Assembly: GCA_022826755.1 (NCBI GenBank)
Contig: JAJDUG010000001.1
Location: forward strand, 1 to 63,304
DNA from: Acidobacteriota bacterium
GTDB taxonomy: Bacteria; Acidobacteriota; Terriglobia; Versatilivoradales; Versatilivoraceae
Reading direction: 5' to 3'
Length of the DNA stretch: 63,304 nucleotides
How positions within the stretch are numbered: the first letter of the stretch is position 1; the number at the start of each line of letters is the position of its first letter. The notes below the pieces were generated by a model. That model was not told the origin of the DNA. It saw nothing but the letters and a program-made list of their open reading frames with translations, and searched no databases. Made by a program: the position numbers and the translations under genes. Of this stretch, positions 1-63,304 are shown piece after piece.

Positions 1-80
1 GTATGGATCTGTTTCAGTTTTTCTTCGTGGCCTATCGGCAACAAGGACCCTGTCCCGTTGATCCGGATATCTACCTATTG

Positions 81-134
81 AACATGGATGCACAGGATTA
101 ACAGGACGAGACGCTGTCGCACGGGAAGCCGACT
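81..134 (+). repeat. Element B repeat copy 1 (CAGGAT type)
   Basis: Starts with ACATGGATGCACAGGAT, continues with a second ACAGGA unit and ends in a tail (GACGAGACGCT, then a CACGGGAAGC-like stretch). The same order of modules recurs at 40531-40594, 40655-40761 and 40813-40920. This copy has only the forward half; the inverted CAGGAT half found in the 40 kb copies is absent. The first 80 bases of the window hold only a fragment like element A (TTCTTCGTGG near 23) and nothing else I can name. Confidence 0.7.
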
Positions 135-194
135 GGCTGCGTTTTCCCTCACGCAAACCCAAGGGGCGTTCCCTTTGAGTAGGTCAAGAACATT

Positions 195-268
195 AGTCTT
201 TCTTCGTGTGTCTTGGTAGTCCTTCGTGTGTCTTCGTGGATAATTCTTTTTTTTCTGTTGTTTCAGGC
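195..268 (-). repeat. Element A repeat copy 1
   Basis: Read on the minus strand this is TGAAACAACAGAAAAAA followed by a TATCCACGAAGACACACG core, a second imperfect core and GAAGAAAGAC. It matches the copy at 49634-49703 along nearly its whole length, so the repeat unit is about 70 bases. It lies beyond the 3' end of the TonB receptor gene. The remaining bases between it and that gene contain a short tandem array (385-411, units like GACCACT) and no supported gene. Confidence 0.75.
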
Positions 269-384
269 AAGCCGCGCCCCCGCCCCCCACGACGGGGCAG
301 ATCATCCGAGTGGGAAACAAGCGGAGGGGTTCGGGAGCAGACAAGCGCATGATGGCCTGCTCCCGTCACACTCCACAAAACACC

Positions 385-411
385 GACCACTGACCACTAG
401 CCACTGACCAT
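385..411. repeat. Short tandem repeat (GACCACT-like units)
   Basis: Three to four imperfect copies of a 7-9 base unit (GACCACT, GACCACTA, GCCACT, GACCATT) sit just past the stop codon of the TonB receptor. This is low-complexity sequence with no visible stem followed by a T run, so I do not call it a terminator. Confidence 0.5.
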
Positions 412-416
412 TGTCT

Positions 417-3400
417 TCAAAGGCCGATGCGCAGGCGAATCTGAATGTTGCGGGCGCCACCCAGGCGAAACTGACCGAAGGCCGGGCTGGTGATGTTGGT
501 GGAGCTGGGGCCTCCGCGGTTGGGGTGGTTCAGGATATTGCGAATGTAGGCCTCCAACTGGAAGTAGGGCCCACTCTCGCCGTAGCCGAGATGCCAGCGC
601 TTGAAGGCATTGATGTTGAGGTCCCACACGTAGAACCCTCGCATCATGCCCCGCGGCGCCGTTCCGAAGCGTCCGTTGGGAGGTACGCCGAAGCAGCCGG
701 CATTCCACTTGAATTCGGTCTCCCCGCCGACATTGGGATTGCAGCCGGGGAGCAGATCGGGACGGCCACCGGATCTGCCCACGTTGGCGGTGTCCGCACC
801 GGAGAAGGCCGGCGTGAACCGGGTTCCGTTGCGGTCCCTCCATTCCGGCGCCAGGGTCCAGCCACCGATGATGTTCTGCAAGAACCGGTTTGCGTTGGAG
901 CCGTACTTCTGGTTCTTGCCGAAGGGTAGCGGATAGACGGCCACGATCCGGGCCTGATAGGGATTGAACCCGTTCTGATGGCCCTTCTCGTTGGAGCGAT
1001 CGTAGGGATCCTCGATGAACAGACCCACCGTGGAGCCGAAAAGGCCGCCCTGGATGTCGTTCAGCGTGTTGAGCCGGGCAATCCAGCCTCTCAGGTAGAG
1101 TCCGCTGGAGAACTGACGGGTAACTTCAAACTCGAACCCGTGGTGGCTGGAGTTGCCTCCCAGGTCCAGCAGGCCCACCGTGCTGAATCCGGGGCCGAAG
1201 GGAAACTTGTCGGGACGTTCGGCAAAGGGTATGGTGCCGGGCGCCGGCCGCTGCAGGTCTCGAATGACCGGCCAGTGGGTGCCCTTGGTGCCCACGTAGG
1301 ACGTGCGCATGGCGAAACCGTGCCCCAGTTCCTGCTCGATGGTCAGGTTCCACTGCTGGTCATAGGGCCAATTGTTCTTGCGAAGGTCGGGGTCCATGCC
1401 GTAGACCAACTGTCGCCCCAAGGTGCCGGTCAGTTGCGGAAACCCTCGCAGGGTGGTGAGTTCCGCCACTCCGTCCACGATCTGGTTGGGGCCGAACTCC
1501 TCCACCAACTGGTAAGGCCCGCGGACCCGAGCCGCCAGCAGGCCGGCCCGATCGATGCCGAACCCGCCCACCGGGAAACCGGCGGCCTGGGCCGCATGGG
1601 TGGCGTAGGGAACCGAGTAGATGCCGTAGCCGGTACGGATCACCGTTCCTTCCCGGGGACGGAAAGCGATGCCGATCCGCGGATCCACCAACACGGACTT
1701 GAAGTTGATCAGCTTGTCGGGATAGCCGGCCTCGCGGGCAGTGACCACCGGGATGGGATAACCCGGGACCACCTGGCGCAAGGCTTGATCGCTGGGCACC
1801 ACCACCTGTCGGTTGGCCAGATCGAAGTTGTACCAGCGGTCGTCCTTTTCATAGGGGGTGCCGTAGTGCTGGAAGCGGACTCCCAGGTTGAGGGTCAGGT
1901 CCGGCCGGACCTTCCAGTCGTCCTGGATGAAGAAGCCGAACTCCCATTGCCGGGCCTCGGCCCGGGGGGTGATGGCCTCGATCTTGGTGGTGAAAGGCAG
2001 GCCCAGCAAGAGGTCGCCGAAGTCGTAGCCGGTGAAGTTCCCGGTGAAATCCCAGCGGCCGAACTCGTTGGTGTTTCGATCTCCCTCCTTGTGGGGAAAC
2101 TGGTGACGCAGCTCGATGCCCGTCTTGATGAGGTGGCTGCCTTTCTGGATGGAGATGGTGTCCCGTATCTGCCATACGGCGGCTTCGGTGAAGTCGATCA
2201 GCGGCGAAGTACCCAAGCCGCCCATGAGGTTGGCGGGACCCACGTTGAAGGATGCCGAGGAGGCGCCGGTTTGCCGCCCCAGGGTCCGAACCACGAAGCG
2301 GGGATTGCCGGAGCCGTTGGGCAGCAGCTTCTCGCGGCCGCCCAGGTCGGAGATGCCCAGCAGATCCAGGTACTGGCGGCCCGGAAAGTCGCCGCTTCTC
2401 CACACGCTGCGTTGACGGTTCCAGCCGAAGCTGAACTCGTTGATCACCTGCGGATTGAAGGTGTGGGCATCCTGCAGGGCGAAGGCCCGCCGGTTGTCGT
2501 CTCCGAACAGGCCCTTGCCGTTGATGAAAGGACTGCCTCCTCCTTCGTCGAACACCCAGCGCTCCCACCAGATGGTTGCGGTCACCCGATTGTCTTGGGT
2601 GATCTGGTGGTCGAAGCGCATATGGGTGGTGTCGCGCTCATTGGCGTTGGAGTCGATGAAGTCGAAGTTGTCGTAGAGTCGGTCCCTGTGGGCCAAGGGC
2701 AGTATTCCACGCGAGGGATCCAGCAGGTTGGCGGCCACCGGGCTCCATCGTTCCCTGGGGATGATGTCGTTGGGGAAGGGCTGGCCGGTGAAGGGATCCA
2801 TGATGTTGAAGTCCGGGTTCCCTTGAGTCGTCCGCTGGAACCGGGCGAATTCGGACAGGTCGCCCTGGCGCATCTTGGTGGTCGGCAGGATCCAGTTCTG
2901 ACTCAGGAAGTAGTTGACGTTGCTGGAGGGCTGGTAGTTCCAGTGAAAGAAGGTCTTGTTCCTGCCGTCGTACACGCCGGGGATGTACACCGGTCCGCTG
3001 GCCTCGTAGGAGATGCGCCGGTTGGGCCGCGAGGGCGGCCTGGGCCTGCCGTTCTGGCTCGGTTGCAGCGCATTGAGCCGGGGATGGTTGAGGTGATAGA
3101 AGATCTCCCCGTGAAACTTGTTGGTGCCTCCCCGGCCGATGGCCATCACCGTGGTTGAGGTGCGGTACTCGGCGGGGGCATTGAAGGAGGTCTGAATCAG
3201 TTCCTGGGTGGTCTCGGTATAGTCCCGACCCGACCCGCCGTAGGCGTTGGTGGCCAGACCCATGTGCTCGGTGTTGGTGTTGTTGGCATAGCTGCCGTGC
3301 ACCTGGCTGCGGGGCTCGTTGCCGGGATTGAGGCCAATGGTATAGATCAGAGCGGCGTTGGTGTTGAAACCCACCATTTCCGTCATGGCCGTGGTCTGCT

Positions 3401-3860
3401 TGATGGTGGGCGTGTCGGTGTCGATGACGTAGCCCTCTTCCTCGACGGTGATGGTGTCGGCCACCTCACCCACCTCCAGCGTGATATCGATCCGCCGGGC
3501 CTGTCCGGCGTAGACCACCAGGCCGGAGTTGACGAATTTCTTGAAGCCCGACAGTTCGACTTCCAGGGTGTAGGACCCCGGCGACAGTCCCCTCAGCTCG
3601 AAGTCTCCCACCTCGTTGGTCACGGTGCTGTTGCCCAGTCCCGTGCTTTCCGAGGTCGCGGTCACGTCTGCGCTGACCACGATCGCCCCGGTGGGATCGG
3701 TCACTCTTCCCCGAAACCCGCCATACTCCTGGGCTGTCGCCAGGGGCGCCGCCACAATGAGAGCGGCCAGGGCGGTCAGCATAACCGGCACGCCCGTCGG
3801 AGTTGACCGACTGATCCGATGGATCAACCGCAAAGCGATCCCTTCAGTTCGCAGATACAT
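417..3860 (-). CDS. Oar-like TonB-dependent outer-membrane receptor with carboxypeptidase-regulatory-like domain
   Basis: Large outer-membrane beta-barrel (about 1147 aa) expected to import an unknown ligand using TonB energy. The N-terminus has a signal peptide (hydrophobic LTALAALIVAAPLATAQ). Next comes a carboxypeptidase-regulatory-like Ig fold (GFRGRVTDPTGAIV ... GDFELRGLSPGSYTLEVELSGF), then a plug region and a long barrel rich in aromatic/Gly strands. This architecture is typical of Acidobacteriota, where many paralogues occur. The open frame extends 53 codons further upstream, but those residues look non-secretory. A GAGGAGG Shine-Dalgarno directly precedes the tandem ATGs at 3863 and 3860, and the second has the better spacing. 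No partner TonB/ExbBD or SusD-like gene is adjacent, so the substrate cannot be inferred. The final residues (RLRIGL) lack the usual terminal Phe of barrel proteins. Confidence 0.9.
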   Translation of the reverse strand: MYLRTEGIALRLIHRISRSTPTGVPVMLTALAALIVAAPLATAQEYGGFRGRVTDPTGAIVVSADVTATSESTGLGNSTVTNEVGDFELRGLSPGSYTLEVELSGFKKFVNSGLVVYAGQARRIDITLEVGEVADTITVEEEGYVIDTDTPTIKQTTAMTEMVGFNTNAALIYTIGLNPGNEPRSQVHGSYANNTNTEHMGLATNAYGGSGRDYTETTQELIQTSFNAPAEYRTSTTVMAIGRGGTNKFHGEIFYHLNHPRLNALQPSQNGRPRPPSRPNRRISYEASGPVYIPGVYDGRNKTFFHWNYQPSSNVNYFLSQNWILPTTKMRQGDLSEFARFQRTTQGNPDFNIMDPFTGQPFPNDIIPRERWSPVAANLLDPSRGILPLAHRDRLYDNFDFIDSNANERDTTHMRFDHQITQDNRVTATIWWERWVFDEGGGSPFINGKGLFGDDNRRAFALQDAHTFNPQVINEFSFGWNRQRSVWRSGDFPGRQYLDLLGISDLGGREKLLPNGSGNPRFVVRTLGRQTGASSASFNVGPANLMGGLGTSPLIDFTEAAVWQIRDTISIQKGSHLIKTGIELRHQFPHKEGDRNTNEFGRWDFTGNFTGYDFGDLLLGLPFTTKIEAITPRAEARQWEFGFFIQDDWKVRPDLTLNLGVRFQHYGTPYEKDDRWYNFDLANRQVVVPSDQALRQVVPGYPIPVVTAREAGYPDKLINFKSVLVDPRIGIAFRPREGTVIRTGYGIYSVPYATHAAQAAGFPVGGFGIDRAGLLAARVRGPYQLVEEFGPNQIVDGVAELTTLRGFPQLTGTLGRQLVYGMDPDLRKNNWPYDQQWNLTIEQELGHGFAMRTSYVGTKGTHWPVIRDLQRPAPGTIPFAERPDKFPFGPGFSTVGLLDLGGNSSHHGFEFEVTRQFSSGLYLRGWIARLNTLNDIQGGLFGSTVGLFIEDPYDRSNEKGHQNGFNPYQARIVAVYPLPFGKNQKYGSNANRFLQNIIGGWTLAPEWRDRNGTRFTPAFSGADTANVGRSGGRPDLLPGCNPNVGGETEFKWNAGCFGVPPNGRFGTAPRGMMRGFYVWDLNINAFKRWHLGYGESGPYFQLEAYIRNILNHPNRGGPSSTNITSPAFGQFRLGGARNIQIRLRIGL

Positions 3861-4298
3861 CATCCCTCCTCGCGCAGTTCGGCCTGCTCTGCGGCATAGA
3901 TGGACCACCAGCTCCAGGATCTTTAGGAACCTGCAGTCAACAGCGAAAATATTTTGAATTGGATACTCAAAAACAGTATAGGAACGCACTTTTCCAATGT
4001 AAAGAACAAAAAAACACAAGGGATCTACTCATTGCAACCTGGTGCCGTCTCCGGACAAAGGAGGGCTCAGCGCCGCCTGGAAAGTGTGTTGGAAGTGTGC
4101 TCGGCGCCAAGTCGAGGGGCGAAGCTGACGGCAGCGGGCAGGCGGGGGCTTCCGCGCGAGGAGTCGCTTGAGAGTGGTTGTGACCTGCAGAACGGCACTA
4201 CTCATCCGCCGGCTGCGCGGCTGCGGCATTGGGGGGGGCGACGCGGTACCGGTTATGCGTGCGGCGGCGACCAGCCATTGCTCCGCGACAGGGAGGAG
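3861..4298. other. Intergenic region upstream of the TonB receptor
   Basis: 438 bases between the receptor start and the slipin stop. It carries the receptor's ribosome-binding site and a good sigma-70 promoter (3975-4003, minus strand). The part from about 4030 to 4298 is GC-rich; small open frames there on both strands lack start signals or recognisable protein features. I see no hairpin with a T run for slipin termination. Confidence 0.5.
3975..4003 (-). promoter_or_regulatory. Probable sigma-70 promoter of the TonB receptor
   Basis: On the minus strand TTTACA (4003-3998), a 17-base spacer and TATACT (3980-3975) each match the sigma-70 consensus at five of six positions. Predicted transcription starts near 3968, about 105 bases upstream of the chosen ATG, in an AT-rich island inside otherwise GC-rich DNA. 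Nothing operator-like was recognised. Confidence 0.6.
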
Positions 4299-5063
4299 TC
4301 AGGACTCTTTCTTCAGGCTCATGATGGCGTCGATGAGATTGAGGGGAAGGGGGAAGACCAGGGTGTTGTTCTTCTCGACGCCGATTTCCGTCAGGGTCTG
4401 GAGGTAGCGGAGTTGAAGCGCCACCGGCTGGCGGGACACCACCTGGGCCGCGTCGGCCAGCTTGGCGGCGGCCTGGAACTCACCGTCGGCGTGAATGATC
4501 TTGGCTCGCTTCTCCCGCTCCGCCTCGGCCTGCTTGGCCATGGCCCGCTGCATCTCCTGGGGCAGGTCCACCGCCTTGACTTCCACCAGGGAGACCTTGA
4601 TCCCCCAGGGGTCGGTCTGCTTGTCCAGGATGGCCTGGAGCTTCATGTTGAGGGTTTCCCGTTTGCTGAGCAGGTCGTCCAGCATGACCTCGCCCAGCAC
4701 GGAACGCAGGGTGGTCTGGGAGAGTTGGGAGGTGGCATAGAGGTAGTTTTCAACCTCAACCACCGACCTGATGGCGTTGAGCACGCGGAAGTAGACCACG
4801 GCATTCACTTTAACCGAGACGTTGTCGCTGGTAATGATGTCCTGGGTGGGAACGTCCAGAGCCACGGTTCGTAGCGATACCCGGACCATGCGGTCGATGG
4901 GCCAGAAGACGAAGATCAGACCGGGCCCCTTGGGTTGCGAGAGCAGGCGCCCCAGTCTGAAGATGACGCCTCGTTCATATTCCCTCAGGACATTGATCGA
5001 GTTGATCAACCACAGGACAACCACCAGAATGAAGAAAACGGTGACAGGATTGACGCCCCACAT
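4299..5063 (-). CDS. Slipin, SPFH/Band 7 membrane protein
   Basis: 254-residue prohibitin/stomatin-type protein. An N-terminal hydrophobic anchor ([14 protein letters not shown], residues about 6-21) is followed by a Band 7 domain ([12 protein letters not shown], then [13 protein letters not shown]) and an Ala/Glu-rich coiled coil ([18 protein letters not shown]). Such proteins form oligomers on the inner membrane and are often linked to membrane quality control with an NfeD protease; no nfeD gene is adjacent. The open frame runs 58 codons further upstream and would overlap the gdh promoter. The start at 5063 is chosen because GGGAGG precedes it at good spacing and the anchor follows at once. 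It is divergent from the glutamate dehydrogenase gene (172 bases between starts). Confidence 0.9.
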
Positions 5064-5235
5064 GAGTCTCCCTCCCGGTTCAAATCCACGGACGGCTCCA
5101 GTGTATCTCAATCGGTCCGGAAAGGCGATAGGATCAAGAGGGGCCGAGCTCATCGTTCCCCCATTCGTAGCCAACCGCGGACAGGGGTTTGCATTCCTAT
5201 GATCGAGTGGCTCTTTCATGAAAGGAGATGTCCCC

Positions 5236-6489
5236 ATGAGTGAAGAAAATCAAAGCGTATTCGACACGGCTATGGAGCAGTTCGAGGCCGCGGCCGATCT
5301 CCTGCAACTGGACGGCGACGTGAGGAACAAGATCAAGCACCCGGAACGCTGCCTGATCGTTTCCGTGCCCATTCGACTGGACGACGGTCGCATCGAGCGT
5401 TTCGAGGGCTACCGGGTGCAGCACAGCACCGCCAGGGGGCCTGCCAAGGGCGGCCTCCGCTATCACCCCAAGGTGAACCTGGACGAAGTGAAGGCGCTGG
5501 CTACCTGGATGACCTGGAAATCGGCGATCGTGGACATCCCCTTCGGGGGCGGGAAGGGCGGGGTCTGTTGCAACCCCAAAAACATGAGCGCCGGAGAGCT
5601 GGAGCGGCTGACCCGAAGGTTCACCAACGAGATCCTTCCTTTTATCGGCCCCGAAAAGGATATTCCGGCTCCGGATGCCTACACCAATCCCCAGGTGATG
5701 GCCTGGATCATGGACACCTACAGCATGAACAAGGGCTACTGCGTTCCCGGAGTGGTCACCGGCAAACCTCTGGAACTGGGAGGATCCATGGGCCGCATCG
5801 AAGCCACCGGCCGCGGCGTGTTCTTCACCATCGGGTGTGCCGTCGAACACCTCGATCTGAAGCTGGACAACCTGAGGGTGTGCGTTCAGGGATTCGGGAA
5901 CGCCGGCTCGGTGGTCGCTCGGCTTCTGGACGAAGCCGGGGCCAAGGTGATTGCCGTCAGCGATTCCCAGGGGGGCGTCCATAACGGGAACGGGCTGCCG
6001 ACCGGCAAGCTCATTGACTACAAGAATCGGACCGGGAGTGTCTCGGGTTTCCCGGAATCGGAGCCGATGCCGCTGGAGGACTTGCTCCATTGTCCCTGTG
6101 ACGTTCTGATCCCGGCCGCGCTGGAAGATTCCATCACCGGAAAGAACGCCGCCGGAATACAGGCCCGGATCGTCGCCGAGGCGGCCAACGGTCCCACCAC
6201 CCCGGTCGCCGACAGGATCCTGCAGGCCAAGGAGGTGTTCCTGATTCCGGATGTCCTGTGCAATGCTGGAGGAGTCACGGTTTCCTACCTGGAGTGGGTG
6301 CAATCCATTCAACACCTGTTCTGGGAGGAGGTCGATGTATTCAATAAGCTGCAAACCATCATGAGGCACAGCTTCAAGTCGGTTCTGGACCTCTCCGTCG
6401 ACAGAAAGGTGCCCATGCGGACGGCAGCCAACATGGTCGGCATCGAGCGAGTGGCCAGGGCCACCAGGCTGAGAGGGCTCTATCCCTGA
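5236..6489 (+). CDS. gdhA: Glu/Leu/Phe/Val dehydrogenase family, glutamate dehydrogenase
   Basis: 417-residue cytosolic enzyme interconverting glutamate and 2-oxoglutarate plus ammonia. Substrate-site lysines are in place: K71 ([13 protein letters not shown]), K95 and the catalytic K107 in PFGGGKGG, with the partner Asp147 in DIPAPDAYT. The dinucleotide fold shows QGFGNAGS at 218-225. Length and motifs fit the hexameric short class of bacterial GDH. Whether it uses NAD or NADP, or prefers leucine, cannot be fixed by eye. An upstream in-frame ATG at 5218 exists, but AAAGGAG at 5220-5226 lies inside that extension and is ideally spaced for the ATG at 5236. No adjacent amino-acid gene gives pathway context. 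Confidence 0.92.
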
Positions 6490-6585
6490 TTCGGCTGCCG
6501 GCGGGTTTCGGTCATAGGAAAAGCGTCGCGGTGAGACCGGCCGGCCAAGCCTTCGCATCCTGCCTCCGAAAGGACGGTTCCCGAA

Positions 6586-7623
6586 GTGTCCCTGGACGAT
6601 TCCCGGCCCCTGCCGGCCGGCAAGCTGCCCAACGAGCTGTTGGATCGATTTCTCAAAGCGATGGACTGCTCAGACCCGTCCGTGCTGGTGGGTCCGCGGG
6701 TGGGGGAGGACGTGGCGGTTGTCAGCCTCTCGGGAGAAGACACGCTGGTGCTCAAGTCCGACCCCATCACCTTTGCCATCGACGCCGCCGGCTACTACGC
6801 CATGGTGGTCAACGCCAACGACCTGGCTACCTGCGGCGCCAGGCCCCGCTGGATGCTGGCGACTCTGCTCTTCCCGTTGGAGACATCACCGGGCCGAGTC
6901 CGACAGGTCATGCTCGAACTTCAGCAGGCGGCCTCCCGATTCGGGGTGAGCCTGTGCGGTGGCCATACCGAGATCACCGACGCGGTCACCCGGCCCGTCG
7001 TCGTGGGGCAGTTGGCGGGTACGGTTTCCCGATCCCGGTTGATCGACAAGCGAAAGATGCGCGCCGGAGACCAGGTCCTTCTCACCAAGGGCGTTGCCGT
7101 GGAAGGGACGGCCCTGATTGCCCGCGAATTTGCGCCGAGGTTGTTGGAGCTGGGACTGCGCCAGGAAGAGGTCGAGCAATGCCGGCGGTTCCTGACCGAT
7201 CCGGGCATCAGCATTTTGCGGGAGGCCGAAATAGCGGCCGGCGGCAAGGAGGTTCGGGCTCTTCACGACGTCACCGAAGGCGGCGTGGCCACGGCCGTTC
7301 GAGAACTGGGCGCCGCCGGTGGGCATCGCCTTCGGGTCTATCCGGCTCGCATCCCGGTTTTCGGGCCGACGGCCCGGATCTGCAAGCTGTTGGATCTCAA
7401 CCCGTTGGGGTTGATCGGCTCGGGAAGCCTGCTGATTGCCTGCGGTCCGGAGGGCTGCCCGGGTCTTTCCGAGAACCTGCATGAAGCCGGAATCCCGGTG
7501 GCCTGCATCGGCGAGGTTCTGGAGGAGGGAAGCGGCATCGAGGCCCTGGAGAGGGAAGGCGGTCGGCCGGTCCCTTGGCCGGCCTTCGAGACCGACGAGA
7601 TTGCCCGGCTGTACTCCTATTGA
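6586..7623 (+). CDS. AIR synthase-related (HypE/PurM-like) protein
   Basis: 345-residue ATP-binding protein of the PurM/HypE/SelD/ThiL superfamily. The N-terminal half has the diagnostic GEDVAV (40-45), the nucleotide/metal segment SDPITFA and VVNANDLATCGARP (74-87). The C-terminal half has GVAVEGTALIA, HDVTEGGVATAVREL and a terminal Gly-rich domain. It resembles stand-alone HypE-like proteins, but the HypE C-terminal Cys that carries the carbamoyl group is absent (it ends ...LYSY) and no hydrogenase maturation genes are nearby. The substrate is therefore unknown. Translation most likely starts at the GTG at 6586 with GAAAGGA upstream. It follows gdh by 96 bases on the same strand and could be cotranscribed. 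Confidence 0.8.
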   Translation: MSLDDSRPLPAGKLPNELLDRFLKAMDCSDPSVLVGPRVGEDVAVVSLSGEDTLVLKSDPITFAIDAAGYYAMVVNANDLATCGARPRWMLATLLFPLETSPGRVRQVMLELQQAASRFGVSLCGGHTEITDAVTRPVVVGQLAGTVSRSRLIDKRKMRAGDQVLLTKGVAVEGTALIAREFAPRLLELGLRQEEVEQCRRFLTDPGISILREAEIAAGGKEVRALHDVTEGGVATAVRELGAAGGHRLRVYPARIPVFGPTARICKLLDLNPLGLIGSGSLLIACGPEGCPGLSENLHEAGIPVACIGEVLEEGSGIEALEREGGRPVPWPAFETDEIARLYSY

Positions 7624-7811
7624 ACTGCATTTCCCCTGGATTCGAGCGCGGATCGGTCCTGCCGGAGCCGCGGCCTTCAACGGGGGCGACGATTCCAGCT
7701 CTTGTCCTACCCACCCGTCAACGAGGCGAAACCGCAGGGACCAAAGCCGGACGAGCAGAGACCGCCGTCAATTTCCAAAAGTTGGTCGGGCACCTGAGCG
7801 GTCGCATTCAG

Positions 7812-7817
7812 TATAAT
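7812..7817 (+). promoter_or_regulatory. TATAAT -10 box, possible promoter
   Basis: A perfect TATAAT hexamer in non-coding sequence. No -35 matching the consensus lies at 16-18 bases (TTGGTC is 24 bases away), so use would need an activator or an alternative -35. Predicted start near 7824 is 19 bases before the small ORF at 7843 and about 340 bases before the SBP gene. Confidence 0.3.
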
Positions 7818-7842
7818 AGGCGCATTGATCAGGCTCGGCACA

Positions 7843-7956
7843 ATGAGCGAATGGGATGCGCCGGATGCGGGAAGAAAACCGGTGGGAATCAAACCTCCAC
7901 CAAGCCATGGCGGGGCCCTGTTGCCCTTGACTCTGCCGCCCATCCTTTCCCACTGA
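7843..7956 (+). CDS. Possible small ORF, 37 residues
   Basis: ATG AGC GAA TGG ... TGA encodes a Pro/Gly-rich peptide beginning MSEWDAPDAGRK and ending in LLPLTLPPILSH. It follows the TATAAT box closely, but there is no clear Shine-Dalgarno and no family I recognise. It could equally be a fragment of a decayed gene or chance. Confidence 0.2.
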   Translation: MSEWDAPDAGRKPVGIKPPPSHGGALLPLTLPPILSH

Positions 7957-8037
7957 CGCGGAGGGTTTTCCTGGTATATTGAAGGGTCAGGTTCAGCAAA
8001 GAGTTAGCTGCAATTTTAGCAGGTTGAATCCCAGTGG

Positions 8038-8060
8038 AAGAAACCGAATGGTGGTTTCTT
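8038..8060 (+). other. 8-bp perfect hairpin in the SBP leader
   Basis: AAGAAACC (8038-8045) pairs with GGTTTCTT (8053-8060) around a 7-base loop. No T run follows, so it is not a standard terminator. It is 107 bases upstream of the SBP start and could be a leader-RNA structure or part of a decayed repeat. Confidence 0.4.
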
Positions 8061-8079
8061 GATTGAAGATTGAAGATTT

Positions 8080-8142
8080 TTGATTTCAGGCAGTTTCGAT
8101 TGGCGAAACTACCCCAATCAACAATCAGAAATCTGAAATCAA
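8080..8142. repeat. Nested inverted repeat in the SBP leader
   Basis: TTGATTTCAG (8080-8089) is the exact inverse of CTGAAATCAA (8133-8142). Inside it AGTTTCG (8092-8098) pairs with CGAAACT (8104-8110). The flanks are AT-rich iterations of GATTGAAGATT and AATCAACAATC. The element ends 24 bases before the SBP start codon, so folding would place it just ahead of the ribosome-binding site. Confidence 0.5.
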
Positions 8143-8166
8143 CAATTCATTCGCGAGGTGTTTGCC

Positions 8167-9510
8167 ATGGGGCGGATGACGAGACGGGAGTTGCTGGGCT
8201 CCGGTATTGGCGGATTCATGGCCCTGCCATGGCTTTCCTGTCTGAACGCTGGGGCGCAACCGGTCGACCCGACTGACGAAAGGAGGAAACAAGACATGAA
8301 CGGAGAACCCAATCCCGATGGGCGTACCGAGCAGACCGGGGTCACCGATGCCGAGATTGTTCTTGGTGTATCGGCGGCATTCTCCGGTCCTTCACGCGGT
8401 CTCGGCATTGAGCTTTACCGAGGCGCCAATGCCTATTTCGAGCACGTTAACCGAGCCGGCGGCATCCGAGGCCGCAGGGTCGTACTCAAGACCTATGACG
8501 ACGGCTACCAGCCGAACCCGGCAGTCACCAACACCATGACCCTGGTGCAGCAGGATCAGGTATTCGCCCTGTTCGGCTACGTCGGCACGCCTACCGTCAC
8601 GCGTGTTCTTCCCATGCTCAAGAAGTTCCAGGGAAAAAACGCCTACCTGTTCTTTCCGTTCACGGGCGCCCAACCCCAGAGGGAACCGCCTTACGGGGAT
8701 TTCGCCTTCAACCTTCGCGCCTCCTATCGCCAGGAAACGGCTGGCCTGGTCGACAATTTCGTCTCGATCGGCAACAAGCGCATCGCCGTGTTCTATCAGG
8801 CCGATGCCTATGGCCGCAGCGGCTGGGCCGGCGTGCGGCTGGCGATGAGTCGACATGGTTTGCAGATCGTCGGGGAAGCGACCTATCGCCGGGGAGCAAG
8901 ATTTTCCGGCAGTATGCGACGCCAGGTAGAGATACTGCAGCAGTCCAATCCGAGCGCGGTCATCTGTATCGGCTCCTATGCCGCCTGCGCGGCCTTCCTG
9001 CGTGACGCTGTCGACCTCGGTCTGGAAGTTCCGATCGCCAACCTCTCCTTTGTCGGGAGCGAGAACCTGCTGAAGCTGATTACGGAGGGTCGGGAGGACA
9101 GCCGGAGCTACACCAATCTGCTGGTGAATTCTCAAGTCGTCCCCAGTTACGAGGACACGTCCATCCCGGCGGTCAAGCAGTATCGGGAGATGATGGATCG
9201 GTATGATCCTCAACCTCCGTCCCACGTGCTCAAGGAAGACTACACGTCGTTCTCCTACAGCTTTGTCAGCCTGGAGGGATTTCTCAACGCCAAGCTGATG
9301 GTCGAGATCCTTCGGCGCCTAGGCCATCAACCCGACCGGGACAAGCTCGAGGATGCGGTCTTTACCATCAGAAACTTCGACATCGGCATCGATGAGCGAG
9401 TTTCCTTCGGCCCCGACCGGCGCCAGGGGCTGCAACAGGTCTACTACACCGTTGTCGAATCGGGTCGCTTCGTTACCCTGAAGAGCTGGGAGGACAGGTT
9501 TGCGTCATGA
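8167..9510 (+). CDS. ABC-type substrate-binding protein, type 1 periplasmic fold (LivJ/amide-urea-like)
   Basis: 447-residue exported binding protein of the branched-chain-amino-acid type (Peripla_BP_6). The N-terminus is Tat-like (MTRRELLGSG ... FMALPWLSC). The first lobe has ILGVSAAFSGPSRGLG-type ligand-loop residues, then FEHVNRAGGIRGRRVVL and the hinge segment FALFGYVGTPTV; the second lobe follows from YRRGARFSG. ATG 8167 is preferred over the GTG at 8158 because GAGG sits 8 bases ahead. The stop overlaps the next ATG (ATGA). No ABC permease or ATPase is nearby; the neighbours are a HAMP-domain sensor and an MFS carrier. The protein may therefore serve as a ligand-presenting sensor partner rather than a uptake subunit. 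Ligand unknown. Confidence 0.85.
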   Translation: MGRMTRRELLGSGIGGFMALPWLSCLNAGAQPVDPTDERRKQDMNGEPNPDGRTEQTGVTDAEIVLGVSAAFSGPSRGLGIELYRGANAYFEHVNRAGGIRGRRVVLKTYDDGYQPNPAVTNTMTLVQQDQVFALFGYVGTPTVTRVLPMLKKFQGKNAYLFFPFTGAQPQREPPYGDFAFNLRASYRQETAGLVDNFVSIGNKRIAVFYQADAYGRSGWAGVRLAMSRHGLQIVGEATYRRGARFSGSMRRQVEILQQSNPSAVICIGSYAACAAFLRDAVDLGLEVPIANLSFVGSENLLKLITEGREDSRSYTNLLVNSQVVPSYEDTSIPAVKQYREMMDRYDPQPPSHVLKEDYTSFSYSFVSLEGFLNAKLMVEILRRLGHQPDRDKLEDAVFTIRNFDIGIDERVSFGPDRRQGLQQVYYTVVESGRFVTLKSWEDRFAS

Positions 9511-10247
9511 AGATTCAGAAGCTGTTTCAGAAGACCCTGGTCGGCATCTTCTTCCTGTTTGCGGTGATCAGTCTCTCGACCTCCGCCCTGTGCATCTATA
9601 CGGTCGATACCCACCTGTCCGCCGAGTACGAGAGCAATAGCCGGGGGATCGCAAAGACGATCTCAGATTCCAGCGTCGACATCCTGCTGAACCGCGACTT
9701 GTCCGCCCTGCAGTCCCTGATCGACCAGTTCATCGAAATCCAGGGAATCAGCTACATCTACATCACCAGCGAACACGGCGAGTTTCTTGCCCACACGTTC
9801 GTTCCCGGAATTCCCACTGAAATCGCCCGGAGCGATCATTCCTCCAGGGCGACAGTCGAGCGCAGTCTCCCTGGAATGGGCGACTTCGTCGAGGTGAGCA
9901 GCCCGATCCTTGCCGGTGTCGCCGGAGCCGTGCATATCGGAATGGATACGGGACTGATCGCGCTGAAGATTCAACGGGCGGTCGGACAACAGGTTTACCT
10001 GATCTCCTCCATCTTCATCATCGGCGTCTTTTCCGCCATCTGGCTGGTCAGGCTTGCCGCGAAACCGATCGACTCGGTGATTGCCTATGCCGCAAGACTG
10101 GCACGGGAGCGCAACAAGGACAGCTCGGACGACAAGCTGCTGGCCCGCGACGACGAGGTCGGACAACTGGCTCGCCTGTTTCTCCATTTCTCGACGGTCA
10201 TGGATTTCGACAAGGCACGAGGCACTCCGCCTGGGGAGAATGCCTGA
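9507..10247 (+). CDS. Membrane sensor with periplasmic Cache-like domain and HAMP, no output domain
   Basis: 246 residues. TM1 is about 11-33 and TM2 about 163-184. The periplasmic loop (35-160) looks like a Cache/PAS-type sensor fold (ISYIYITSEHGEFLAHTF, later GAVHIGMDTGL). A HAMP domain follows (184-236: conserved Pro in AKPIDSV, then DDEVGQLARLF). The chain stops ten residues after HAMP, with no kinase, cyclase or methyl-accepting region, and the next gene is in another frame and unrelated. It shares an ATGA junction with the binding-protein gene, implying coupled translation. It looks like the input half of a sensor kinase. Either the output half was lost, or the protein works by contacting another partner. 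Confidence 0.8.
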   Translation: MKIQKLFQKTLVGIFFLFAVISLSTSALCIYTVDTHLSAEYESNSRGIAKTISDSSVDILLNRDLSALQSLIDQFIEIQGISYIYITSEHGEFLAHTFVPGIPTEIARSDHSSRATVERSLPGMGDFVEVSSPILAGVAGAVHIGMDTGLIALKIQRAVGQQVYLISSIFIIGVFSAIWLVRLAAKPIDSVIAYAARLARERNKDSSDDKLLARDDEVGQLARLFLHFSTVMDFDKARGTPPGENA

Positions 10248-10262
10248 TCGGAGGCAGTGAGG

Positions 10263-11585
10263 ATGGCCCTCCCGCGTGTCGTACTCCCACGCACGGTCAC
10301 GGTCCTGCTCTGCACGCTGCTGCAAACCTGTTTCGGGACGGTGTACGCTTGGAGTTTTTTCCAGACGCTTCTGGTGCAGGACTACGGCTGGACCTTTACC
10401 CATACCGCCATCGCTTTCAGCGTCGTCATCTTCACGCTGGGGATTTCAGCCGCCTGGGCAGGCATGGTTCTGCCCAAAACCGGACCCCGACTGTTGGCGA
10501 CGGCCGGCAGCCTGCTGTTTTCGTTGGGCTATTTTGTCGGCGGACTGGCCCTGGACCTGGACAACCTGCTCCTGTTCTACCTGGGTTACGGAGTGATCGG
10601 GGGGGCAGGGATCGGGCTTGGCTATGTCACTCCGGTCGCGACGACGGCGAAATGGTTTCCGGACCGCAAGGGGCTGGCAACCGGAATCGTGGTCATGGGC
10701 TTCGGCATCGGAGCCTTTCTGCTCAGCAAGGTGCTGGCGCCCGGTCTCATGCTCTATTTCACCGGAGGCAACCTGGCGCTCCTTTTCTATTGGCTCGGCG
10801 CCATATTCGCCTGCATCCTGATTCCGTCCAGCCTTCTGCTCTCCGATCCGCCCGCCCCTGCGGTCCCCAGCCCCGCGAGCGCCGCGGGAGGCGGCGCCGT
10901 TGGGGAGTCGGAATCGATCGGGAGCTGCCTGCTCTCGTCCCGGTTCATAGTCATGTGGCTGGTCTTCTTCTTCAACATCTCCGCGGGGATCTCGGTGATC
11001 AGCTTCCAGTCTCCGCTGCTGCAGGATGTGTGGGGATTGTCGGATCCTACGATCGAGCCTGCCACGCTGGTTGCCTACGGCGCCACCTTGATCGCCGTCA
11101 GCTCGCTGTGCAACGGAGCAGGACGATTGTTCTGGGGGCTGCTGTCCGATCGCATCGGCCGTATCCGGGTGTTCCGCATCATTCTCGCCAGCCAGATGGT
11201 GGTCTTCGGCATACTCATGACCGAGCGCAACCCCTGGGTCTTCTCGGTGCTCGTCTGCTACATCCTGCTCTGCTTCGGAGGAGGCTTCGCCACCATGCCT
11301 TCCTTCATTCTGGATGTTTTCGGGGCCAAGCGAATGTCGGCCATCTACGGGACCATCCTGACAGCCTGGGCGGCGGCGGGGATCTTCGGGCCGCTCTATG
11401 TCGGCCACCTCAAGGACAGATATCCCGATCGCGCCGTCATCTATTGCTTCCTGATCGGGGTTGTGATTCTCTGCTTCGGATACATATTCTCCTATTTGTT
11501 GAACGACGAGAGAATCCGCCTCCGCCGGCCGACAGTGACGGATACGTTGCAGCAGCTCAAGATCCCCTTGCCCCAGAGAAATTGA
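10263..11585 (+). CDS. MFS transporter, OFA (oxalate/formate antiporter) type
   Basis: 440-residue, 12-helix inner-membrane carrier. Family signals are the N-terminal GTVYAWSFF, the motif-A-like GLSDRIGR equivalent (LLSDRIGRIRVFR) between TM8 and TM9, and Gly-rich GVIGGAGIGLGYVTPV. OFA proteins exchange or take up small carboxylates (oxalate/formate, also pyruvate or lactate relatives). ATG 10263 is chosen over the in-frame GTG 10257 because CGGAGG lies 8 bases before it. It begins 15 bases after the HAMP gene, so the three genes are probably one transcript; the carrier may handle the ligand sensed by the upstream pair. The stop is only 10 bases from the convergent rpoD stop, with no terminator between. 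Confidence 0.85.
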   Translation: MALPRVVLPRTVTVLLCTLLQTCFGTVYAWSFFQTLLVQDYGWTFTHTAIAFSVVIFTLGISAAWAGMVLPKTGPRLLATAGSLLFSLGYFVGGLALDLDNLLLFYLGYGVIGGAGIGLGYVTPVATTAKWFPDRKGLATGIVVMGFGIGAFLLSKVLAPGLMLYFTGGNLALLFYWLGAIFACILIPSSLLLSDPPAPAVPSPASAAGGGAVGESESIGSCLLSSRFIVMWLVFFFNISAGISVISFQSPLLQDVWGLSDPTIEPATLVAYGATLIAVSSLCNGAGRLFWGLLSDRIGRIRVFRIILASQMVVFGILMTERNPWVFSVLVCYILLCFGGGFATMPSFILDVFGAKRMSAIYGTILTAWAAAGIFGPLYVGHLKDRYPDRAVIYCFLIGVVILCFGYIFSYLLNDERIRLRRPTVTDTLQQLKIPLPQRN

Positions 11586-11595
11586 CGGAAACGAC

Positions 11596-13230
<1,635 letters not shown>

Positions 13231-13594
13231 AGGTCCGTTTGACTCGCTTGCTCGAGCATCGAAGGCGAGCCTGAATGGTTGCGGCCTGGATTTAAAGTCC
13301 GGAGCACGATTTGACAGGCCGCCGATGAGTCAGCCCCTGGAAGGCACGGCGGCGTCAATGCCGGAAATGCTGCGCTGCACCTCTGGGGCACCATGCTATG
13401 TGGCTGGTAAACTGCCTGGAAGGGCTTCTGAATACGAGGGATCGCTCGCGGGGCCTCACAGATCGTTAGCGTCGCCTGGTCGATTCACCCTGATGGGCTG
13501 ATGTCCGGTTACGGTCTGCAGGAGTTTGTTCCAACCTTTAAACAGGCAAGTATAGCGCAGGTCGCCTCTTCCGGCAATGACGAATCCGTCCCGA
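13231..13594. other. Intergenic region between rtcB and rpoD
   Basis: 364 bases upstream of rpoD. It carries a candidate promoter (13549-13577) close to the rtcB stop, leaving a roughly 310-base leader before rpoD. No tRNA, terminator T run or recognisable structured RNA was seen in the leader. Confidence 0.45.
13549..13577 (-). promoter_or_regulatory. Candidate sigma-70 promoter for rpoD
   Basis: Minus strand TTGCCG (13577-13572), 17-base spacer, TATACT (13554-13549). The -10 matches five of six and the -35 four of six consensus bases. Predicted start is near 13542, giving a long rpoD leader. Confidence 0.45.
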
Positions 13595-15019
13595 TCAACC
13601 CTTCATGACCGCCAGCGGAACCAGCCTGGCCAGCTTGGCGGCGATGCCTGCCCTTTCAACCACTTCCACTACCTGGCTGACGTCCTTGTAGGCGTCCGGT
13701 TTTTCCTCGACCAGTCCGGACCGTGACTGTGCCCGTACCAGGATCTCTTTGGCCGCCATCTCGCGCAGGAGCTTCTCTGCCGGCGTTTCCCGCTTGGCCT
13801 GGCTGCGGCTCTTGGCCCGCCCCGCCCCGTGGCAGCAGGATCCGAAGGTTTCCGCCATCGCCCGTCCCGTGCCCACCAGGACATAGGAGCAGGTCCCCAT
13901 GCTTCCGGGCACCAGAACGGGTTGCCCCAGGTCTCTCACTTCCCGGGGCAGAGCTGCATGGCCCTTGGGGAAGGCCCGGGTGGCGCCCTTGCGGTGGACC
14001 AAGACCTCCCTGGTCCTGCCGGCGATCCGGTGATCCTCCCTCTTGGCGATGTTGTGGCAGACGTCATACACGATCTTGAGCTTGTCGTCTCCCAGGATTC
14101 GACCGAAGGCCCGGCGGGTCCAGTGCGTGATCATCTGCCGGTTGGCGAAAGCGAAATTGGCGGCGGCCGCCATGGCCGCCAGGTAGTCCCGGCCTTCGCC
14201 GGAGTTGATGGGAACGCAGGCCAACTGGCGGTCGATCACCTTGATTCGATGGCGCTTCATGGCTTGCTGCATCAGATCCAGGTAGTCGCTGCACACCTGG
14301 TGACCCAGGCCGCGTGATCCGGTGTGGATCAGCACGACCACCTGGTCCGGGTAGAGTCCGAAGCGGCCGGCGAGTTCCGTATCGAACACTTCCTCCACCT
14401 TCTGGATCTCGAGGAAGTGGTTGCCCGAACCCAGGGTGCCCAGTTGTCGGTGGCCGCGTTGCTTGGCTCGGGAGCTGACTCTGGAGGAGTCGGCGCCGGG
14501 CATCCTGCCCAGCTCCTCAATGAAGGCCTCGTCAGCCGCTTCACCGTACCCTTGTCGCACCGCCCATTGGGCTCCGTCTTCCAGCACCGGGTCGAGGTCC
14601 CGCGGGGCCAGGTTCAGCAGTCCCTGTTTTCCCGTGCCGCAGGGGATATCGCGAAAGAGTTGATCCAGGAGAGTCGGCAGCCTGGGTTGGACGTCTTCGG
14701 TCCGGAAGGGGGAGGCCAACAGGCGGACGCCGCAATTGATATCGAAGCCGACTCCGCCCGCCGAGACCACCCCTTCGTCGACGTCCGAGGCCGCCACCCC
14801 TCCGATGCAGAATCCGTAGCCCTGGTGGGCGTCGGGCATGGCCAATGAGCGCCCCACCAGCCCCGGAAGGGTGGCCACGTTGGCCACCTGTTCCTTGGTC
14901 AGGTCCTTGCCGATTTGCCGAATCAGCGACTCGTTGGCGTAGACCAGTCCCTCGACTTTCATGCCCTGCTTGTAGGACCTGGGGATGAGGTAACGATAAT
15001 CGTCCAGTTTTTTCAGCAC
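13595..15019 (-). CDS. rtcB: RtcB RNA-splicing ligase (3'-phosphate/5'-hydroxyl RNA ligase)
   Basis: 474-residue GTP- and Mn-dependent ligase that seals 2',3'-cyclic phosphate or 3'-phosphate RNA ends to 5'-OH ends. The metal-site Cys is C96 in GFDINCGVR. Further metal/GMP motifs are GTLGSGNHFLEIQ, HTGSRGLGHQVC and SMGTCSYVLVGTG, and the guanylylated His is in CCHGAGRAKSR. Full length compares with about 480 aa for archaeal-type RtcB and about 408 for the E. coli form. Neither archease nor the RtcR regulator is adjacent, so the RNA-repair context is missing. It starts 12 bases after the nadB stop and is probably cotranscribed with nadB. Confidence 0.95.
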   Translation of the reverse strand: MLKKLDDYRYLIPRSYKQGMKVEGLVYANESLIRQIGKDLTKEQVANVATLPGLVGRSLAMPDAHQGYGFCIGGVAASDVDEGVVSAGGVGFDINCGVRLLASPFRTEDVQPRLPTLLDQLFRDIPCGTGKQGLLNLAPRDLDPVLEDGAQWAVRQGYGEAADEAFIEELGRMPGADSSRVSSRAKQRGHRQLGTLGSGNHFLEIQKVEEVFDTELAGRFGLYPDQVVVLIHTGSRGLGHQVCSDYLDLMQQAMKRHRIKVIDRQLACVPINSGEGRDYLAAMAAAANFAFANRQMITHWTRRAFGRILGDDKLKIVYDVCHNIAKREDHRIAGRTREVLVHRKGATRAFPKGHAALPREVRDLGQPVLVPGSMGTCSYVLVGTGRAMAETFGSCCHGAGRAKSRSQAKRETPAEKLLREMAAKEILVRAQSRSGLVEEKPDAYKDVSQVVEVVERAGIAAKLARLVPLAVMKG

Positions 15020-15031
15020 GGCTTCTTTCGC

Positions 15032-16690
15032 TCAGATCAAGCGGTCACCTTCGGCCGATTCCGAGTCCTGCCGGTAGTGGCAGCCGCGGCTCTGCCGGTT
15101 GTGGTAGGCGGCCCTGGAGACGATTAGGGCGGCCTCCACCGCGTTGCGCAGTCCGATCAGGCCATCGCTCAGCTTGGTGGTTCGGTAAAAGGTCTCTATT
15201 TCGTTCCAGAGGTGACGCAGTTCCCGAATGGCCCGCGAGAGGCGGTCTTCGCTGCGGACCAGCCCCACGTAATGCCACATGATGTTTTGAATGGTCTGCA
15301 TGTCTCCCTGGATGAGCGCCGGGTCGGGATCGGAAACCAGGCCGCTGTCATCCCAGGGGGGCAGTGCCTCCAGCGGAGGCAGCGGCAACGAGCCGGAGCT
15401 CATGCAGGCTTCCATCTTGTCGGCGGCTCGGCTGCCCCACACCAGCCCTTCCAGGAGGGAAGTGGAGGCCAGGCGGTTGGCCCCATGGACGCCGGTGCAA
15501 CTGGCTTCACCCACCACGTGGAGGTTCCGGATACTCGATCGCCCCCAGGAATCCACCAATACCCCGCCGCAGAAATAGTGGGCCGCGGGTACCACCGGAA
15601 TGGGTTCCGCCGTGATGTCGATGCCGGCTTCCAGACAGGTGGACCGGATGTTGGGGAATCGTTCCTCGATGGCAGCGGCCGGCATGCGCGAGGCGATGTC
15701 CAGCAGCACGTGCGGGTATCCATGGGTTTCCATCTGGTGATGAATGGCGCGAGCCACCACGTCGCGCGGGGCAAGGTCCTTCCACTGGGGGGAATAGTCG
15801 GCCATGAAGGCCCGGCCGTCGGGGGTAAGCAGGATTCCTCCTTCACCGCGCACGGCTTCACTGATCAGAAAGCTCTCCGCGCCCGGAGTGGCCAGCGCGG
15901 TGGGATGGAACTGGACGTACTCGGCATTGACGATGCGGGCGCCGGCCCGATTGGCCATGGCAAGGCCGTCGCCGCGGGCTCCCATGGGGTTGGTGGTGTT
16001 GCGGAAGATCCTGCCCAGGCCGCCGGTGGCCAGAACCGTGAATCCGGCAAGGTGCCGGTGGACCCGGCGCGCCTCGCGATCGAACAGATAGGCGCCGTGG
16101 CAGGTGATGGGCTGGTAGGTGGCCAGAGGGTCCCTGGAGTGGTGTGGAAACGTGATGAGGTCCACCGCCGTGAAGCCGGTGAGAAGATTTACGTTGGGAC
16201 AGCGTCGCAGCGCCGCCATCAACCCTTCGATGATGCTCAGGCCGGTGGAGTCTCCCACATGGACCACCCTCCGGCGCGAGTGGGCGCCCTCCCGTCCAAA
16301 AATCAACTGGCCGGAATCGCCGCGGTCAAAAGAGATCCCCGCCTCCTCCACCAGTATTTCCTGCAGCAGCCGCGGACCCTCTTCCGACAGAAGCCTGGCG
16401 GCTTGAGGAGAGCTGGCTCCGGCCCCGGCGGCGACAATGTCGGAGGCCAGGGTTTCCGGTGCGTCGTCCCTGCCGCGTCCCACCACGCCACCCTGGGCCC
16501 AGCGGGTGTTGGACTGCTTGGGATCCGCCTCGCGGGTGACCACGGTCACCCGCCGCCGGGGATTGCGCGCCAGGCGCAGGGCCGTGGTGGCTCCGGCAAT
16601 TCCGCTGCCGACGATCAGGACGTCGGTAGGGCCGGGACCGGTCTCGGTGCCGTTGGGGGAAACGGGGTTTTTCCTGCTGGCTGCGACCAT
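15032..16690 (-). CDS. nadB: L-aspartate oxidase
   Basis: FAD enzyme oxidising L-aspartate to iminoaspartate, first step of de novo NAD synthesis. The Rossmann FAD motif VLIVGSGIAGATTALRLA is near the N-terminus. Next come the NadB/FrdA flavoprotein segments SNTRWAQGGVVG and ATGGLGRIFRNTTNP, the substrate/active-site region (YVQFHPTAL, then VRGEGGILLT) and the late FAD contact ASTSLLEGLVWG. A C-terminal helical domain completes the protein. The open frame runs 36 codons further to a GTG at 16798 with no Shine-Dalgarno. ATG 16690 has GGGAGA upstream and leaves a usual short N-terminus, so it is preferred with moderate certainty. nadA and nadC are not in the window. Confidence 0.92.
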   Translation of the reverse strand: MVAASRKNPVSPNGTETGPGPTDVLIVGSGIAGATTALRLARNPRRRVTVVTREADPKQSNTRWAQGGVVGRGRDDAPETLASDIVAAGAGASSPQAARLLSEEGPRLLQEILVEEAGISFDRGDSGQLIFGREGAHSRRRVVHVGDSTGLSIIEGLMAALRRCPNVNLLTGFTAVDLITFPHHSRDPLATYQPITCHGAYLFDREARRVHRHLAGFTVLATGGLGRIFRNTTNPMGARGDGLAMANRAGARIVNAEYVQFHPTALATPGAESFLISEAVRGEGGILLTPDGRAFMADYSPQWKDLAPRDVVARAIHHQMETHGYPHVLLDIASRMPAAAIEERFPNIRSTCLEAGIDITAEPIPVVPAAHYFCGGVLVDSWGRSSIRNLHVVGEASCTGVHGANRLASTSLLEGLVWGSRAADKMEACMSSGSLPLPPLEALPPWDDSGLVSDPDPALIQGDMQTIQNIMWHYVGLVRSEDRLSRAIRELRHLWNEIETFYRTTKLSDGLIGLRNAVEAALIVSRAAYHNRQSRGCHYRQDSESAEGDRLI

Positions 16691-16847
16691 CGGCAACAGG
16701 TCTCCCGGACCCCGATTCGACAGCCGGGATTCTGGCGGATCGAAAGGGGCCGGCCCTGAAACCCCTTGTGCCGAAGGGGATTCGGGGCGGAGGGTCACTG
16801 GGGAGGGTGAGTGTATCGGAACAACGATTGGCCTGTCCAGCCGACTC

Positions 16848-18194
16848 TCAGACCATATTGCCCAGCAGCGCCGAGGCGAGCCAGAAGTAGATCACCAGTC
16901 CGGCCACGTCGGCGATCGAGGTGATCAAGGGGCTGCTGGCCACGGCCGGATCGATTCCCAGCCGGCTCAGAAGGAAGGGCAGCACCACCCCGATCGTATT
17001 GGCGGCCACAACGATGGTCAGCATCGCCAGTCCCACCACCATGGCGATGTCCATTCCCCCTCGAAGCACCCCAAAGAACCAGGCGGTGGCTCCCATGGTG
17101 GCCCCCAGAGTCCCCCCTACCGCCAGTTCCTTGAGGACGGTTCGGGGCCATTGTCTCGCCCGGATGTCTCCCGTGGCCAGGGCGCGCACCATCAGGGTGG
17201 CCGATTGAGCTCCGGCGTTGCCGCCGCTGCCAATGAGCAAGGGAATGAAGAACGCCAGGGCGATGGCCGCCGACAGGGTCTCTTCGTAGGCGGCAATCAC
17301 CGAAGAGGCAGCCAGGTTCACCAGCACCAGCAGGGCCAGCCAGGGGATTCTCTTGCGGTAGAGGGACCAGATCCCCGCCTCCTCGTAGCTCATTTTCAGG
17401 GGTTCGACCGCCGCCGACTTCTGGAAATCCTCGGTCGCCTCCTCCTCGGCCACGTCCATGACGTCGTCGACCGTTACCACCCCCAGCAGCACGCCGCCGG
17501 AGTCCACTACCGGGGCCGCCACCAGGTCGTATTTGCCCATGAGACCCACGGCTTCCTCGCGGTCGCTGTAGGGGGACAAGGTGGCGACCGAGCGGTCCAT
17601 CAGGGCATCGACTCGATCGGTGGGCGCCGCCAGCACGAACTGCTGCAATTCGATCTCGTCCATCAGCTTCCACTGGGGATCGGTCACATAGACCGTGGCG
17701 ATGGAGTCGAGCCCCTTGCCGACCTTGCGTATGTGCTGCAAGCTGCGCTCGATGGTCCACTCGGCGCGGACGGCCACGTAGTCGGGGGTCATCAGGCGGC
17801 CCACGCTCTCTTCCGGGTATCCCAGCAGCTTGCGCGCTTCCACCAGGTCCTCGGGGCTCAGCAGGTTGAGCAGGCGCTGGGTAGCCCGTCCCGGCATTTC
17901 CTCCAGCAGGTGTGTCCGGTCGTCCGGTTCCAGGTTGGCCAGGAGTTGTCGGGTCTCCTCGTCGGTCAGTTCCTTGACCAGAGCCACTTGAGACTCGGTG
18001 CTGAGATGGGCGAAGACATCGGTGGAGGCGGCACGGGGAAGAAAGCGAAACAGCAGGACGCGGTCCGACTTGTCCATAGCCAGCAGCAGTTCGGCCGTCT
18101 CCGGCGCAGGCCAATCGGACACCAGGGTCCGAAGCTCGGACCAGTTCTTGTTTTCAATCAATTCCTCGACGGATGGTCCGAGCGGTCGATTCAT
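16848..18194 (-). CDS. mgtE: Magnesium transporter MgtE
   Basis: 448-residue Mg2+ channel/transporter. Domains in order: cytosolic N superhelical domain (1-130), a CBS pair (about 135-255, with VGRLMTPDYVAVR and LLGVVTVDDVMDV), plug helix, and five C-terminal transmembrane helices (from about 285). The pore signature includes LIGSGGNAGAQSATLMVRAL and the Mg-site Asp in SSPLITSIADVAGL. The N and CBS domains are expected to gate the pore by cytosolic Mg2+. GGAGG precedes ATG 18194 at good spacing. No M-box riboswitch was recognised upstream. Confidence 0.94.
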   Translation of the reverse strand: MNRPLGPSVEELIENKNWSELRTLVSDWPAPETAELLLAMDKSDRVLLFRFLPRAASTDVFAHLSTESQVALVKELTDEETRQLLANLEPDDRTHLLEEMPGRATQRLLNLLSPEDLVEARKLLGYPEESVGRLMTPDYVAVRAEWTIERSLQHIRKVGKGLDSIATVYVTDPQWKLMDEIELQQFVLAAPTDRVDALMDRSVATLSPYSDREEAVGLMGKYDLVAAPVVDSGGVLLGVVTVDDVMDVAEEEATEDFQKSAAVEPLKMSYEEAGIWSLYRKRIPWLALLVLVNLAASSVIAAYEETLSAAIALAFFIPLLIGSGGNAGAQSATLMVRALATGDIRARQWPRTVLKELAVGGTLGATMGATAWFFGVLRGGMDIAMVVGLAMLTIVVAANTIGVVLPFLLSRLGIDPAVASSPLITSIADVAGLVIYFWLASALLGNMV

Positions 18195-18678
18195 GGGTTA
18201 GCCCTCCGACAAGAAAGTGGGGATGAATGCTGGGTGACAACAGGTTTGACACAGGCGACCCGAGATCGCGCGGGCAGGAGCCCGCCGGCCCGGTATTATC
18301 CTACCAATTGCCGAAAGGGTTCAGCAGTAACATTGCGAGGGGAAATTTGCCGCGGGGAAGGCCTCGTTTTCACTGCCCGCTTTCCGCTGTGATAGGCTGA
18401 TAGGTGGGCTAAGCCTGTCACAACGGCAGAGGGATCTGAGCCTCAATGGCCATAAAAGGCACAAAAACACAAAAAGAACCATCCGATCGGCAAGACTCGA
18501 AATCAAGAAGCTCGTTTTGTGCCCTTCGTGCTTTTTGTGGTGAATTCCGGCGCCTGCAGCACATCGCCGTTGCAGCCTGAATGTCATTGTTAATCAAAAC
18601 CTGTTCCGAGCCTGCATAAAACCGTTGGCTGCGGAATTTTGCAAAAGGCTCGCAGCACGACCGAGGAGTGGTTGAACC
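18195..18678. other. Divergent intergenic region mgtE / GHL10-like gene
   Basis: 484 bases between divergent genes. It contains a 10-bp imperfect hairpin (18389-18398 with 18412-18421), an inverted pair of element-A-like CACAAAAAG stretches (18446-18546), and a short GCGGAATTTTGCAAAA motif at 18627-18656 shared with 26107-26126, 38839-38858 and 39015-39048. No gene was supported. Confidence 0.5.
18446..18546. repeat. Element A-like inverted pair
   Basis: The left arm (CCATAAAAGGCACAAAAACA, 18449-18468 and onward to 18480) and the right arm (18513-18546, read inversely CACCACAAAAAGCACGAAGG) are inverted, diverged members of the CAC(G/A)AAG family. Their spacing is about 40 bases. They could fold as a long imperfect stem. 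Confidence 0.5.
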
Positions 18679-20448
18679 ATGGATCGTCGAGAATTTTTGG
18701 GTGCCGCCGTTGCCGGTGTGGTCGGAGCCGCGCAACTCAGTGGATGTCGGGTGGCTTTGGAGGACCGGCCCGGCGAGAGTAGACCGCCCGTCCGGCTTTC
18801 GCCGCTTCACCTGGAAGCCGTCAACCGCCGCCGGCGGGTGGCCAAGAACTTTGACGTGCTGCTGATCGATCCCGACAACTATCCAAGCATCGATGCCATC
18901 CTGAAGAGCCGTTTCGCCTTCATCGACGACCCGGAGTCCTGCATCGACAGCGTGTGGTGGAACTGGGGGGAGGGCAACGTGGCCGCCTACCCCAGCAAGA
19001 TCCTGCCCACCTACAATCAGCCCGCCTACCAACGCTGGATTGAGCAGGGGACCGACATCGTTCGGATTTTCCAGGACGAGACCCGCAAGCGAGGGCTGGA
19101 AGTCTTTTTCTCCGAGCGCATGAACGGCAGCGACAACGACCCGCAGTTCATTCCGGGGCGGGGAACCTTCATCGATGACATGCACAATCAGAATCGCATC
19201 CCGCTCAAGCAGCAAAATCCCGATTGGGTTATGGTCATGCCCTGGAATCCCAACGGGATTTGGAACTATGCCGTCGAAGGCGTGCGTGACTATGTCTTTC
19301 GCAAAATGGAGGAGGTCGCGACGGTCTACGAGTTCGACGGAATCGAGCTGGATTTCGCTCGCATGTGCCCGATCTTCCCTCCCGGTCAGGCCTGGGAGCA
19401 TCACTCCCTGCTGACCGATCTCATCCGCAGAATCCGGCTGATGACCCTGGAGGTGGAGCGCCGCCGCGGGCGGGCGTTCCTGCTGGCCGCCCGGGTTCCG
19501 GAGAACCTGGTGGGCTGTCATTTCGATGGAATGGATGTCGGCGCCTGGATCAGGGAGCAAATGGTGGACATCCTGGCTCTGGGATGCCGCAATTTCGAAG
19601 TGGACCTGGCGGCTTTCCGTCAACTCGGCGAGGGAACGCCCGTCAAGCTGCTGGGCGTGATCGACGATCATCACTCCTCGGACGGCTACTGCGCTCCCCC
19701 CATCGAAGTCCTCCGGGGTGTCTGGTCCAACTGGTACCAGCAGGGCGCCGACGGCATTCAGACCTTCAACTTCAAGTACGGTCCCGACCCGGGAGAACTC
19801 CATTGGCCCATGCACCAGCAGGCCTTCCGCGAAATGGGTGGGGCCGAGGTCATTCGCCACCTGGACAAGACCTTTGTGGTGCAGCGCCGCGGAGGCGGCC
19901 ACGGAACCATCGTGATTCCCAATCCCGAAGACTGGTCGACTCCCAGGTTCATGTATTCCAACACCAACATGCTGGAGGCCTTGCCCGCCGCTCTCGACAA
20001 CAGCGGGAGGGTGGATACCCTGCTGACCCTCAACGTGGGCGACGACATCCCCTCAGAGGCCGACAGGATCGCCAGCTTGCGCCTCCGTTTGCTGCTGAAC
20101 GATCCGGCCGCGGCGCGGTTGCCCAAGAGCAGGAAGCATCCCCCCGTCATGGTCAGGGACAGACTGGTCCCCGAGCGGGTGGGCGGACCGGGTCCGGAGC
20201 CTCACTGGACCAGCGGCATGGCACGAGGCATCGAGAAGCGGGTTGAAGTGAGGGTCAACAACCTCAACCTGGGAACCGCTCGTGTCGAGGACGGATGGCT
20301 GGGATTCGAGGTGAAGCCGGACCAGCTAGCCCTGGGAAAGAACCTGGTGGGGGTTCGCGTCGCCGGCCGTCCGGCTGAAAGGTCGGAGGAGGTCCTGATC
20401 GAGAAGCTGGAGCTGATGGTGCGTTACAAGGAGGCAAAGCCGGCCTGA
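18679..20448 (+). CDS. Secreted GHL10-like TIM-barrel protein (putative glycoside hydrolase-like)
   Basis: 589 residues with a Tat-type leader (MDRREFLGAAVAGVVGAAQ) and a possible lipobox Cys at SGC. The core looks like a (beta/alpha)8 barrel of the family-10-like glycosidase type. The strand-4 motif is EFDGIELDFAR, and later VPENLVGCHFDGMDVGAWI and WSNWYQQGADGIQTFNFKYG mark further strands. A C-terminal beta domain (from about 510) carries VRVNNLNLGTARVEDGWL. The paralogue at 26148-27848 has the same order, including WDFDGIELDW. Function is unproven: carbohydrate binding or hydrolysis is inferred from fold and secretion only. It is followed 111 bases later by a beta-propeller gene on the same strand. 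Confidence 0.6.
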   Translation: MDRREFLGAAVAGVVGAAQLSGCRVALEDRPGESRPPVRLSPLHLEAVNRRRRVAKNFDVLLIDPDNYPSIDAILKSRFAFIDDPESCIDSVWWNWGEGNVAAYPSKILPTYNQPAYQRWIEQGTDIVRIFQDETRKRGLEVFFSERMNGSDNDPQFIPGRGTFIDDMHNQNRIPLKQQNPDWVMVMPWNPNGIWNYAVEGVRDYVFRKMEEVATVYEFDGIELDFARMCPIFPPGQAWEHHSLLTDLIRRIRLMTLEVERRRGRAFLLAARVPENLVGCHFDGMDVGAWIREQMVDILALGCRNFEVDLAAFRQLGEGTPVKLLGVIDDHHSSDGYCAPPIEVLRGVWSNWYQQGADGIQTFNFKYGPDPGELHWPMHQQAFREMGGAEVIRHLDKTFVVQRRGGGHGTIVIPNPEDWSTPRFMYSNTNMLEALPAALDNSGRVDTLLTLNVGDDIPSEADRIASLRLRLLLNDPAAARLPKSRKHPPVMVRDRLVPERVGGPGPEPHWTSGMARGIEKRVEVRVNNLNLGTARVEDGWLGFEVKPDQLALGKNLVGVRVAGRPAERSEEVLIEKLELMVRYKEAKPA

Positions 20449-20559
20449 CCACCGGAGGCTCGTTTATCGTTGTCCGCCTGCCGAAGCCGGATATTCCGGC
20501 GCCCAATGCACGATTCGAAAGATCGCCTGGATCCCATTTCCAACGGGGAGGGTCATTTC

Positions 20560-21696
20560 ATGAAGCGGCACACCCATGTCCTTGTCTGTGCCTGGGCTGC
20601 AATCCTGTTGGGCATGAGCTTGGGCTCTCCAACGCTCTTCTCTCATGACCACCGCTCCGTCGTGGCCACCGCGGTGACCGGCGGGATGCAAGGCGTCTCC
20701 GCGGCAGAGGCTTCTCAAGGAGCGGTGAGCGGGCAGGGAGCCATGAAGTTTCGGGTCCTGTATACCTCGGAAAAGCTGCCGGAAGAGGCCAGGAAGGTGC
20801 TGGCCGCCGCCCACGGGGGCTTTACGGTGGACCGCCGCCCCGGAAGAGGAGAGACCTACTTCGCCTTGGCCGGAGCGGGAATCTTGCAGATCAGCGCGGA
20901 CATGAAGACCGTGCGGCTGCTGGAGACGCCGGAGGCGATCAAGGACGTGGCTCTGCACAATGTCACCATCTGGTACGCCGCCGACGGCACCGGCTACCTG
21001 ACCTTCCCCGCCCACAAGACGGGAGACATCCATACCACCACCCTCGACGGAGCCCTGGTCCACACGCTCAGGGCTCCCACCCTGGAAGATGACTTCGACC
21101 ACCCCACCGTCAACGACTACTTCCGGGGAATGGGGAATCTTGCCCCCACCGACGTGGAGCATCTGGAGGGGATGCTCTACGTGACGACGGGCTACTCCAG
21201 TCTCGACTTCGTCCTGACGGCCCGAGTCCTGGGCACCGACCCCTTCCGGGTACGCTGGCACGACCTGGCTTTCGGCGGCAAGGGCGATGGCCCCGGCCGG
21301 TTCGGAACGGGGCACGGCATCACCCTGACTCCCGACAAGCGACTCCTGGCGGTCTCCGACCGCCCCAATGCCAAGGTGGAACGCTTCACGCGCTACGGGC
21401 ACTACCGGTCCACCCTGAGGCTGCCGGTGGGTTCCTTTCCCATCGACATCGACTACGCGGGGAAATACGCCGTGGTGGGTTGCCTGTATGGACCCGACCG
21501 CAGCAAGGGCGCGCCCATCTACATCCTTGAGGGCGACCGGGTGATTTCCACGGTGATGGTCAAGGATGAGCTGGGCCTGAAGAGCTTTCAGCACATCCAC
21601 GACGCCGTGGTGCGCCAGGTCGACGGCAAGCTCTACATCATCGCCCAGACCTGGAACCCCGGAGATGTCGCCATCCTGGAGCAGGTCACGCCCTGA
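20560..21696 (+). CDS. Secreted NHL/6-bladed beta-propeller-like protein
   Basis: 378 residues with a signal peptide (MKRHTHVLVCAWAAILLG). The body shows repeated beta-propeller strands such as GTGHGITLTPDKRLLAVSDR, PNAKVERFTRYGHY and FPIDIDYAGKYAVVG, as in NHL or peptidyl-glycine lyase-like propellers. ATG 20560 is chosen because GGGGAGG precedes it by 8 bases and a signal peptide follows; the open frame extends 30 codons upstream without secretory character. Similar proteins in Planctomycetota and Acidobacteriota are mostly of unknown role. It ends 37 bases before the subtilase start. Confidence 0.6.
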   Translation: MKRHTHVLVCAWAAILLGMSLGSPTLFSHDHRSVVATAVTGGMQGVSAAEASQGAVSGQGAMKFRVLYTSEKLPEEARKVLAAAHGGFTVDRRPGRGETYFALAGAGILQISADMKTVRLLETPEAIKDVALHNVTIWYAADGTGYLTFPAHKTGDIHTTTLDGALVHTLRAPTLEDDFDHPTVNDYFRGMGNLAPTDVEHLEGMLYVTTGYSSLDFVLTARVLGTDPFRVRWHDLAFGGKGDGPGRFGTGHGITLTPDKRLLAVSDRPNAKVERFTRYGHYRSTLRLPVGSFPIDIDYAGKYAVVGCLYGPDRSKGAPIYILEGDRVISTVMVKDELGLKSFQHIHDAVVRQVDGKLYIIAQTWNPGDVAILEQVTP

Positions 21697-21733
21697 CCCA
21701 ACGGACATATCGCTGTTTCGTTTTCAGAAGGCT

Positions 21734-24694
21734 ATGCGCTGGATTCGGGAGGGAGCCGTTCGAACTCCTCTTCGATTAAATTTACAACCAAGTTCCTGGG
21801 TTCGGTGTGCCGGTCGAAGAATCGAGGCAAATTGGCGGGGCAGGGGGATCCTTGAATTTGGTGTCCGGATCGCCGCAGTGCTCTTCGTCCTGATCCTATT
21901 CCCGGCCCACAATCATTCCCAAGGCAGCCTGCCCAACCTCAGACCGCACCAGCCGCGGGAGTGGTCGGACAGGATCGTGGTTTCCAACGTAAAGGATACC
22001 CACAGCGACACTTCCCTTTTAAGGGACACTGATGATCTTTACGTTGATTTTGCGGTGGCTAACGCCGGCTCTTCTTCGGTGACGGAATCCTTTCGTGTTG
22101 AGCTCTTCATCGACGGGCGGCTGGCGCGGACATTTGAAAGCGAAAGGTCTACCTCGTCCCCCCTCATGAGCAATTATTTCGCGTCTTGGTCCGACTACTG
22201 GATCGGACGTTTGAGCGCCGGCACACACACCCTCAAAATCGTTGTCGATTCCGAAGATTCGGTTTCTGAGAGCAATGAAACGGACAACGAGTTCAGTAGA
22301 ACCGTTACCGTTCGGCAAGTTTCCGTTTCCGGCTGCTTCCCTCTGACCACCGGGGTGGCGCCAAGGGGTGCCGGAACCATTAGGCCGAGCCGGACATCGA
22401 CCTGCACCGCCGCAACAATCCGGCTCAGTGGTCTCTCCGACCGCGACGACACCGCTATCCCTCAGTCCGACAAGCCGGTTGTGGCTGTCAGACCCACCGC
22501 AAGGTCTCAAAGGGCCAGGGCCTTGGACGCATTGGCGGCCAGGGTCCGGGCGGAGGGCCGGATAAGAGTCATCGTCGGCTTGAGAGTCGAAGGAGGCTCC
22601 GGAGCTTCGTCCGCGAGCAGCTTTAAAGACGCGGCGGCGCGGGCGGCCATGGTGAGCCGGGTCGACGGGGCCCAGCAGGAATTGCTGGTCAGAATGAGCG
22701 GCTACAGCGTCTCGTCCGTCAGGAGGTTCAAGTACATTCCCTACTTGGCGATGGAGGTGGAGGAGGCGGCGCTGGAGGCTCTGGCGTCCGACCCTCAGGT
22801 GGTGAGCATTGAAGAAGACAAGCTGCTGAAGCCGATGCTCGAGGAAAGCGTTCCCCTGATCGGAGCGCATCGGGCCTGGAGTCAGGGATTCGGCGGCTCG
22901 GGCCAGACCATTGCCATCCTGGATACGGGGGTGGACAAGGACCATCGGTTTTTGGCGGGCAAGGTCGTGTCGGAAGCCTGCTACTCGGGTGGGGGCCGCG
23001 GAGAATCGCTCTGTCCAGGGGGCGTTGCCGAATCGACGAGCCCAGGCTCGGGCCGGCCCTGTTCGGACCCGGATTTGTCTGATTGCTATCATGGTACCCT
23101 CGTCGCGGGAATAGCCGCCGGCAGAGGGCCGGATTTCTCGGGCGTGGCCAGAGACGCCAGCCTCATCTCCATACAGGTTTTCTCGAAGATTGAGCCTGAC
23201 CAATGCTCCGATGAAGACGAAGAAGAGGCGTCTGAAGGACCCTGCATGAGAGCATCTGACACCGATATCATCTCTGGACTGGAACGGGTGCTGGATCTCA
23301 GCGACCGCTTCTACATCGCGGCCGTCAACATGAGCTTGGGCGTAGGGGAATTTCTCGGTACATGTGACCAAATCGCTCCATCCGGAAAAGCCATAGTTGA
23401 CTTACTGGGCGCCGTCGGAATCGCCGCCGTTGCCTCCTCCGGAAACAAGGAATTCACCACGGCCATCGGTTTCCCTGCCTGCATCTCCAGCGTTGTGAGC
23501 GTGGGTTCGACCGACGACGGCAGTGCCGGCCGGGACGGCTCGGAGACAACTCGGGACGGGGTCTCCGACTTCTCCAACAGTTCTTCCGAACTGGACCTGC
23601 TGGCGCCGGGTCGTTGGATCACATCGTCCTATCCTGAAAACTACTTCGCAACGGCGTCTGGCACTTCTCTAGCGGTTTCCCACGTGGCGGGCGCCTGGGC
23701 GGTGCTCAAGTCCAAGGCGCCCAACGCCACGATACAGCAGGTGCTTTCCGCCTTGAAGAGCACGGGCGTCTCTATAACCGACTCAAGAAACAGCATCACG
23801 AGACCCCGCATTCAGGTCGATGCCGCCTTGAACTATCTGGAGTCGCAACCCCGGTTTTCCTATACCTCGGGGACCAGTCTGACTTTGACGGCGAGTCCCA
23901 ACTCGGGTTATCTGTTCAAGAGCTGGCGGGGCTGTGATTCCGTCGCCGGCAACCGCTGCACCGTCCGGATTAGCTCCGCCAGAAACGTGACCGCCCTTTT
24001 TGAATCGGTTTCCGGCGAAGGGCTTACTCCTCTCAATTCCAAACGCTGGATTATTCCCACCACCGCCAACGTCCCCGGCAGGTTCGGGGGAATATACAAG
24101 ACCAAGCTCACTTTGGCGAACCTGAACGAGGAAGCCATCGAGGTCACGGCCAGCCTCTACGGGACCCAGGGGCTGGTGAAGGAGGAAACGATCTCGCTGG
24201 AAGCAGTTACCCACCACACCTGGAACGATTTTCTGGATTCTCTCTTCGGATTCCGGGGGGCCGGAGCGGTCGAATTCACGGCCGAGAAGCCCTTCCAGGT
24301 CGCTTCGGTTGAGGTCTACTTCGATTCCTCCAACGGCAGGAACAGCACCGCCGTCGTCAACCAGCCCACTCCCCCGCTTCTCTACAGGGGATCGGCCATT
24401 AGCTTCGGAGTCAACGTGGACGACGACAGGCGGACCAACATCGGGGTGTTCAACAGTTTGAGCCGGAGCCAGACGGTGACTGCCAGAGTCCATTCCGGGG
24501 AGAGAGGGGCAGACCCCGTGCAAGTCATCAGGTTCGATCTTCCGGCCAAGGGCTATTCGCAGAAGTCCGTCTCGGCCCGAGTGGAGAATGGATTCATCCG
24601 TTGGCAAATCCCCGAAGAAGCTTACCTGTACGTGGTGAGCGTGGATAACAGGTCCAACGATGGAACCCTCACGTTTCCGATCCCCCTGGAGTAG
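21734..24694 (+). CDS. Subtilisin-like serine protease (S8) with CARDB and InlB-type repeat domains
   Basis: 986-residue exported protease. Order: long N-terminus with a signal anchor (AAVLFVLILFPAH), a CARDB-type Ig adhesion domain (VDFAVANAGSSSVTESF ... SNETDNEFSRTV), an inhibitor-I9-like prodomain (RIRVIVGLRV ... VVSIEEDKLLKP), and an S8 domain with triad Asp397 (AILDTGVD), His453 (CYHGTLVAG), Ser645 (SGTSLAVSHVAG) plus oxyanion Asn571 (SSGN). A bacterial InlB-repeat-like segment (LTASPNSGYLFKSWRGC) and C-terminal beta domains follow. The serine motif reads GTSLAVSH where GTSMAxPH is usual, so Met and Pro are both replaced. An acidic insertion (DEDEEEASEGP) lies after the His. Start 21734 avoids overlap with the preceding gene but is uncertain. 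Confidence 0.85.
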   Translation: MRWIREGAVRTPLRLNLQPSSWVRCAGRRIEANWRGRGILEFGVRIAAVLFVLILFPAHNHSQGSLPNLRPHQPREWSDRIVVSNVKDTHSDTSLLRDTDDLYVDFAVANAGSSSVTESFRVELFIDGRLARTFESERSTSSPLMSNYFASWSDYWIGRLSAGTHTLKIVVDSEDSVSESNETDNEFSRTVTVRQVSVSGCFPLTTGVAPRGAGTIRPSRTSTCTAATIRLSGLSDRDDTAIPQSDKPVVAVRPTARSQRARALDALAARVRAEGRIRVIVGLRVEGGSGASSASSFKDAAARAAMVSRVDGAQQELLVRMSGYSVSSVRRFKYIPYLAMEVEEAALEALASDPQVVSIEEDKLLKPMLEESVPLIGAHRAWSQGFGGSGQTIAILDTGVDKDHRFLAGKVVSEACYSGGGRGESLCPGGVAESTSPGSGRPCSDPDLSDCYHGTLVAGIAAGRGPDFSGVARDASLISIQVFSKIEPDQCSDEDEEEASEGPCMRASDTDIISGLERVLDLSDRFYIAAVNMSLGVGEFLGTCDQIAPSGKAIVDLLGAVGIAAVASSGNKEFTTAIGFPACISSVVSVGSTDDGSAGRDGSETTRDGVSDFSNSSSELDLLAPGRWITSSYPENYFATASGTSLAVSHVAGAWAVLKSKAPNATIQQVLSALKSTGVSITDSRNSITRPRIQVDAALNYLESQPRFSYTSGTSLTLTASPNSGYLFKSWRGCDSVAGNRCTVRISSARNVTALFESVSGEGLTPLNSKRWIIPTTANVPGRFGGIYKTKLTLANLNEEAIEVTASLYGTQGLVKEETISLEAVTHHTWNDFLDSLFGFRGAGAVEFTAEKPFQVASVEVYFDSSNGRNSTAVVNQPTPPLLYRGSAISFGVNVDDDRRTNIGVFNSLSRSQTVTARVHSGERGADPVQVIRFDLPAKGYSQKSVSARVENGFIRWQIPEEAYLYVVSVDNRSNDGTLTFPIPLE

Positions 24695-24824
24695 CAGGTC
24701 CTGGAAGTCTGGCCCGAGTCAGGAACCCAGGGAGGACCATCCGCCATCGGGCAGGGTCTGTCGCTGTTTCGGGTGCATTCGCGGCGACAAAACAGGGTAG
24801 TTCGTTACGGAGGGAAGTCATCGG

Positions 24825-25052
24825 TTACAGCAGCTTCACCAGGGCGGCGACCACGCCGATGGCAACCACCATCATGGAGCCGAGGCGTATGGTCAAGCGC
24901 AGCTCCAGCTCTTTCAGATCCTGCTTGGTGGCCAGCGTCTCATTGATCAGCGTCGCCTGGGAGCGAGCCAGCACTTCGGCCTGCTTCTCCGGCATGCCGG
25001 CCTCGGCCAACTCCTTCACGAAAGCGTGGGTGTCGAAAACAATCGTGGCCAT
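24825..25052 (-). CDS. DUF1640/CCDC90-like small coiled-coil membrane protein
   Basis: 75 residues (MATIVFDTHAFVKELAEAGM ...). The N-terminal half is the conserved FDTHxFVKxLxxAGxxxxQA motif of the DUF1640 family. A short coiled coil (ATKQDLKELELRL) and one C-terminal transmembrane helix (MMVVAIGVVAALVKLL) follow. Bacterial members are small, abundant and uncharacterised; they are often found near mobile or toxin-antitoxin genes. ATG 25052 follows AAGGAAGG; a 14-codon upstream extension is probably untranslated. It is isolated between convergent neighbours. Confidence 0.7.
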   Translation of the reverse strand: MATIVFDTHAFVKELAEAGMPEKQAEVLARSQATLINETLATKQDLKELELRLTIRLGSMMVVAIGVVAALVKLL

Positions 25053-25194
25053 GGACCTTCCTTGAGAAGTCAGTATAACAAGAAATCGACTCATCGAAGC
25101 AGGGTTTCCCGCTCCGACAAGTAGCCTGTCGACTGCACCGCAGCGCTGGTCTGGGAGCGTCCCCTGTCCGTTTCACAGACTCGATGCCCCCCTG

Positions 25195-26064
25195 TCAAAA
25201 CGCCGCGATGTTGAGGACGGCCTTTTCCTGGGGCGTGAGGGCTTCGATCTGATCCGGCGTCATTCCGCGGAAATGGGTGTTGGGCGGGACCGCGGCTTCC
25301 AATCCCCAGATGCGGCGCTCCTCTTCGGTCATGCGCGCCCTAGCCTCCGGGGGGCACAGCCGATAGGCGTCGTTGAATCCCCTGACCCACCAGCGCTGGA
25401 AGTAGTACACCAGCGAGTAGCGGGGCGCGGTGCCGCCGTTGGCGCCGCTGGTGTGCCAGAGGGCCGAGTCCCAGAGAATGGCGGAACCGGCCGGGGCCTC
25501 GGCTCGAACCCACCCCTCCGGCAGGGTCTTCGGCTGTTCCGGGGGGACTTCCAGGGACAGATGGGACCCGGGCCAGACGTAGGTGGCGCCGTTCCTCCGG
25601 GTGAACTCGGAAACGCACCAGACCGACTGGACGGCCAGCGCGTAATGTTTGCCGCCGATGAAGGGGTTGACCGTAAAGTGGTGCCAGTCGGCATGCAGGT
25701 AGCCCCCCAGCTTGGTCCAGTCCTTCTTGCCGGTGGGCAGCGGTTTGCGGATGGCCAGGTTGTGGGCGAACATGTCCTCCCCCAGCACCCGGCGGGCCAC
25801 CAGGAGCGGCTCGGGGTGCCGGGTCAGCATGCCCGGGAAATGGGGATGCTTCCCCTGGGCGTTGTAGCACATCAGGAGGTTCTCGTTCTGCAGGCCGTAC
25901 TTGCGGGCGGTGGCGGCTTCCGCCTCCAGGGTCTCGTCGATGGCCCGCCTGGCCCCGTCCAGGTCTGCCGGGGACAACACCTCGGGGATGATGGTGTAAC
26001 CCTCGTCTTTCAGCCTGGCGGCATGGCGGTCCAGTTCCGCGGAACTGAGCTTTGAAGCGTTCAT
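25195..26064 (-). CDS. Phytanoyl-CoA dioxygenase (PhyH) family protein
   Basis: 289-residue double-stranded beta-helix oxygenase of the 2-oxoglutarate/Fe(II) family. The iron facial triad is visible: His-x-Asp in GGYLHADWHHF and the distal His in SALWHTSGANGG, with the Arg for 2-oxoglutarate in APRYSLVYYFQ. Such enzymes hydroxylate small organic substrates. ATG 26064 is supported by GAGGAAG upstream; the much longer open frame (to 26469) overlaps the next gene and is ignored. It is the last gene of the minus-strand run 37150-25195, 83 bases after the GHL10-like gene. Substrate unknown. Confidence 0.85.
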   Translation of the reverse strand: MNASKLSSAELDRHAARLKDEGYTIIPEVLSPADLDGARRAIDETLEAEAATARKYGLQNENLLMCYNAQGKHPHFPGMLTRHPEPLLVARRVLGEDMFAHNLAIRKPLPTGKKDWTKLGGYLHADWHHFTVNPFIGGKHYALAVQSVWCVSEFTRRNGATYVWPGSHLSLEVPPEQPKTLPEGWVRAEAPAGSAILWDSALWHTSGANGGTAPRYSLVYYFQRWWVRGFNDAYRLCPPEARARMTEEERRIWGLEAAVPPNTHFRGMTPDQIEALTPQEKAVLNIAAF

Positions 26065-26147
26065 TTCCGGTTCTTCCTCTCCATCCTTGCCGTTACTCGA
26101 TTGCGCCGTTCGCAAAATTCCGCACGGCAGGCCGGGGGCTCCACCTG

Positions 26148-27848
26148 TCAAGCTTTGGCCACGACCTCCACCCGGGTGACTCGCAAGGGTTTGTCCGATC
26201 CGGCGCCGCGGGCTGACAGCTTGAGATCCAGCCGATTGCGGCCCTTCTTGAGGCTGTTGAGGGGAAGATCGAGCCGCAGGGCCCCGAACCGCATGTCGTA
26301 GGATTCTCCGGCGGGAAAGCCCAGGATTCCCTGTCCGGCCGGCGGACTGACCTCGTAACCGACCTGCTGCCAGTGGCTGGATATGTGAATGTCCCCGGGG
26401 TCCAGCGGCTGCCCGTTGAGTACCAGGTTCAAGACGTCTCCCGTTCTGTGGTAGTGCATGCCGATCCACAATTCAGCCTTCCGGGGGCGGTTCGTTTTGG
26501 ATCTCGGGTCGTCCGCGATGGGGACCAGCAGGGTCTTTGCCTTGCCGTCGGGGTTCAGGTCGAAAGGGAGCGGGGCATCCCGGAGGGCGGTGTTGTAGCG
26601 AATGGCGTCGGTTACGGGAGTGAAGGGCGTCGAGTCGAATCGATGGACGGTCGTATAGTGCCTGGTTTTTTTGGACAGGGTTGTCGGATCGGCAATCTCA
26701 TCCAACAGAGGCTTCCGCCATGACCCGTAGGTAAACCAGTTGAAGGTGTAGAGACCGTCGGCTCCATCCCGCCACAGGTTGGCCGCGCTGCCCCGGATCA
26801 CGGCATCCGGACTGACCCGGTATCCATTGCCGTACATGTAGAGGCAGGGATAGATGGGTAGGTTCTTGCGGGTCATCAGTTGTCGAAACTCTTTCAATTC
26901 CGGCAGTTCGGTCAATCCCTGTCCCAGGATCAGAAAATCCGCCAGGTCCTCGGAAATCCAGGCGGGGAGGTCGTAACCTCCTTCCAGACACCACTCCAGG
27001 CGCTCCGGAACCCGTACGCCCAGCTCAATGGGCCTGCCGCGGCGCCGGCCTCGTTCTCGCAGACTCCGGCGCACCGAGCGCATGAAGCTGGTGAGGTGCT
27101 TGGCGTTCTCGCGTTCCGTGCCCCGGGGAAAGTTCAAGGTGTGGCGAAGCCAATCCAACTCGATGCCGTCGAAATCCCAGCGATCGAAAAATTCCTCGAT
27201 CACTCGCAGCTTGAGGGCGCGGACCTGGGGTTTTTCGAAATTGAGCGCCGTCCACCAGCGCAGGTTGGAAAGCCAATCGGGGTTGAGACGCTTGAAGGTG
27301 GGCAGTTCCGGGTTGGGCAACTGCCCGCGCCCCCGAAGGGCATCGTGGCAATCGTTCATGCGCAGGGAAACAAAGGCCTCCAGGCCTCGGCGATGGCATT
27401 CCTGGACCACAATCGCCGGAGGATTGTGTCCGGCGTCGGCCAGCGACTTCGGGTTCCGGTACTGATCCTCGGGGTCCACCGGGATGCCGGCGTGCCAGGT
27501 TCTTTCCTCGGGGAATCGGAAGTTGTCGGCTTCCCCCGGCCACTCCAGCACGCGACTCTGGTACTCGGCCACGTTCCCGCTGCCGAAGCTGAAAAGCACG
27601 GTATCCACGGCCGAGTCTTCAATGGGAGTGAATACCAGGGAAGTGAACTGGTCGCGGGTCAGAGGGCCATTGGAGCGGGGCAGGGCGGCGCGCCCCCAGC
27701 AGTGGATCATGGAGCCGTCCCAGTTGAACAGGAGGCGGCGTTTCCCGGGAGAGGCAATCCTGGAAGGGAGAGCAGCGGCAGGACGCAGCAGATGGGCGGC
27801 TCCGGCGGCACCCATGGCCAGAAAGCCGCGCCGGCTGATCGGTTCCAT
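26148..27848 (-). CDS. Secreted GHL10-like TIM-barrel protein, paralogue of 18679-20448
   Basis: 566 residues beginning MEPISRRGFLAMGAAGAAHL, a Tat signal. The barrel carries DRWDFDGIELDWLRHTLNFP at strand 4 and GVRVPERLEWCLEGGYDLPA, parallel to the paralogue, plus WRDGADGLYTFNWFTYG near the barrel end and a C-terminal beta-sandwich (ELWIGMHYHRTGD ... LDLPLNSLKKGRNRLDLKL). The start codon overlaps the stop of the upstream DUF1501 gene by one base (TGATG), so translation is likely coupled. Enzymatic activity is an inference from fold; the conserved Glu/Asp of GIELD are the candidate acidic residues. Confidence 0.65.
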   Translation of the reverse strand: MEPISRRGFLAMGAAGAAHLLRPAAALPSRIASPGKRRLLFNWDGSMIHCWGRAALPRSNGPLTRDQFTSLVFTPIEDSAVDTVLFSFGSGNVAEYQSRVLEWPGEADNFRFPEERTWHAGIPVDPEDQYRNPKSLADAGHNPPAIVVQECHRRGLEAFVSLRMNDCHDALRGRGQLPNPELPTFKRLNPDWLSNLRWWTALNFEKPQVRALKLRVIEEFFDRWDFDGIELDWLRHTLNFPRGTERENAKHLTSFMRSVRRSLRERGRRRGRPIELGVRVPERLEWCLEGGYDLPAWISEDLADFLILGQGLTELPELKEFRQLMTRKNLPIYPCLYMYGNGYRVSPDAVIRGSAANLWRDGADGLYTFNWFTYGSWRKPLLDEIADPTTLSKKTRHYTTVHRFDSTPFTPVTDAIRYNTALRDAPLPFDLNPDGKAKTLLVPIADDPRSKTNRPRKAELWIGMHYHRTGDVLNLVLNGQPLDPGDIHISSHWQQVGYEVSPPAGQGILGFPAGESYDMRFGALRLDLPLNSLKKGRNRLDLKLSARGAGSDKPLRVTRVEVVAKA

Positions 27849-29302
27849 CAGGCGATCATCTCCTTTATCAAGTGACCGCCCAGATCGGTGAGGCGCTTGA
27901 AACGCCCGCCGTGATAGTAGGTCAGGCGCATATCGTCCAGCCCCATCAAGTGGAGGATGGTGGCATGCAGATCGTGAATGTGATAGCGGCTTTCGACGGC
28001 CCGTCGTCCCATTTCGTCGGTCGCTCCCACCACGGTCCCCGGCTTGACGCCCCCGCCGGCAAACCACATCGCCATGGCTTCCTTGTTGTGCTCGCGCCCC
28101 ATGGTCTCTTTCACCAGGCCGCGGCCGCTTTCGGGGGTGCGCCCGAATTCGCCTCCCCAGACCACCAGGGTCTCGTCCAGCAGGCCTCGCTGTTTCAGGT
28201 CCTGCAGAAGACCCGCGATGGGCCGGTCGGTTTCCAGCCCCCTGCGGGAGTGCTCCTTGGTGAGATCGAAGTGGGAATCCCAACTGCTGTTGAACACCTG
28301 GATGAATCGGACGCCGCGTTCCACCATCCGCCTGGCCATCAGGCACTTCCGCCCCATGGGCTCGGTGACGGCGTTGTTCATGCCATAGAGTTCCCGAATG
28401 CTCTCGGGTTCCTTCTCCAGGTCCAGGGCCTCGGGGACCGAGGTCTGCATCCGGAAGGCCAGCTCATAGTTGCGGATGCGAGCCTGCAGGTCATCCTTGA
28501 CCGGGTTGGAACGCAGGTGGTCTCGATTCCACTTGGTGATCAGGCGCAGATTGGCCGCCTGTCGGGATCGGGTCACCCCTTCAGGCGGCTTCAGATCGAC
28601 GATGGGCGGCCCCACCAGGTTCAGCAGAGTGCCTTGATAGATGGCCGGCAGATATCCGTTGGACCAATTCTGGGGGCCGTGGATAAAACGGTAATCGGGC
28701 AAGACCACGAAGGCAGGCAAATCCTGGTTCTCGGTGCCCAAGCCATAGACCATCCAGGACCCCAGGGAGGGACTGCCCGGCATGGGGCGGCCCAGGTTCA
28801 TGAGCAGGGTGCCGGCGGTGTGGTTGTCGCTGTCGGTGTAGAGGGACCGAACCACCGACATTTCGTCGACCCACTCGCCCAAATGAGGGAAAAGCTCGGA
28901 GACCTCGATGCCGCTCTTTCCCCGTTTGCTGAACCGAAAGGGACTGCCGATATAGAGGAGCTTGGAGCCTTCGGGCTGGTCCGGTCCGCCGCTGGCAACC
29001 GTTCCGTGGTGCCGGGTGAGATCCGGTTTGGGGTCGAAGGTGTCCATGTGGCCGGGACCGCCTCCCATGAACAGGAAGATGCAGGACTTGGCCTTGGCCG
29101 CCAGGTGGGGGGGGTTGGGAGCCAGTGGGCTGGCGGCAGATTCCGCGGCCGACAGAGACTCTCTTTGCAGCAGGTAGGACAGGGCCAGTCCCCCCAAACC
29201 GGCTCCACCCTGCAAGAGGAAGTGCCGGCGTCCCACGGGTTCCGTCTGCGGACCGTTCATGGGGCTCGGGACGGGGTTCCGTTTCGGCAGACCATCAGCC
29301 AT
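27848..29302 (-). CDS. DUF1501 domain protein (Tat-exported, sulfatase-like fold)
   Basis: 484 residues with a Tat leader (VGRRHFLLQGGAGLGGLALS). Conserved family segments are CIFLFMGGGPGHMDTFDPKP, YTDSDNHTAGTLLMNLGRP, FNSSWDSHFDLTKEHSRRG, VVWGGEFGRTPESG and, at the end, [20 protein letters not shown]. The family belongs to the alkaline-phosphatase-like/sulfatase fold group and is nearly always encoded beside a PSD1/DUF1553 cytochrome gene, as here (52 bases downstream of it). Its reaction is unknown. AAGGAGA precedes ATG 29302. Confidence 0.9.
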   Translation of the reverse strand: MADGLPKRNPVPSPMNGPQTEPVGRRHFLLQGGAGLGGLALSYLLQRESLSAAESAASPLAPNPPHLAAKAKSCIFLFMGGGPGHMDTFDPKPDLTRHHGTVASGGPDQPEGSKLLYIGSPFRFSKRGKSGIEVSELFPHLGEWVDEMSVVRSLYTDSDNHTAGTLLMNLGRPMPGSPSLGSWMVYGLGTENQDLPAFVVLPDYRFIHGPQNWSNGYLPAIYQGTLLNLVGPPIVDLKPPEGVTRSRQAANLRLITKWNRDHLRSNPVKDDLQARIRNYELAFRMQTSVPEALDLEKEPESIRELYGMNNAVTEPMGRKCLMARRMVERGVRFIQVFNSSWDSHFDLTKEHSRRGLETDRPIAGLLQDLKQRGLLDETLVVWGGEFGRTPESGRGLVKETMGREHNKEAMAMWFAGGGVKPGTVVGATDEMGRRAVESRYHIHDLHATILHLMGLDDMRLTYYHGGRFKRLTDLGGHLIKEMIA

Positions 29303-29354
29303 GGTGAGGGTTCTCCTTGTCGGGGATGAGGGGGCCCATCCTCCCGCGTTGCCA

Positions 29355-31949
29355 TTACTCGATATAGATGAATTCGTTCAGGTTGAACAGGGCCAGGCAG
29401 AGATCGGCCAAGGTTCCCTCTGCATCCTTTATCCGCCGTGCGGCGGGAATTCCCCGGTCGTCGTCGATCGAACCGCCCCCGCCCGCGGCCAGACTCACAG
29501 TTTCCTTCAGATCTCCCGAAACCGGCCGAGCGGCTCCCAGAAACTCCAGGCCGTCGCTTCGTTCCGAAGGAGTGGGAGAGCGTTGCAGGGCAAGTTGGAA
29601 GGCTTGCTCGAGCTGTTGTCCGGGATCATCCCCAGCCTCTGCAACGATCCTGGCGGCCAGCGCGCGGCTCTGCTCGTGGGCAAACCGACTGTTGAAGAGG
29701 ACGAAAACCTGGGGGGTCACGGTGGTGACCTCCCTGGCGGCGCAGCTCTCGTCCAGTTGGGTGCCGTCAAAGACCTTCACCAGGGGCAACACCAGGCTGC
29801 GCTGCTGGTACATGTAAAGGCTGCGCCGATTTCTCGCCTCGGGAGGGGAGGGCTCGAACCAGGTCACGGCCCCTTCCAGCAAGTCCTTGTCGATCCTGGG
29901 AAAGAATCCGGGTCCTCCCATGAGCAGATTCAAGCGGCCGCTCACCGCCAGCACACTGTCTCGGATGGCCTCGGCTTCCAGCCGCAGCATGCTCCATCGC
30001 CAGTAATAGCGATTTTCGGGGTCGATCTTCCGGAAACGGTCGAACTCCGGATGATGCATCGACTGGCGATAGGTATTGGACTGCAGAATGAGCCGGTGCA
30101 TGGACTTGACGCTCCAACCGCTCCGGATGAACCGGGCGGCCAGCCAGTCGATGAGCTCCGGGTAGTCGGTGCCGGAGCCGTTGCGGCCGAAGTCGTTGGG
30201 GGTCCTGACCAGTCCCCGGCCGAAATGGTGCTGCCAGATCCGATTGACCATCACCCGGGCGGTCAGCAGGTTCTCGGGACTGGCGATCCACTCGGCCAAT
30301 ACCTTGGCGGGGTTTCGGATGGGGCGGGAGACCCCGTCGTGGCCAACCTCTTCCAGCCCGGCCGGTTCCGAGTGGCCGGTCAGGGCACTGAGGAATCCCG
30401 GCTGGACCGCCTCGCCCCGCTTCTTGGGATCTCCTCCCTCCAGCACAAAGGTGGTCGGCGGGTCCGGAAGGCCTCCGGCATCTCTTCCCAGGGCGGCGTA
30501 GTTCAGGCCCACGGAGGCCGACGCCGAGTGGGCCATGGGCTTGTAGTAGTCGGGGCTGTGCGGATTGCGATAGGCGGTGGTCTGCTTGCGCATCAGGTGG
30601 TAGAGCGCCTGTTCCTGCTCATTCAAGAGGACGCCTTCGAGGGCTGCCCGTTTGAGGTCTCCGTTCACGGGACTGTTGCTCAGGGGCGGCAGTTCCTTGA
30701 GATCCTGATAAGCCTGCAGGAAGCGAGCCTTTTCCAGGCGTTCCTTGAACCTGGCCGTGGTCTTTTCGCGGAACTCCTTCTGGCGCTTGAGCAGACCTTC
30801 CCAGTGGGCCTTGCCGTCCTCCCAGGCCTTGGAGTTCCGCCCGGGCAGCTCGTACTGGCTGAAGGGTACTTCCATGGTGCTGAGCTTGACCGGTGCGAAG
30901 AAGGCCTCCATCCGATAGTAGTCACGGATGGGGATGGGGTCGTACTTGTGATCGTGACAGCGGGCGCAGGCCAGCGTGAGTCCCAGAAAGGCCGAAGCGG
31001 TGGTGTTGACGATGTCGTTGAGGGCGTCGCGCCGCACGCCATCCTCGCTGAACACGGTGCCATGCAGGAATCCAAGACCCAGCTTGCCTTCCTCTCCATA
31101 TTGCGGGTAGGAGTCGCCGGCAATCTGCTCCCGAACGAAGCGGTCGAAGGGCCGGTCCTGGTTGAAGGCCCGGACCACGTAGTCCCGATAGCGCCAGATG
31201 TGGGGGAGGGGACCGTCATAGCCGCCGTCGGTATCGGCATAGCGCACGATGTCCAGCCAATGCCGCCCCCAGCGCTCGCCGTAGCGAGGGTCTCGAAGCA
31301 GCCGGTCGATTTCCTGCCGGTAGGCGTCGGGGTTGGGATCGCTGGTGAATCGACGCATCTGCTCGGGAGTCGGGGGCAGGCCGATAAGATCGAAATAGAG
31401 GCGCCGCAGCAGCAGCCGCTTCGAGGCCGGCGAGGCGGGAGCCAGCTTCCGGCTCTCCAGCTTGGCCAGGATGAAGGCATCGATCGGGTTCTTCACCCAC
31501 TGGTCATGGCGCACCCGCGGGATCTCGGGCGCCTTCAACTCCAGCCAGGGCCATCCCCGCACCTGATTTTCGGCTTCCGACAGTGGCGGCAGTCGGTCGA
31601 TCCACCCGGCTATCGAGGCAATCTCTTCGTCGCTTAGCGGATTGCCGCTCAAGGGCATCCGAGGTTGCTTGCGGCCGGTCAGGTAGAGAATCAAGGGACT
31701 CTCCCGGCTCTTTCCCGGGATGACGGCGGGCCCGTTCAAGGCGCCTCCCTGGAGTGCGGCTTGGGGGCTCTCCAGGACCAGGCCGCTCTGGTGCGAGCGG
31801 GAGTCGTGACAGGCCAGGCAGTGTTTTTCGAGAATGGGCCGGATGCCTTCGAAGGCGGGGATGGATTCGGCCAGAGCCGAGGAAGGCAGGGACCCCACCA
31901 CCAGTTGCAATACCAGCCATGGAAGGAGTCTTGCCGGCATGGGGTTCAC
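29355..31949 (-). CDS. PSD1 / planctomycete-type cytochrome c protein (PSCyt1-DUF1549-DUF1553)
   Basis: 864-residue exported protein. It has a signal peptide (RLLPWLVLQLVVGSLPSSALA), a cytochrome-c-like N-terminal domain with heme motif CLACH, DUF1549 (PSCyt2; LRRLYFDLIGLPPTPEQM, then WGRHWLDIVRYADT) with a second CxxCH in LACARCHDHKYDP, and DUF1553 (PSD1; VNRIWQHHFGRGLVRTPNDF, GWSVKSMHRLILQS). This family is expanded in Planctomycetota and in Acidobacteriota and is thought to oxidise or bind polymeric substrates together with DUF1501 partners. The first codon is GTG at 31949; ATG 31940 is an equally good start and neither has a clear Shine-Dalgarno. Confidence 0.9.
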   Translation of the reverse strand: MNPMPARLLPWLVLQLVVGSLPSSALAESIPAFEGIRPILEKHCLACHDSRSHQSGLVLESPQAALQGGALNGPAVIPGKSRESPLILYLTGRKQPRMPLSGNPLSDEEIASIAGWIDRLPPLSEAENQVRGWPWLELKAPEIPRVRHDQWVKNPIDAFILAKLESRKLAPASPASKRLLLRRLYFDLIGLPPTPEQMRRFTSDPNPDAYRQEIDRLLRDPRYGERWGRHWLDIVRYADTDGGYDGPLPHIWRYRDYVVRAFNQDRPFDRFVREQIAGDSYPQYGEEGKLGLGFLHGTVFSEDGVRRDALNDIVNTTASAFLGLTLACARCHDHKYDPIPIRDYYRMEAFFAPVKLSTMEVPFSQYELPGRNSKAWEDGKAHWEGLLKRQKEFREKTTARFKERLEKARFLQAYQDLKELPPLSNSPVNGDLKRAALEGVLLNEQEQALYHLMRKQTTAYRNPHSPDYYKPMAHSASASVGLNYAALGRDAGGLPDPPTTFVLEGGDPKKRGEAVQPGFLSALTGHSEPAGLEEVGHDGVSRPIRNPAKVLAEWIASPENLLTARVMVNRIWQHHFGRGLVRTPNDFGRNGSGTDYPELIDWLAARFIRSGWSVKSMHRLILQSNTYRQSMHHPEFDRFRKIDPENRYYWRWSMLRLEAEAIRDSVLAVSGRLNLLMGGPGFFPRIDKDLLEGAVTWFEPSPPEARNRRSLYMYQQRSLVLPLVKVFDGTQLDESCAAREVTTVTPQVFVLFNSRFAHEQSRALAARIVAEAGDDPGQQLEQAFQLALQRSPTPSERSDGLEFLGAARPVSGDLKETVSLAAGGGGSIDDDRGIPAARRIKDAEGTLADLCLALFNLNEFIYIE

Positions 31950-32042
31950 GGTTGCCGTGGGTCGAAGGGAAAAAGCCTTGTCCGAATACCTCTACCTTAT
32001 CGGAAATTCACTCTGATCTCAATGGGTCAAGGCCCCCGTGTC

Positions 32043-34289
32043 TCACCTCAGGAATGTCCTCAAGACGTTTTCAGTAATCCGGGACACGTTGTTGTCGTAG
32101 TCGTTGTGGGACAGGCTGCCGCACCAGGACATGGACCCCACCGAGAAGACCGCTCCCCCGCGGGCAGTCTCGAAATAGACCATGTCGGCCCGAATCGGAG
32201 GATGGGTGCTGCCGCCGTAGAGCCGTTCGCTCTTGAGTTGGGGAATGTCCTCGATGACCTGCTGGTAATGGTGGTTGTGGCCGGTGGAGGAGGCCAGCAG
32301 CAGGGCGTGGGGAGGAGTCCCCAGCTCGAAATCGAGCCGGTCCAGCTCATCTCCGGCGGCCCCGCCCATGGCCAGGCCGAAGTTCCCGATGATCTCGCGC
32401 TCGCCCACGCCCTCGAAGATGAAGGCCGCCCGAGGGTCGCGACTGGCCGGAGTTCGGGCGTATCCCGGAGACTCCGTGCTCCAGCCCATGCAGGAAAGGC
32501 CCACCCCCACCAGCCTGTTGGGAGCCTTGCCCCGGTGCCGCCACAACCCTCCCATCTCCCCGCTGGTGCCGTGGTGGACCTCTCCGGGAGCCGATTCCCA
32601 GGTCCGTGACCCGGCATGTCCCCGCCGGACCTCCATGACGTGGGGTTTTTCCCGGGAAATGCTGGTGACCCAGTAAAACCCGTTGCCTCCCAAGTACGTC
32701 AGCCGTCCCCCCTGGCCCAGGTACTGCTCCAGGGCCGAGAGCATGGCCCCCGTCGTGTACTCGGGATGGGTGCCGGTCAGCAGGACCCGGTAGTCCCGCA
32801 ACAGCTCCAGGCCTTGATGGTGCAGATCCTCGTCCGTGATGACATCCCAGTCGAATCCCTTGGTTTCCAGCCAATCCACCAGGTAGAGGTCGCTGGCCAG
32901 GTGGCGGGGGCCTCCCTTCCGCCATTTGCGGTAGTTGGGGCGCAGGTTGGGAATGGGCCGCAATCGTGAGGCATGGATGAAGCCGCTGCCGTCCCGGTGA
33001 AAGTCGTAGAGGGAGGACGACAGCTCCGGGTGGTCCACCAGGTAGAGGTCTCTCGGGTCCCGATTGAGCGGCCGCGGGCTGGCCATCAAGGCCGCCAGGC
33101 CGCGGCTGTAGTCCATCCTCTCGTTGGCGTAGGCCAGGTAGGTCAGGGTGGGGACCAGCAGGGCCGCCCGAGCCCGCGACGCCCCCTCGCCGGGCCTGAC
33201 GAAGAAGGGGATGTGGTCTTCCCGATCGGCGCCTCGGAGACGGGCCGCGTAGATTCCGCTCCTGAGCGACCGGGGAACCTCCAGGGTGAAGTCGGTCCGC
33301 CAGGCCGCATCCTCCAGGTCGTCGCTGTGGAAATGGATGGCGCCGTATTCCGCGGGGGACCGCTTGAAGTCGATCTCTTGCCCGCTCCAGTTGTAGCCGG
33401 TGACAGCCCGGGCCGGCATGTTGACGGCGGTTGCGTGCAGCTCGTTGGCGCCCAGGTCGCTGACCCGGGAGGCGTGCACGTCCCCGGAAAAATCCCAGGC
33501 GGCGACCAGGTCCTGCCGCCCCACCTCTAGTGGAGAGGCCCCTTGTCTCAACCGCTCCAGCTCTTCGGCAGCAAGGGCCCGGCTGAACAGGCTGGGCCGG
33601 TCGAGCTTGCCGTCATAAAGTTCCTTCCCCAGGATGCGCCCGTCGAGCCGGTGGGCCCGTCCGGCCGCCATCAGCAGGGGGGCGTCGCTGTCGAGGGCCG
33701 CCTGCGGGGGAAGCGCGCCCGTGGCGCTGCAAGAGGCGGTGTCCGGACCGGGTCCAAGGCACTCTTGCTGGCTCAGAAGGACCTGCCGGCCGGGGACATC
33801 GATGGAGGCTGCCACGAAATACCAGTGACGGACTCCCAGGGCACGGCCGGTCGAGAGACTCCAGCCCTCCCCCTCCCGGCAGCCCACCCGCAATTCCAGG
33901 TCGCCCCCGGGCCCCAACCCCAGCCCGTACCCGGCCGGCTCGGTCGACCACCACTTGGAGATCAACCCCTGCCGTTCCCCTCTGTCGGTTCCCGTGGGGA
34001 AGATCCAGGCTTGCAGGGTGAGCCCGTTCATGCCCCTCAGTGCAGGTCGGTCGGGTACGGTCAGCCAGGATCCGCAGTGGATTTTCTGCCGTCGACCGGG
34101 GTAGCAGCCGTCGACCGGGGTGGGGACCACTTCCTCCTTGAAGCCCGGCCCGGCCGGGTTCTCGTCACCGTGGAGGAGGCGCACGATGGCGACCTCGAAT
34201 CGGGCCAGGTCGGTGCTGACCTTGAATGCCAGCTTGTCTCCGGGGGCCACGCTGAACTTGTCGCTGTAGCCGATGAGCTCTGTGGCCAT
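32043..34289 (-). CDS. N,N-dimethylformamidase large-subunit-like protein with LamG domain
   Basis: 748 residues with no signal peptide. Residues about 60-250 look like a concanavalin/LamG jelly roll (LTLQAWIFPTGT, HWYFVAASIDVPGRQVLLS). The remainder matches the DMFase beta/large-subunit family: LVPTLTYLAYANERMDY, LYLVDWLETKGFDWDVITDE, LLTGTHPEYTTGAML, RLTYLGGNGFYWVTSI. In characterised DMFase two Tyr and one Glu bind mononuclear iron; the Tyr of YLAY and the Glu/Tyr of HPEYT are plausible ligands here. The small subunit is not encoded nearby. It sits 26 bases after the VCBS gene and is presumably cotranscribed. An amidase acting on an N-alkyl amide is the best guess; substrate unproven. Confidence 0.75.
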   Translation of the reverse strand: MATELIGYSDKFSVAPGDKLAFKVSTDLARFEVAIVRLLHGDENPAGPGFKEEVVPTPVDGCYPGRRQKIHCGSWLTVPDRPALRGMNGLTLQAWIFPTGTDRGERQGLISKWWSTEPAGYGLGLGPGGDLELRVGCREGEGWSLSTGRALGVRHWYFVAASIDVPGRQVLLSQQECLGPGPDTASCSATGALPPQAALDSDAPLLMAAGRAHRLDGRILGKELYDGKLDRPSLFSRALAAEELERLRQGASPLEVGRQDLVAAWDFSGDVHASRVSDLGANELHATAVNMPARAVTGYNWSGQEIDFKRSPAEYGAIHFHSDDLEDAAWRTDFTLEVPRSLRSGIYAARLRGADREDHIPFFVRPGEGASRARAALLVPTLTYLAYANERMDYSRGLAALMASPRPLNRDPRDLYLVDHPELSSSLYDFHRDGSGFIHASRLRPIPNLRPNYRKWRKGGPRHLASDLYLVDWLETKGFDWDVITDEDLHHQGLELLRDYRVLLTGTHPEYTTGAMLSALEQYLGQGGRLTYLGGNGFYWVTSISREKPHVMEVRRGHAGSRTWESAPGEVHHGTSGEMGGLWRHRGKAPNRLVGVGLSCMGWSTESPGYARTPASRDPRAAFIFEGVGEREIIGNFGLAMGGAAGDELDRLDFELGTPPHALLLASSTGHNHHYQQVIEDIPQLKSERLYGGSTHPPIRADMVYFETARGGAVFSVGSMSWCGSLSHNDYDNNVSRITENVLRTFLR

Positions 34290-34315
34290 GGGCGCGACTC
34301 ATCCTTCCCAATCCA

Positions 34316-37150
34316 TCAGTCGGCCTGCCGGCGATATCCGACGGTAACCGATCGCAACACCGGGCTGTTGGCGGAGTCGGGGCTGATCAGGCTGGCCTTG
34401 TACTGGATCCAGCGAGCCTTTTGCGGGAGGCCTTCGATCCCGGCCGGCGAGGTTCGGTAGAAGCTGTCCGGACCCTGGGGACCCTGCCAGGGGGCGGCGT
34501 CCAGCCCCTGGCGCGTCTCGGCCGCGCGGAGCTGAAACTCCAGCCCGGTTCGCCAAGGGGTGTCGCCCTTCCATTCCAGCGTGGGGAAAACGGCTCCGGG
34601 ACCGCCGTCGAAGGCAGGGGAGATGAAGTCGTAGCGGTCGCCGCGGTCATAGATGTGGCCGATGTCGATGACGCTCAGATAATGGGGGCCCAATACCGGA
34701 AGCCGGCTGCGCCGTTCGGTCGAGAATCCGGCGGGGCCGCCCCAGTAGAGAAAGGCATCGTTGCGGTGGTTCCCATCCTTGGAATGGCAGGAAAAGAGGA
34801 TGTCCTCGTAGCCGTTGCGGTCGAAGTCGGCCGTCAGCACGCCCGAGGCCGAGTTTGTCGGCAGCCGGGTGAAACGGTCGGGCCGGAATCCCTGGGCGCC
34901 GTTCCAGTAGATGGTGGAGGGATGGCTGCGGGTGTGGCCGGCGTGGTAGCTGGTGAGCACCAGGTCCAAGCGGCCGTCCCGGTCCAGGTCGGCCACGGCC
35001 ACGTCGGCGTTCCCGATGGAAGGCAGAACCTGGCGGGATTCCGGGGAATAGCCCTCGGGGCCGCCCCAGTAGATGAAGGTGTCGCCTTGAGGAGAGCCCC
35101 CGAAGGATTGAGGCTTGTCGGGAGCGGGATCGGGATCGAACAGGTTGGGAACGATGATGTCCAGCCGGCCGTCTCCATTGAGGTCGGCCACTTCGACGGT
35201 GGCGGCGACGCCGGTGGGCAGCCGGGTCTTGCGGGCGTTGTCGAAGCCCCGGGCGTCGTTCCAGTAGATGAAGATTTCCCGGTTGGTGGTGCTGGTGAAG
35301 AGGAGGTCCGGCCAGCCGTTCCGATCCAGGTCGGCCAGGTGATGGTGGCGCAACCCTCCCACCTGGAAGACAAAGCGGTTGTCCCGGGAGTAGTCCCCGG
35401 GGCCTCCCCAGAGGAGGCTGGTCTGCTCATGTCCCGGCTGCCACTCGCTCAGGGCCAGGTCCAGGTAGCCGTCTCGATTGAGGTCGGCGAACCTGCCCGA
35501 CATCGCCAGTTCGGAGTCCACCCTGGAGGTGCGGCCCGGCGAATAGGGCTCCCCGCTACCCCAGTAAATGGCGGGGGACTTTTCCGGGACAAAGAGATCG
35601 GGGAATCCGTCCCGGTTCAGGTCGGCGGCCGCGTAGGAACCGGCGCCGCCGCTGCCGAGCTCCAAGCGCGCTTCCCGGCTGTAGCGGCCTCCGGGAGCTC
35701 CCCAGTAGAGGAGGGACGGCACCGGGAGGCCGCCGTCCGACTTGTTGGCGAAGACCAGGTCCCGCTTGCCGTCGGAGTCCAGGTCGCCGATGGCAATTCC
35801 GCTGGCGTGCAAGGTGGGAAGGGTCTGCTTGCGGTCGCGGCTGAATCCCTGGCCGCCGCCCCAATAGATCAGGGAGCCGCCATCCCGGGCCAGGCGGTTG
35901 GAGCGCTGAGCAAAGACCAGGTCGGGATAGCCGTCTCGATTGATATCCTCGACTTCCACGTCCGCCGCTTCCGAGGTGGGGAGGGCCAACCGCTTGTTCG
36001 GTTGGAATCCTCCGGCCGAAGCCCAGTAGATATAGGATGCCCCGCCGGCCCCGTTGGCGAAGACCAGGTCGGGCCTGCGGTCTCCGTTGAGGTCGGCCGC
36101 TTCCATGTCCATGGCGGACACCGTCGGCAACCGGCTGGGCTCCTCGGCCCCATAGCCCTCCGGGCTGCCCCAGTAGACGTAGGAATCGACGGCCACCGTA
36201 TCGACGATGTTGTAGATGTCCATCTCCCGGGCCCGAAGCCGGTAGCTGTTGGCCAGCGCCACTTCCGGCCAGCCGTCGCCGTTGAGGTCGGTGGCGGCCA
36301 CCGCCGAACTCCTCTCACCGGGCAGCCTGGTGATCGGACGCCCGGAGAAATCTCCCTTTCCGTCTCCCCAGTAAATCCAGGCGCCCGACTCTTCATCCCG
36401 GTTTCCTTCCATGGCGAAGACCAGGTCGAGGGAGCCGTCCCGGTCCATATCGGCAATCTCCAGGTCGCGGGCCAGCACCGTTTTCAGGCTGGTGCGGCGC
36501 TCCGGGCTGTATCCGCTCTCCGAGCCCCAGTAGATGAAGGACTGGTTGAATCGGTCCACCGGCACGTGGTAGCTCAATCCGCTGTTGGCGAAGACCAGCT
36601 CCTTCCAGCCGTCCCCGTTCAGGTCGGCCGCGGCCGCGGCCTCGGCGCCTCGGGTCGGCAGCAAGGTACGGCGGCCGGGGTCGAAGCCGGCCGGGCTGCC
36701 CCAGTAGATGTAGGAGTCCAGATCGCTGCGGGTGCCGTTGAAGCGGTTGACCAGGACCAGGTCGGGATGACGGTCCCGGTTCAGGTCGGCGATGGTCACG
36801 GCCTTGCCCCCGTTGCTGGGCAGCCGGGTCCTGCCGTCGGGGTCGAAATCCGATCCTCCCCAGTAGATGAACAGATCCACTTTCTCGTTGTGGTCGTGGC
36901 TGCTCGGGAAAAAGAGGTCCAGGTTGCCGTCGTTGTTGAGGTCCCAGAGATTGATGATCCGGACCGTGCCGTCAGCCCCCACGTAGGTGTTGGCTCCGCC
37001 GTCGGCGAGGGTGCCGTCCACGAAATCAAGGAAGGAGGAGGTCGTCCATTCCCGGTTGGACCCGGATTCTCCCGGAGCCACGTTCCAGAGCGCGGCCAGC
37101 AGGATCGGGATGGCGAACCACACGGCTCTCGGCCTTGCCAACTGGGACAT
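34316..37150 (-). CDS. Exported FG-GAP/VCBS-repeat protein, about 14 repeats
   Basis: 944 residues with a signal peptide (AVWFAIPILLAALWNVAP). Fourteen or so repeats of 45-65 residues follow the scheme YIYWGSxxGF - RxxLPT - ADLNxDGxPDLVFAN. The DxNxDGxxD loops are Ca-binding as in integrin-type FG-GAP propellers. Fourteen blocks would suit two seven-bladed propellers (inference). The C-terminal 110 residues are a different beta domain (GLEFQLRAAETRQGL ... LRSVTVGYRRQ). AAGGAGGT lies 7 bases before ATG 37150, a strong ribosome-binding site, and it is the first gene of the 37150-25195 run. A cell-surface binding role is likely; ligand unknown. Confidence 0.85.
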   Translation of the reverse strand: MSQLARPRAVWFAIPILLAALWNVAPGESGSNREWTTSSFLDFVDGTLADGGANTYVGADGTVRIINLWDLNNDGNLDLFFPSSHDHNEKVDLFIYWGGSDFDPDGRTRLPSNGGKAVTIADLNRDRHPDLVLVNRFNGTRSDLDSYIYWGSPAGFDPGRRTLLPTRGAEAAAAADLNGDGWKELVFANSGLSYHVPVDRFNQSFIYWGSESGYSPERRTSLKTVLARDLEIADMDRDGSLDLVFAMEGNRDEESGAWIYWGDGKGDFSGRPITRLPGERSSAVAATDLNGDGWPEVALANSYRLRAREMDIYNIVDTVAVDSYVYWGSPEGYGAEEPSRLPTVSAMDMEAADLNGDRRPDLVFANGAGGASYIYWASAGGFQPNKRLALPTSEAADVEVEDINRDGYPDLVFAQRSNRLARDGGSLIYWGGGQGFSRDRKQTLPTLHASGIAIGDLDSDGKRDLVFANKSDGGLPVPSLLYWGAPGGRYSREARLELGSGGAGSYAAADLNRDGFPDLFVPEKSPAIYWGSGEPYSPGRTSRVDSELAMSGRFADLNRDGYLDLALSEWQPGHEQTSLLWGGPGDYSRDNRFVFQVGGLRHHHLADLDRNGWPDLLFTSTTNREIFIYWNDARGFDNARKTRLPTGVAATVEVADLNGDGRLDIIVPNLFDPDPAPDKPQSFGGSPQGDTFIYWGGPEGYSPESRQVLPSIGNADVAVADLDRDGRLDLVLTSYHAGHTRSHPSTIYWNGAQGFRPDRFTRLPTNSASGVLTADFDRNGYEDILFSCHSKDGNHRNDAFLYWGGPAGFSTERRSRLPVLGPHYLSVIDIGHIYDRGDRYDFISPAFDGGPGAVFPTLEWKGDTPWRTGLEFQLRAAETRQGLDAAPWQGPQGPDSFYRTSPAGIEGLPQKARWIQYKASLISPDSANSPVLRSVTVGYRRQAD

Positions 37151-37472
37151 GCGTTACCTCCTTGGTCGTACGGGTCCGCGCCTTCAGGGAAAGCAACCGG
37201 CACGGTTTACGCTGGAACGGTCGCAGGATTTTCAGGAATCTCCAACGATCCTTCCGCAACGATTTTAGGCGGGTCGGGGCCGCGCCGAAAGGGAATTCGA
37301 AACCGGCGCCCGTTCCGGGCGTGGGTTTTTGGAGAACTCTTGATCCGCCCGCCCGAGTCCAGTAGCCTTGCCTCCTGCTCATGTCTGCAGGAGCCGCAAT
37401 GGCTGCAGACGGTTCCCCCAGGCTCTGCTGGAATCGTAGAACCCGTTTCGGACGGGCGGCTTGGAGGTTGCA
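37151..37472. other. Divergent promoter region VCBS / FucP-like
   Basis: 322 bases between divergent genes, so promoters for both should lie here. I found no hexamer pair close to consensus, and no clear operator palindrome. Only the two ribosome-binding sites at its ends are well defined. Confidence 0.4.
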
Positions 37473-38753
37473 ATGGAGGACACTTCGAGAGTGCTGATCC
37501 CCCGGCGGACCCTGTGGCCCTTTGTCCTGCTCACCAGTTGCTTTGCCTGGTGGGGCCTGGCCAACAACATGACCGATACGCTGCTGGCCGCTTTCAAGCG
37601 GATCATGAGCCTGTCGGATTTCCAGACCTCCTGGATACAGATCGCCTTCTACGGATCCTACTTCTGCCTGGCCCTTCCGGCCGCGCTGTTCGTCAAGAAG
37701 TGGACCTACAAGGCCGGGGTGCTCCTGGGGCTGGGGCTGTTCGTCTGTGGAGCGCTGCTCTTCTATCCGGCCAGCCAGACCATGAGCTACGCCCATTTCC
37801 TGCTGGCTCTCTACATCCTGGCGGGGGGACTGTCCATCCTGGAGACCGCCGCCAATCCCTACATCATCGCCATGGGACCGGAAGAGACCGGGACCCGGAG
37901 ACTGAATTTCGCCCAGTCCTTCAATCCCATCGGCTCCATCCTGGGGGTCTTTCTCAGCAAGTGGTTCATCCTCTCCGAGCTGAACCGGGCCGACGCAGAG
38001 GAGCGGGCCGCCATGAACCGGGAGCAGCTCGGCCGGATTCAGTCCGAGGAGCTGGCCGCGGTCATGGAGCCCTACGTGGCCGTGGCCCTGTTCCTCACCC
38101 TGATATGGATCCTCATTGCCGCCACCCGCTGGCCCAGAGCCGCCGACAGCGGCGGCGGCCTGGAGTTGGCGGCTACGGTGGGCAGGCTGATCCGGATGTC
38201 CCACTACCGTTGTGGGGTGGCCGCCCAGTTCTTCTACGTGGGCGCCCAGATCGGGGTGTGGTCCTTCACCATTCGCTACGTGATGCAGGAGTTGGGGCTG
38301 AACGAGGACCAGGCGGCCAGCTACTACCTGGCGGCGCTGATACTGTTCACCGTCTCTCGATTCATCAACACCTGGCTGATGCGCTTCCTGAGTCCGGGAG
38401 CCCTGCTGTGCCTGATGTCCCTGATTGCCATGGGCTGCACCCTGGGGGTCATTCTGGCGGGAGGCCTTGCCGGGGTCTATGCCCTGGTGGGGATATCGGG
38501 CTGCATGTCGCTGATGTTCCCCACCATTTTCGGCCTGTCGGTGCAGGGGCTCGGCCGCCACACCAAGATCGGTGGAGCCGGCCTGATCATGGCCATCCTG
38601 GGCGGAGCCGTCCTGACGGCCCTGCAGGGCCAGGTCTCCGACATGACCGGCAGCATCCGGATTGCCTACGCGGTGCCGCTGGCCTGCTTCCTGGTGACCG
38701 CCTGGTTTGGTGGAGTAGTCTGCCCCAGGGAGTTGCCGTCCACAAGACGATAA
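37473..38753 (+). CDS. MFS sugar symporter, FucP (L-fucose:H+) type
   Basis: 426-residue, 12-helix carrier. FucP family markers are TSCFAWWGLANNMTDTLLAA at the start, IQIAFYGSYFCLALPAALFV, and the helix-4 segment LSILETAANPYIIAMGP, with NFAQSFNPIGSILG after it. FucP relatives carry fucose, glucose/galactose or other monosaccharides. ATG 37473 with GGAGG five bases upstream is preferred over the in-frame TTG 37461. It is divergent from the VCBS gene, which suggests that the minus-strand cluster and this carrier serve the same sugar-containing substrate. Confidence 0.85.
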   Translation: MEDTSRVLIPRRTLWPFVLLTSCFAWWGLANNMTDTLLAAFKRIMSLSDFQTSWIQIAFYGSYFCLALPAALFVKKWTYKAGVLLGLGLFVCGALLFYPASQTMSYAHFLLALYILAGGLSILETAANPYIIAMGPEETGTRRLNFAQSFNPIGSILGVFLSKWFILSELNRADAEERAAMNREQLGRIQSEELAAVMEPYVAVALFLTLIWILIAATRWPRAADSGGGLELAATVGRLIRMSHYRCGVAAQFFYVGAQIGVWSFTIRYVMQELGLNEDQAASYYLAALILFTVSRFINTWLMRFLSPGALLCLMSLIAMGCTLGVILAGGLAGVYALVGISGCMSLMFPTIFGLSVQGLGRHTKIGGAGLIMAILGGAVLTALQGQVSDMTGSIRIAYAVPLACFLVTAWFGGVVCPRELPSTRR

Positions 38754-38756
38754 GCG

Positions 38757-38820
38757 GGAAAAGAGATACCCACGAAAGGGAAAGACGAACCACAAATGGA
38801 CACGAATGAACACAAATAAA
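38757..38820 (+). repeat. Element A copy 2
   Basis: GAAAAGAGATACCCACGAA, then an AAACCACAAATGGACACGAATGAACAC-type end. The second half repeats at 58981-59009, where it forms the start of a gene. It faces the inverted copy at 39046-39107 across the palindrome 38872-38987. Confidence 0.7.
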
Positions 38821-38871
38821 CGGCTTGACGAGTTGATCGTTTTGCAAAATTCGCAGCGGGGGTGCAGTGCT

Positions 38872-38987
38872 GGGGACGTTGTTGAATTACTGGAATAACT
38901 TTGATCAGCTGCTGCTGAATTGCTTTGATTCAACAACGTCTCCTACGCGCTCTTTACGAGTTATTCCAGTAATTCAACAACGTCCCC
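38872..38987. repeat. 29-bp perfect inverted repeat with 58-base spacer
   Basis: The left arm 38872-38900 (GGGGACGTTGTTGAATTACT ...) is the exact inverse of 38959-38987. The spacer holds a partial third copy of the arm (CAACAACGTCTCC, 38931-38943). RNA from either strand would form a long stem. It lies inside a larger imperfect inverted repeat made of element A copies. Size and symmetry suggest a MITE or REP-like element; no transposase is present. Confidence 0.75.
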
Positions 38988-39045
38988 TATTCACGTCCTT
39001 CCCGGCAACGATCCCGCTGCTGCATTTTGCAAACCCCTCAGCCGT

Positions 39046-39107
39046 TTTGGTTTTTCTTCGTGTGTCTTTGTCGTCCTTCGTGTGTCTTCGTGGATAACTC
39101 TTTCTAA
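39046..39107 (-). repeat. Element A copy 3
   Basis: Minus-strand reading is AAAGAGTTATCCACGAAGAC, two tandem CACACGAAG cores and a Lys-codon-like GAAGAAAAACC tail. It is the right-hand, inverted partner of 38757-38820 and ends 28 bases before the stop of the MFS gene. Confidence 0.7.
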
Positions 39108-39134
39108 TGCTTGCCGGTCTGAGATGAAGTTCCC

Positions 39135-40385
39135 CTATGAGCTGGAGTGTTGCGCGGCCCGAGTCCGTTTCCCCAGACCCGTCAGGGCGGCGATCAGGCC
39201 GAAAGCCAAGAAACCGCAGGCGGCCACGCTCAGCGCCAGCCGAAAGTCGCCGGTAAGGTCGGCCAGCCTGCCGGTTCCCTTTAGAAGAGCGAAGCCGATC
39301 AACTCGCTGACCAGCATGCCGCCGGCCACGATGGAGCCGAATTCGGCCATGGACTCCGAGGAGACTTCGCTGACCAGCACCGGGTACTCGGCGGCAAACA
39401 TCATGCTGGCCAGGGTATAGAGGATGGGCACCGAGACCGCCGGCCCGAACCAGAGGGTGAGGATGATGGTGGTGCCACCCAGCGGTCCCGCCAGGCACAA
39501 GATGCCCCGGTGCCACTTGCCCTCGGGCCAGAAGGACAGCAGCGTCCGGGTCGCCACGTAGGCTACGCCGTGGCCGGCAACCGCCGTGGCCGGCGACAGG
39601 GGCAGCCGCGTGAACTGGGTGGCCATGAACATGGGCAGGAAGGTGTAGAGGGTGGTGTCGGCGGCGGCGTGGAGGGAAAGCATCAGGACGATGGCCAGGG
39701 AACGGAGACGCAGCAGTTGGCCGATGCGGATGCGGTGGGGTCTTTCCAGCTCGCCCCGGGACACCTTCAGTTTGGCCAGGCTCAGCAGCAGGCCTCCCAG
39801 CAGCAGCGCTGCCCCGCAAATAACGAAGGGGGTCTGCAGAATGGTGGCGAAAGCAGGATCCCCGCTCCCGTCCGACCACTTCAACAGCTCGTTGGCCAGC
39901 AGCGGAGTCAGGATGGACGGCGCCGCCGAGGCCACCAGCATCAGAGAAAAGATGCGGCGCTTGCGGTCCGGGAAGAGCGAAATCAGGAATGCCGGGATGG
40001 CGATGCCCGAGAGCCCCAGAAAGAAGCCCATGGCCGGCATGGACACCCGGAAGGCCGGCAGAGTTCCCCCCACCCCCAGGATCAGGAAAGCGACTCCGGC
40101 CCCCACCGTGGCCAGTTCGGTCGCCCGCCGGACGCCCACGCGGCTCAGCAGCGGGCCAATGGTCAACAGGGCCGGTATGCGGCCCAGGCCGCGGGTGCCG
40201 AACAGCGTTCCGAACTGCTCGGCATTGATGGCGAAGTACTCCCTGATGCGGGTCCCGTAGACCAGCAGCATGGCCTGGCAGGAGGGCAGGGTCACCAGGC
40301 CGAGCACGAACAGGGCCAAGTATCTCCGGCGGGAGGCTGCCTTGCTGTCGGCGTCATGGGAGGGGAGGCTGTCGCCGGTTGTCAT
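39135..40385 (-). CDS. MFS transporter, unknown substrate
   Basis: 416-residue, 12-helix inner-membrane carrier. Visible are a first helix YLALFVLGLVTLPSCQAM, helix pair with RGLGRIPALLTIGPLLSRVG, the cytosolic LFPDRKRRIFSL loop between helices 4-6, and six further helices in the C-half. No subfamily motif identifies a substrate. It is flanked on both sides by repeat clusters and has no operon partner. The start at 40385 has no strong Shine-Dalgarno. Confidence 0.75.
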   Translation of the reverse strand: MTTGDSLPSHDADSKAASRRRYLALFVLGLVTLPSCQAMLLVYGTRIREYFAINAEQFGTLFGTRGLGRIPALLTIGPLLSRVGVRRATELATVGAGVAFLILGVGGTLPAFRVSMPAMGFFLGLSGIAIPAFLISLFPDRKRRIFSLMLVASAAPSILTPLLANELLKWSDGSGDPAFATILQTPFVICGAALLLGGLLLSLAKLKVSRGELERPHRIRIGQLLRLRSLAIVLMLSLHAAADTTLYTFLPMFMATQFTRLPLSPATAVAGHGVAYVATRTLLSFWPEGKWHRGILCLAGPLGGTTIILTLWFGPAVSVPILYTLASMMFAAEYPVLVSEVSSESMAEFGSIVAGGMLVSELIGFALLKGTGRLADLTGDFRLALSVAACGFLAFGLIAALTGLGKRTRAAQHSSS

Positions 40386-40530
40386 ACCTGGCTCTCTGGA
40401 AGGAAACGCTGGGGAAAGGGTTGATTCTCCTGGACCCGGAAGGTGGAGTCAACCGGTTAGCCGACCCCAGGTAGGCGAAGGCTGATGCGGTTGGGTGGTG
40501 GGTCGGCGTGGGGATTGATAGTCTTTGTGA

Positions 40531-40594
40531 TTAACATCGATGCACAGGATAGACAGGATAACCAGGAAGAGAACCTGCTGCAGGGGATGCTGAC
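40531..40594 (+). repeat. Element B copy 2
   Basis: ACATCGATGCACAGGATAGA, then CAGGATAACCAGGA and a tail GAACCTGCTGCAGG. It lies with copies 3 and 4 in a 390-base cluster in the 782-base gap 40386-41167. The rest of that gap has no gene that I can support. Confidence 0.7.
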
Positions 40595-40654
40595 TCTGGC
40601 GATGATCGGGTGGGGGATTGCGGATGCCAGGGTTGCAAGCGAGTCGTTCTCTGA

Positions 40655-40761
40655 AACATCCTGTGCATCCTGTGCATCGATGCAAAAAAACAAAGAAACA
40701 TGGATAGACAGGATGAACAGGATAACCAGCACGACACGCTCCTGCAGGCAAAGCTGACTCG
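40655..40761 (+). repeat. Element B copy 3, palindromic form
   Basis: Two inverted CAGGAT units (ATCCTGTGCATCCTGTGCAT, 40658-40677), an A-rich loop, then ACATGGATAGACAGGATGAA and a further CAGGAT, and the conserved tail ACACGCTCCTGCAGG. The arms can pair, giving a hairpin with an A-rich loop. Confidence 0.75.
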
Positions 40762-40812
40762 TGCGGTACGACACGCTCGATGCCCGGCAACTGGGGCAAG
40801 GCGGTGCATGAC

Positions 40813-40920
40813 AATAATCCTGTATATCCTGTGCATCCATGTTAATTGAAAAAAAGGAACATGGATTAGCAGGATGAACAGGATTACCAGGACGAGACGC
40901 TCCTGCACGGAAAGCGAGCT
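40813..40920 (+). repeat. Element B copy 4, palindromic form
   Basis: Inverted half ATCCTGTATATCCTGTGCAT, A-rich loop, forward half ACATGGATTAGCAGGATGAA, then the best-preserved tail (GACGAGACGCTCCTGCACGG). Same architecture as copy 3, so the hairpin-plus-tail is the repeated unit. Confidence 0.75.
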
Positions 40921-40949
40921 TGCTCGATCATCTCATCGGTCTCTCTGTC

Positions 40950-40988
40950 TATTCGTGTTCATTCGTGGTTCTTCTTTTCTTGATGAAC
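40950..40988 (-). repeat. Element A-like fragment
   Basis: Minus-strand reading AAGAACCACGAATGAACACG matches the distal half of element A copies 38757-38820 and 58952-59009. It borders the element B cluster. Confidence 0.6.
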
Positions 40989-41116
40989 CGTTCTTGATTG
41001 TATGATCCGCAGGCTAGGGCGGAGCCTTCACTAACCACAATCCACTCATCCCCCCGCCGATTCGGCGGCCGGGGCTGGAACGGGCTCCATTTCCGAGTGC
41101 CGGGTCGCGATCCGGG

Positions 41117-41122
41117 TATAAT
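41117..41122 (+). promoter_or_regulatory. TATAAT -10 box upstream of PhoD-like gene
   Basis: Perfect TATAAT 51 bases before the ATG at 41168. The best -35-like hexamer (TTCCGA, 41091-41096) is 20 bases away, so the -35 is weak. Predicted leader of about 40 bases contains AGGAGG. Confidence 0.4.
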
Positions 41123-41167
41123 CCTGTCCGGCAAATTCAGTCAGATTTCCTTCATAGGAGGTTCGCC

Positions 41168-42673
41168 ATGCGATACACACCATTCGTCACGGCCGTTGCG
41201 GCCCTTCTTTTGTTGACGGGTGGAACTCTTTCCGCCTCCGACCTCTCCATCGGCCAGGGGGTCATGGCGGGCGAGGTCACCGCCACCGGAGTGATTTTGC
41301 AGTCCCGCTTGACCCGGGGCACGGCGCTGGTGGATGGAGACCTCCCCGGCAGTCCCGGAGTGGCCCGTTTCGAGTTGTCGGCGGCAGAGGACTTTGCGGA
41401 CCCGATGCCGACCGAGTGGATGACCGCTTTGCCCCGACAAGACTTCATCGTCAAGATCCGGGTCTCGGGATTGACTCCGGCAACGCGCTACTACTACCGG
41501 CTGCGCTACGGCGTCGATCAAACAGATACCAGGCTCGGTCCCGCCGCCACCTTCAAGACCCTGGCCGGACGGGAGGGGAGCGCCGTGGTGAGCTTTGTGG
41601 TGGTGACGGGGATGAACTACGCCTTCTTCCAGGACGGTGCCCCCCAGTTCGATCGTCCCAGGTACGAAGGCCACGACAAGCCCCTGGGCTATCCGGCCCT
41701 AGCCACCATCCTGCGCATGAAGCCCGATTTCTTTGTGGGGACCGGAGACAACGTCTACTACGATCACCCGGCGGATTCCCGCGCCCGGACCCGGGCCGAG
41801 CTGCGGAAGAAATGGCACGAGCAGTTCGTGCAGCCACGGTTCATCGAGCTGTTTCGGCAGGTTCCGACCTACTGGGAGAAGGATGACCACGACCATCGCT
41901 TCAACGACTCCGACCCCCACACTCCTGTGCAGGGCTACCACGCCTGGGTGGAAGACAAGGAGAATCCGGAGCTGGCCCGACAGCCCTCCAACGCCCTGGG
42001 CATCGAGATCTTTCGAGAGCAGGTGCCGGTGGTGGATCCGGCGGACAAGGAGGCGGTGACCTACCGCACCCACCGGATCAGCCGGGAATTGCAGATCTGG
42101 CTGGTGGAGGGACGCGACTATCGCAGCCCCAACAGCATGGAGGACGGCCCTGGCAAGACCCTTTGGGGGAAGGCGCAGCTCGCCTGGCTGAAGCGAACGC
42201 TGCTGGAGTCGGACGCCCCCTTCAAGATCCTGATCGCCCCCACGGCCATGGTGGGTCCCGACGGCGCCACCAAGCGGGACAGCCACGCCAACATCGGCGG
42301 GTTTCAGCACGAGGCCGAGGAGTTTTTCAACTGGCTGGACCGAAACGGAATTCTGAAGAGGAACTTCTATCTCATCTGCGGTGACCGCCACTGGCAGTAT
42401 CACGCCGTCCACCCCAACGGCGCGGAAGAGTTCGCCTGCGGGGCCCTTTGCGATGCCAATGCCTTCGCGGCCATTTCACCCGGTGACCCGGGCTCGACCG
42501 ATCCCGAGGGCAGGATCGTCCACAAGTACACTCAGCGGGGTCAGTCCGGCGGTTTTCTGAGGGTGCGCGTTCATCCGCCGGCCGGGGAGAGGCCGGCTCA
42601 GGCCGAGTTCGCCTTCTACGACGAGCTGGGAGCGCTGCTCTACCGGACCCTGAAGTTTGCCAACCAGCCTTGA
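41168..42673 (+). CDS. PhoD-like alkaline phosphatase family protein
   Basis: 501 residues with a Sec signal peptide (PFVTAVAALLLLTGGTLSA). An N-terminal fibronectin-like domain (FIVKIRVSGLTPATRYYYRL) precedes the metallophosphatase domain. The metal-site segments are DFFVGTGDNVYYDHP, PTYWEKDDHDHRFND and, near the end, LICGDRHWQYHAVHP. PhoD enzymes are exported Ca/Fe phosphodiesterase/phosphatases that release phosphate from organic esters. AGGAGG sits at ideal spacing. The stop is 6 bases from the convergent PhyH stop. No Pho box was recognised. Confidence 0.85.
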   Translation: MRYTPFVTAVAALLLLTGGTLSASDLSIGQGVMAGEVTATGVILQSRLTRGTALVDGDLPGSPGVARFELSAAEDFADPMPTEWMTALPRQDFIVKIRVSGLTPATRYYYRLRYGVDQTDTRLGPAATFKTLAGREGSAVVSFVVVTGMNYAFFQDGAPQFDRPRYEGHDKPLGYPALATILRMKPDFFVGTGDNVYYDHPADSRARTRAELRKKWHEQFVQPRFIELFRQVPTYWEKDDHDHRFNDSDPHTPVQGYHAWVEDKENPELARQPSNALGIEIFREQVPVVDPADKEAVTYRTHRISRELQIWLVEGRDYRSPNSMEDGPGKTLWGKAQLAWLKRTLLESDAPFKILIAPTAMVGPDGATKRDSHANIGGFQHEAEEFFNWLDRNGILKRNFYLICGDRHWQYHAVHPNGAEEFACGALCDANAFAAISPGDPGSTDPEGRIVHKYTQRGQSGGFLRVRVHPPAGERPAQAEFAFYDELGALLYRTLKFANQP

Positions 42674-42679
42674 AGGCAG

Positions 42680-43531
42680 TCAGTCCATTTTCTTCTGGGA
42701 CCCGGCGGGGTGGTAGTAGGGGGCCAGCAGCAGGTGGGACTTGACCGGGTCGGCCTCGGTGCGCTGCAGCAGGTCGGCCGAGAATTCACAGCCGGGCCAG
42801 TTCTCCATGTAGGAAGGGCCGTACTGGAACTCGAGCCAGTGCTGGCTGTCCCGGCGGGGCGGCCTCAGAGCATGGGAGACGTTGTCGGTAAAGACGACTG
42901 CCGAGCCGGCCGCCAGGGGCAGATCCTGCAGGGGCGCAACCTCCTCCAGCCGGCGGCCGGCATAGGGATGGGGCAGGTGGCACTTGTGGCTTCCGGGAAT
43001 GAGGCAAAAGGCTCCATCATCCGCGGTCGTGTCGCATAGCGCAATCAGGCAGGTCACCAACAGGCAGCGGAACTCTCCCTCGGGACCGCAACGGTAGCGC
43101 GCGTATCGCCGTGGGTCGGCCTGCCCGCCCTGAGTCAAGCGACCGCGGCTTCTCATCCCTCGAATCCTTCCCCGGGAAGCAATCAGGCGAAACTGCCGTC
43201 CCCAGATGAGCCCCTGCAGGTAGCGCCGCACGGGCTCCAGGGCCATGGCGTCTTCCAGGATGCCTCCGGCTTCGATGATGTTGAGCAGCTCGAGTTCGGA
43301 ACTTTCCGTCCGGCGGCGGCTCATCGCGGGGGTGGGGGCCTGAGCCAGGTGCTCGAGGGCTTGTCGCGCCAGCTCGACCTGCCGGGGTTTCAGCACATCC
43401 GGCAGGAGGGCGTAGCCGGCGGTATCGAAGAAGTGCCGCTCCTCTATCGAGAGCGTCTGCCGGCCGCTTCCGGTCTGAAGGTCGAAGACTTCTTCCTCGG
43501 TGGGGAGGCGGGCGGTTGGAGTGGCATCCAT
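42680..43531 (-). CDS. PhyH family protein, tandem copy 2 (diverged active site)
   Basis: 283 residues. The family is recognised from LALCDTTADDGAFCLIPGSH-type strand order (LIALCDTTADDGAF, LIPGSHKCHLPHP), and the distal His in FTDNVSHALRPPRR. The usual proximal His-x-Asp is not visible: the corresponding stretch reads RGRLTQGGQADP. It may therefore not bind iron in the usual way. ATG 43531 is chosen; an in-frame TTG at 43540 is nearer to GGGAGA and could be the true start. It follows the next PhyH gene by 101 bases on the same strand. Confidence 0.75.
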   Translation of the reverse strand: MDATPTARLPTEEEVFDLQTGSGRQTLSIEERHFFDTAGYALLPDVLKPRQVELARQALEHLAQAPTPAMSRRRTESSELELLNIIEAGGILEDAMALEPVRRYLQGLIWGRQFRLIASRGRIRGMRSRGRLTQGGQADPRRYARYRCGPEGEFRCLLVTCLIALCDTTADDGAFCLIPGSHKCHLPHPYAGRRLEEVAPLQDLPLAAGSAVVFTDNVSHALRPPRRDSQHWLEFQYGPSYMENWPGCEFSADLLQRTEADPVKSHLLLAPYYHPAGSQKKMD

Positions 43532-43632
43532 GATTGACAAGCGCTTCTCCCGAAGGCCCAGCCTGAGGTGGCTGGGAGTTCAGGCCTTGCAGAAGGGTTC
43601 TTCTCTGGCGGCGCGGCCTGCCCCGCCTGGAA

Positions 43633-44457
43633 TCAGACGGCGGTGAGGCTGGCGGGCCTGTCCTCAAAAGGCACCGGTCCCTGGACCAGCTCCAGCCGGC
43701 GCGGATTGGCCCGGGACTCGAATCCGGGCGCCACCTCGGTCAGCCGCCCCCAGGCGCATTGATAGGCGGGAGCGTAGGAATAGAACAGGGTCCGCCGCAC
43801 TCTGGAGCCCCGGTTCTCCACGGCTCCGTGGGAAAGGTCCTCGGAAAAGAACACGGCGTCTCCCGCCTCGCAGGGCAGTGGCCGGACCAGCGGATGTGCC
43901 GGATCGGGAACCCGTCCCACCAGTGGATTGGGGAAGTGGCTCTTGTGGCTCCCCGGGATGACGGTAAAGCAGCCGTCCTCCACACCCACGTCGGTCAGGG
44001 CATAGGAGATCTTGATGCTGGCGCAGAGAAAGCCGTCCCGCTCGAAAGCGTACTCGCTGTAGGGCAGCATCTCGGCGTAGCCGTGGTGGAACACGAAACC
44101 TCCTCCGCCATGACGGGACATGAAGCTGGCCGCGTCCAGCCGAAAGGGTACGCCGATGGCCTCTTCCAGGTAGGGAAGGACGGCGGGCCAGTCGATCAGT
44201 TCCTCGAAAGGGCCGCCGCAGGGAAGGATGGTGCTGGAGTAGTCCGCCAAGCCCTGTTGCGGCGCCGGACCCACCTGGGCGTAGACGTTGTCCTCCTGGT
44301 ATTTCCGCGCCAGGTTTCGGGCTTCCACCTCCCGGTCGTTCAGGGCCTCCAGCCGGTCGATGCTGTCGTTCATGGCAGCCAGAATCGGCGGCGGCAGGAC
44401 CTTCCTCAGCACCACGTACCCGTTGAGATCGAAAAGGTAGCGCTCTTCAGCAGTCAC
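43633..44457 (-). CDS. PhyH family protein, tandem copy 1
   Basis: 274 residues of the phytanoyl-CoA dioxygenase family. Visible are SRHGGGGFVFHHGYAEML, ISYALTDVGVEDGCFTVIPG followed by SHKSHFPNP, and the distal His in FFSEDLSHGAVENRGSRVRR with the Arg for 2-oxoglutarate. A canonical proximal HxD is not obvious; the HGG or FHHG histidines may fill the role. Start is GTG at 44457, supported by GGAGG 5-6 bases upstream. It is the likely first gene of a two-gene PhyH operon and shares its upstream region with the divergent ATPase gene. Confidence 0.8.
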   Translation of the reverse strand: MTAEERYLFDLNGYVVLRKVLPPPILAAMNDSIDRLEALNDREVEARNLARKYQEDNVYAQVGPAPQQGLADYSSTILPCGGPFEELIDWPAVLPYLEEAIGVPFRLDAASFMSRHGGGGFVFHHGYAEMLPYSEYAFERDGFLCASIKISYALTDVGVEDGCFTVIPGSHKSHFPNPLVGRVPDPAHPLVRPLPCEAGDAVFFSEDLSHGAVENRGSRVRRTLFYSYAPAYQCAWGRLTEVAPGFESRANPRRLELVQGPVPFEDRPASLTAV

Positions 44458-44558
44458 GACGTCCTCCAGGTAACGGAATTATCGCGCGGCCTCATGGTAG
44501 CAGATTGCCGCCGGCGGCGCCAATGGCCCCTTTTATCATGCTAATGTCAAATGTATAT

Positions 44559-44587
44559 TTGAGTTATCATGTTTTTGTCGTTAGGAT
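44559..44587 (+). promoter_or_regulatory. Candidate promoter of the AAA/DUF4143 gene, possibly leaderless
   Basis: TTGAGT (44559-44564), 17-base spacer, TAGGAT (44582-44587). Each hexamer matches four of six consensus bases. Transcription would start at about 44594, one base before the ATG at 44595. A near-palindrome CAAATGTATATTTG (44548-44561) overlaps the -35 and two ATCATG copies flank it, an arrangement that could be an operator. Confidence 0.4.
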
Positions 44588-44594
44588 CTGGCTT

Positions 44595-45794
44595 ATGCTG
44601 ATCTGTCGTGATCTCGCACCGCACTTGGTTAGGGCAGCGGCCCAATTACCGGTCGTTACGCTCACTGGACCTCGGCAAAGCGGCAAAACCACCTTGTGCC
44701 GAGCCTTGTTCCCGCGGCATCCATACGTGACGCTGGAGGCTCCGGATGTCCGCGCGTTCGCGACTGAAGATCCGCGGGCGTTCCTGGCTCAATTTCCAAA
44801 GGGGGCCGTCATCGACGAGGTGCAACGGGTTCCCGAGCTCCTCTCCTATCTGCAGGGCATCGTTGACGACGACCCATCACCGGGACGCTGGATTCTCACC
44901 GGTTCGCAGAACTTGTCCTTGCTGGAGTCGGTCAGTCAATCGCTGGCCGGACGGACCGCCATGCATCACTTGCTTCCGCTGACCCGTGGCGAGGTCGTTC
45001 GCTTTCCCCGACATCCCAGGAGCATCGAAGAGGCGCTCCTGGTTGGCGGGTACCCTCGCATCTTCGATCGCAACCTCGATCCGGTGGATTGGCTCCGTTC
45101 CTATGTTGCCACCTATCTGGAACGGGATGTGCGCACGATCAGCAATGTGAGTGACCTGGCCACATTCCAACGCTTCGTCCAACTGTGCGCCGGACGTACG
45201 GCGCAGTTGCTCAACTACTCGTCGCTGGCCAATGATTGCGCCATTTCACAGCCCAGCGCAAAGGCCTGGATCAGCATTCTCGAGGCCAGCTTTGTCGCGT
45301 TCCACCTGCCGGCCTTTCACGCAAACCTGCGCAAGCGGCTGGTGAAGATGCCAAAACTGTACTTTTACGACACCGGCCTGGTCTGTTGGCTCCTGGGTAT
45401 CCGTACGCCGGAGCAGTTGCGATCGCATCCGCTGCGCGGTTCGATATTTGAGACCTGGGTCATCTCCGAGATCGTGAAGCACCGAACCAACCGAGGAGAG
45501 ACGGGCGGACTGTCATTCTATCGAGAGAGCAACGGCGCCGAAGTCGATCTCGTCATCGATCAACCGGCTCGCGTCACCCTGGTCGAAGCCAAGTCCGGCG
45601 CAACTCCATCCTCAAGCTATTTCGACGGCGCCAATCGTGTTCGGCGACATCTCGGCAGGTTACGCCGGCCCTGTGAGGTTGCGGTGGTCTACGGCGGCGA
45701 TCAATTTCAGCAGCGGTCGGTCGGTCGGCTGATACCCTGGCGCAGGTTGCACGCGGCCGGTATTCCGGACCCCGAGTTCGAATCATCGAAGTAG
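44595..45794 (+). CDS. ATP-binding protein, AAA_14 + DUF4143
   Basis: 399 residues. Walker A is TGPRQSGKTT (24-33) and Walker B AVIDEVQRVPEL, with an AAA_14 fold; sensor-like ILTGSQNLSLL follows. The C-terminal DUF4143 half includes YFYDTGLVCWLLGI and a PD-(D/E)XK-like core (GAEVDLVID ... TLVEAKSG). This widespread family is uncharacterised and often behaves as a mobile accessory gene. ATG 44595 is the only start giving the family's usual N-terminus; it lacks a Shine-Dalgarno, in line with a leaderless mRNA. GC content upstream drops sharply compared with neighbours. Confidence 0.85.
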   Translation: MLICRDLAPHLVRAAAQLPVVTLTGPRQSGKTTLCRALFPRHPYVTLEAPDVRAFATEDPRAFLAQFPKGAVIDEVQRVPELLSYLQGIVDDDPSPGRWILTGSQNLSLLESVSQSLAGRTAMHHLLPLTRGEVVRFPRHPRSIEEALLVGGYPRIFDRNLDPVDWLRSYVATYLERDVRTISNVSDLATFQRFVQLCAGRTAQLLNYSSLANDCAISQPSAKAWISILEASFVAFHLPAFHANLRKRLVKMPKLYFYDTGLVCWLLGIRTPEQLRSHPLRGSIFETWVISEIVKHRTNRGETGGLSFYRESNGAEVDLVIDQPARVTLVEAKSGATPSSSYFDGANRVRRHLGRLRRPCEVAVVYGGDQFQQRSVGRLIPWRRLHAAGIPDPEFESSK

Positions 45795-45958
45795 TCGGTC
45801 GACCGGCGCTTGTCGAGTATTTCAGCCTCCCGTGGCGGCAAACCTGAAGCCCGTTGTTTCGAGCGATATTACAGGCTAATATTGGGTAACAATCCGCGTC
45901 ATCGGGATGTCCTGGGCCGTCGTCGGTCCATGGAAGAGCGCTAGCAAGGAGGTGTCGG

Positions 45959-47830
45959 ATGTCAGTCCGCACAAAGAATAGATCCTGGTTCTTCAACCGG
46001 CTCACTCAATTCGCTCTGTTGCTGGCATTGTCCGCGCAGTCGACGGCACTTGCAGCATCCGGGAACCAGTTCGTCCGTTTCACCTGGGAAGAGCACTCGG
46101 ACGAGGGCAAGACCGAGTTCCGCCGCGTTGTTCTCGGCGACCAGGGTCCCGTCCGGATCCGGGTGAAGCAAAGGAAGCAGGATCCGGTCGAACTTGATTT
46201 CGATCTGAAACCGCACCTGAAGTCGAATCTGGTCCAGAATCTGTTTCGCCTCTTTACTCAGTCCCGCTCCTTCCAAAAGGAAGAAGAAAGGTCCCGACGA
46301 CGGGCACGGAAAGCGAGAGAAGAGTCGACCATCCGAGTTGACTACGGCAACGAAAACACGGTCGGAAGCAGGTTGGTTGCCGTTAGCAGGAACGACCCCA
46401 AACTCCAGAGTATTCATGCCTTTTTCAGCAACCTCTGTGAGCAGGAACTTGCCTTGTTGGAGCTGAAAACAGCCCTCGGGCGGGATCGCTCGAATTTGCG
46501 CGCAAGACTGAAGGCATTGGATCGGAATCTGAGGTCTTCAAGAGTGCCGGCACCGGACCGATTGATTCCCGTGTTGCAACGCATCTCCCGGGACCCGGCC
46601 GTGAAGGACGACGCAAGGACCCTGGCGTCTCAAATAGCCCAGGGGATTCGTTCCTCGATGGCCGCGGTCGGCGAGAGCCAAGGGAATCAGGCAAAGCAGG
46701 GGGAGCAATCTCGGCAGCAAGAGAGCAGCCCTCCTCGGAAGATGGCCAATCGACCCTCCGAAGACGCAACGATTCGAAATGTTGTGGAACCGGTAGAAAT
46801 GGACGTCATTGTGACAGACCGGAAAGGCGACCACGTCACGGATCTTCGGAAAGAGGATTTCGAGGTTCTGCAGGACGGCAAGCCCCAGAAAATTCAGAGC
46901 CTGTCCTACAAGTGGGTGCAGCCGCCCTCGGTTGACCCTCCAGTGGAGGATCCGACCTCGCACGCCTCCCCCGACCCTGCGGCGGTATCGGAATCGAGAT
47001 CGAGTCCCGAGCTGCAGAGACGCCTCATTGCGGTAGTGGTCGACGAGTTGGGGATTGACCCAAAGGATATGTCTCAAATCAGGACGGGGCTGAAGGAATT
47101 TGTCGACAAGCAGATTCAACCCAATGACCTGGTGGCTCTTGTTCGCGCTGGCGCGGGGGGCGACGGGATCTCTTTCACTTCGGACAAGGCACTTCTTCTA
47201 AAGGCGCTTGACAGAATCAAGTACAACCCCTCCAGTCGTCCGGGACTGAACCACAATACGCTGGTCGCGCAAGACGTGTTGAGCGGGTCCTCCCCGTTCA
47301 GGCAGGCGAACCTCACCCTGTACACCCTTGACACACTCCTGAACACCGTCGCCATGATGGAGAAATTGCCCTTTCGCAAGTCTGTGGTCTTTATTTCAGG
47401 TGGGTTGCCGCTGGTCTACTACAGCAAGATCGACAGAGACATACGCGGCACAATGCGTCGCCTGACCGATGCCTGCAACCGGGCCTCGGTGGTGATCTAC
47501 TCCATTGAGGCAGAGAGGTTGAGAATGTTGCCGCAATACAATGCGGGTTCCGAATCGATTTTTCTTCAGAGGGGTGGAAGCGTAAGGACTCCGAACGACG
47601 GCAGGTACCATCTGGCCCGGGAAACCGGCGGCGTATACTTTCAGTCCCGCAACTCCCCTAATATCGCTACCAATCGAATCCTGCAAGACATGCAGGGGTA
47701 TTACCTCTTGGCCTATACGCCGGATTCACCAAACCCCCAGGCGCTCGACCGTCGAGTTGACAAGATCAAAGTCAAAGTGAAAAAACGAGGCTTGCGAGTA
47801 CGGGCCCGCTCGGCTGCTTTTGGGAAATAG
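45959..47830 (+). CDS. VWFA-related acidobacterial-type secreted protein
   Basis: 623 residues: signal peptide (LTQFALLLALSAQSTALAA), a charged helical region (about 100-260; FQKEEERSRRRARKAREES), then the acidobacterial VWFA-related region. The latter begins with VTDRKGDHVTDLRKEDFEV and LQDGKPQKI, followed by a von Willebrand A fold (RRLIAVVVDELGIDPKDM ... KSVVFISGGLPLVYYSK) and a terminal QGYYLLAYTPDSPNPQ strand. The metal-site motif DxSxS of standard VWA domains is replaced by DELGID. Families of this type are numerous in Acidobacteriota and rare elsewhere, which is my main taxonomic clue. GGAGG precedes ATG. Function unknown, probably protein-protein contact outside the cytoplasm. Confidence 0.85.
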   Translation: MSVRTKNRSWFFNRLTQFALLLALSAQSTALAASGNQFVRFTWEEHSDEGKTEFRRVVLGDQGPVRIRVKQRKQDPVELDFDLKPHLKSNLVQNLFRLFTQSRSFQKEEERSRRRARKAREESTIRVDYGNENTVGSRLVAVSRNDPKLQSIHAFFSNLCEQELALLELKTALGRDRSNLRARLKALDRNLRSSRVPAPDRLIPVLQRISRDPAVKDDARTLASQIAQGIRSSMAAVGESQGNQAKQGEQSRQQESSPPRKMANRPSEDATIRNVVEPVEMDVIVTDRKGDHVTDLRKEDFEVLQDGKPQKIQSLSYKWVQPPSVDPPVEDPTSHASPDPAAVSESRSSPELQRRLIAVVVDELGIDPKDMSQIRTGLKEFVDKQIQPNDLVALVRAGAGGDGISFTSDKALLLKALDRIKYNPSSRPGLNHNTLVAQDVLSGSSPFRQANLTLYTLDTLLNTVAMMEKLPFRKSVVFISGGLPLVYYSKIDRDIRGTMRRLTDACNRASVVIYSIEAERLRMLPQYNAGSESIFLQRGGSVRTPNDGRYHLARETGGVYFQSRNSPNIATNRILQDMQGYYLLAYTPDSPNPQALDRRVDKIKVKVKKRGLRVRARSAAFGK

Positions 47831-47861
47831 ACGGCTTGTGTCCGTGTAACTGCGGCCTGCT

Positions 47862-47880
47862 CTGACAGAAGAACTGTCAG
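47862..47880 (+). terminator. Weak hairpin after the VWFA gene
   Basis: CTGACAG (47862-47868) and CTGTCAG (47874-47880) form a 7-bp stem with a 5-base loop, 32 bases past the stop codon. Only a broken T-rich stretch follows, so a factor-independent terminator is possible but weak. Confidence 0.3.
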
Positions 47881-47905
47881 GTGATTTCATTAATCGTAAG
47901 ATTCT

Positions 47906-49707
47906 ATGAAGTGGGAGTTCTTTAACCCCTCCTCATTCCTTCAACGCTTCCGGGCAAAGACCAGCAGAATTCCATCTCTCCTGATCGACCACTCCACCGT
48001 TATCAACAAATCCCTTGGCTGGATGCTTTCGCTGGCAGCGCTGGTTGGACTCGGACTGTACTCGATCTCGGAAGGCCAGGACATCAGTTTCGATCTTCAG
48101 AATTACCACCTCTACAATCCCTATGCCTACTTGAACGACCGCATACTCATTGATCTCTTCCCGGCGGGATTGCAGTCGTACTTCAATCCGTTTCTCGATC
48201 TGGCGTACTTCGCGGCAATTTCCATTTGGAGTCCCCTGACGGTCGGGTTCCTGCTTGGCGCGGTCCACGGCTTGAATTTTCTTCTGTTACTTCGCATTTC
48301 AAGAGGTGTTCTCAAGGAACATCGATTTGGCGAGTTCTATTCACTGTCGCTGGCCGTGGCGGGTGTACTGAGTGTCGGGTTTCTTTCAGAAGTCGGAACA
48401 GTATTTCACGACGACTCGGTCACCCTCATCCTGATGCTGTCTCTCTGGATGACTATGGACCTCATAGACTCACCTGCCCGCGAACAGCCAGATATCAGGC
48501 ACAATGCCAAGATACTGTGTGCAGGGTTGTTGGCAGGGATTGCCAGTGGACTGAAACTGACCTTCTCCATGTATGCGTTGGCCTTGTGCGTCTCTTTTCT
48601 GGTGGCCGACACGAGATGGAAGATCCGACTGCAGTCGGGGATTTTTTTGGTGTGTCGGTCTTAGCGGGTTTACTGATCTCGAATGGTTACTGGATGTTCA
48701 AGATGTGGTCACTGTTCGGGAACCCGATCTTTCCGCTCTACAACCACATCTTCCAAGGAGAGCTCATTCGGGCCGTCCCGTTTTTTGACGCGCGTTTTCT
48801 CCCCAAGACCCTCTTGGAGAAGCTGTTCTATCCTGTGTTTTTTACGCTGGATCCATCACGTGTCGCCGAATTCAGATATGAGCAGATCAGTTGGTTGTGT
48901 TGCTACGCCGCGGTTCTGATCCTGTTGGTTCATATGCTGTTCAAGACCCTGAAGAGAAGCTCGTCGCCCAATCGATTGAATTGCCGGGCGCGATTTCTAC
49001 TGGCGTTCTTCTGTGTCAGCTATCTCTTGTGGATAGAGATGTTCGGCATATACCGATATCTCATTCCCCTTGAAATTCTGATCCCTCTCATTCTGTTTGT
49101 TGTATCGAGTTACTTTTTCAAGAGAAGGCATGCATGGGGCGGTCTGCTCCTGGTTGTCGCAATTACGGGGGGCAACCTGAGGGGAATGATCCCGGATTGG
49201 GGGCACGCGGAGTGGTCAGACCGGATCTACAAGGTTGAACCCGGAGAACTGTCAAAGAGCCCGGAACCTGCAGTCGTCTATCTTGCCGGCCAACCGCTTG
49301 GCTGGATCGTGCCTGCGCTGGATATCGATGCCCCGTTCATTCAAGTCGCCCCCCGCTGGTTTCCCGTCACGGATGCCTATTGGCAGCGTGCGAAAGCTCT
49401 GGCGGAGGGCCGCAAGGGCAGACGCTTCGTGATCTGGGCTCCGGAGACTTCCACCTATGCGGCAGCCGCAAAGGCGGGATTGGAAAAACTGGGTCTCCGC
49501 ACGGATTGCACGGAAGATCGGTTCTTGATCGGGTATCTTGGTAAGGCCAGATTCGAGTACAAATATTGCGAAGTTGAACCCCAAGATACGGCTTTGCCCG
49601 GAAGCGGGTCCGTTTCTAAAGGAAGGGCTTTGTCTGAAACAACAGAAAAAAGAGCTATCCACGAAGACACGCGAAGGACCACGAAGACACACGAAGAAAG
49701 ACGGTGA
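47906..49707 (+). pseudogene. GT-C-like multi-pass membrane protein, interrupted by a -1 frameshift at a T7 run
   Basis: Frame 1 (47906-48664) encodes 252 residues with TM helices (LGWMLSLAALVGLGLYSI) and the SEGQDISFDLQNYHLYNPYA loop with acidic residues typical of GT-C-fold glycosyltransferases. It ends at TAG soon after seven T (48642-48648). The other frame continues without a break from the same point (GVSVLAGLLISNGYWMFKMW) to 49707 with further helices. A -1 shift at T TTT TTG would give about 600 residues. The last 25 residues (ETTEKRAIHEDTRRTTKTHE...) are translated element A, so the natural C-terminus is probably replaced. Either a one-base deletion, a sequencing error, or programmed/transcriptional slippage. 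The encoded product would be a transferase using a lipid-linked sugar; substrate unknown. Confidence 0.65.
49634..49703 (+). repeat. Element A copy 4
   Basis: TGAAACAACAGAAAAAAGAG, then TATCCACGAAGACACGCG and ACCACGAAGACACACGAAG. It mirrors 195-268 almost base for base. It overlaps the 3' end of the frameshifted membrane-protein frame. The 224 bases from here to the methyltransferase start hold no other gene. Confidence 0.75.
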
Positions 49708-49931
49708 GGGAATCGGAACCCGTCCCTGCTCCCGAAATGCCATCAAGTGCCCTGTTTCACTCTCGTATGAACCGCTCGGCAAGGTGGGGGCGCCACTTGT
49801 AAGATTCCTCGGAGGTCCGTTCTGTGAGACAGTGGTAGTGAAGGGCAGACGGGGGTATCTGCAGGATTTCCATGGGCTCGGAGGTTCGGCTCGACCAATC
49901 ATTTTGTCACGGCCCAACTAAAGGAGTTTTG

Positions 49932-50894
49932 ATGTCCGGTGGAAACGCCAGCGCGTTCGAGAAGGAGTTGCGGTCTTTGGGGTGGTGGTATCAGCATTTC
50001 GACTTCCCCAATGGAGTCAAGACCGGAACCGGGGCCCCTCCAGGATATGACGCCCGAAGCCGATGGTCATTTATCGAGGCATTTGTTCCGGACGACCTGA
50101 CGGGGAAGAGCGTCCTGGATTTAGGCGGTAATGCTGGTTTCTTTTCAATTCAGATGAAGCTCAGAGGGGCTCAAAGATGCGTGCTGGTGGATCCGTTTGA
50201 GATCGCAATCAAACAGGCTGGATTTGCGGCCAGGCAATTCGGCGTCAGACTGGAACTGGTCATGGAGGATGCCCATACCTATTGTCTGACGACAGAAGAG
50301 CGATTCGATTTCGTGCTCTTTCTGGGCTTGTTCTACCACCTCAAATATCCGGGCATCGTGCTGGACAGGCTGGCTGAGATGACGCGAGAGCGAATCTATA
50401 TTCACTCACACGTCATCGGTCACAAGAGAGAACCCTTTATCAGCAGACCGGACTACAAGAGAAAAAGCGACGACCCCTTGCTGGAACACCCGGGGTTCCC
50501 AAGACTTGCGTTTGTGGAAGAGCAATACAACGAGGATTCTACCAACTGGTGGATACCCAACCGGACCGGAATGGAGGCCATGGTAAGAAGCGCGGGCTTG
50601 CGAATCGTCGACCGGCCTCACCGCCAGATTATCGTCGCGGATCCCGAGGTCTATTTCGGGAAGCAGGTTTATTCGAAGTTGGTGTTCCCACGGTATGGCA
50701 AGAAGGGAGGGGCGGTCCTTCCCGGCCCACAGGGGTATGACCCTGAAGAGTGGATAAGAATATCCGACGCCATTGCCGAAAGGCCGGTAGAGAAGACGAA
50801 CTTCGTCGTATGGACGATATGGAAATTGATCAACGGGTTCCGGTCCCTGTTCCTAAAGGTCCGCAGTCGTTTCAAAAGCCGGCGCATCCGATAG
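49932..50894 (+). CDS. SAM-dependent methyltransferase, CmoB/DUF1698-like
   Basis: 320 residues. The N-terminal signature LGWWYQHFDFPNGVKTGTG resembles the CmoB-type entry segment. The SAM-binding motif I is VLDLGGNAGFFSIQMK, with an acidic motif II at VLVDPF. FVLFLGLFYHLKYP is the family's typical motif IV. CmoB itself makes the wobble-uridine modification of tRNA, but this family also includes natural-product and glycan methyltransferases, and no tRNA-modification partner is adjacent. Start 49932 has AAGGAG five bases upstream; a 20-codon upstream extension lacks one. The tail is basic (KVRSRFKSRR). It may act with the preceding membrane protein in surface glycan decoration (inference). Confidence 0.8.
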   Translation: MSGGNASAFEKELRSLGWWYQHFDFPNGVKTGTGAPPGYDARSRWSFIEAFVPDDLTGKSVLDLGGNAGFFSIQMKLRGAQRCVLVDPFEIAIKQAGFAARQFGVRLELVMEDAHTYCLTTEERFDFVLFLGLFYHLKYPGIVLDRLAEMTRERIYIHSHVIGHKREPFISRPDYKRKSDDPLLEHPGFPRLAFVEEQYNEDSTNWWIPNRTGMEAMVRSAGLRIVDRPHRQIIVADPEVYFGKQVYSKLVFPRYGKKGGAVLPGPQGYDPEEWIRISDAIAERPVEKTNFVVWTIWKLINGFRSLFLKVRSRFKSRRIR

Positions 50895-50908
50895 CTTCTA
50901 TTTCACGG

Positions 50909-52075
50909 TCACTCATCATCCAGCGGCACCCAGCGGAGGCAGGAGGGGCTGTTCAACTCCAGCACCTGACCGGTGGGAGTGAGTTTGCCGGTCTGGGGGT
51001 CGACGGCGAAGGTGACGACGTTGTTGCTTTCCCGGTTCAGCGCGATCAGCCATTTGCCACTGGGGTCCAGGTTGAAGTTTCGGGGGTAGCTGCCCTGGGT
51101 GAGGGTGTGGGCGACGGCGGTGAGCCTGCCGCTGTCCTGGTCGATGGAGAACACGGCAATGGAATCGTGCCCGCGATTGGACCCGTAGAGGAACTCTCCC
51201 GTCGGGTGAACGACGATCTCTGCGGTATAGGTCTCGCCTGAAAAGGATGCCGGAATCGTGGGAACCCGCTGAAATTCCACCAGGGTCCCGTCCCGCTCGT
51301 CCCACGTCAAGGCCATCACCATGTTTGCCGTCTCCTCGATGATGTAGCAATACCGGCCCGAAGGGTGAAAGGCCAGGTGGCGGGGGCCGTTGCCCGGTCG
51401 GTCCGGAATCTCCGCGGGCCCGTGCGGCTGCAGGGATGCTTGTCCGGGATCGGCGCGGTAGCGATGGACCTTGTGGATGCCGACGTCGGGCACGATGAGG
51501 AAGCGGTCGTCCGGCGAAAAGTTGGCCGAATGGGGATGAGGCGCCTCGTCTCCCTGGATTTGCATGACGCTGACCACCTCTCCCAGCCGGCCGTCTGCGA
51601 GCACCGGATAGGAAGCCACCGTTCCGGTGACGTAGTTGGCCACGGCCAGCATGCGGCCGCCCGAGTCGAGACCGATGTGACAGGTGCCCCTGCCCTGCGC
51701 CGGCGCCTGGTTGAGCAGTCTGAGCTTGCCGGTCGCCGAATCGATGGCATAGGCGCTGACCGTTCCGTTTCGGCCTCCCACCTCGTTGGTGGAATAGAGG
51801 GTGCGGTGGTTGGGGTGGACGGCCAGGTAGGAGGGGTCCTCCGCTTCCAGCGCCAGGCGAATGGGGCTCAGCCTGCCGCTGGAGGCGTCGAAACGGCTGA
51901 CGTAAATGCCCTTGGAGCCGTGCTCCTCCCGGGTAAAGGTACCGAAATAGGCCAGGTAGTGTTGCGGGGTTTCGGGTTGCATGGGGTCGGCCTGTTCAGG
52001 GTCCGAGTCGCCGCAACCGCCCACAAGGGCGGCAGCAAGAAGGTAACCGGCAGGGAAATGGCGGCGCAATCTCAT
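50909..52075 (-). CDS. Lactonase family protein (6-phosphogluconolactonase/YbhE-like, lipoprotein)
   Basis: 388 residues forming a seven-bladed propeller of the YbhE lactonase family. The leader has a lipobox (LLAAALVGGC), so the protein is probably an exported lipoprotein rather than cytosolic as in the pentose pathway. Family strands are AYFGTFTREEHGSKGIYVSR, LAVHPNHRTLYSTNEVGG, GPRHLAFHPSGRYCYIIEE and GSYPRNFNLDPSGKWLI. A role on phosphogluconolactone is unlikely at the cell surface; other lactones or muconolactone-like substrates are possible. Its ATG overlaps the M19 stop (ATGA), so translation is coupled. Confidence 0.85.
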   Translation of the reverse strand: MRLRRHFPAGYLLAAALVGGCGDSDPEQADPMQPETPQHYLAYFGTFTREEHGSKGIYVSRFDASSGRLSPIRLALEAEDPSYLAVHPNHRTLYSTNEVGGRNGTVSAYAIDSATGKLRLLNQAPAQGRGTCHIGLDSGGRMLAVANYVTGTVASYPVLADGRLGEVVSVMQIQGDEAPHPHSANFSPDDRFLIVPDVGIHKVHRYRADPGQASLQPHGPAEIPDRPGNGPRHLAFHPSGRYCYIIEETANMVMALTWDERDGTLVEFQRVPTIPASFSGETYTAEIVVHPTGEFLYGSNRGHDSIAVFSIDQDSGRLTAVAHTLTQGSYPRNFNLDPSGKWLIALNRESNNVVTFAVDPQTGKLTPTGQVLELNSPSCLRWVPLDDE

Positions 52076-53217
52076 CCTCCTTCAGCGGGGTTGCCGGGAC
52101 TCCCGGCCGCGGGCCGGGGGAGGTGGGCTTCAAAGAAACGCTGCCAGTTGCCAAACATGATGTTTTCGATGGCCTCGGAGGAATAGCCCCGCTGCTGCAG
52201 CACACCCGCGACTTTCTGGTAGTCGGCCACGGTGTCGATCTCGGCCGGCGCCCCTCCACTGCCGCCCTGGCCGTCGGTGTCCCCGCCGATGGCGGCGTGG
52301 CGGCTGTTGCCCGCCAGTTGACAGACGTGGTCGATGTGGTCGCAGTAGTCCTCCAGCGTCACCTCCTCCTTGGCGTAGACGCTGCGCCGGGGAGGAATGG
52401 GGCCGCCCCAGTCCAGCCCGGGCCGGTAGAGCATCCAACTGTCCATGGAGGCCCCGATGACGCCGTCCCTCCCGATCACGGCCCGCAGTTGGTCATCGGG
52501 GAACTGCCGTTCTCCCGGGACGATGGCGCGGCAGTTCTGGTGGCTGGCCAGCACCGGTCCTCCGAACAGATCCAGCGCCTCTCGGACCGAGGCGTCGGAA
52601 GCGTGAGTGACGTCCAGAATCATTCCGGCCGACTCCATTTCCCGCAACAGGGCCTTGGCGGGCGGGAACAGACCTCCCGAGGTCCCGGTCCCGGTGCCGT
52701 GGCAGTAGGTGCTGAGGCCGTAGTGGGAGAGGCTGATGACCCGAATTCCGTCCCGCCACCACCGGGATACCTGGTTCGTCTCCAGAATGGGGTCGGCTCC
52801 CTCCATGCCGAGGATGAATCCCACGGGTAGTCCTTCGCGCGGATCGCCGGTGGACCACGACTGAATGTGGCGGGAGAAATCCGAGCCTGTCCTCAGAATT
52901 TTGGCCTCCCCGCGCGTCTCCAGCATCTGGTAGTAGGACAGTTGAGCTCGGGCCGCGGCGTAGGTCATCTCGGGGGCCCGATATCCCCACAGCGGGCTCC
53001 CCGACCGATAGTGGCGGGCCACCACCTTGACAAGGGCCGCTGCGACCCCGCCTCGGCGCATCTCCGGCAGGGAGGCCATGGTATCGGCGTCGGGCCGGCT
53101 GTCCTCGGCGAAGCGGTCGGGAGCGGTGCCCCGAACCTCCGGGAGGGGAAGGGTCAGGTCGCGGTTCAAGTCCATGGCGCCGATGGCCATGGGGTAATCG
53201 CCGTCGATGATCAACAT
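52072..53217 (-). CDS. Membrane dipeptidase (peptidase M19) homologue lacking the first metal motif
   Basis: 381 residues of the renal-dipeptidase amidohydrolase barrel. Metal and substrate residues of the family are visible at GMEGADPI (bridging Glu), ILDVTHASD and LASHQNCRAI (two His), and IGGDTDGQGG (Asp). The N-terminal HxD that binds the first zinc in M19 (usually DGHND) reads DGDYPMAIGA, so the His is missing. It may bind one metal or use another substrate. ATG 53217 has GGGAGG at ideal spacing; the 29-codon upstream extension overlaps the next gene and is rejected. Second gene of a three-gene minus-strand operon with the lactonase. Confidence 0.85.
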   Translation of the reverse strand: MLIIDGDYPMAIGAMDLNRDLTLPLPEVRGTAPDRFAEDSRPDADTMASLPEMRRGGVAAALVKVVARHYRSGSPLWGYRAPEMTYAAARAQLSYYQMLETRGEAKILRTGSDFSRHIQSWSTGDPREGLPVGFILGMEGADPILETNQVSRWWRDGIRVISLSHYGLSTYCHGTGTGTSGGLFPPAKALLREMESAGMILDVTHASDASVREALDLFGGPVLASHQNCRAIVPGERQFPDDQLRAVIGRDGVIGASMDSWMLYRPGLDWGGPIPPRRSVYAKEEVTLEDYCDHIDHVCQLAGNSRHAAIGGDTDGQGGSGGAPAEIDTVADYQKVAGVLQQRGYSSEAIENIMFGNWQRFFEAHLPRPAAGSPGNPAEGG

Positions 53218-53275
53218 GGTCAACCTCCCGTTGGGTCGAATGTGGTTCGGATTGCGAAGGATTTGCAGCACCGGA

Positions 53276-54256
53276 TCATTCACCGGCGACCTGGGCGATC
53301 TCATCCATCCAGACCACTCGTTCGGCCGTTGAATCGAAGTTGGGTGTCTGCTGTCCCACTCCGGACCAGTACCCCTGCCTGGACTGCAACCGGATCAGAT
53401 TGTCCCCGATCCTGAGAGCCATGGCCCGATATTTTCCCTCTCCCGTGATTCGGAAGAGCAGGGAAGCGGCCCAGCCCACCTTGCCGGCCCGGATCAGGCG
53501 GAAGAGCTCGTCACTGGCCCCTTCGGCAAAGCGCATGTATTCAATGGCGAGGTCCAGCCACCGCTTCTCCAGGGTGGCCTGGAACAGCCGGCAGAGGAAC
53601 CCGGCGGCGATTCCCGGGTTGAAGAAGGCCTGGTCGGTGCGGGAGTCCGCCACCACCACGTGCCGTATAGCCTCACCCGGATCGAACTCGGTATGCAGAC
53701 CGTCCTGTCTGCTGAAGACGGTGTACAACTTATGAGGAAATTCCGGCTGGGCCTCCATCAGGTTCTGCAACCAGCCCGCGGCGCCGCAGGCCTGACCGGT
53801 CCTTCCCATCGCCAGACAGGCGAGTCCACACAGGCTCACCACCATCAGGTCCTGCCTGGTGTCGAGGGAGCGCTCGGTGGGGTCTGAAAAAAAGCCCCCG
53901 GTATCCTCGTCCTGAAATCCCGACAGGAAGTGGATTCCCCGTGTGGCAAGGTCGAACTGTCCCAGCCGTTGCGCCCCCAGGATGACCCAGGCGTTGTAAT
54001 AGGCGCAGGAGTAACCGGAGGCCCCTTCCTTCTTGGGACCGAAATCGCCCTCGGGAGTCATTCCCCGGGTGCGAATCCACTGGCAGAGGCGGTTGGCGGC
54101 GTCGTTGTGGCCGCAGACCTGAAAGGCGGTGAGAGCCTTGTAGTAGTCGTCCAGAGCCGGTCGGCTCCGGGGGAATTCTCCCCGGATGCCCTGATGGCGC
54201 AAGAGAAAGGCGCATCCACGGTCTCTGGCCTGCTTGAATGCGGGAGCGGGGTCCAT
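53276..54256 (-). CDS. Alpha/alpha-barrel protein resembling terpenoid-cyclase/prenyltransferase toroids
   Basis: 326 residues. Repeating helix pairs with aromatic/Gly turns (DDYYKALTAFQVCGHNDAA, GGFFSDPTERSLDTRQDLM, GYWSGVGQQTPNFDSTAE) suggest an (alpha/alpha)6 toroid such as squalene-cyclase or prenyltransferase beta folds. No DxDD or QW set is complete, so I cannot assign cyclase activity. ATG 54256 has GAGGA eight bases ahead. It is the first gene before M19 (58 bases) and lactonase. The unit's purpose is unknown. Confidence 0.55.
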   Translation of the reverse strand: MDPAPAFKQARDRGCAFLLRHQGIRGEFPRSRPALDDYYKALTAFQVCGHNDAANRLCQWIRTRGMTPEGDFGPKKEGASGYSCAYYNAWVILGAQRLGQFDLATRGIHFLSGFQDEDTGGFFSDPTERSLDTRQDLMVVSLCGLACLAMGRTGQACGAAGWLQNLMEAQPEFPHKLYTVFSRQDGLHTEFDPGEAIRHVVVADSRTDQAFFNPGIAAGFLCRLFQATLEKRWLDLAIEYMRFAEGASDELFRLIRAGKVGWAASLLFRITGEGKYRAMALRIGDNLIRLQSRQGYWSGVGQQTPNFDSTAERVVWMDEIAQVAGE

Positions 54257-54421
54257 GGCGTGGTCCTCGGGGTCTGGCCGACAGGGTATTCCGTCTTCGA
54301 AAGAGTATCAATGGATTTCAGGGCGCGCGGGCGCCGAAATTGACAATGGGTTTTCCCGGTGGCTAGAATCGGATCACCGATCGGGTCGCTCCTGCCCATC
54401 TTCCAAGCTCGAGGAAACATC

Positions 54422-56284
54422 GTGGCCCTTTCCTGGAAACCCGCCGGCCTCTTGAGCCGGGGATGGATCGCCACCGTCCTGCTGGTCCTGCTTCAGCCCC
54501 TCCCCTGTCCGGCCGAGGCCGATCCTTCCGGACCGCCTGAAATCCTTTCCCTGTTTCCCCTGGGAGGTCGGCCGGGAGAGGAGTTTCAAGGAGTCCTCAG
54601 GGGGCGCGGGTTGAACGGAGCCCGCCAGCTCTGGTTCGACTGGGGCGGCGTCAGGGCCACCGTTCTGGGCCTTCGCAACGAGCAGGGGCCCAACCCTGAA
54701 GAGACGCCCCAGTCGGACGAGGGGGCCAGGCCGGTCCAGTTGCTCAGCCTGCGGTTCCAGGTGGATCCGGCTGCCCAACCGGGTCCCCGCAGCCTGAGGG
54801 CCATCACGCCTCGCGGGCTTTCCCATCCCTTGACCTTTCACGTGCACGCCGAACCCGGCCATCTCGAGAGCCGTTCCTCCCACGATCTGGCCTCCGAGGC
54901 CGAGCCCCTGCCCGAGTGGCCCCTGGCGGTTCACGGGACCATCGGGCGGGCTGCCGAGGTGGACTACTACGCCTTCAGCGTTGCCGAAGGAGAGCGGTTG
55001 CGGTTCGAGGTGCGCTCGCTGGCGCTCTCGGATATGGCGATTTCGCTCTATGAGCCCGCCGGGAGCTGGTTCAGCCCCCACCGCGCTCGCCGGCTGGCCT
55101 TCAGCGACGAGCCGGTGGCCTATCCCGAACTGAGCACCGAGCCCGTGCTGAGGCACCGGTTCGGGAAGGCCGGCCGCTACCTGGTTCGAGTCAGCGGCTT
55201 TCTGGGCGAGGGCGGTCCCGATCACCCCTACCTCTTGCGGATCGCCGGGGATTCGGATGAGGAGAACGGTGAGGCATCCGGTGGGGTCCTTGTCGGCCCG
55301 GTCAGGGACCTCTGGCAGGAACGAAGCTGGACTCGGGAGCTTCGAGCGGATCGAATGGAAGCGCTGCGGGCGCGAACGGCGTCGCCGCCACGGCCTCCGT
55401 CCGGCCCGGTGCCGGAGACGATTCCGGTGATCGAACTGGATGGAGCCCCGGACGAAGCCTCGAAGGCAAAGGTGGTTGCCCTGCCGTCGCTGCTGGTGGG
55501 AACCATCGAGCATCCCGGAGATATCGATCGGGTGCGGTTTGCCGCCAAGGTGGGCGACCGCATCGCCCTGGAGATCGAGACTCCCCGCGCCACGGTGCCG
55601 GTCTTCAACCCCTACCTGAAGATGGTGGATGCCGAGGGCGCCGAAGTCCTGACCAACGTGCACTCCATTTTGAATGCCAACACCGAGATCGAGAAGCAGA
55701 TCCGGCCCAAGGTCATTCACTCCTTCCCCCGGGCCGGGGAATTCACGCTGGAGATCCAGGATATCACCGCGGCCTTCGGCGGGCCCTCGATGGCCTACCG
55801 AATTCTGATCCGGCCCCAGGTGCCTCACATGGGCCGGATTCACGTGGAGGAGGACCATTTGAACCTGGTCGCCGGCACGGCCACGCCCCTGAGCCTGGTC
55901 ACCGACCAGGAGGAGCACTACCAGGGCAGCATCGCCCTGACTCTGGCGGAGTTGCCGCCGGGCGTGACGGTAGTGGCGGCCACCCAGGCCGAGCCCGATA
56001 CTCCTCCGGCGGTCAACGAGGGCCGCAAGGAGCGTTACGTTTCCAGGAGCCGGAAAGCGACCCTGGTGTTGATCGCGGCGGACGACGCCCCGGCCACGCA
56101 GGTCCCGGTCGCGGTGAAAGTGATGGCCCAGCCCGTGGTGGAGGGACGCATGGGCCCCATGACACCGGTGAAGGATCTGCTGCTGATGGTGGTGGCGCCG
56201 GTTGTCGCTGCCGCTCAGTCGGCTTCGAACCCGGTTGAAAAGACCGTTGCGGAAAGAGATAATAAGCCCGAGTCCCCTGATTGA
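54422..56284 (+). CDS. Exported protein with PPC (pre-peptidase C-terminal) domains
   Basis: 620 residues with a signal peptide (GWIATVLLVLLQPLPCPAEA). An IPT/TIG-like first domain (SLFPLGGRPGEEFQGVLRGR) is followed by two PPC-type jelly rolls: AAEVDYYAFSVAEGERLRFE ... YLVRVSGFLGEGGPDHPYLL and HPGDIDRVRFAAKVGDRIAL ... GEFTLEIQDITAAFGG. There is no peptidase domain. The start is the GTG at 54422 (GAGGAAA upstream). It ends 10 bases before the PSD1 gene, and proteins of this kind commonly accompany PSD1/DUF1501 pairs. Probably an extracellular binding partner. Confidence 0.8.
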   Translation: MALSWKPAGLLSRGWIATVLLVLLQPLPCPAEADPSGPPEILSLFPLGGRPGEEFQGVLRGRGLNGARQLWFDWGGVRATVLGLRNEQGPNPEETPQSDEGARPVQLLSLRFQVDPAAQPGPRSLRAITPRGLSHPLTFHVHAEPGHLESRSSHDLASEAEPLPEWPLAVHGTIGRAAEVDYYAFSVAEGERLRFEVRSLALSDMAISLYEPAGSWFSPHRARRLAFSDEPVAYPELSTEPVLRHRFGKAGRYLVRVSGFLGEGGPDHPYLLRIAGDSDEENGEASGGVLVGPVRDLWQERSWTRELRADRMEALRARTASPPRPPSGPVPETIPVIELDGAPDEASKAKVVALPSLLVGTIEHPGDIDRVRFAAKVGDRIALEIETPRATVPVFNPYLKMVDAEGAEVLTNVHSILNANTEIEKQIRPKVIHSFPRAGEFTLEIQDITAAFGGPSMAYRILIRPQVPHMGRIHVEEDHLNLVAGTATPLSLVTDQEEHYQGSIALTLAELPPGVTVVAATQAEPDTPPAVNEGRKERYVSRSRKATLVLIAADDAPATQVPVAVKVMAQPVVEGRMGPMTPVKDLLLMVVAPVVAAAQSASNPVEKTVAERDNKPESPD

Positions 56285-56294
56285 TCGAGAACCG

Positions 56295-58871
56295 ATGAGC
56301 AAGCCTGTTTCCTGCCCTTTGCGGCGCCCAATGATTCCGCTCCTGGCGGTCGGATTTCTGCTGATCTTCCTACCCCGGTCACCGGCCGGCGCCGAGCCCT
56401 CTTCGTCGGACCCCCGCTCCTTGCGCCTTACGCCCGTAACGACCACCTTGCGCTGGAAGGATGCCTCCCAGCAGTTCTCCGTCGTGGCCACTCTCGCCGG
56501 GGGGCGCGAAAAGGACGTGACCGCCCGGGCCAGGTTCTCGCTGGCCGATCCCGCGGTGGCCCGGCTCGATTCCGCGGGCCGGGTGCTGGCGGTGGCGGAC
56601 GGAAAGACTCACCTGCAGGTGACCTTGGGGCCCTTGAAGGCCGCCCAGGCCAGCGTGGTGGTGGTCGATTCGGCCCGCCCGCCTCCATTCACCTATGAAA
56701 AGGAGATCGGGGCCATCCTCACCCGGCGGGGCTGCAACGACGTTGCCTGCCACGCAGGGGTCAAGGGCCAGGGCGGCTTCAGGCTTTCCATCAACGCCGC
56801 CCACCCGCGTCAGGACTACGATTGGATCGTCAAGGGCGGTGTCTACCAGGTACTGACCGACAAGCGCGGAGAGCCCATCGTTCCTCGTGTTGACACCGAG
56901 GCGCCCGAAAGCAGCCTACTTCTGAGGAAGCCGTCGCTGGAGGTTGCCCACGGTGGCGGACTGCGCTTGGAGAAGGCGTCGGCAGACTACCAGGCGATCG
57001 CGAACTGGATCGGCCGGGGAGCGCCTTACCATGAGGGAAACGGGGGAGACCTGCCCAAGGTGGAGGGACTGGAGGTGCTTCCTCGGGAAGGGTTGTTGCA
57101 GGAGGGAGGGAGCCGGCAGTTGATCGTGACGGCCCTTCTCTCTGACGGTACTCGGGAAGACTATACCCACCGGGTACGCTTCGAATCCAAGCAGCAGGAG
57201 GTGGCCGAACTGGAGGGGCAGGGCTTGGTGCGGGCCCTCAATCCCGGCGAGTCCAATATCCTGGTTCGCGGCGCCGGTTACGAAATCCAGTCCAGGATCG
57301 GCGTGGTGGCCGAGTGGATTCCCGACTATCCGGAACTGTCCCGCGCCAACTTCATCGACGACGAGGTCTTCGCCAAGCTCAGAAAGTTCAACATCCTTCC
57401 CTCCCCGCGCTCCAGCGACGCCGAGTTCCTCCGCCGGGTCTGCCTGGACCTCACCGGACGCATCCCTCCCGCCGGTCGAGTGCGGGAGTTTCTGGCCGAT
57501 CCCGATCCCGACAAGAGAGAGAAACTGATCGAGGTGCTGCTCGACTCCCCCGAGTTCGTGGATTACTGGACCTTCCGGCTGGCCGATCTGTTCCGGGTGG
57601 CCGTCTTTCCGGTGGGGATCAATCCCAAGTGGAGCCAGTCCTACTGGGAGTGGATAAGGGACGCCGTGGCCCGCAACCGCCCCTACGACCGGGTGGCCGA
57701 GGAGCGGATCGCCGCCCAGGGATACAGTCCCGCCTCCAGGCACTATCTCCCCTACCTGGTTCTGCCTCCTCCCGAAAACATGATGGGCGAGGAGGTGCGG
57801 GTCTTCATGGGGCGGCGCCTGGATTGCGCCCAGTGCCACGACCACCCGTACGAGCGCTGGACCCAGGATCAGTTCTGGGGGATGGCGGCTTTCTTCGGGT
57901 CGATGTTCAGGCTCGGCGCCAATCCGGAATCGGTGGTCTTCGACAGCCCCGACGGCCGGGAGGTCGCCGCCGACGTTCCCAGTCCCACCGAGTTGCGGGT
58001 TCTCCACCCCCGCACCGGACAGGAGGTGGCGCCCACCCTGTTGAACGGCACCCGGGTGTCCTTCGGCGGCCCCGGCTTTCCCCGGGGCGAGCTGGCCAGG
58101 TGGATCACCTCCCACCCCTATTTCGCCGAGGCCTCCGTCAACCGTTTCTGGAGTTACTTCTTCGGCCGAGGGATCGTGGACCCGGTGGACGACTTCCGCA
58201 GCAACAACCCGCCTACCCATCCGGAGTTGCTGCGGCGATTGGCCGAAGACTTCGCCCGCAACGGCTACGACCTGAGGCACCTGTTCCGCCGGATCGTCCG
58301 ATCCCGGACCTACCAGTTGTCGAGCGCCGTCAACCGCACCAACCGGGCCGACCGGCTCAACTACTCCCGCGCCCTGAGCCGTTCCCTGGACGCGGAGATC
58401 CTGCTGGATGCCATCTGCGACGTGACCGGCGTTCCCGAGACTTTTGGCAACTGGCTTCACAGGAAGAAGGGAAGAGGCGGGGCTCCCAGGGGGACCCGGG
58501 CCGTCCAGCTCAAGGAAACCGACATCTATCAGTCCACCTTCCTCGACACCTTCGGGCGCCCCAACCGGTTTTCCGTGCCCGAACGGGACGGCAAGTCCAA
58601 CCTGACCCAGGCCCTGCACCTACTGGTGGGATCGACCTACAACGACAAGCTCTGGACCGAGGGCGCGCGGGTCTATGAACTGTTTCAGCGAGGAGCCTCG
58701 GATGCGGAGATCATCCAGGATCTCTACCTGGCGGCCTTCTCGCGGTTTCCAACCCCATCGGAGGTCGAGGAACTGGAGCGCTTGATCTCCGGCACCCCCA
58801 GCCGGGAGCAGGCCCTGAGGGATTTGCAGTGGGCGGTGATCACGTCACGAGAGTTTGCGGAGAATCACTGA
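56295..58871 (+). CDS. PSD1-type cytochrome protein with Ig-like BIG2 domains (second copy)
   Basis: 858 residues with a signal peptide (MIPLLAVGFLLIFLPRSPAG). BIG2-like domain (KDASQQFSVVATLAGGREKD ... VARLDSAGRVLAVADG), a diverged heme domain with GCNDVACHAG (four residues between the Cys instead of two), a second BIG2-like domain (LIVTALLSDGTREDYTHRV), then DUF1549 (FLRRVCLDLTGRIPPAGRV, DYWTFRLADLFRV) with CAQCHDHPYERW and DUF1553 (NRFWSYFFGRGIVDPVDDF). It differs from the copy at 29355-31949 in carrying the Ig domains and the CxxxxCH site. ATG 56295 is 10 bases after the PPC stop. Its expected DUF1501 partner is 1.7 kb downstream. Confidence 0.88.
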   Translation: MSKPVSCPLRRPMIPLLAVGFLLIFLPRSPAGAEPSSSDPRSLRLTPVTTTLRWKDASQQFSVVATLAGGREKDVTARARFSLADPAVARLDSAGRVLAVADGKTHLQVTLGPLKAAQASVVVVDSARPPPFTYEKEIGAILTRRGCNDVACHAGVKGQGGFRLSINAAHPRQDYDWIVKGGVYQVLTDKRGEPIVPRVDTEAPESSLLLRKPSLEVAHGGGLRLEKASADYQAIANWIGRGAPYHEGNGGDLPKVEGLEVLPREGLLQEGGSRQLIVTALLSDGTREDYTHRVRFESKQQEVAELEGQGLVRALNPGESNILVRGAGYEIQSRIGVVAEWIPDYPELSRANFIDDEVFAKLRKFNILPSPRSSDAEFLRRVCLDLTGRIPPAGRVREFLADPDPDKREKLIEVLLDSPEFVDYWTFRLADLFRVAVFPVGINPKWSQSYWEWIRDAVARNRPYDRVAEERIAAQGYSPASRHYLPYLVLPPPENMMGEEVRVFMGRRLDCAQCHDHPYERWTQDQFWGMAAFFGSMFRLGANPESVVFDSPDGREVAADVPSPTELRVLHPRTGQEVAPTLLNGTRVSFGGPGFPRGELARWITSHPYFAEASVNRFWSYFFGRGIVDPVDDFRSNNPPTHPELLRRLAEDFARNGYDLRHLFRRIVRSRTYQLSSAVNRTNRADRLNYSRALSRSLDAEILLDAICDVTGVPETFGNWLHRKKGRGGAPRGTRAVQLKETDIYQSTFLDTFGRPNRFSVPERDGKSNLTQALHLLVGSTYNDKLWTEGARVYELFQRGASDAEIIQDLYLAAFSRFPTPSEVEELERLISGTPSREQALRDLQWAVITSREFAENH

Positions 58872-58882
58872 GGGATCGAGGC

Positions 58883-59009
58883 AACTGAAAAAGAGCTATC
58901 CACGAAGGGCTTGGAGAAGGCTCGAAAGGGTTCCGCCAAAGGTCGGGAAGGAAGAATAGATTTCCACGAAGGAAAACGGCGAACCACGAATGGACACGAA
59001 TGAACACCA
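58883..59009 (+). repeat. Element A copy 5, split, running into the nuclease gene
   Basis: AACTGAAAAAGAGCTATCCA (58884-58903) starts the copy, a 40-base unrelated insert follows, and TTTCCACGAAGGAAAACGGC to AATGAACAC (58962-59008) finishes it. The distal part is the same sequence as in 38757-38820. The nuclease ATG at 58990 lies inside it. Confidence 0.7.
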
Positions 59010-60063
59010 ATTTGACAACCTCCTGGACGAGTTCGGGAAGCTTCCGCCACCTCCCGACCGCCGGCAGACCTTTTTGGAGATTGCAGGCTGTGCGCATAAG
59101 GAGAATGCGTGCAGCAACATCCTCGCGTTTTTCTTTGACCCCGAGAAACCCCACGGGCTTGGAACCCTGTTCCTGGACGCGCTTGCTCGAACTGGCAACA
59201 TTCCGAATCAGGAGGAGGTCGGCAGCAATGTTTCAGTCTCCCGCGAAGCCACGACCAAAGCTGGAAAACGGATCGATCTTCTCATTGAGTCTGACAGCCA
59301 CGCGATCTTGATCGAGAACAAATTCGACTCGGACGTTGGCAATCCATTTGGTGAGTATGCGGCCCACCTTGACTCCTTGGAACCGCCAGGACGGTCCAAA
59401 CACAAGTTTCTTCTTACGCTTAGGCCTCACCCCGATGATGTCGGCCACGGGTTTGAAAAAATCACCCACGAGCAGTTGGTGAAGAAAATCCGTGAACTGC
59501 TTGGGGATTACGTCGCCGGTGCGGACACGCGCTATTTGACGTTCCTGCTTGATTTTCTGAATACACTTGACCATTTGCAGAGGGGGACGGTTATGGACCA
59601 GGAGTTTCTTGACTTCCTCTCATCGCGTCGCAATGACGTCGAGGATTTCTTTAAGAGGATCAAAGAGTTCAAGGATGATCTTCGCAATCAGGTAACGGAC
59701 CTTAGAGGGCGAATCAGTGTCAAAGCTTACGGCGACCGTGTGCGCCAGGTGCTGTGGAGACAGGAGGGGCTTTTTGATATTCTCGGCCATCACATCCGGC
59801 TTTCTTCTTTCGAGTGCAAGGTCGACACGTGTATCGAGCCTAACGAGTGGACGGTCTGGATTTGCCTCAAACGACGAAGTGATCAAGACTATGCAGAGTT
59901 GCAAAAGCTGTTGGAACGTTTGGATATTCCGTGTAAGGAGGATGGGGAACGCAAATGCTTTATCTTGGATCAGCGCTTCAAATATGGGGATGATCTGGCT
60001 CAGATTGGTCAATTCGTGGAAGGCGTTGTGCATAAGCTCGTCACCAGTGACGGCGCTTCGTAG
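58990..60063 (+). CDS. PD-(D/E)XK nuclease superfamily protein
   Basis: 357 residues. N-terminal acidic helix with KENACSNILAFFFDP (Glu38), then the core RIDLLIESDSHAILIENKFD with Asp96, Glu109 and Lys111 as the catalytic D-ExK set, followed by a charged helical C-half with no recognised domain. Related stand-alone proteins occur in defence islands and phage genomes, but the target is unknown. The first residues MDTNEH come from element A, no Shine-Dalgarno is close (AAGGA is about 15 bases away) and no later Met is usable, so the repeat seems to provide the start. It sits between a PSD1 gene and its DUF1501 partner. Confidence 0.75.
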   Translation: MDTNEHQFDNLLDEFGKLPPPPDRRQTFLEIAGCAHKENACSNILAFFFDPEKPHGLGTLFLDALARTGNIPNQEEVGSNVSVSREATTKAGKRIDLLIESDSHAILIENKFDSDVGNPFGEYAAHLDSLEPPGRSKHKFLLTLRPHPDDVGHGFEKITHEQLVKKIRELLGDYVAGADTRYLTFLLDFLNTLDHLQRGTVMDQEFLDFLSSRRNDVEDFFKRIKEFKDDLRNQVTDLRGRISVKAYGDRVRQVLWRQEGLFDILGHHIRLSSFECKVDTCIEPNEWTVWICLKRRSDQDYAELQKLLERLDIPCKEDGERKCFILDQRFKYGDDLAQIGQFVEGVVHKLVTSDGAS

Positions 60064-60157
60064 CCGGATATATCGTTGTTGCGAAAGAAGCGGCTGAATC
60101 ATCCTGGGAGGAAAGGTCAGTGTTGAAAAAAATGGGAGCTCTAAACCGGACCAGCCC

Positions 60158-60415
60158 ATGACCCAGGCAAGCGAAGGAGTGCATGTGGCCCTGGACGGTG
60201 TAGTTCACAGCCAAAAAGGTCTTGTGAGCGGCACGCCGATTTTCGTGGGAACCCGTGTGCCGCTCAAAAGCCTGTTTGACTATCTGGCGGGAGGCCACAA
60301 TCTGGACGAGTTTCTGTGCGATTACCCGGGAGTAAGCCGCGAGCAGGCGGTAAGGGTGCTTGATATGGCAGGAGAGAAACTGGAGAGCATCGCTTATGAG
60401 ACTGCTGCTCGATGA
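60158..60415 (+). CDS. DUF433 antitoxin-like protein
   Basis: 85 residues; the DUF433 signature is GLVSGTPIFVGTRVPLKSLF, DYLAGGHNLDEFLCDYPGVS and the helix-turn-helix EQAVRVLDMAGEKLE. Such proteins are DNA-binding antitoxins paired with DUF5615 PIN-like toxins that start just before the antitoxin stop. Exactly there, a toxin start is present but dies after nine codons (60396-60425), so this looks like an orphan antitoxin. No strong Shine-Dalgarno precedes ATG 60158. Confidence 0.85.
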   Translation: MTQASEGVHVALDGVVHSQKGLVSGTPIFVGTRVPLKSLFDYLAGGHNLDEFLCDYPGVSREQAVRVLDMAGEKLESIAYETAAR

Positions 60416-60425
60416 ACGGCCTTGA
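60396..60425 (+). pseudogene. Remnant of DUF5615 PIN-like toxin start
   Basis: ATG AGA CTG CTG CTC GAT GAA CGG CCT TGA encodes MRLLLDERP and stops. MRLLLDE is the standard opening of DUF5615 toxins, and the 20-base overlap with the antitoxin is the usual gene arrangement. No DUF5615 continuation is recognisable in any forward frame of the 130 bases before the next gene, so the body was deleted rather than frameshifted. Confidence 0.65.
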
Positions 60426-60557
60426 ATATGTCCTCACGTCGGAGTATCGTTATCATGGAAGGGCGTAGCTTCTACCACGGGTTGACGTCGGGGCAGGCCG
60501 GAACGGTTGATTCCGTGTCCTGGGCTGCCCCCATGTGAGCAGGAGGATGGGTCAGTG

Positions 60558-61895
60558 ATGAAGCGAGTGGGCTGTTTGTCTGCCACCCGGGAGCAGTGGA
60601 ACCGGCGGGAGTTTATCGGCGTCGGGTCGCTGGGGTTTCTGGGAATCCACCTGAGCCAGGCCTTGCGGCTGGAGGCGGCCCTGGCCGATCCCGCGCGCTC
60701 CAACCCCGGGAAAGCCAAGGCCTGCATTCTGGTGTGGCTGGACGGCGGTCCCAGCCAGGTGGACACCTGGGATCCCAAGCCCAACAGTTCCTTCCGTCCC
60801 ATTCCCACCAACGTGGCCGGCATTCAGATTTCGGAGCTGCTTCCCAAGCTGGCCAAGCGGATGGACAAGCTGGCCGTCATCCGCTCCATCAAGTCCTTCG
60901 GCAACGACCATCCCCAGGCGGTGCACTACTCCGCCACCGGACACCTGCACAATCCCGCCATGCAGTTCCCGGCCCTGGGGTCGATCGTGGCCAAGGAGCT
61001 GGGGCCGCGGAACAACATGCCGCCCTACGTGATTGCGCCTCGCTGGGAGAAGAGCACCCAGTACCAGGACTACTTCAAGTCGGCCTTCCTGGGTCCGGAC
61101 TATGCGCCCATGACCATTCCGGATCCCTCCAAGGAGGACTACCAGGTCCCGAATCTGAGCCTGCCCAAGTCATTGATGCCGGCGGTGGTGGACAACCGCC
61201 GATCCTTTCTCCAGGCGGTGGACCGGGTCTACCGCCATCGGGTGGAGAGCCTGGAGCATTCCCGGATGGATGCCTTCCTGGAAAAGGCCTGGGACATGAT
61301 CCTGACACCGAGCGTGGGAGCCGCCTTCGACCTCTCCAAGGAATCGACCAGGACCCGGGAGGCCTACGGGCTGGATTCGGTGGGCCAGAGTCTGTTGCTG
61401 GCCCGGCGCCTGGTGGAGGCCGGGACCCGCTTCGTGACCGCCGCCGGCTATCACGGGAACTCCTGGGACACCCACAAGGGCAACGACAAGGGCCACCGCG
61501 ACCGCCTGACCCCGCCCCTGGACCGGGCGCTTTCGGCGCTTCTGGACGACCTCGACCAGCGCGGGCTCTACGAGTCCACCCTGGTGGTGGCCATGGGGGA
61601 GTTCGGCCGCACCCCCCATATCAACCCCGATCTGGGCCGGGATCACTGGCCGGGCTGCTGGTCATTGGTCCTGGGCGGCGGGGGCCTGCAGACGGGCCGG
61701 GTGGTCGGCAAGAGCGACGAGCAGGGAGCCGTGATCGTGGAGCGCCCCATCAGCATCGGGGACCTGTTCGCCACCGTCTACAAGGCCATGGGGATCGACT
61801 GGCACAAGGAGTACATGACCCCCGTCGGACGTCCCATCAAGATCGCCAATTCCTTCGACGACCTCACCGGTCAACCCATCTCCGAGTTGGTCTAG
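60558..61895 (+). CDS. DUF1501 domain protein (second copy)
   Basis: 445 residues with a Tat leader (NRREFIGVGSLGFLGIHLSQ). Family segments are CILVWLDGGPSQVDTWDPKP, FGNDHPQAVHYSATGHLHNP, GYHGNSWDTHKGNDKGHRDR, VVAMGEFGRTPHINPDLGRD and ISIGDLFATVYKAMGI at the end. AGGAGG at 60541 supports the ATG at 60558 or the in-frame GTG at 60555. It is the probable partner of the PSD1 protein at 56295-58871 but is separated from it by a nuclease and toxin-antitoxin remnant. Convergent with the Cache gene (7 bases). Confidence 0.9.
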   Translation: MKRVGCLSATREQWNRREFIGVGSLGFLGIHLSQALRLEAALADPARSNPGKAKACILVWLDGGPSQVDTWDPKPNSSFRPIPTNVAGIQISELLPKLAKRMDKLAVIRSIKSFGNDHPQAVHYSATGHLHNPAMQFPALGSIVAKELGPRNNMPPYVIAPRWEKSTQYQDYFKSAFLGPDYAPMTIPDPSKEDYQVPNLSLPKSLMPAVVDNRRSFLQAVDRVYRHRVESLEHSRMDAFLEKAWDMILTPSVGAAFDLSKESTRTREAYGLDSVGQSLLLARRLVEAGTRFVTAAGYHGNSWDTHKGNDKGHRDRLTPPLDRALSALLDDLDQRGLYESTLVVAMGEFGRTPHINPDLGRDHWPGCWSLVLGGGGLQTGRVVGKSDEQGAVIVERPISIGDLFATVYKAMGIDWHKEYMTPVGRPIKIANSFDDLTGQPISELV

Positions 61896-61902
61896 TCTCG
61901 CT

Positions 61903-62898
61903 TCAGTCCAGGTAAAAACCGGCGCCGATGAGCACCGGGACTCCGAAGGAGGTGACCCTCTTGACGAAAGTCACCTTGCGTTGCCACTGGTTGGTGGCCG
62001 GATTCCGGTTGGAGTAATAGAGAAAGGTTTCGCCGAAGGCATCGGCAGCCGCCAGGACGTTCCGGCCCCCGAAGCTGTCGATGTAGGCCGAAGACAACTC
62101 GGATCCGATCAGGGGATTTGCCGGGGAGCCGCTGAAGAAAGTGTAGCCATAGGTGTCCAGTCCGAACAGATAGATGGAGCCGCTTCGCCACCGGGGATCG
62201 TTGGCCAGGCTGACCGAGGCGAAATAGCCCTTCGAGTCCAGCTCCATGGCGGCGCAGCGAACAAACTCCTGCAGCCGCTCCCGGGAAGGATCGGAGCCGA
62301 GCATGGCGGCATTGACTTCCTCGCTCCGGCAGGTGCCGGGCAGGTCGCGCCGGTAGATCCCCGCCCCGATCGCGGCCGGGATCCCTTCCCAGTCGATCGT
62401 CTTGAAATAGGATGCCTTCGGCTCAATGCTCCCTGTCAACGGGTTGGTGAAGGCATAGTAGACCCACCCGTCGCCGAAGCCCGACCCGATACGATAGAAT
62501 TCCGACATGAGGTCATTGCCGTAGTCGTCCCTCAGAAACCCCCACGGCGTCCCTTCCCTCGACGGGTCGGGCGGCTGAACGAGTGCGCGGGAGGCTCCGG
62601 GCACCGGTGTGAGTTCGGCGACGAAGACATAGATGGGGCCGTACTTCCACCTCTCGTCCTCATGGAAGGCGCGCCGGGCCTCGTCAAAGCCCATTTCCTG
62701 GACGTACTCGTAGGCGCATTGCACGAAGACTTCGGCATCCTTCGGTGTCTCGACAGCCCTGGCGACGACGGATTGATCCGCACAGGTCAGAGGACCCGGA
62801 TAGCTGATGGGAGTCTGGGCGGCGCCTGTCAAGGGAATCAACACCAGCGGGAGGAGCCAAGAGGATCCCATTCGACCGAGCACTGTGCGTTTCATCAT
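61903..62898 (-). CDS. Secreted protein with two tandem Cache-like domains
   Basis: 331 residues, signal peptide (MGSSWLLPLVLIPLTGAA) then two similar halves of about 140 residues. Each begins with a helical YVQ/FVRCAAMELDSKG-type segment, has a RWKYGPIYVFV / RWRSGSIYLFGLD strand, and closes with YFKTIDWEGIPAAIGAGIYR or FVKRVTSFGVPVLIGAGFYL. This is the single-Cache-2 pattern of chemoreceptor and kinase sensor domains, here as a free secreted protein with no membrane anchor or output domain. ATG 62898 has GGAGG six bases ahead; ATG 62904 is too close to it. Ligand unknown. Confidence 0.7.
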   Translation of the reverse strand: MMKRTVLGRMGSSWLLPLVLIPLTGAAQTPISYPGPLTCADQSVVARAVETPKDAEVFVQCAYEYVQEMGFDEARRAFHEDERWKYGPIYVFVAELTPVPGASRALVQPPDPSREGTPWGFLRDDYGNDLMSEFYRIGSGFGDGWVYYAFTNPLTGSIEPKASYFKTIDWEGIPAAIGAGIYRRDLPGTCRSEEVNAAMLGSDPSRERLQEFVRCAAMELDSKGYFASVSLANDPRWRSGSIYLFGLDTYGYTFFSGSPANPLIGSELSSAYIDSFGGRNVLAAADAFGETFLYYSNRNPATNQWQRKVTFVKRVTSFGVPVLIGAGFYLD

Positions 62899-63139
62899 TG
62901 TCATCCTCCGTCCAACTAATTGCCTGACAGCGGCTTATGGAAGCATCCAGATAGATGTGATCCGGTACAGGCCGGAGGTTATCAAAGCGAACCATAAGAG
63001 ATCAACACAGCGCACAGGGACAGGCATCCCGTGGCAGGGGAGGCCGGTCACGCGGTGATCCTGGTTCCTGAACCGACTGGGGGTTATCCGAAAGGCCTCG
63101 GGGAAAGGCATCCACCAATCCGTGAGGGTTGTTCCCAAA

Positions 63140-63304
63140 CTAGGCGAGGATCTCGTGGAGGATCCGTCCGTGGACGTCGGTGAGGCGGAAGTCGCGGCCC
63201 GAGTAGCGGTAGGTGAGCCGTTCGTGGTCCAGGCCCATCAGGTGGAGGATGGTGGCGTGCAGGTCGTGGACGTGCACCCGGTCGTGGACGGCCCGCATGC
63301 CGAA
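63140..63304 (-). CDS. DUF1501 protein, C-terminal end (runs off the window)
   Basis: Fifty-four codons and a TAG in the frame entering from the right edge. The residues [20 protein letters not shown] and [16 protein letters not shown] match the C-terminal end of the DUF1501 protein at 27848-29302 ([20 protein letters not shown]). The start lies beyond 63304. The 241 bases between it and the Cache gene start contain no supported gene. Confidence 0.85.

Follow-up and report, generated by a model that had tools for sequence, protein, structure and literature searches.

To our knowledge, the only secondary transporters that depend on a solute-binding protein (SBP) are the TRAP (DctPQM) and TTT (TctCBA) systems, and we know of no SBP-dependent MFS carrier. 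Both systems combine an SBP with a small membrane protein and a large secondary carrier, without an ATPase. The same composition is found in a three-gene cassette of the window, by which we mean the whole 63,304-nucleotide stretch of an Acidobacteriota genome analyzed here. However, the SBP of TRAP and TTT systems is of type II (DctP or TctC family), whereas that of the cassette is of type I (Peripla_BP_6); in place of the small subunit DctQ/TctB, the cassette has a protein with sCache_3_2 and HAMP domains, and in place of the large subunit DctM/TctA, an MFS_1/OFA carrier. Judged by its domain content, the cassette is analogous to TRAP and TTT systems but is a member of neither, as DctM/DctQ-type subunits and a type II SBP are missing. 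It also differs from ABC uptake systems (Liv/HAAT), in which permease and ATPase genes accompany the SBP: no such genes lie beside the cassette in the window, where all neighbors belong to other families (Band_7, Glu dehydrogenase, AIRS-type, sigma-70, RtcB, FAD oxidoreductase), and none occurs as a shared neighbor across the compared loci. Their absence near the cassette had already been remarked in an earlier, sequence-only reading of this DNA.

Transporters that work with sensors form a second group of related systems, with DctA–DcuS and UhpC–UhpB as known pairs (PMC5703999). The cassette resembles DcuS/CitA with DctA/DcuB, and UhpB–UhpC, in this transporter–sensor partnership and in having a CitA-type Cache sensor beside a carrier. 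However, the DcuS/CitA sensor contains PAS and kinase domains, and no SBP is added. A possible likeness to TorT–TorS(–TorR), in which a type I periplasmic binding protein is paired with a membrane sensor, lies not in the cassette but in a companion operon elsewhere in the same genome, whose output, unlike that of the Tor system, is SpoIIE/STAS partner switching. This operon shares with RsbU–RsbV–RsbW a STAS protein, a response regulator/SpoIIE phosphatase, and a HATPase_c_2 kinase, but here they are joined to a second SBP (SBP2) and a TorS-like kinase. In the open-access literature, which is weak evidence of absence, we found no paper describing the arrangement of SBP, output-less HAMP sensor, and OFA carrier, and none on output-less HAMP sensors; in a review of multicomponent transporters, MFS occurs solely in the reference list (PMC8276074).

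We propose, with a probability of about 0.5, that the cassette encodes an SBP-dependent, three-part MFS uptake system in which the short protein is a docking or gating subunit; the analysis points to uptake machinery of a new kind instead of a damaged sensor gene. The three proteins would form one membrane complex for the uptake of what may be a small organic anion. The SBP, exported probably by Tat, would catch its ligand in the periplasm and, once loaded, would dock on the two-TM HAMP protein at its sCache domain. The HAMP protein, probably a dimer, would stand beside the OFA-type MFS carrier and relay to it either the signal that the SBP is loaded or the ligand itself. An added TM7–TM8 loop of the carrier would meet the SBP/sCache in the periplasm, and an added tail at the C-terminus would reach the HAMP bundle, by which the carrier would be opened or armed. 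The companion operon probably senses the same compound, if the ligand is indeed shared, and would adjust the cell by partner switching. If this is true, the linking of an MFS carrier to an SBP, with a HAMP protein as one of the subunits, is a new design, and HAMP has a role without kinase, cyclase, or chemotaxis output. The features concerned are listed in Table 1.

Table 1. Features of the three-gene cassette (window coordinates).
Feature	Coordinates	Strand	Evidence
Type I solute-binding protein SBP1, Peripla_BP_6, 447 aa	8167..9510	+	Pfam E 6e-44
Short membrane sensor, TM–sCache_3_2–TM–HAMP–stop, 246 aa, without output domain	9507..10247	+	Pfam; conserved length; AF2 model
sCache_3_2 domain, residues 35-155	9609..9971	+	Pfam PF17203 E 8e-12; most conserved part of the sensor
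End of TM2 and HAMP region, residues 179-231	10041..10199	+	Pfam; within-genus dN/dS 0.09 for residues 183-231
OFA/MCT-type MFS carrier, 440 aa	10263..11585	+	MFS_1 E 1.5e-30; NCBIfam SfMCT model
9-residue insertion in the TM7–TM8 (periplasmic) loop, cassette-specific, E265/P266 invariant	11037..11063	+	20/20 aligned cassette carriers
Cytoplasmic C-terminal tail RIRLxRPTxxxTLxxxxIP, cassette-specific	11508..11582	+	Alignment against stand-alone OFA; conservation

The three genes follow each other in the order SBP, sensor, carrier. The SBP stop and the sensor start share an ATGA (9507-9510), and the carrier ATG lies 15 bases past the sensor stop, with an in-frame GTG at 10257 as an alternative; gene positions, overlap, and gap are those given by the sequence-only reading. 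One genome per species was scanned, along with 396 Acidobacteriota genomes, and about 60 distinct loci remained once duplicates were removed. In every locus, contig-end cut-offs aside, SBP, sensor, and carrier lie in this order on a single strand, with 57-98% identity (57-74% between phyla, across the alignment). The sensor measures 243-250 aa in 62 of 64 gene models; its distance from the SBP gene is -4 to +4 in most loci, typically a start/stop overlap or about 1 nt, and that from the carrier is mostly 6-43. The same order, strand, and length with near-constant spacing in about 60 loci place this association far above chance. The identical trio is present in a divergent Gammaproteobacterium (L131; 51, 47, and 56% identity for SBP, sensor, and carrier), and in six of the seven genomes of the genus the sensor is found at the same place, 94-98% identical. 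The conserved order and the sensor of ~245 aa, across genera and phyla, support a functional three-gene unit by the kind of check that the sequence-only reading had proposed. Absence of the cassette from one genus member (G005) is unsupported, as its contig ends 292 bases past the upstream gene.

Other neighbors vary by lineage, so that only the three cassette genes are common across phyla. A porin-like gene lies directly upstream in four loci. Aminotransferase, Glu-synthase-like, acyl-CoA dehydrogenase, and alcohol-dehydrogenase-like genes are all lineage-specific neighbors that give no direction, and reading a substrate from them was rejected.

Purifying selection is strong on all three genes and extends through the HAMP helices, with pairwise dN/dS values within the genus of 0.11 for the SBP, 0.10 for the sensor, and 0.09 for the carrier. 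Along the sensor, the ratio is 0.00-0.09 through the HAMP end and rises to 0.57 in the last 15 residues, which, together with the conserved stop, argues that the sensor is selected to end after HAMP. Among the three proteins, the highest correlation of distances is that of sensor with carrier (Spearman 0.79, and 0.73 between taxonomic groups). Such a correlation is expected of physical partners; neighboring genes correlate anyway.

The length of SBP1 is counted from its ATG, and GTG 8158 is another possible start. Its AF2 model (pLDDT 80) has a type I fold of the Leu/Ile/Val type, with 4kv7 (Rhodopirellula) as best PDB match. Most N-termini of the cassette SBPs compared, that of SBP1 included, carry a twin-arginine-like signal in which T5/R6 is nearly invariant, and export is probably by Tat. 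In the sensor, the two TM helices flank a single, CitA/DcuS-type Cache domain. The AF2 model of this protein, which is moderately reliable (pLDDT 70, pTM 0.46), has a long helix for TM1, followed by the Cache sheet and TM2, and its HAMP helix pair is broken; a Foldseek search with it placed the CitA periplasmic domain (2j80, E 3e-4) and WalK among the best matches, and a PDB sequence search gave no credible match. The Cache domain, the twin-arginine-type signal, and the companion operon are additions to what the sequence-only reading had described.

The HAMP match is weak (residues 179-229, 18.3 bits for a Pfam cut-off of 25), and HAMP is, the C-terminal tail aside, the least conserved sensor domain. 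A cytoplasmic HisKA/HATPase output is missing, with the stop just 17 residues past the HAMP match, so that the protein does end right after HAMP, as first read; the same holds in about 60 loci. Outside the cassette, the proteins closest to the sensor are complete kinases or chemoreceptors, and a plasmid search for the short sensor returned just one Deinococcus chemoreceptor (27%). Two apparent exceptions in length were set aside: L100 (356 aa) is no extended sensor, as its frame continues through an assembly gap of N, and L104 (231 aa) is best taken as a start-site choice. A phosphonate-type SBP gene directly precedes L134, a full-length kinase relative of the sensor.

The carrier shares its family and the TM8 arginine with OFA/SfMCT proteins (OxlT and the L-lactate transporter SfMCT; PDB 6g9x, 8hpj). 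By sequence it is clearly homologous to them but no equivalog, staying below the curated cut-offs both of its best NCBIfam model (SfMCT, L-lactate, NF049980; 315.6 bits, cut-off 320) and of TIGR00890 (174 bits, cut-off 374.85). No second OFA-like carrier was found in this genome at a threshold of E 1e-15. The TM8 arginine, R288, is kept in 56/56 cassette carriers; its equivalent is presumably the substrate arginine, R280 in SfMCT and R272 in OxlT. The position of the OxlT lysine is W369 in all cassette carriers, and together these two residues point to a monocarboxylate-like carrier. Unlike its relatives, the cassette carrier has an extra loop, an extra tail, and F338. In a comparison with 24 stand-alone OFA homologs taken from related genomes, the TM7–TM8 insertion was absent or shorter and the C-terminal tail was missing, and position 338 was Tyr in 24/24. 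In the standard MFS topology, the TM7–TM8 loop is periplasmic and the C-terminal tail cytoplasmic, so there would be one addition per face, toward the SBP/sCache side and the HAMP side; such additions would fit coupling to both SBP and sensor.

Several observations thus count in favor of the tripartite complex: the cassette-specific loop and tail, the conserved unit and lengths, the selection, the sensor–carrier correlation, the upstream porin-like gene, the lack of any other neighbor common across phyla, the motifs shared by SBP1 and SBP2 (see below), and the monocarboxylate-like carrier. Against it count the low conservation of HAMP, the lack of any SBP-dependent MFS carrier known to us, and the fact that co-expression of operon neighbors is common even where their products do not associate. 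A signaling role would also be natural, because the sCache–HAMP protein is by descent a sensor whose nearest relatives are kinases or chemoreceptors.

Signaling leads to the companion operon, which in the window's genome reads STAS, response regulator/SpoIIE, RsbW-type kinase, SBP2, and TorS-like HAMP kinase. The Rsb-type trio occurs together (SpoIIE PF07228, STAS PF01740, HATPase_c_2 PF13581), and the sensor region of the kinase matches TorS_sensor_domain PF21689 below the cut-off of 27 (E 9e-5, 22.6 bits). The gene order was read in 36 genomes, the same or further ones; some loci are contig-cut or missing one member, and SBP2 adjoins the TorS-like kinase in every genome with a readable region. 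SBP2 is a paralog of SBP1 (34%); the two have about 84 conserved residues in common, including DDGYxP, GTPT, FTGA, RASYxQE, and SFxG, motifs that in type I SBPs would be expected at the ligand cleft. These shared residues make a common ligand plausible. Scored by its HAMP kinase, the companion operon is present in 34/37 cassette genomes. The idea of a kinase-free system, contained in the sequence-only reading, therefore holds for the cassette itself but not for the genome, since almost every genome with the cassette also encodes a TorS-like kinase together with a paralogous SBP.

It is possible, though on balance unlikely, that the three proteins assemble into a receptor complex with a kinase in trans as its output, most likely the companion TorS-like kinase. 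The short sensor would pair with or modulate the kinase, and the carrier would report flux, for which DctA–DcuS and UhpC–UhpB are a precedent (PMC5703999). The resemblance of the sCache to CitA and the kinase nature of the nearest full-length sensor relatives make this natural. Co-occurrence speaks for it as well: beyond the 34/37 genomes, the kinase is found in 18/396 Acidobacteriota, 17 of them with the cassette, against two genomes with the cassette alone (Fisher p 1e-26 by genome), and among 211 genera, three have both, one the cassette alone, and none the kinase alone (p 3e-6), relatives not being independent in either test. In L068, the cassette comes directly after the companion genes for response regulator/SpoIIE, SBP2, and kinase, the sole adjacent case, and in L080 and L082 a decayed kinase fragment precedes SBP1 and ends in its start. 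However, the companion operon already has its own SBP next to the kinase, and the two operons are usually unlinked. Their trees agree weakly between groups (0.05-0.25), which leaves co-transfer unsupported and indicates that they were mostly acquired separately, as a repeated pairing. One genome (G187) has the cassette without a kinase match and two (G442, G658) have the kinase without the cassette; of 369 Gammaproteobacteria, two have the kinase, one of them a cassette carrier. Moreover, shared habitat could account for the co-occurrence, as both operons may be markers of one habitat. Uptake by a tripartite complex and a receptor with a trans-acting kinase are not mutually exclusive.

It is rather improbable that the short protein acts solely as a gate or brake, with the loaded SBP signaling to the carrier through the HAMP protein and no hand-over of ligand, which is the form that the sequence-only reading had suggested. 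HAMP is by nature a conformational relay, the carrier tail is conserved in cassette members only, and the sensor–carrier correlation is the best of the three, all of which suit this idea; sequence data, however, do not distinguish gating from hand-over. We consider it quite improbable that the genes are ordinary co-expressed neighbors, namely a stand-alone lactate-like carrier and an orphan SBP/sensor pair: although the association is one of genes and the carrier is recognizable as an OFA/SfMCT relative, the trio is strict across phyla while all other neighbors change, and the carrier additions are confined to cassette members. Decay, by which the HAMP gene would have been stripped of its kinase part, leaving three leftover genes, was the simple alternative of the sequence-only reading and can practically be dismissed, because, although the distant homologs L134 and L136 do run on into PAS and kinase domains, this sensor is no isolated truncation but one of about 60 loci that stop at the same conserved place, with a dN/dS of 0.10, 57-74% identity across phyla, and the same trio in L131 at 47%.

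In a broader form, the tripartite uptake proposal would place the cassette beside TRAP and TTT as a third class of secondary transporter that depends on an SBP (type I SBP, output-less sCache–HAMP subunit, and MFS carrier), spread between phyla among animal-associated marine bacteria along with an SBP/kinase/partner-switching operon that senses the same compound; we hold this tentatively, at a little short of an even chance. The cassette is rare (19/396 Acidobacteriota, 2/369 Gammaproteobacteria). Bins that contain it are labeled Acidobacteriota, Alpha- and Gammaproteobacteria, Binatota, Gemmatimonadota, and Latescibacterota, although submitters' labels are not dependable, and labeling may explain why Latescibacterota and Gemmatimonadota are mixed in the tree. 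In the concatenated cassette tree, four acidobacterial families (f1, f28, f55, f23) stand apart, most beside other phyla, and these separate places suggest that the cassette has probably moved between phyla. In sponge symbionts, host-enriched genes have been reported to move between lineages (PMC8163846). Given that several phyla share the cassette and that most bins with it are sponge-associated, the compound it binds may come from the host's metabolism and be contested by many symbionts. The bins of recognizable origin, which are part of the carriers, come from sponges or corals: one is named Spongia, the codes RHO, COS, CAR, and APA seem to stand for sponge species of PMC8163846, jk18x and p16x resemble the Caribbean Ircinia set of PMC9531527, and Plut resembles Porites lutea.

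The solute-binding protein (SBP) of the cassette has left a duplicate in L069, a locus from another genome, where the short ORF between SBP and sensor consists of the first and last parts of the SBP, both degenerate; this ORF is a collapsed tandem duplicate of the SBP. SBP paralogues of a third group were found in three loci (Table). Two of these loci, L033 and L069, also have genes for an RND pump and for a small membrane protein next to the paralogue. As with the cassette, no ABC genes lie beside the third-group paralogues of L033, L069, and L070.

Remnants of the TorS-like kinase known from the companion operon occur at the SBP1 start in two loci, and both genomes contain a separate kinase match at another place. 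In L134, a phosphonate-type SBP gene is directly followed by a gene for a full sCache-HAMP-PAS-kinase, which is distantly related to the short sensor and has full length.

Close cassettes (L074, L086, L097, and others) come from bins with differing phylum labels – Desulfurellaceae/Binatia, Gemmatimonadota/Latescibacterota, and Aminicenantes/Acidobacteriota – and the submitter labels therefore seem unreliable.

Porin-like genes, called by eye and with no Pfam match, adjoin the cassette in four loci (L092, L094, L097, and L099). In the window itself, the repeats just 5′ of the SBP start are a possible operator, and the TonB-receptor-like ORF was called by eye alone.

Table. Coordinates of features in the window and in the compared loci.
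Locus	Position	Feature	Remark
L069	7630-8004	124-aa ORF	between SBP and sensor
L033	6766-7956	third-group SBP paralogue	adjoins Band 7 (HflK/HflC-like) genes
L069	2647-3870	third-group SBP paralogue	adjoins Band 7 (HflK/HflC-like) genes
L070	10706-12181	third-group SBP paralogue	adjoins Band 7 (HflK/HflC-like) genes
L080	6360-6737	degenerate ATPase-domain remnant of TorS-like kinase	overlaps SBP1 start
L082	115-729	degenerate ATPase-domain remnant of TorS-like kinase	overlaps SBP1 start
L134	5675-9229	phosphonate-type SBP gene and full sCache-HAMP-PAS-kinase gene	
L092	5438-6553	porin-like gene	adjoins cassette
L030 (window's own genome)	10621-12138	porin-like gene (alginate-export family)	after companion kinase
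Window	8076-8146	14-nt inverted repeat (43 nt loop) and 10-nt direct repeat	just 5′ of SBP start
Window	417-4019	large TonB-receptor-like ORF, carboxypeptidase-regulatory-like start	opposite strand
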